A stretch of DNA of 64,000 nucleotides from Rhynochetos jubatus (Eukaryota > Chordata > Aves > Eurypygiformes > Rhynochetidae), in assembly GCA_027574665.1 (NCBI GenBank), contig CM050657.1, positions 20,500,700 to 20,564,699 on the forward strand. The letters are read 5' to 3'. The notes beneath the pieces are model-generated. The model searched no databases and was not told where the DNA came from. It saw nothing but the letters and a program-made list of their open reading frames with translations. The position numbers and the translations under genes are program-made. Shown one piece after another: positions 1 to 64,000 of the stretch. Positions within the stretch are counted from its first letter, which is position 1, and every line of letters begins with the position of its first letter.

Positions 1-635
1 GCCGCTGAGACGAATTAATCATCATCTCTTGTCACCCGGCTTCTCGCCCTCCCCCTGCCCTCCTTCCCCGGCCCCCTCCCCGGCCCCCCGGGAAAGAAAA
101 ATCGACTTTTAGTCTGAGAAATATATCTGCACTTAAAAAAAAAAAGTGGGTGGCACTTCTGGATCGTGCAATAAAAGATACAGTTCAGCCCTCTTCCCCC
201 CCCCCCCTTCCCCAAAATACACGTATGTAGGTGTATCTCGCCGTAGTTAGCCCGGATGGTGCCAAACTTTGCGGGCCGGTTCGTGGTTTTGCGTCGCGGT
301 GGGATTTTCGGGGCCGTTTGGCGAAGCCGGGAGAACCCCCGGAGCCGGCGGGGGATGCGGCTGTCCCGCGGGTGGGAGCCGGGAGCGGGCCCGGCCACCG
401 CCGCTGCCCCCGCCGGCAGGCTGAGCCCAGCCTCCCGCCGGCTCCATTCATGGGATTCGTTACCAAATAAATAAATAATAATTAAATATATATATATATA
501 AAAATCAAAATCGTTGAGGAAGCGCCGGCAAACGGGGACGGTGGTTCTGCGGCACCAAACGGGGTCGCCGGGAAATTGGCCGGGCAGGGAAAAAAGAAAA
601 GAAAAAGTTGTATTTCATTAAAAATTATTATTAAT

Positions 636-643
636 AACCACAG
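636..643 (+). promoter_or_regulatory. candidate RUNX binding site
   Basis: AACCACAG matches the RUNX core (reverse complement TGTGGTT) and lies about 170 bases upstream of the TATA box, in an AT-rich island within the CpG island. RUNX1 has been reported to act on the human EVI1 promoter (from memory). The match is short, so it could be chance. Confidence 0.35.
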
Positions 644-812
644 TGGCGGCGATGAGGAGAATACCTCGGAAAACGAGCCGGGCGCGCTGGCTCCCGGAGC
701 GCCGGGAGAAGCTGTCGGGGGCGAGCGCGGCTTCCCGCTCCCCGCAGTCCCGCTGCGGGGCCGCCGCGACGGCGCTCCCGGGACCGGGGGGGCGAGCGGG
801 GACGGGCCGGTG

Positions 813-820
813 TATAAATA
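813..820 (+). promoter_or_regulatory. TATA box of an EVI1 first exon
   Basis: TATAAATA stands alone in GC-rich sequence, about 70 bases before a strong-Kozak ATG and 95 bases before a consensus splice donor. The transcription start would be expected near 843. A TATA box inside a CpG island is uncommon and suggests a focused, regulated promoter beside a broad one. Confidence 0.65.
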
Positions 821-842
821 GAGGCGAGCGACGAGGACCCGA

Positions 843-908
843 GGCACCGCGCACCGCCGCGGCAGCCCCCCGCCGGCCCCGGGCATGGCGGGGGGCTGGG
901 GGCTGCCG
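843..908 (+). CDS. MECOM: candidate EVI1 first exon with coding start (8 codons)
   Basis: The ATG at 885-887 has G at -3 and G at +4, a strong context. It opens eight codons (MAGGWGLP), then reaches a consensus donor, CCG|GTGAGC, at 908/909. The exon ends in phase 0, and the first PR-domain exon at 3588 also starts in phase 0. Splicing the two would give an EVI1 protein with an extra 71 N-terminal residues: 8 from here, 45 from 3588-3722 and 18 from the start of 14178-14280. The 5' end near 843 is inferred from the TATA box only. No transcript evidence is available to me, so the exon is a prediction. Without splicing, the frame simply runs on into GC-rich sequence. Confidence 0.45.
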
Positions 909-1700
909 GTGAGCCCCCGCGGCGGGGCCGCTCCTCCGCGACCTGGCGGTGACCCCCGGCCGCGGGGCCGCTGTCGCTTTAAGCGCGCCGGGAGCGCCGC
1001 CGCCGCCCGGGACGGGGAGGGAGGGTGGTGAGCCGGGGGGGGGGGGGGCCGGCCGGCGGAGCGGCCGGGGCTGCCCCGTTTTAAAGAGACAGTGCCCGAA
1101 AGGGGAGCGGCGGGCTGGCAGGACCCGACGGGGTGGGCGGGGAGGGAGGGGGGGGGCGGGCAGGGCCGGGCCGGGCCGGCCGCTGCCCGGGGGTGCGGCG
1201 GGGAAGAAGCGCCGCGGGCAGGCTGCTGGGGTGGGGAGGGGGCCAGCCGCCCGCCCACGCGCACTTTTCTCCCATCCCCGGCGGCGAAGTGAAAGAAGTT
1301 TGTTTTGTTGAGCGGTGTGCGGTGGGTTTTTTTTTGGTTGTTGTTGTTTTTCTCTCCTCCCCCCTCCCTTACAGAGGGCTGTGTGGGTTTTTTGGGTTGG
1401 GGTGGTTGGTTTTTTTTCTCCCCTTTTTTTCTTCTTTTCCCTTTCCTCCCCCCTTCTCCCAATAACTTTCTTCGCACACACACACGCCAAGCCAGCCGAT
1501 AAGACCAGGAGGGGCCGAAAGGGGAAGGTGATGGCGAGCCGGCAGCAACCCGCCGAGCCCCGCCGCCGCTGAGCCCTCCGAGGCCGGCAACCCCCCCCTC
1601 CCCGCCCCCGGCGCCCCCCGACAAATGCTGGAGCGCACCGCGCCCGCGCAGCGCCCGCCGCAGCCCGGGACTCCGACGGCCGCGGCCTCCGCCCGCGTTT

Positions 1701-1807
1701 GACGCCAAGATGTTGCTTCCAGCTGCCTGAAGGATATTTTCTCCCTCTGACCCCCCCGCCTCCCTCCTCCCCCCCCCTCCGCCCCCGCAGGCTCCCGGCG
1801 ACACGAG
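1701..1807 (+). other. MECOM: EVI1 5' leader (non-coding) first exon, 5' end undefined
   Basis: The segment ends at a very good donor, CGAG|GTAAGAG (1807/1808). It contains a less GC-rich stretch around 1700-1740 that stands out from its surroundings and looks constrained. No ATG in it is in frame with the downstream PR exon, so transcripts from here would use the EVI1 start at 14232. The transcription start cannot be read from the sequence; 1701 is only a convenient left edge. A pyrimidine tract followed by CAG at 1788-1790 could also act as an acceptor, leaving a 17-base exon (1791-1807). Confidence 0.55.
1710..1730 (+). CDS. short upstream ORF in the EVI1 leader
   Basis: ATG followed by five codons and TGA (MLLPAA). 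Adenine lies at -3 (AAG before the ATG), so the context is reasonable. If included in the mature leader, this uORF would precede the EVI1 start and could dampen its translation. It is out of frame with the main ORF. Confidence 0.35.
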   Translation: MLLPAA

Positions 1808-3587
1808 GTAAGAGCGGCGAGCGCGGCGGCGGCGCTGCCCACGGCCCCGCGGGACGCGGCCGCCCTGCCCCGTCGGTGCCCGCCGCGCTGCCGGCCCCCG
1901 GGCAGACCCGCCGACCCGGAGGGGGGGTGGGGGTGAGGCCCCCCCACTTCCCTCCTTGGGCAAAGCGGGCTTTGCGTTGCGAGGGACAATTCGATGTCCC
2001 CCTTTTCCAAAACGTAGCCGGAGGTGCGGGCGGCGGGGCGGCGTGCGCGCCCGCGGGGGGTGAAACTCGCCTTGCGCGGCCGTGGGGTGCTCGCGGCTCC
2101 GCTGCGCCCTGCCGGGGTTTGGGGGACTTAAGGGGGGGTCGGGGTTAGTTTTTTTCTCCCTTCTTTTTTTGGAGGGGAGAGGGAAGGCTGCTCGGGACAA
2201 GGGGAGAAAACCGGCTGCTCCGGGGCGATGCTCGGCAGCCCCGGGCGGGCAGACGCGCATTCGCACCCCCCTATCCCCCCCCCCCCCCCCGAAATGCCCA
2301 CGGACGGGTCTGATCCTGCCACTCGGGGGTGGGGTGGGGGGGCGGTGACCCGGGCAGCGCCTGCCGTACCTGGGCTGCCCCCGCTGCCGCCGGGCCCGGC
2401 CGCCCCCGCGGGGCCGGCAGCTCTCGGCGGGGCTGGTTTAATGAAGGAGCGCGAGCGGGTCCGGCGGTATTGTGAGCCCTTGATAGGAAACTTCCGTGGG
2501 TTTTCATTAACTAAGCGGGACACAATGCCGCCTGCCCGGCCATTCAGCTCGGAGGCCAAAAGTGCTCCGGGGCTGGACGTGAATACAAACGTTTCCCATC
2601 GGGGAAACAACCTCCCTCTCCCTTTGCTTTTCGTTTGGGGCGTGTGTTTTCAGGGGTATATCGGGGTGGTTTTTTTTGCTCTCTAATAAAATCGGGTGGT
2701 TTGCTGCCGGTGCCCAGCGGGAGAAGTTACAAATGTAGCAGAGAGCTCCCTGGGATGCTGTGGAAAGTTTGGGATAGGCCGGTGCTCCAGCTTGCAAATA
2801 AATAATGGCATTCAGCCGTATGTAATGATTAGTAATTTGTCATAATACTAGAATAGAACATCCTCTCTAGTTTGTCCACAAGCGATCTCATTATATTTGT
2901 TTATTGTCTGCATAATTGGAACCATTTATTGGTACGTATTGAACACTGCCGTGTTTTGCATGAGCGTTTACGTTGTTTTCATTTATTTCCTTTAGTTTGG
3001 CACAGGGAGTTCTATTATTTGCTTCAATTAAGGGATGTGATTTAGTGTTGCACGGAAGGGCTGTTTGGGGAGCGTAGTATTAAAACAAGATAAATAACTC
3101 TGCCTACCAAATAAAGTTTGGTGGAGAGCAACAAATAAGGACAGACTAAACGGGTGCTGCAAACAACGTAAATCCTGAAACAAAACACACACCTCAAATG
3201 AAGCAAACACCACCTATTTTAATAATTATGTTCCCTGACAGAATCATATTGAATTAAAATCATAATTTTAAACGTAGTCGCTGATGAATGCATAGAAAAT
3301 CAGCTCCCTCTTCAACCAATGTAGCATTTCTTAGCAATAATTAGCATCTTGATTACACGTAAACATTTGTCAAGACGTTTTTCAGTATGTTTATTTTCCT
3401 TTTATTAATATGTATGTATTCTAACCATTCTTAAAGAAAAAATCTCATAAGAGGAGTGTATTTCTGAATAAATGTACTTTTATTATTACCCATTTTATCT
3501 GTTTATCTGGAAACCTGCGGTATATCTTTTGATTAGTATGCCTAGACAGCGACAGAAAAATTTACTCTTTCGTATTCTTTCTTTTAG
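1808..3587 (+). other. EVI1 first intron / promoter-proximal DNA
   Basis: The first 700 bases are CpG island with pyrimidine and C runs (2274-2290). From about 2800 the sequence becomes AT-rich, unique and repeat-free, with homeobox-like TAAT words and several in-phase A/T clusters, as seen in conserved enhancers. It ends with a strong pyrimidine tract and TTTTAG acceptor at 3587. I see no further coding exon. Confidence 0.6.
2490..2496 (-). promoter_or_regulatory. candidate ETS site
   Basis: ACTTCCG is the reverse complement of CGGAAGT, the ETS core. It follows a GATA-like word (TTGATAGG) by a few bases, in a moderately GC-rich block between the CpG island and the AT-rich intron. ETS factors such as ELK1 have been linked to the human EVI1 promoter (from memory). 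Confidence 0.3.
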
Positions 3588-49696
<46,109 letters not shown>

Positions 49697-50546
49697 CATT
49701 GTCAAGTCTTACCGAGATTGGGACCAAGTCCAAACCAGTAGCATGGCTCTTTCATAGATGACTATTTAAAAGACTGCTGAGCAGAATGCCTTATAAATCT
49801 GCAGGGTCACTCATTTAAAGTCCGGTGACCTTAAACTGAATAATTTTAAAAAGAAAGAAACTATTTATTCTCAATATTTTGTTTTGCACAGCAAAGGCAG
49901 CTGCTGACTTCTGGAGGATCAATGCGACTTAAAAAAAAAAAAAAAAAAAAGGAGTTTCAGTGGATTATGTAAACCGGGGCCGGGAAAAAGTGTCTTCCAG
50001 TTCACCCGGCTTTGAGGGGCAGGGGCAGAAGGGTTAAGACTGCATTGATACACACATGGGCACTCCTTTAAAGTAGGAACTGAATTGATTTTCTTTTTGT
50101 ATAAGATAGTTTGACACAGGATTGGGAACAGTTGCTTTTATGTACAAATCTCTTCATTAAAGCTTTATGCATTTTAGCCCTTCAAAGAACGAAACTAGTT
50201 CTGTCAAATGCACACTATCCATCGTAAATGTAGAAAGAAGTAACAGGGAATATTTTGTTCTCTCCGTAATTCTTTTGCCTTCTCAACTGCATTGTTTCAG
50301 AAAAAAAAAAATGGAAAAACAAGGACAAAAAAAAGAAAGAAAAAAAAAAAGAACTCTGAGAAACAGTACATAAGAGGCTTGTGTATATTGTAAACTATGA
50401 ATGTTCACTACTCCAAGAAGCTAAATCACCCAGATAATTCCGTGAAAGCACCGCGTTCATCGACAGCACCGCTAGTTCAAATCATTGTAAGGAGATTTTG
50501 ATTTTCGACAATCATGTCACTATTTTGTTGTAGTGTTTCCTTCCCA

Positions 50547-50571
50547 CCCCCCCCCCCCCCCCCCCCCCCCC
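50547..50571 (+). repeat. poly-C run in the 3' UTR
   Basis: 25 consecutive C after CCCA. It could bind poly-C-binding proteins if transcribed, but its length is likely unstable and sequencing error is possible. Confidence 0.9.
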
Positions 50572-51043
50572 AATTTCTTCTTTGTGTTGTGTGTACCATG
50601 TATTTATTTGTTGGCAAACGATTGTTTGTTGATTAAAATAGCACTGTTCCTGTAACAAACAGCACTGCTGCAGTCCCCCGCTGCGTTACCACGTGAGGCA
50701 CCCATGTACTTCAAGGAACAAGTGAGGTGAACTGATCTGTGTATATGGGAGTGCAAAACAGTGTTTGAAATTTTCTTACATTCCTCTTTTATTTTATTTT
50801 TGCCTTTTAATGAACTAAATAACTAATAGATGCGACTTAGGTTGTTTTTGGGGTTTTTTTTTTGTAATACAGTAAATTGATTCAATTGTATAAACAGTTA
50901 TAATTTCTTCATGAAAGCATGATTCTTCTGATTAAAAAACTGTACCCAATATTTTATGCTGGTTGTCTGCGAGCTTGTGTGATGTTATGTTCATGTTAAT
51001 CCTATTTGTAAGATGAAGTGTTCCAAATTTATGTTTAAAAAAA

Positions 51044-51053
51044 AATAAATAAA
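51044..51053 (+). terminator. MECOM: proximal polyadenylation signals
   Basis: Two overlapping AATAAA hexamers (51044 and 51048), followed within 30 bases by a T- and G-rich downstream element (TTTTTTTGGGGGTTTTTTTGG). This is a strong poly-A site. Confidence 0.75.
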
Positions 51054-51241
51054 TAAGGTATTCAGTTATTTTTTTGGGGGTTTTTTTGGCCTTTAGTGAG
51101 GGACCAGACTTATTTTTCCTTTTTGTTTATAATCTCATTTTGAAATAATCGGCGAGTTGAGGTACTTTCTTTAAATGCTTTGTACAATGTAACTGTTACG
51201 CATTTCAGTACATTACTATGGGAGGATCAACTTAAAAAAAA

Positions 51242-51247
51242 AATAAA
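51242..51247 (+). terminator. MECOM: distal polyadenylation signal
   Basis: AATAAA, followed 20-50 bases later by TTTTTCCTTGTTGTCTTG, a T/G-rich element. Cleavage is expected near 51260. Confidence 0.65.
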
Positions 51248-51265
51248 GGACTACAAAACTGAAGG

Positions 51266-52135
51266 GATCTTTTTCCTTGTTGTCTTGTTTTTGTCTGGGT
51301 CAGGGCAAAAATGTCATATTCCTCCTGCAGTCTGGGGAGCAGAGACTGTGACTGCGGGGTCCTGAGATAAGGGTAACCAGAGGATGGGGCACTGCGAAGC
51401 ATCCTGGGCTTCGTCATGCCATTGGGGACCCAATCCAGAGTCTCTCAGTAGACCTTTGGAGGGTTTAAGATCTGTCCTTTAGGCTTCAAAACCCTACCCT
51501 AGGAAAGAGAAATATTTCACTCATTTAACAGCAGGGGCTGGAGCAAGGTCACGTTCAAACACTGTTGTGGGGCCTTGAGCTCAGGCTGGTGATGCGCCTC
51601 CCGGCCGCTCATGGGGACGATGTCGGGAAGCAGCGGCTTGGCTGGCTAATGGCAAACACTGACTCACCAGAAGGATAAAAATCCATAGTCCAGAAGCTTA
51701 ACGGGCCTCCAACTGCATGAAATGAGCCTTTAGGGTCTAAAAGGAAAAAAAAAGAACATCTTACTTTGGGAGTATCATTTGAAATCAGGTCCAAAGCCCT
51801 GCTTCTTCTGGACAAGCTGCAGAGTGGTGGGAAGTGGGATATCAAGGAAAAGCCAGTGTTGGCCCAGGTAATGCACATTTTCCTGCTTTTCCCATCAGCT
51901 GGGAGAAAGGGGCTGTCAGCTCCCAAGGGGACCATGGGGATGTCCCTGCCTGCAACACCCGGCCAAGCTTGGTCTTTGCAGCTGCTGCGCAAGGCTGTCC
52001 TTCATGTTTAAGTGGCTTGAAAGAGTGAATGTGGTGCACTGTGGGGGTCTCTGTGCAGTGGGACCGAGGATTGCTATCCCCAGCTGCAAACAAGCTGGCA
52101 TGAGCCAGCAACGACCTTCCCGGACAGGGTGGGGA
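51266..52135. other. intergenic, MECOM downstream
   Basis: Unique sequence with chance ORFs. No gene is seen. Confidence 0.7.
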
Positions 52136-52315
52136 GCACTGGGACAGGTTGCCCAGAGAAGCTGTGGATGCCCCATTCCTGGCAGTGTCCAAGGCCAGGC
52201 TGGATGAGGCTTGGAGCAACCTGGTCTAGTGGAGGGTGTCCCTGCCCATGGCTGGGGGGTGGGACTGGGGGGGCTTTAAGGTCCCAACCCGAACCATTGC
52301 ATGATTCTGTGATAA
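52136..52315 (+). mobile_element. CR1 LINE 3' fragment
   Basis: It reads CACTGGGACAGGTTGCCCAG, then GAAGCTGTGGATGCCCC, AACCTGGTCTAGTGGAGGGT, and ends CATGATTCTGTGATAAT, the CR1 tail. It is a short, 5'-truncated copy in + orientation and clearly from the same family group as 28877-29040. Confidence 0.93.
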
Positions 52316-55300
52316 TGAGGGAGCACAACGCTGGGCATCAGTAACCCAGGGCAGTTAGTAACAAGCTGCACGCTAAATGCAGCACCGCACCAGTGAGAAA
52401 GGGAATAGGGTTTGTGGGAAGTTAGGTTAAACCTGGCTCCACAGAAGCCAGACCTACCTCCAAAGGTGGAGGCCTTGTCTCCAGGCCAACGGCAAGGTGT
52501 GCTCCTCTCCGACTTTTTCAGTACACAAAGACCTCTTGCACTTCACCAGATCCTTAAGTTACAGTTCAGAATAACCTGTATATGTCATTCTTGTCTTCAT
52601 CCCAGCAACGCTTTGACTCGGTTTATAACCCCCACGTAGCAGGAGGGGCATTGGCAGGGCTGAATCCAGACCCAGCAAGGACAGGCGTGGGCTGCCTTTG
52701 GTTTGCTCCTGCAGCGCTTGAGCCTCGCGCACAGGTTGATGGCAAGCTCAGACCTACAGGCCAGTGGTTTCCACGCAGGAAGCCTAAACCACACCTGGGG
52801 AAAAAAAAGGGTGACAAAACCAAAAGTCTCTGTGCATGTTCTTGTGCTCACTTCACTGGCCTGAGCCAAAGGTCAGGTACATGCAGATAATTGCATAAAT
52901 AGGCTATTATTTTTAGTGCAGTTAAAGTCACCGTGAAACTTGGTTTTAGGTTTCTGCCAAATAAAGAGAACAAATAGATTAATCAAGTCAAGTTTTATCT
53001 GCAAACAACTTTCCAGATCGTTTTCCCCTTTAATTTGATGCAATGACAGTTCTTATCAGCTCTGCCCTCACCTGCCCTAGATGAAAGGGGTTTGGGGAGG
53101 TGGAGAAAGGGTGTAATGTTCTGGGTTACGGTAACACACTCCCATAACTGTCAGGGAAAGTTCTCCTTGCGCTGAGCCCTACGGTTAGTTTAACCTGAGC
53201 ATAACCAGGTCGATTGACCATCAGGGGGTGGCTGCCACCAGCTCATCGAACCCTGGGGCTGACGTTCCCATTGAGAGCCCTGAGCTTTCTAGGTTCATGT
53301 GAAAGTGTCCCACCCAGCGGCACTGCCGACACACGCCATGAGTAAAGCGGGCGAAACATCACAAGGGGTCCTTCGGCTCCGTGTGGATACCTTACCATGG
53401 TCTTGATTTTCATTGCCTTTTCTCAATGGCAGTTATTCACCCAGAGGAGTAGCTGAAAAGCAAACCCAGATTTCATTAGTCACCTCATCCCCCGGAATAA
53501 ACAAAGCAAGCTGGGTAATATTTGTGTTTGTGTCATACTCTCCCCAGTGGAGCACACAGATGCACTTGTCCAGATGTAAAGAGATGGCTGAGTGAGGACT
53601 GATGTTTCTGGCTGTCAGCTACAGTATGTTTGGGGTTTTTTTTAAGAAAAAATTGATTTCAATACTTAAAAAAACCCACCTTTGCCTGATTCCAGCATCT
53701 TCCTACTGTTCACCCCTCTGTAGTAGGTTTCTGTAAGTCAACAAATCATTCCCATGTGATAGAGCAGCCTTACTAGGCCGAGGAGCTGCACATTACCACC
53801 TCAGTTCCTATCTGCAGAATCTAACAAAGCACCAGCATGACAAGATGATTAATCAATATTTCACCCTGGCCCAGATCCTCAATACCACGACGGGTCCGAG
53901 TCACCGTTCCCGTGTCAGCCCTGCTGTTGTGCTGCATTAACAGCCACATTTGTGGAGTAATGGGAGGGGAAGTTATTATAAAAACATTCGTGAGGCTGCT
54001 CTTGCTCGGTGATTCCGTTTGGCCCATTGCTCCATGCATGTCTGGAGCTGTAAAACTTTCTGTCAGGTCCCTCTTGCTCGGATGTACGGAGATTTGCTGC
54101 AAACTCCTGGATCGTTTCGCCTCCCTCTGCTGCCTTCCAGCTGTATTAAGTCTCACGTGTGGTTTTGCTGGTCGGTCATACAGTGGCGCAGAAAAGCTCA
54201 TTCGTTTTAAAGATGCTTCCAGTAATGATTTAAACAAAGCAAAGGCAACCAGCACCAAACAGAAGACCCTTTCTCCACGTCAAAGACCACGTACCTTGCC
54301 AGAACTCCAGTTACGAGAAAAATGCGTTCTGCAGCCTGGCCAAAACCATCCTCTTTCCCATCCCGTTGAACGGGTCGGTAGGTTTGGGAGTGTATCTATC
54401 TAGTCTGTGGCTTCCAATAGCCCGATTCATTCATCTTTTCTTCTCTCCAGGAAATGGTGCCAGCCTTAGGAAAGGTTCAGCTGTACAGTTCGCAGACACT
54501 TAACGAAGTCAGGCGAGAGGGTGAAGGGGAGACCATCAAACTAAAGGAAAAAGAAATATACTGTATTCCTTTTCTTTTTTTTATTTTTCTCCACTCAGAT
54601 TCATTTGCTGCTGGAGGAAAACAATTTTCAGCAGAATTTACTGTTTTCCCAGAATTTAGATTTTAGGCAGACTAACATTTAAATAACCCCTGAAAAGAGG
54701 CCTCACTGCCACGCGGTGATTCGGGAACTTGTGGTATATCTTGCAAGACTGAAGCCTTTTTCCCCAAACTACCGCCTAAATTTTGCTTGGGACCGGTTGC
54801 CCCCCTGGGTATGACCATAAACCTGGCCGAACACAGATCCCTTTGCCACCGTGTGCTGGAAGCAGAGCCTCCCTTTTTGACTCAGGAGGTCCATATTTTA
54901 ATGGCGATTGAAGCTCTTTATATCTTTAAATCCACTCGGGGGAGTTTGGGGAACCTTTTGTTATGAAAGGTGCTGTGGAAATACAAAAGCAGTCTCGTAT
55001 AACGTGCTGGATAGGAGCTTTAGCGGCATCTGCTCCGTCTGTCTGAGCAGAGGGTCTGAAAGAAGGCACCTCTAGAAAGCACCCTCCTTTTTCCTGCTTT
55101 ATTTTAATACTAATTAATTCCAGAAAGGCTAAAGAAATGCGATGAAATGCTACACTTCTAAGAAAAAGTTTTGCCTGCGAGTCTTAAAGCAGGCCTCCCA
55201 GCTTGGGAGGGTCTAGTGGGAGAAGAGGGTTAGTGGTCATTTTGATGCTTAAATTATCAGTAATTAAGAAGTTGATTTTCTGGGATTGAAGAAAATTTTA

Positions 55301-58300
55301 AACAGCTGCTTCTTTCAGGTCTCTCCTCCTCATTTTCATTAGCATGTGCTAAGGCAATCTGGAAAATATATTTAGATCTATATTATGCTGTGTCAAGACC
55401 TCAGCATCTGTACCTTGGGGCAGATACATGCGAGATAGCCGAGGGTGGATGTGCCAGCACGCACATGTGGAAGTGTTCAATTTGTAATATGATTATAGCC
55501 CCAAAACAAAGCCTGCTTGATACCTGTGGCGTACTTGTTTCATGGTAAGCGCAGAAAATTCTCAAAAATCGTGTCATGTTTCGCATCACCAGCCAACTCA
55601 AACTAGAGAAGTAGCGCTTTAATTCCTGGGGAATCTCTTTCAACAGGCGCGTGTCAGGCCCAATTAAGGTCCAGACAGCCCCACACTAATTGGGTTGAGG
55701 TATGCAGCAGCATAACATGGTCACTTAGCAAAGCAGCCCCTTTGTCCAGGCTGCCCGCCCTCGCCCTGGCCTGTCTCTCTTCCCAAGGGTGGCTGGTGGA
55801 GAAAGTCCTGCTAGAAAGTCCTGCTAGAAAATCACCTGGAAAAAGTTAACTAGTGGAGTGAAATCTTTTAGCAATGGTGGAAAAGACAGCTCGGGGTGCT
55901 CAGCCAGCAGTTCACCACGTTACCTCCTACATTAGTTACCGTCACAGGAGACAAAGCTGGTCAGCCGCATCCTCTGCCCGCGTAACACCAGCCACAGCAT
56001 CAGCGTCCTCCAAGGATGCTCTCTCGTCCTGCCAGCAGGTCTTTCTCCACTGCCAGAGTAGAGTTTTTTTCTTCTGTCTGAAGTGCTAATACACTAGAAG
56101 AGAGGAAAAAATAAATGAAGGTGTGAGCCGAGACGTGGAGATGAATTTGTGTTCAACTCCTCCTGAATTTGAGCAGGATTTGTGTGAAAATCCCAGCAAC
56201 GACTCAGTTTCAGGTCACCCATGAGCAAAATGAAAGTAAAATGAAGACAAAGCCCAACGGTCTTCATTCAAAACTGGTTCTCACAAACCTTTTAATGACT
56301 TAGACCTTATGGAACCAGGTGTTTTACTGTACCAAACTCTTTCCTCTGTGGCTGCTAGGCCTGTTGGACACCCACCTGATGTGTCTTCTCTTGACTTCAT
56401 CTGTGTTCTGAGCACAGCTAGGGATCTTTCCCAGCACCAGCCTCTCCTGGCTCACGTCTTGCAGGAGGATAATCTTTGCCACCCTCGGACCAACCTGAAG
56501 TCCCTGCACACTGAGAGGTGCCCACCCTGTCACAGGAGAGGAGTCACGGAGATGCTGGCTCCGATCACAACTCTGTAATAAAAGTTTAGTTCAGAAGGAT
56601 CCACAGACCCTCTGCTCTGCGTAACCACAAGCCACAAAACACTTTGCAATCCACTGTAATGAAGTAAAGACCTTTATTACATTTAGACTTGATTCCCTGG
56701 TACTCTTTTTGGAAGCAGTTCTGCTGTTTTTATTACTTAAGAGCTATTAAAACCTTAACCACTGCATGGAGCAACTCTCTCCAGCTTTACACTCGTCCAT
56801 AAAAACTCTGAATGGGAGATGAAGAACTAGTTTTTGGACCTAACACCCCGTCAGCTGAGGAATGCCAGAATCAGGTCTGAATTTGTCCCTGTCCCTGCTG
56901 ACCATACAGACCAGGCTGAGAGATGCTGAAGGGCAGGAGCGTGACTTGTAAATGGATCTTCCTCATGTAAGGAAGGACAGAGAGTGGAAAGTCATAGTGA
57001 CCCTTGTGTTGGTCATAAGACACGCTGTGCATATGCCACCCTCTATTAGCTTAGGAAGGGACAAGTTTGGAAGGAAAGTCACTGTGTGAATAACGGAGAA
57101 CAGGAATGGGGACTGGGGTCAGTCAAAAAAACCCCAAACCCAACAAAAATCTTGAACCAGCCTAAATTTGGCATGGTACTGGGGGAAAAGAAGCACACAT
57201 GGGTAATGGAAATGGCACTGGCCAAAAACTTCTGTAAGGGAACTCCCTATGTCTGTCCTTGCCTTGCTCAGATACTGGTGGTGTGTGTAACACAGAAGCT
57301 AGCTCAAAGCCTCTCATTATTTTCACTTTTTTTTTTTTTTAATGATAGGGTCAGAAAATCTGGCTTTCTCAGCTCTCTGCTAGTTCCAAAGCATAACTTC
57401 CTCCTCCTCCACTCTGCCACTGAATTTTTAATACTTCCTCTTTGGAAAATGTCAGGAGTCTCTGCAGGGTGTGGGTTTCTGCTCTAATACAGCTCTGCCA
57501 GGGGTGAGAGGCTGGGGTGTCTTAGGGCAGCACTTTGACCTTGGAAAATATATTCTCCCTACTTTCCCCACAGGAGGGAAAAAAAAAACCACCACCATTT
57601 TTTCCAAAAACCTGAGGAACCAGCCTCATAAATTATGCATTTATAATGTTTCTTCATTTCAGCTGAAACAATGATCCCGGTACGTTTTCTTTTAAACTTT
57701 GTCTCCCAGTCCAAGTGGCCACCTACTTTGTTGTCCAAATTTCTCGCGCAGTTCGGATCCTACAATGCGTAATCTCAGTAGGGTTATCAGTTATGTCATG
57801 CATTATACAGCCTCCAATCAGCGTAGTGGGAAACAACATTTTCATTTAATACCAGGAGAAACAGTGGAAGTCAGCGATTGATACCAACACAATGATGGGA
57901 AAAAGTGTCCAGAGGTGCTACTCACATAATCTCACTTTACAACATCTTGAAAATTCAATAGAAAGGACTTTGCTAACAATACCAGAATGACATACCACTG
58001 ATTATTGTTCCTCAAGCTCTTAACAATAAGAAAGCTCTCTAAATATATCTCAACAAAAAACATATAACAGTTTGTTTCTTTTTTTTTTTTTTTTCCTGCA
58101 AAGCACATAGTATTAGTCAACAATTGTGTGTGGTGTGAGCCCATTAGGGCCACTGGCTGGTAAAGTTCTGGGAAATGAGCTCTTGAAAGATCCTTTTTTC
58201 TTTTTTAAACATGCCTAACAATCGTATCTTAAAACAATCCTGGAAGCATTAAGTATCTGTAAACTGCAAGGACCCACTCTAACATTTTCTTAAGCCCGAA

Positions 58301-61300
58301 GAAAGCACTAACTACCCCCGTATTTTATTCACTGGCTGTGAAATTCAGCCGTGAGAAGTAATTTTTTTAGCCCATAGCAGAAATGAGAACCTCTTCAAGG
58401 ACCAACTGTTCCTTGATAAGCCCCTGGTCTCCGCAGGTTTGGGTGAGTTCTCCAAACGACACGTGAGCACTTCCCTGGTTAATCTCCCCCCAGCAGCCAG
58501 AGTCCCCCATTCAACGTGCCCTTAAGAAAGGGTTAAAACGCAATCAAAGCAAACATTAAATACTCCATGGCATTTCCCTCCGAAGGAAAGTTGAAATAGG
58601 TGATTTTACTGCTAAAGCCACACTTCAGAGGTTGAGTTAGCAACCACGTAGTAGTCAATGTCTACGACAAGAGCCCTGAGAGTAGCTCATGCTCAGCACC
58701 CTCCAAGAGCAGCACCCACCTTTGGGGCCATTCCCGCTAACACCGAGCACATAAATGAAGCCACACGTGGGAGTAAAATCCTCCGCTCGCTTTGCAGCGC
58801 CAGGCCCGTAGCTACGTTCCATCCCTGTGTTATTGTACGGCTCTTTTAGTCCCAGTGGCCATCCAGAAACTCGCGGGTGAAGATTAAGTAATTATTTAAA
58901 TTCCTTCGATATTGTTTACATTTCAAAAGCAAACCGAACCCCTATATGTCGCGCGGATCTTCCCTACATTTGTAACATTAAAAAGGCCAATGAAAGATCC
59001 CTAAAAATCATTAGCTGAAGTAAACATTGAATCACATTACAGAGTCAACAACAGAGAGGTTTTGGATGAAATAAATGTGTCGTGTTTGAGGATATCAAGT
59101 GAAATATCCACTGGATTTTCTTTATTACATGCTCTTAATCTCTCTGTTTATTATTGAAGTGGTTAATAAGCAGTTCCTAAAACAGATCCAGAAGGTGTCT
59201 TTAGCAGCCTGACTGTCAGCCCACACCATCAAAATATGTTTTCCACCAGCCTTCTGCAATCCTAGCTTCAGTTCACCTCAAACACTTTTTGGAATGATTA
59301 TTTTTGTTCTCTGAACTTAGACATTAGTTGTAGAGATTCAGTTAAGATTTGTTTGCAGTCGATATAAACAGCATTTACTGAGTACAAGGTATATCAGAAG
59401 GAAGAATTTTAACTTCTGCAAACATTTGAGGATGATCAAACGAATGGAGCAAGAAAACATTGTGAAAAACCTGACCTGGGTGCTGGCTGCTCGGTGCTGC
59501 GTTCCCCGCGTTTCTGTCCATCAATAAACCAAAGTGTTTTGAGAGAAATAGCCCTGTTATGTACTTCACTTGGAGACTTTTTTCCCTTCCCCACTAAACA
59601 CTATGGGAGTCCTTCAAAGCACCTTCTGGTACGTTTTGTGGCACCTGGTATTGAACCAACCATCTGATTGCTGCCAGTTGAACTGTATTTACATAAACCT
59701 TTTTATTAAGTCTGTGTAAGTATTACACAAGATTTTATTTTCTTATCCTTTTTCTAATATTTAAGTATAGACTTAGTTAGTGGTGTTACTCTGCATGGTA
59801 ACCTGGACAAAGCATCAGCTAAATTAGGGGCTGACGCTCCCAAAGGCAGGACTGGCTATGCTCCTGGACTTGATATCGTTTCCAACGTGGCTTTGCATGT
59901 TTTGCTGCTTTTCACTCCTCCCTGATTTCATATACCTACAGTACTTACATACCTACATATGAGCGTTGCATATAAGTACTTATGCATTAATATTGCATAT
60001 AATTGCACACATACTCACACATTCCGGAGAGAGCGTTTATTGCTCACCAAAGGGACGGCGGCAACCGCAACGGCTGTGACTAACCCTGGGAAGAAGGGGA
60101 TGCCTTCAAGTTACCCCTGGGTGAAAGGTGTGGGGGTCCACGCTCTGCGCCAGGCTGGGGTGTGTGTCTCCTGCGCCGGGGTCAGCGCGGGCCAACGCGT
60201 GGCAGAGCTGGTGGTTGTTGTTGTGGGTTGGTTTTGAAGTCATAGGAAACTGCTTGAATGGCTGGAGCCAGAGCGTCTCTGCAAGGGGCAGCCAAATACA
60301 AAAAAGTACACAGGGCTATATCAGTGTTTAATTACTTTGTTGTTTATAAAAATGTTTTTTAGCCCTGTTGAAAGGGTCCAGCTCGGCAGCACCAGGGAGT
60401 GGGGCTGATGTTGCCAGCGGCTCCTCACCGGGAGCTGGGTGCCTTTGAGGACATGGGGAAAAGCACCAAATTCCCTTTACAAACCCTTCAGCCTTAGGCA
60501 CCTTCTCCTCCTACCAACACAAAACTTCCCCCAACACAGTCCTGGCAGGAAAAAGTTTCTCCCCCAAGAGAAACTCAGCTGGAACCGAAGAGCCAAAGCC
60601 TTCCTGCTGAGGGTGTTTATTGAGCCTTGGGGGGGCATCGCCCCTGCCCACTGGGGAGGACACCCTCCAGAACCAGGGGATGCTTTTAGAGGTGTGCTCT
60701 GGCAGCGGGGCAGGATCGAGCCTCAGAGATCACAGCTCTCGGCCAGGCACGCTGCCTCGCACCCGCGAGCTGCTCTTACACGCCTGCAAAAATATGTACC
60801 CCAGTGACCACACCAGTAAACACGTGCCTCGTGAGCTACATGATTCATATGAGATCTGAGGGTTTAGGAGCAGAGATCTCTGCGTTTTTTCAATACTATT
60901 CGGCACGTTTGAAAGCACTGTCCAGGAACACGAAGCCTCTATGTAAATGGTTTTCCAATACTTCTTATATTAATGTCGTCTTTTTATAGATCACCTCTAA
61001 CCTTACAGTAAAAACTGGCGTGAGCTCTTTGAAAACAAAGGTAAAACCTTAACCGAGGCTTTGATGTCTGCTGGGGGTGCTGCAATTCTCCGTGTGAGCA
61101 TCAGAAATGTGCCCCAGCGGGGATGGCGGCGGGCGATGGACGGGCTGCCCCTGCCTCCCCGCAGACCCCGGCCCAGCGCCTGCTCGTAGCACAACATTTC
61201 TTGTCTGTACCAATGTATCTAACATGTGAGAAATAAAGTGTGGAAAACTTATTTCAGCTGCATTTCACGGGCAGGCTCTTTGATCAGCCGATGCCTGAGG

Positions 61301-62739
61301 ACTGTTCAGCACATAGGAAAATGGACAACTTAGGTAAAGAGCTAGCCGCCGCTAAATGGCTGTCGACGTTGCCAGCAGTCATTAGGCAGCCTTTGGCTTT
61401 GAACAAGAATATCATAAAGCCGGGGGGACGAGCTCCCCCTTCCCCTGCGCCGGGGCAATATTTCACAGCTACCGCCCCGACGTACCAATCCATGGCTAAA
61501 CCTCGCGGCAACTCGCGGCTCAAAACAAGTAGCGAGGGTTTAGTTAACCCCGGCTTGCATTCCTGACTGCGATTTTGTTTGAAGAGCGTAAGGCGAGGAG
61601 GGGATCCTGCGAAGGGTTGCTCACAACGCTGCCGGTGATTGATGTTCCTTCCCAGAGCAGTGCACAGCCCTCCCAGCCCTAATTGCCGGGTGCTCTCTCG
61701 TGGCTGCGCGGGGAAGTGCTCACGGTCCCTCCGCCAGTTCAGGCCAGACTTTCTTCAAAACAAATTAAAGACAAGGGCCCGTTGCCAACTGGAAGCAACT
61801 CCGGGCGATTACAAAGTCCCCAGTAAGAGGACTCTTTACAGCCCAGTACACAAGTGCTGGGCTGCCGTCGCTCCTTGCTGGGCTGGTGTTGGGGAGAAAA
61901 TTCAGACTTTTACCTAACTCCTCCCTGTTCGAGCAGCCAAGAAACGAGCAGGAGCTAAACCAGGTCTTGCTGGGCTGAGGTACCAGCAGTGACATCCTTG
62001 TGCTGGCAGCAGGTTTCTCCCCATTAGCTGGTAACTATGAAAGCAATATTGAAATTCTGCTTTACCTTCCTTTTTTTCCGGTTACGCCAAGTACAAAAAC
62101 CAGAGCACAGGTCAGTGTGCAGAGCGCTATAGGCGAGCCAGACCTGAGCAGTGCGGAAAGGCTGTCTTGATTCATTGCACTCATATGCTTTTGGCTGCAG
62201 TAAATTCACTCTCCTGCTACAGCATGCAATTTGAGGGTTTATTGAATACTGGCACAAACAGAGGGGAATCATCAAAGTCTAGATAATTGCAGGGTTGTTT
62301 TTTTTTTTGCTTCCGCTGTCATGGCTTTACCAGCTATTGTCTTGCTGCTTGGGAAAGCATGGCCAAGTACCTCTCACAAGAAATAAAGTATTAAAGCAAA
62401 TTTTACTCCTTTTTCTATTTCTTTTTCTTGTGGTAGGACTTACTCTTATGTACGAGTCTTTACAGTCTCCAGGAAGTTTTCAGTTTCTTCTCCTATTTCA
62501 GTATCCCTTTAGTCAGCATTGTCTCTGAAAAACGTTATACAAGATCCCGTCCTTCTTTTCTTAGCACCCAAACTCTTGGCCTCCTTCTGCTACAGATGGT
62601 AACACCTCTTCTTCCTCAGAAATACTTCGGCCTGGGAAATCCCTGGAGCAGCTTTCCGTCCACCGCAGCAAGCACCAGACAGCCTGCCGGGAGAGCGCCT
62701 TCCCTCCTTCAGCCTTCACCTACCATTTGTCTTCCCCGC
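52316..62739. other. intergenic, about 10.4 kb
   Basis: No gene, exon pair or RNA gene can be supported. Longest ORFs (163 codons at 53912, 133 at 57086, 122 at 60439) have no domain similarity that I recognise. A 13-base tandem pair lies at 55801-55826. The block 58870-59110 is AT-rich with paired forkhead-type words and looks enhancer-like. Homopolymer runs lie at 57331-57343 and 58079-58094. In human the region 3' of MECOM is gene-poor, which agrees. Confidence 0.65.
55801..55826 (+). repeat. 13-bp tandem duplication
   Basis: GAAAGTCCTGCTA occurs twice in succession. Probably a local slippage event. Confidence 0.7.
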
Positions 62740-63330
62740 AATCCCCACGTTTCAGCTCCCCTAAAAATCACCCGGAGATCACTGGCCGTTTCAGAAAAGA
62801 CAACTGCTCCGTCGCAGTCGAAATCTGAGCTCGCACATATGGTTGAAGTTAAGCTAAGGTCTTCTTCCCAGAAATGCTTTGTGAAGTTCTTCTCCAGGCA
62901 AGTCTTTTCCAGTAAGATAGTGTCTCCTTGCCTGCTATTTTGCTTAGTCTCGCTTTCTTTTATCTTCCTTGTCGAACTCAAATGTCGCCATTCACTGCTA
63001 GCAGATGTGGTTTGGGATTCCTACATTCTTTTATGCCTTTATTTCAGTGCTTTCATCACAGCTTCTCTTTCAGCTAGGTGAATCAAAGGCCTTTCCATAG
63101 TCCAGTCAATGCAAGCTATACATGATGGCTTGTTTTATTTGGCAATCTTCTCCAGTATGTGATTCATTGTCTGCAGGTGATTCATAGTTAGGAAATTACT
63201 TCTGAACCCTGCCAGTGCTTGTGGTTGATTAAAGTTCAGAAGTCCCTGTAGTCTGTTCACCAGCGCTTTTTTGTCAACTCAAATACTTGTGTGCAGTAAA
63301 GAACAGTAAAAAGTGGATGTGCTATTGACA
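62740..63330 (-). mobile_element. degenerate RTE-clade LINE reverse transcriptase fragment
   Basis: Read on the - strand, the following appear in the order expected of an RTE-type reverse transcriptase: KKALVNRLQGLLNFNQP, then QALAGFRSNF, MNHLQTMNHILEKIAK (stop) NKPSCIACID, DYGKAFDS in a shifted frame, EAVMKALK, NSRQGDTI with LEKNFTKHFWEED, and DGAVVFSETASDL where the usual motif has ADDI. Nematode-type RTE elements have the same blocks (NQP-EQAGFR, IEK--EYN-PL, DYEKAFDS, RQGDTISP, ADDIVVFSE). Several stops and at least two frame changes show it is dead. I see no endonuclease domain upstream to the window end. The edges are approximate. Confidence 0.75.
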
Positions 63331-64000
63331 TGAGCAATTTACTTGAATGTTTGCATCTTTAGAAAGTTCTACCAAAATTTTTAGAACTGGCATGAAACTG
63401 CTTCACAATGTCTGACTAAATGAATCACGTTTTACAAATAAATATCTGTCAAATTGTTCAATTACTCGAGATCCAGTCATTAAGCAATAAAATAAAGCAG
63501 TAAATAGGAGACATCTGCTGCAAAGTGCTACAGAAACATAAGCATCTTTCTCAAGTTACCTTCTTTGCATGTCGGTATAATGATTCACCAAAAATGTCTT
63601 ACCCAAGGCAATCAAACATCGGAAAATTGTCCCCCGCAAAACAATATTGGCATAGCATGGTACCTTACCCAAAGCAAATACAGCTTAACGTCTCGGTGGA
63701 GGCTACCTAGGAACAAAGAGGAGAAGACAGGTCAGTTGACGTGCTGCAGCGTTATTAGGTGAGACCAGATGGTTCAGGATACTGAAACCTTGAAAGAAAA
63801 ATAGTATTGGAAGTCATTGCTTCTGATCTTGAATTAATTTTTTAAAGATGTAAATGCTGCCCTTCCTTTGAAAGATAATATTTCCCATAATAGCCAAGAG
63901 AGAACCCACCTTTCCCTTTACATCAGAGATGCTTGTAGGAATAACATTAACACTCAAGGCATGGATGGTGGAAGGGATTAAACATGGAGTCTCTAAGGAC
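63331..64000. other. intergenic, window end
   Basis: AT-rich, unique. It lies upstream (5') of the RTE fragment in that element's orientation, but I find no recognisable endonuclease motif here. Confidence 0.6.

Follow-up and report, generated by a model that had tools for sequence, protein, structure and literature searches.

The 64-kb window analysed here (the whole stretch of DNA, C12:20500700-20564699) carries on its minus strand a decayed reverse-transcriptase (RT) domain, which we classify from its translated sequence as that of a LINE of the RTE clade. With a probability of roughly 80%, this relic is a dead, truncated RTE LINE from an old, vertically inherited family, that is, an ordinary ancient fossil with no detectable present role. 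It possibly belongs to an unnamed RTE subfamily.

Reverse-transcriptase blocks of the relic

Frameshift-tolerant alignment to a generic RTE RT sequence places the recognisable relic at 63302-62747 on the minus strand. The preliminary description had assigned it the interval 63330-62740; the RT relic does lie there, but only the slightly shorter part is recognisable. The same description had reported seven RT blocks, ordered on the minus strand and split by stops and frame changes. Translation locates all seven in the correct order and in two frames.

The blocks NFNQPQALAGFR, HILEKIAK and NKP share one common frame within 63278-63126. An open piece at 63135..63278 carries NRLQ, NFNQP, LAGFR and HILEKIAK, the RT blocks that precede the first catalytic aspartate. 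The first catalytic-aspartate block, LDYGKAFDS, lies at 63079..63105 (DYGKAFDS itself at 63102-63079) in a frame other than that of HILEKIAK and aligns to IDYAKAFD of BovB. EAVMKALK (63065-63042) is found by translation in the frame of HILEKIAK again, as are RQGDTI (62916..62933), which is also recovered by alignment, and VVFSETASDL (62775..62804). The latter stands immediately behind the position of the second catalytic block, whose ADD letters the relic no longer has. Further blocks are GIPNHI at 63004..63021, in the DYGKAFDS frame and aligned to GIPDHL of BovB, and LRF at the RFADD position, which appears in an alignment with a laxer frameshift penalty.

The generic RTE RT aligns to the relic with a score of 215 and 73/192 identical residues, spanning 186 of its 210 positions with 5 frameshifts and 3 stops. 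With the laxer penalty the alignment has 79/193 identical residues, 10 frameshifts and 1 stop, the frameshift and stop counts varying with the penalty chosen. The 3′ limit of the relic falls inside the RT domain. Broken by stops and frame changes, the relic is a dead copy.

Comparison with BovB, chance and CR1

RTE-type RT domains are marked by the blocks FNQP..AGFR..T..HI, DYxKAFDS, RQGDTI, ACLE and SET. The relic carries an RT domain with blocks of this type, as judged by translation, alignments and shuffles. The generic RTE RT was written by hand after the relic had been read, and its score is therefore partly circular, even though none of 200 shuffles reached it. The case consequently rests on BovB (RTE-BovB), whose RT was also a hand-written reference but was not shaped on the relic and constitutes an independent test.

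The frameshift-tolerant alignment of the BovB RT gives a score of 68 at 63212-63004, with 23/70 identical residues. It starts at AGFR (63212), inside the open piece, and covers just the first part of the relic (query positions 1-62 of 176). AGFR, DYxKAFD and GIPxH all align with the relic; at RQGDTI, in contrast, the BovB reference has RQGC. RQGDTI is a form of other RTEs. The score of 68 is the highest for the BovB RT anywhere in the window on either strand, followed by 44, while its maximum in the reversed window is 46. Among 200 dinucleotide-shuffled versions of the 1.2-kb stretch around the relic, none attained it (maximum 46; fitted p ~1e-5). A chance run of motifs is rejected on the reversed window and the shuffles.

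CR1, like the relic, is a non-LTR LINE, and it is abundant in the genome studied. A CR1 RT taken from a copy in the same genome scores only 35 at the relic, against 68 for BovB at the same place, and the relic is assigned to RTE and not to CR1; this assignment refers to a comparison of two LINE clades, RTE and CR1, with hand-written RTE references. The earlier separation of the element from CR1 is therefore upheld by the BovB and generic RTE RT scores alike, and CR1 identity is rejected within the limits of these references. Genuine CR1 remnants of the window behave differently from the relic, with scores of 162, 114 and 76 for the full CR1 protein. They lie on the plus strand at 16131-16280, 36621-36973 and 52117-52196, correspond to the 3′ part of the CR1 protein, and are identical to the same-genome CR1 copy at 32/50, 40/122 and 16/27 residues, respectively. 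A CR1 piece of the window occurs at a minimum of 41 genome places, itself counted, with 70-100% identity (best 40 of 4,392 candidates scored). These CR1 copies, like the genome size of 1.33 Gb, are in keeping with a bird as the source.

That the relic is CR1 or another LINE mistaken for RTE, or a chance motif run, appears extremely improbable. Such a misreading would agree with the Pfam results, as none of the three plain read-through frames of the relic matches a Pfam family, and the relic joined across frames matches RVT_1 with an E value of 0.0069 and 16.6 bits, under the curated cut-off of 29.6. It would also agree with a full CR1 protein score of 40 at 62785-62670, the best in the 1.2 kb around the relic and lying across its end, but this score is within chance since the reversed window reaches 52. 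Against such a misreading stands the CR1 RT score of 35 compared with 68 for BovB, which no shuffle reached.

A phmmer search of the PDB with the 47-aa piece of the relic gave no match. When the four relics of an alignment were scanned alone, RVT_1 was matched by two of them (E 0.0069 and 0.067, both under the cut-off), and by four of the six alignment rows when two hand-written sequences were included. A profile of the same six rows matches LINE RTs (R2, LINE-1) in the PDB, which, given the two hand-written rows, says little on the relic itself. An IMG/VR scan for a related RTE reference yielded 12 stretches that fit the pattern, none of them confirmed.

Decayed relatives elsewhere in the genome

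The 1.33-Gb genome was searched with a 149-aa generic RT query that was composed before any relic other than that of the window had been read. It finds at least 147 places at E ≤ 1 (best 150 of 806 candidates scored). Six were inspected individually: the window relic (E 1.4e-11), C5:18512526 (3.8e-6), C5:17438827 (8.1e-5), C8:12084320 (7.6e-4), C5:27025266 (0.0117) and C46:2038476, which is CR1 on inspection. The other 141 were classed as CR1-like by identity alone (18-30%). The read-through of the relic itself matches C5:18512481 (E 0.028) and C21:15560063 (E 0.85). The latter was rejected as a relative, as it shows no RTE on inspection (BovB 42, generic RT 41).

The generic RT, whose N-terminal part was written after C5:18512526 and C8:12084320 had been read, scores 190 at C5:18512526, 139 at C8:12084320, 91 at C5:27025266 and 120 at C5:17438827, in each case with 0/200 shuffles reaching the score. 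BovB, in contrast, is unmatched by shuffles only at C5:17438827: its score is equalled by 16/200 shuffles at C5:18512526 and by 84/200 at C5:27025266, not above chance, and the 6/200 at C8:12084320 make that match weak. With the first part of the relic as query, C5:18512526 scores 85 and C8:12084320 scores 70, values reached by none of 200 shuffles each, and the relic therefore groups with these two. The same query gives 32 at C5:17438827 (30/200 shuffles) and 22 at C5:27025266 (199/200), the latter fragment covering a part of the RT other than the first part of the relic.

C5:17438827-17439258 (L016/L049, plus strand) scores 159 with BovB (0/200 shuffles) and 67 with the CR1 RT. It overlaps the first part of the relic only over a short distance and may represent another, more BovB-like old RTE-like lineage, perhaps RTE-X. 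The blocks FNKAFDHVW and DDVDLIGG are seen in this element. In the BovB RT genome search no row exceeds 36% identity (best 150 of 2,939 candidates scored); the two rows inspected, C5:17438836 and C46:2038482, are the elements C5:17438827 and C46:2038476 already mentioned.

With a hand-written C-terminal RTE query, not shaped on its matches, 12 places come up at E ≤ 10, and for five the value is below 0.01. The three best were inspected and aligned without shuffles, and all are decayed RTE C-terminal fragments: C7:16638147 (L075, C7:16637900-16638800; E 9.3e-13, 8 stops, 59/154 identical), C3:94644244 (L076, C3:94643950-94644700; 47/116 identical to the generic query) and C3:23195511 (L077, C3:23195250-23195950; 38/82). 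Pfam returned only unrelated families, under cut-off, for the C7 fragment and for L016. Thirty-one places match an RTE endonuclease query, judged here from the match table; where the open frame is long and the identity 23-31%, the match is probably to CR1. The best match of this query, C48:19835476-19835715 (L060, minus strand; E 3.2e-6, 38%, a 106-aa frame without a stop), gives chance scores with the RT queries.

Altogether, alignment or scoring in this single genome covered seven decayed RTE-like fragments besides the relic (L044, L045, L046, L016, L075, L076, L077). The statement in the preliminary description that RTE elements are rare in birds thus holds better for young than for old copies.

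Age, origin and alternative readings

The DNA of the relic, compared with the 1.33-Gb host genome, matched only itself, although copies this diverged may escape a DNA search. Over all aligned codons the window relic agrees with three relatives at 40-41% of nucleotides, and in the best block with two of them at 50-51%. Within that block, its third codon positions match those of its two best relatives at 22/63 and 23/65, about 35%. This near-saturation applies to the window relic only and yields no date, and the fragments compared possibly belong to different subfamilies. With one pair that shares 5 codons left aside, five pairs of relics agree at 38-49% of nucleotides when every aligned codon is counted, and three pairs at 50-59% within the best block; shuffled codons agree at means of 26-28%. 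The pair C8:12084320 and C5:27025266, at 37.5%, is barely above the best shuffle (36.8%). An agreement with its relatives of just 40-51% of bases suggests that the relic is old and its family probably pre-avian; the other inspected fragments, broken and strongly different from the window relic, likewise argue for an old family. On these sequence comparisons, the family was probably active before modern birds and passed down by vertical inheritance from ancestors among the amniotes or archosaurs.

PMC5753468 describes RTE families of amniote age. There, RTE is counted among the clades of ancient repeats in the human genome, with X3_LINE, X11_LINE and UCON82, the last likened to coelacanth, crocodilian and turtle RTEs (RTE-2_LCh, RTE-2_Croc and RTE-30_CPB) in their 3′ tails; the same text cites 130 human repeat sequences shared with chicken, probably of amniote age. 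By this description, these elements, RTE-2_Croc and RTE-30_CPB among them, resemble our relic as RTE-clade remnants of old date in amniote genomes. UCON82 differs in being likened to 3′ tails; what is readable of the relic ends inside the RT domain. In the painted turtle genome, the abundant LINEs include CR1 and RTE (PMC4054807), and among ORF-preserving LINEs of five birds PMC5486457 gives one RTE, in budgerigar. A narrow literature search returned no description of old RTE relics in birds.

Among the three origins first offered for the element, the best fit is a much older RTE relic of amniotes, and an AviRTE-like insertion is not supported. The latter would require a horizontal transfer to a bird lineage some tens of million years ago. 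The relic is, like AviRTE, an RTE-clade LINE in a bird, and AviRTE is the sole named bird RTE family met in our literature search. However, AviRTE is young and multi-copy (PMC4844689), with 141-8,306 copies per carrier genome and subfamilies 83-99% identical between genomes, whereas a genome search with the relic DNA recovers nothing beyond the relic, and the relatives seen are isolated and diverged. The BovB RT, generic RT, endonuclease and C-terminal queries brought up no young RTE among the matches listed, 8 stops interrupt the best C-terminal match, and the relics agree at only 38-59% of bases. Likewise, more than 100 similar RTE copies were not seen among the matches listed, in searches run without an AviRTE positive control. 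We reject an AviRTE-like recent transfer on copy number and on the decay of the relatives, AviRTE being set apart by its description and its letters not compared, and give this origin hardly any credence.

An origin of intermediate age is unlikely but deserves more weight: an RTE subfamily that entered the stem lineage of birds, or the order of this bird, and became extinct early would be younger than the amniote ancestor and older than AviRTE. The few copies would suit it, as would the closer agreement of C5:18512526 with C8:12084320 (59% in the best block, 32/63 third positions), from which some of the relic set may be less old. Against it, the window relic itself agrees with both at only the 22/63 and 23/65 third positions given above. 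More tentatively than the reading we prefer, and with a probability that we consider low, the relic, C5:18512526, C8:12084320, C5:27025266, C7:16638147, C3:94644244 and C3:23195511 could together represent an RTE lineage absent from Repbase/Dfam that dates to early archosaurs or stem birds.

For the old, vertically inherited fossil that we favour, the following origin can be proposed. Target-primed reverse transcription is the way in which RTE elements move, and 5′-truncated copies are a common result. An active RTE element would long ago have copied itself by this route into DNA that today lies 3′ of the MECOM C-terminal zinc-finger exon. Two zinc-finger parts of a hand-written MECOM protein match the plus strand of the window, ending at 26593 and 43632 (scores 322 and 314), and ~19 kb separate the C-terminal zinc fingers from the relic on their 3′ side. 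The copy would then have decayed neutrally, with ~555 bp of the RT region still readable. We infer this mechanism and the neutrality of the decay, as we do the pre-avian age and the vertical inheritance. On the minus strand of the 9.3 kb around the relic, neither an endonuclease (score 36, the chance level of a query of like size) nor a C-terminal domain (score 39) was found, both scores standing without shuffles of their own, and the remaining downstream part of the RT was likewise not found beside the relic. A fragment or a 5′-truncated RTE copy need not keep the endonuclease. LINEs usually retain their 3′ end, and with both parts not found, deletion, rearrangement or erosion beyond 5′ truncation is assumed.

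A later use by the host would be compatible with such a fossil origin: co-opted as a conserved non-coding element or an antisense exon near MECOM, the relic might owe the survival of some of its blocks to that role. RQGDTI and VVFSETASDL are strikingly well preserved for an old copy, and the relic shares part of its span with a plus-strand open frame of 214 aa (62437-63078). Block survival, however, also reflects which relics readers can notice. The open frame has no Pfam match; a frame as long arose in 1/500 dinucleotide shuffles of 62001-64000, and it is unremarkable because 1/500 per 2 kb is not rare across a 64-kb window. Rfam gave no match in the whole window at gathering scores. Co-option is thus very unlikely in our view, Pfam on the overlapping frame and Rfam on the window giving no sign of host use. 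Another long frame, of 651 codons without a stop, was noted on the minus strand close to the window start (485-2437); the residues it encodes point to DNA of very high G+C content, which may be a CpG island.

RTE motifs in a bird are by themselves no evidence for transfer from nematodes, and the copy number and decay of relatives need to be checked first. If the unlisted RTE lineage considered above were real, birds would have carried diverse RTEs long before AviRTE. A CR1-rich bird genome still holds readable scraps of RTE, which can be recovered by frameshift-tolerant protein comparison.
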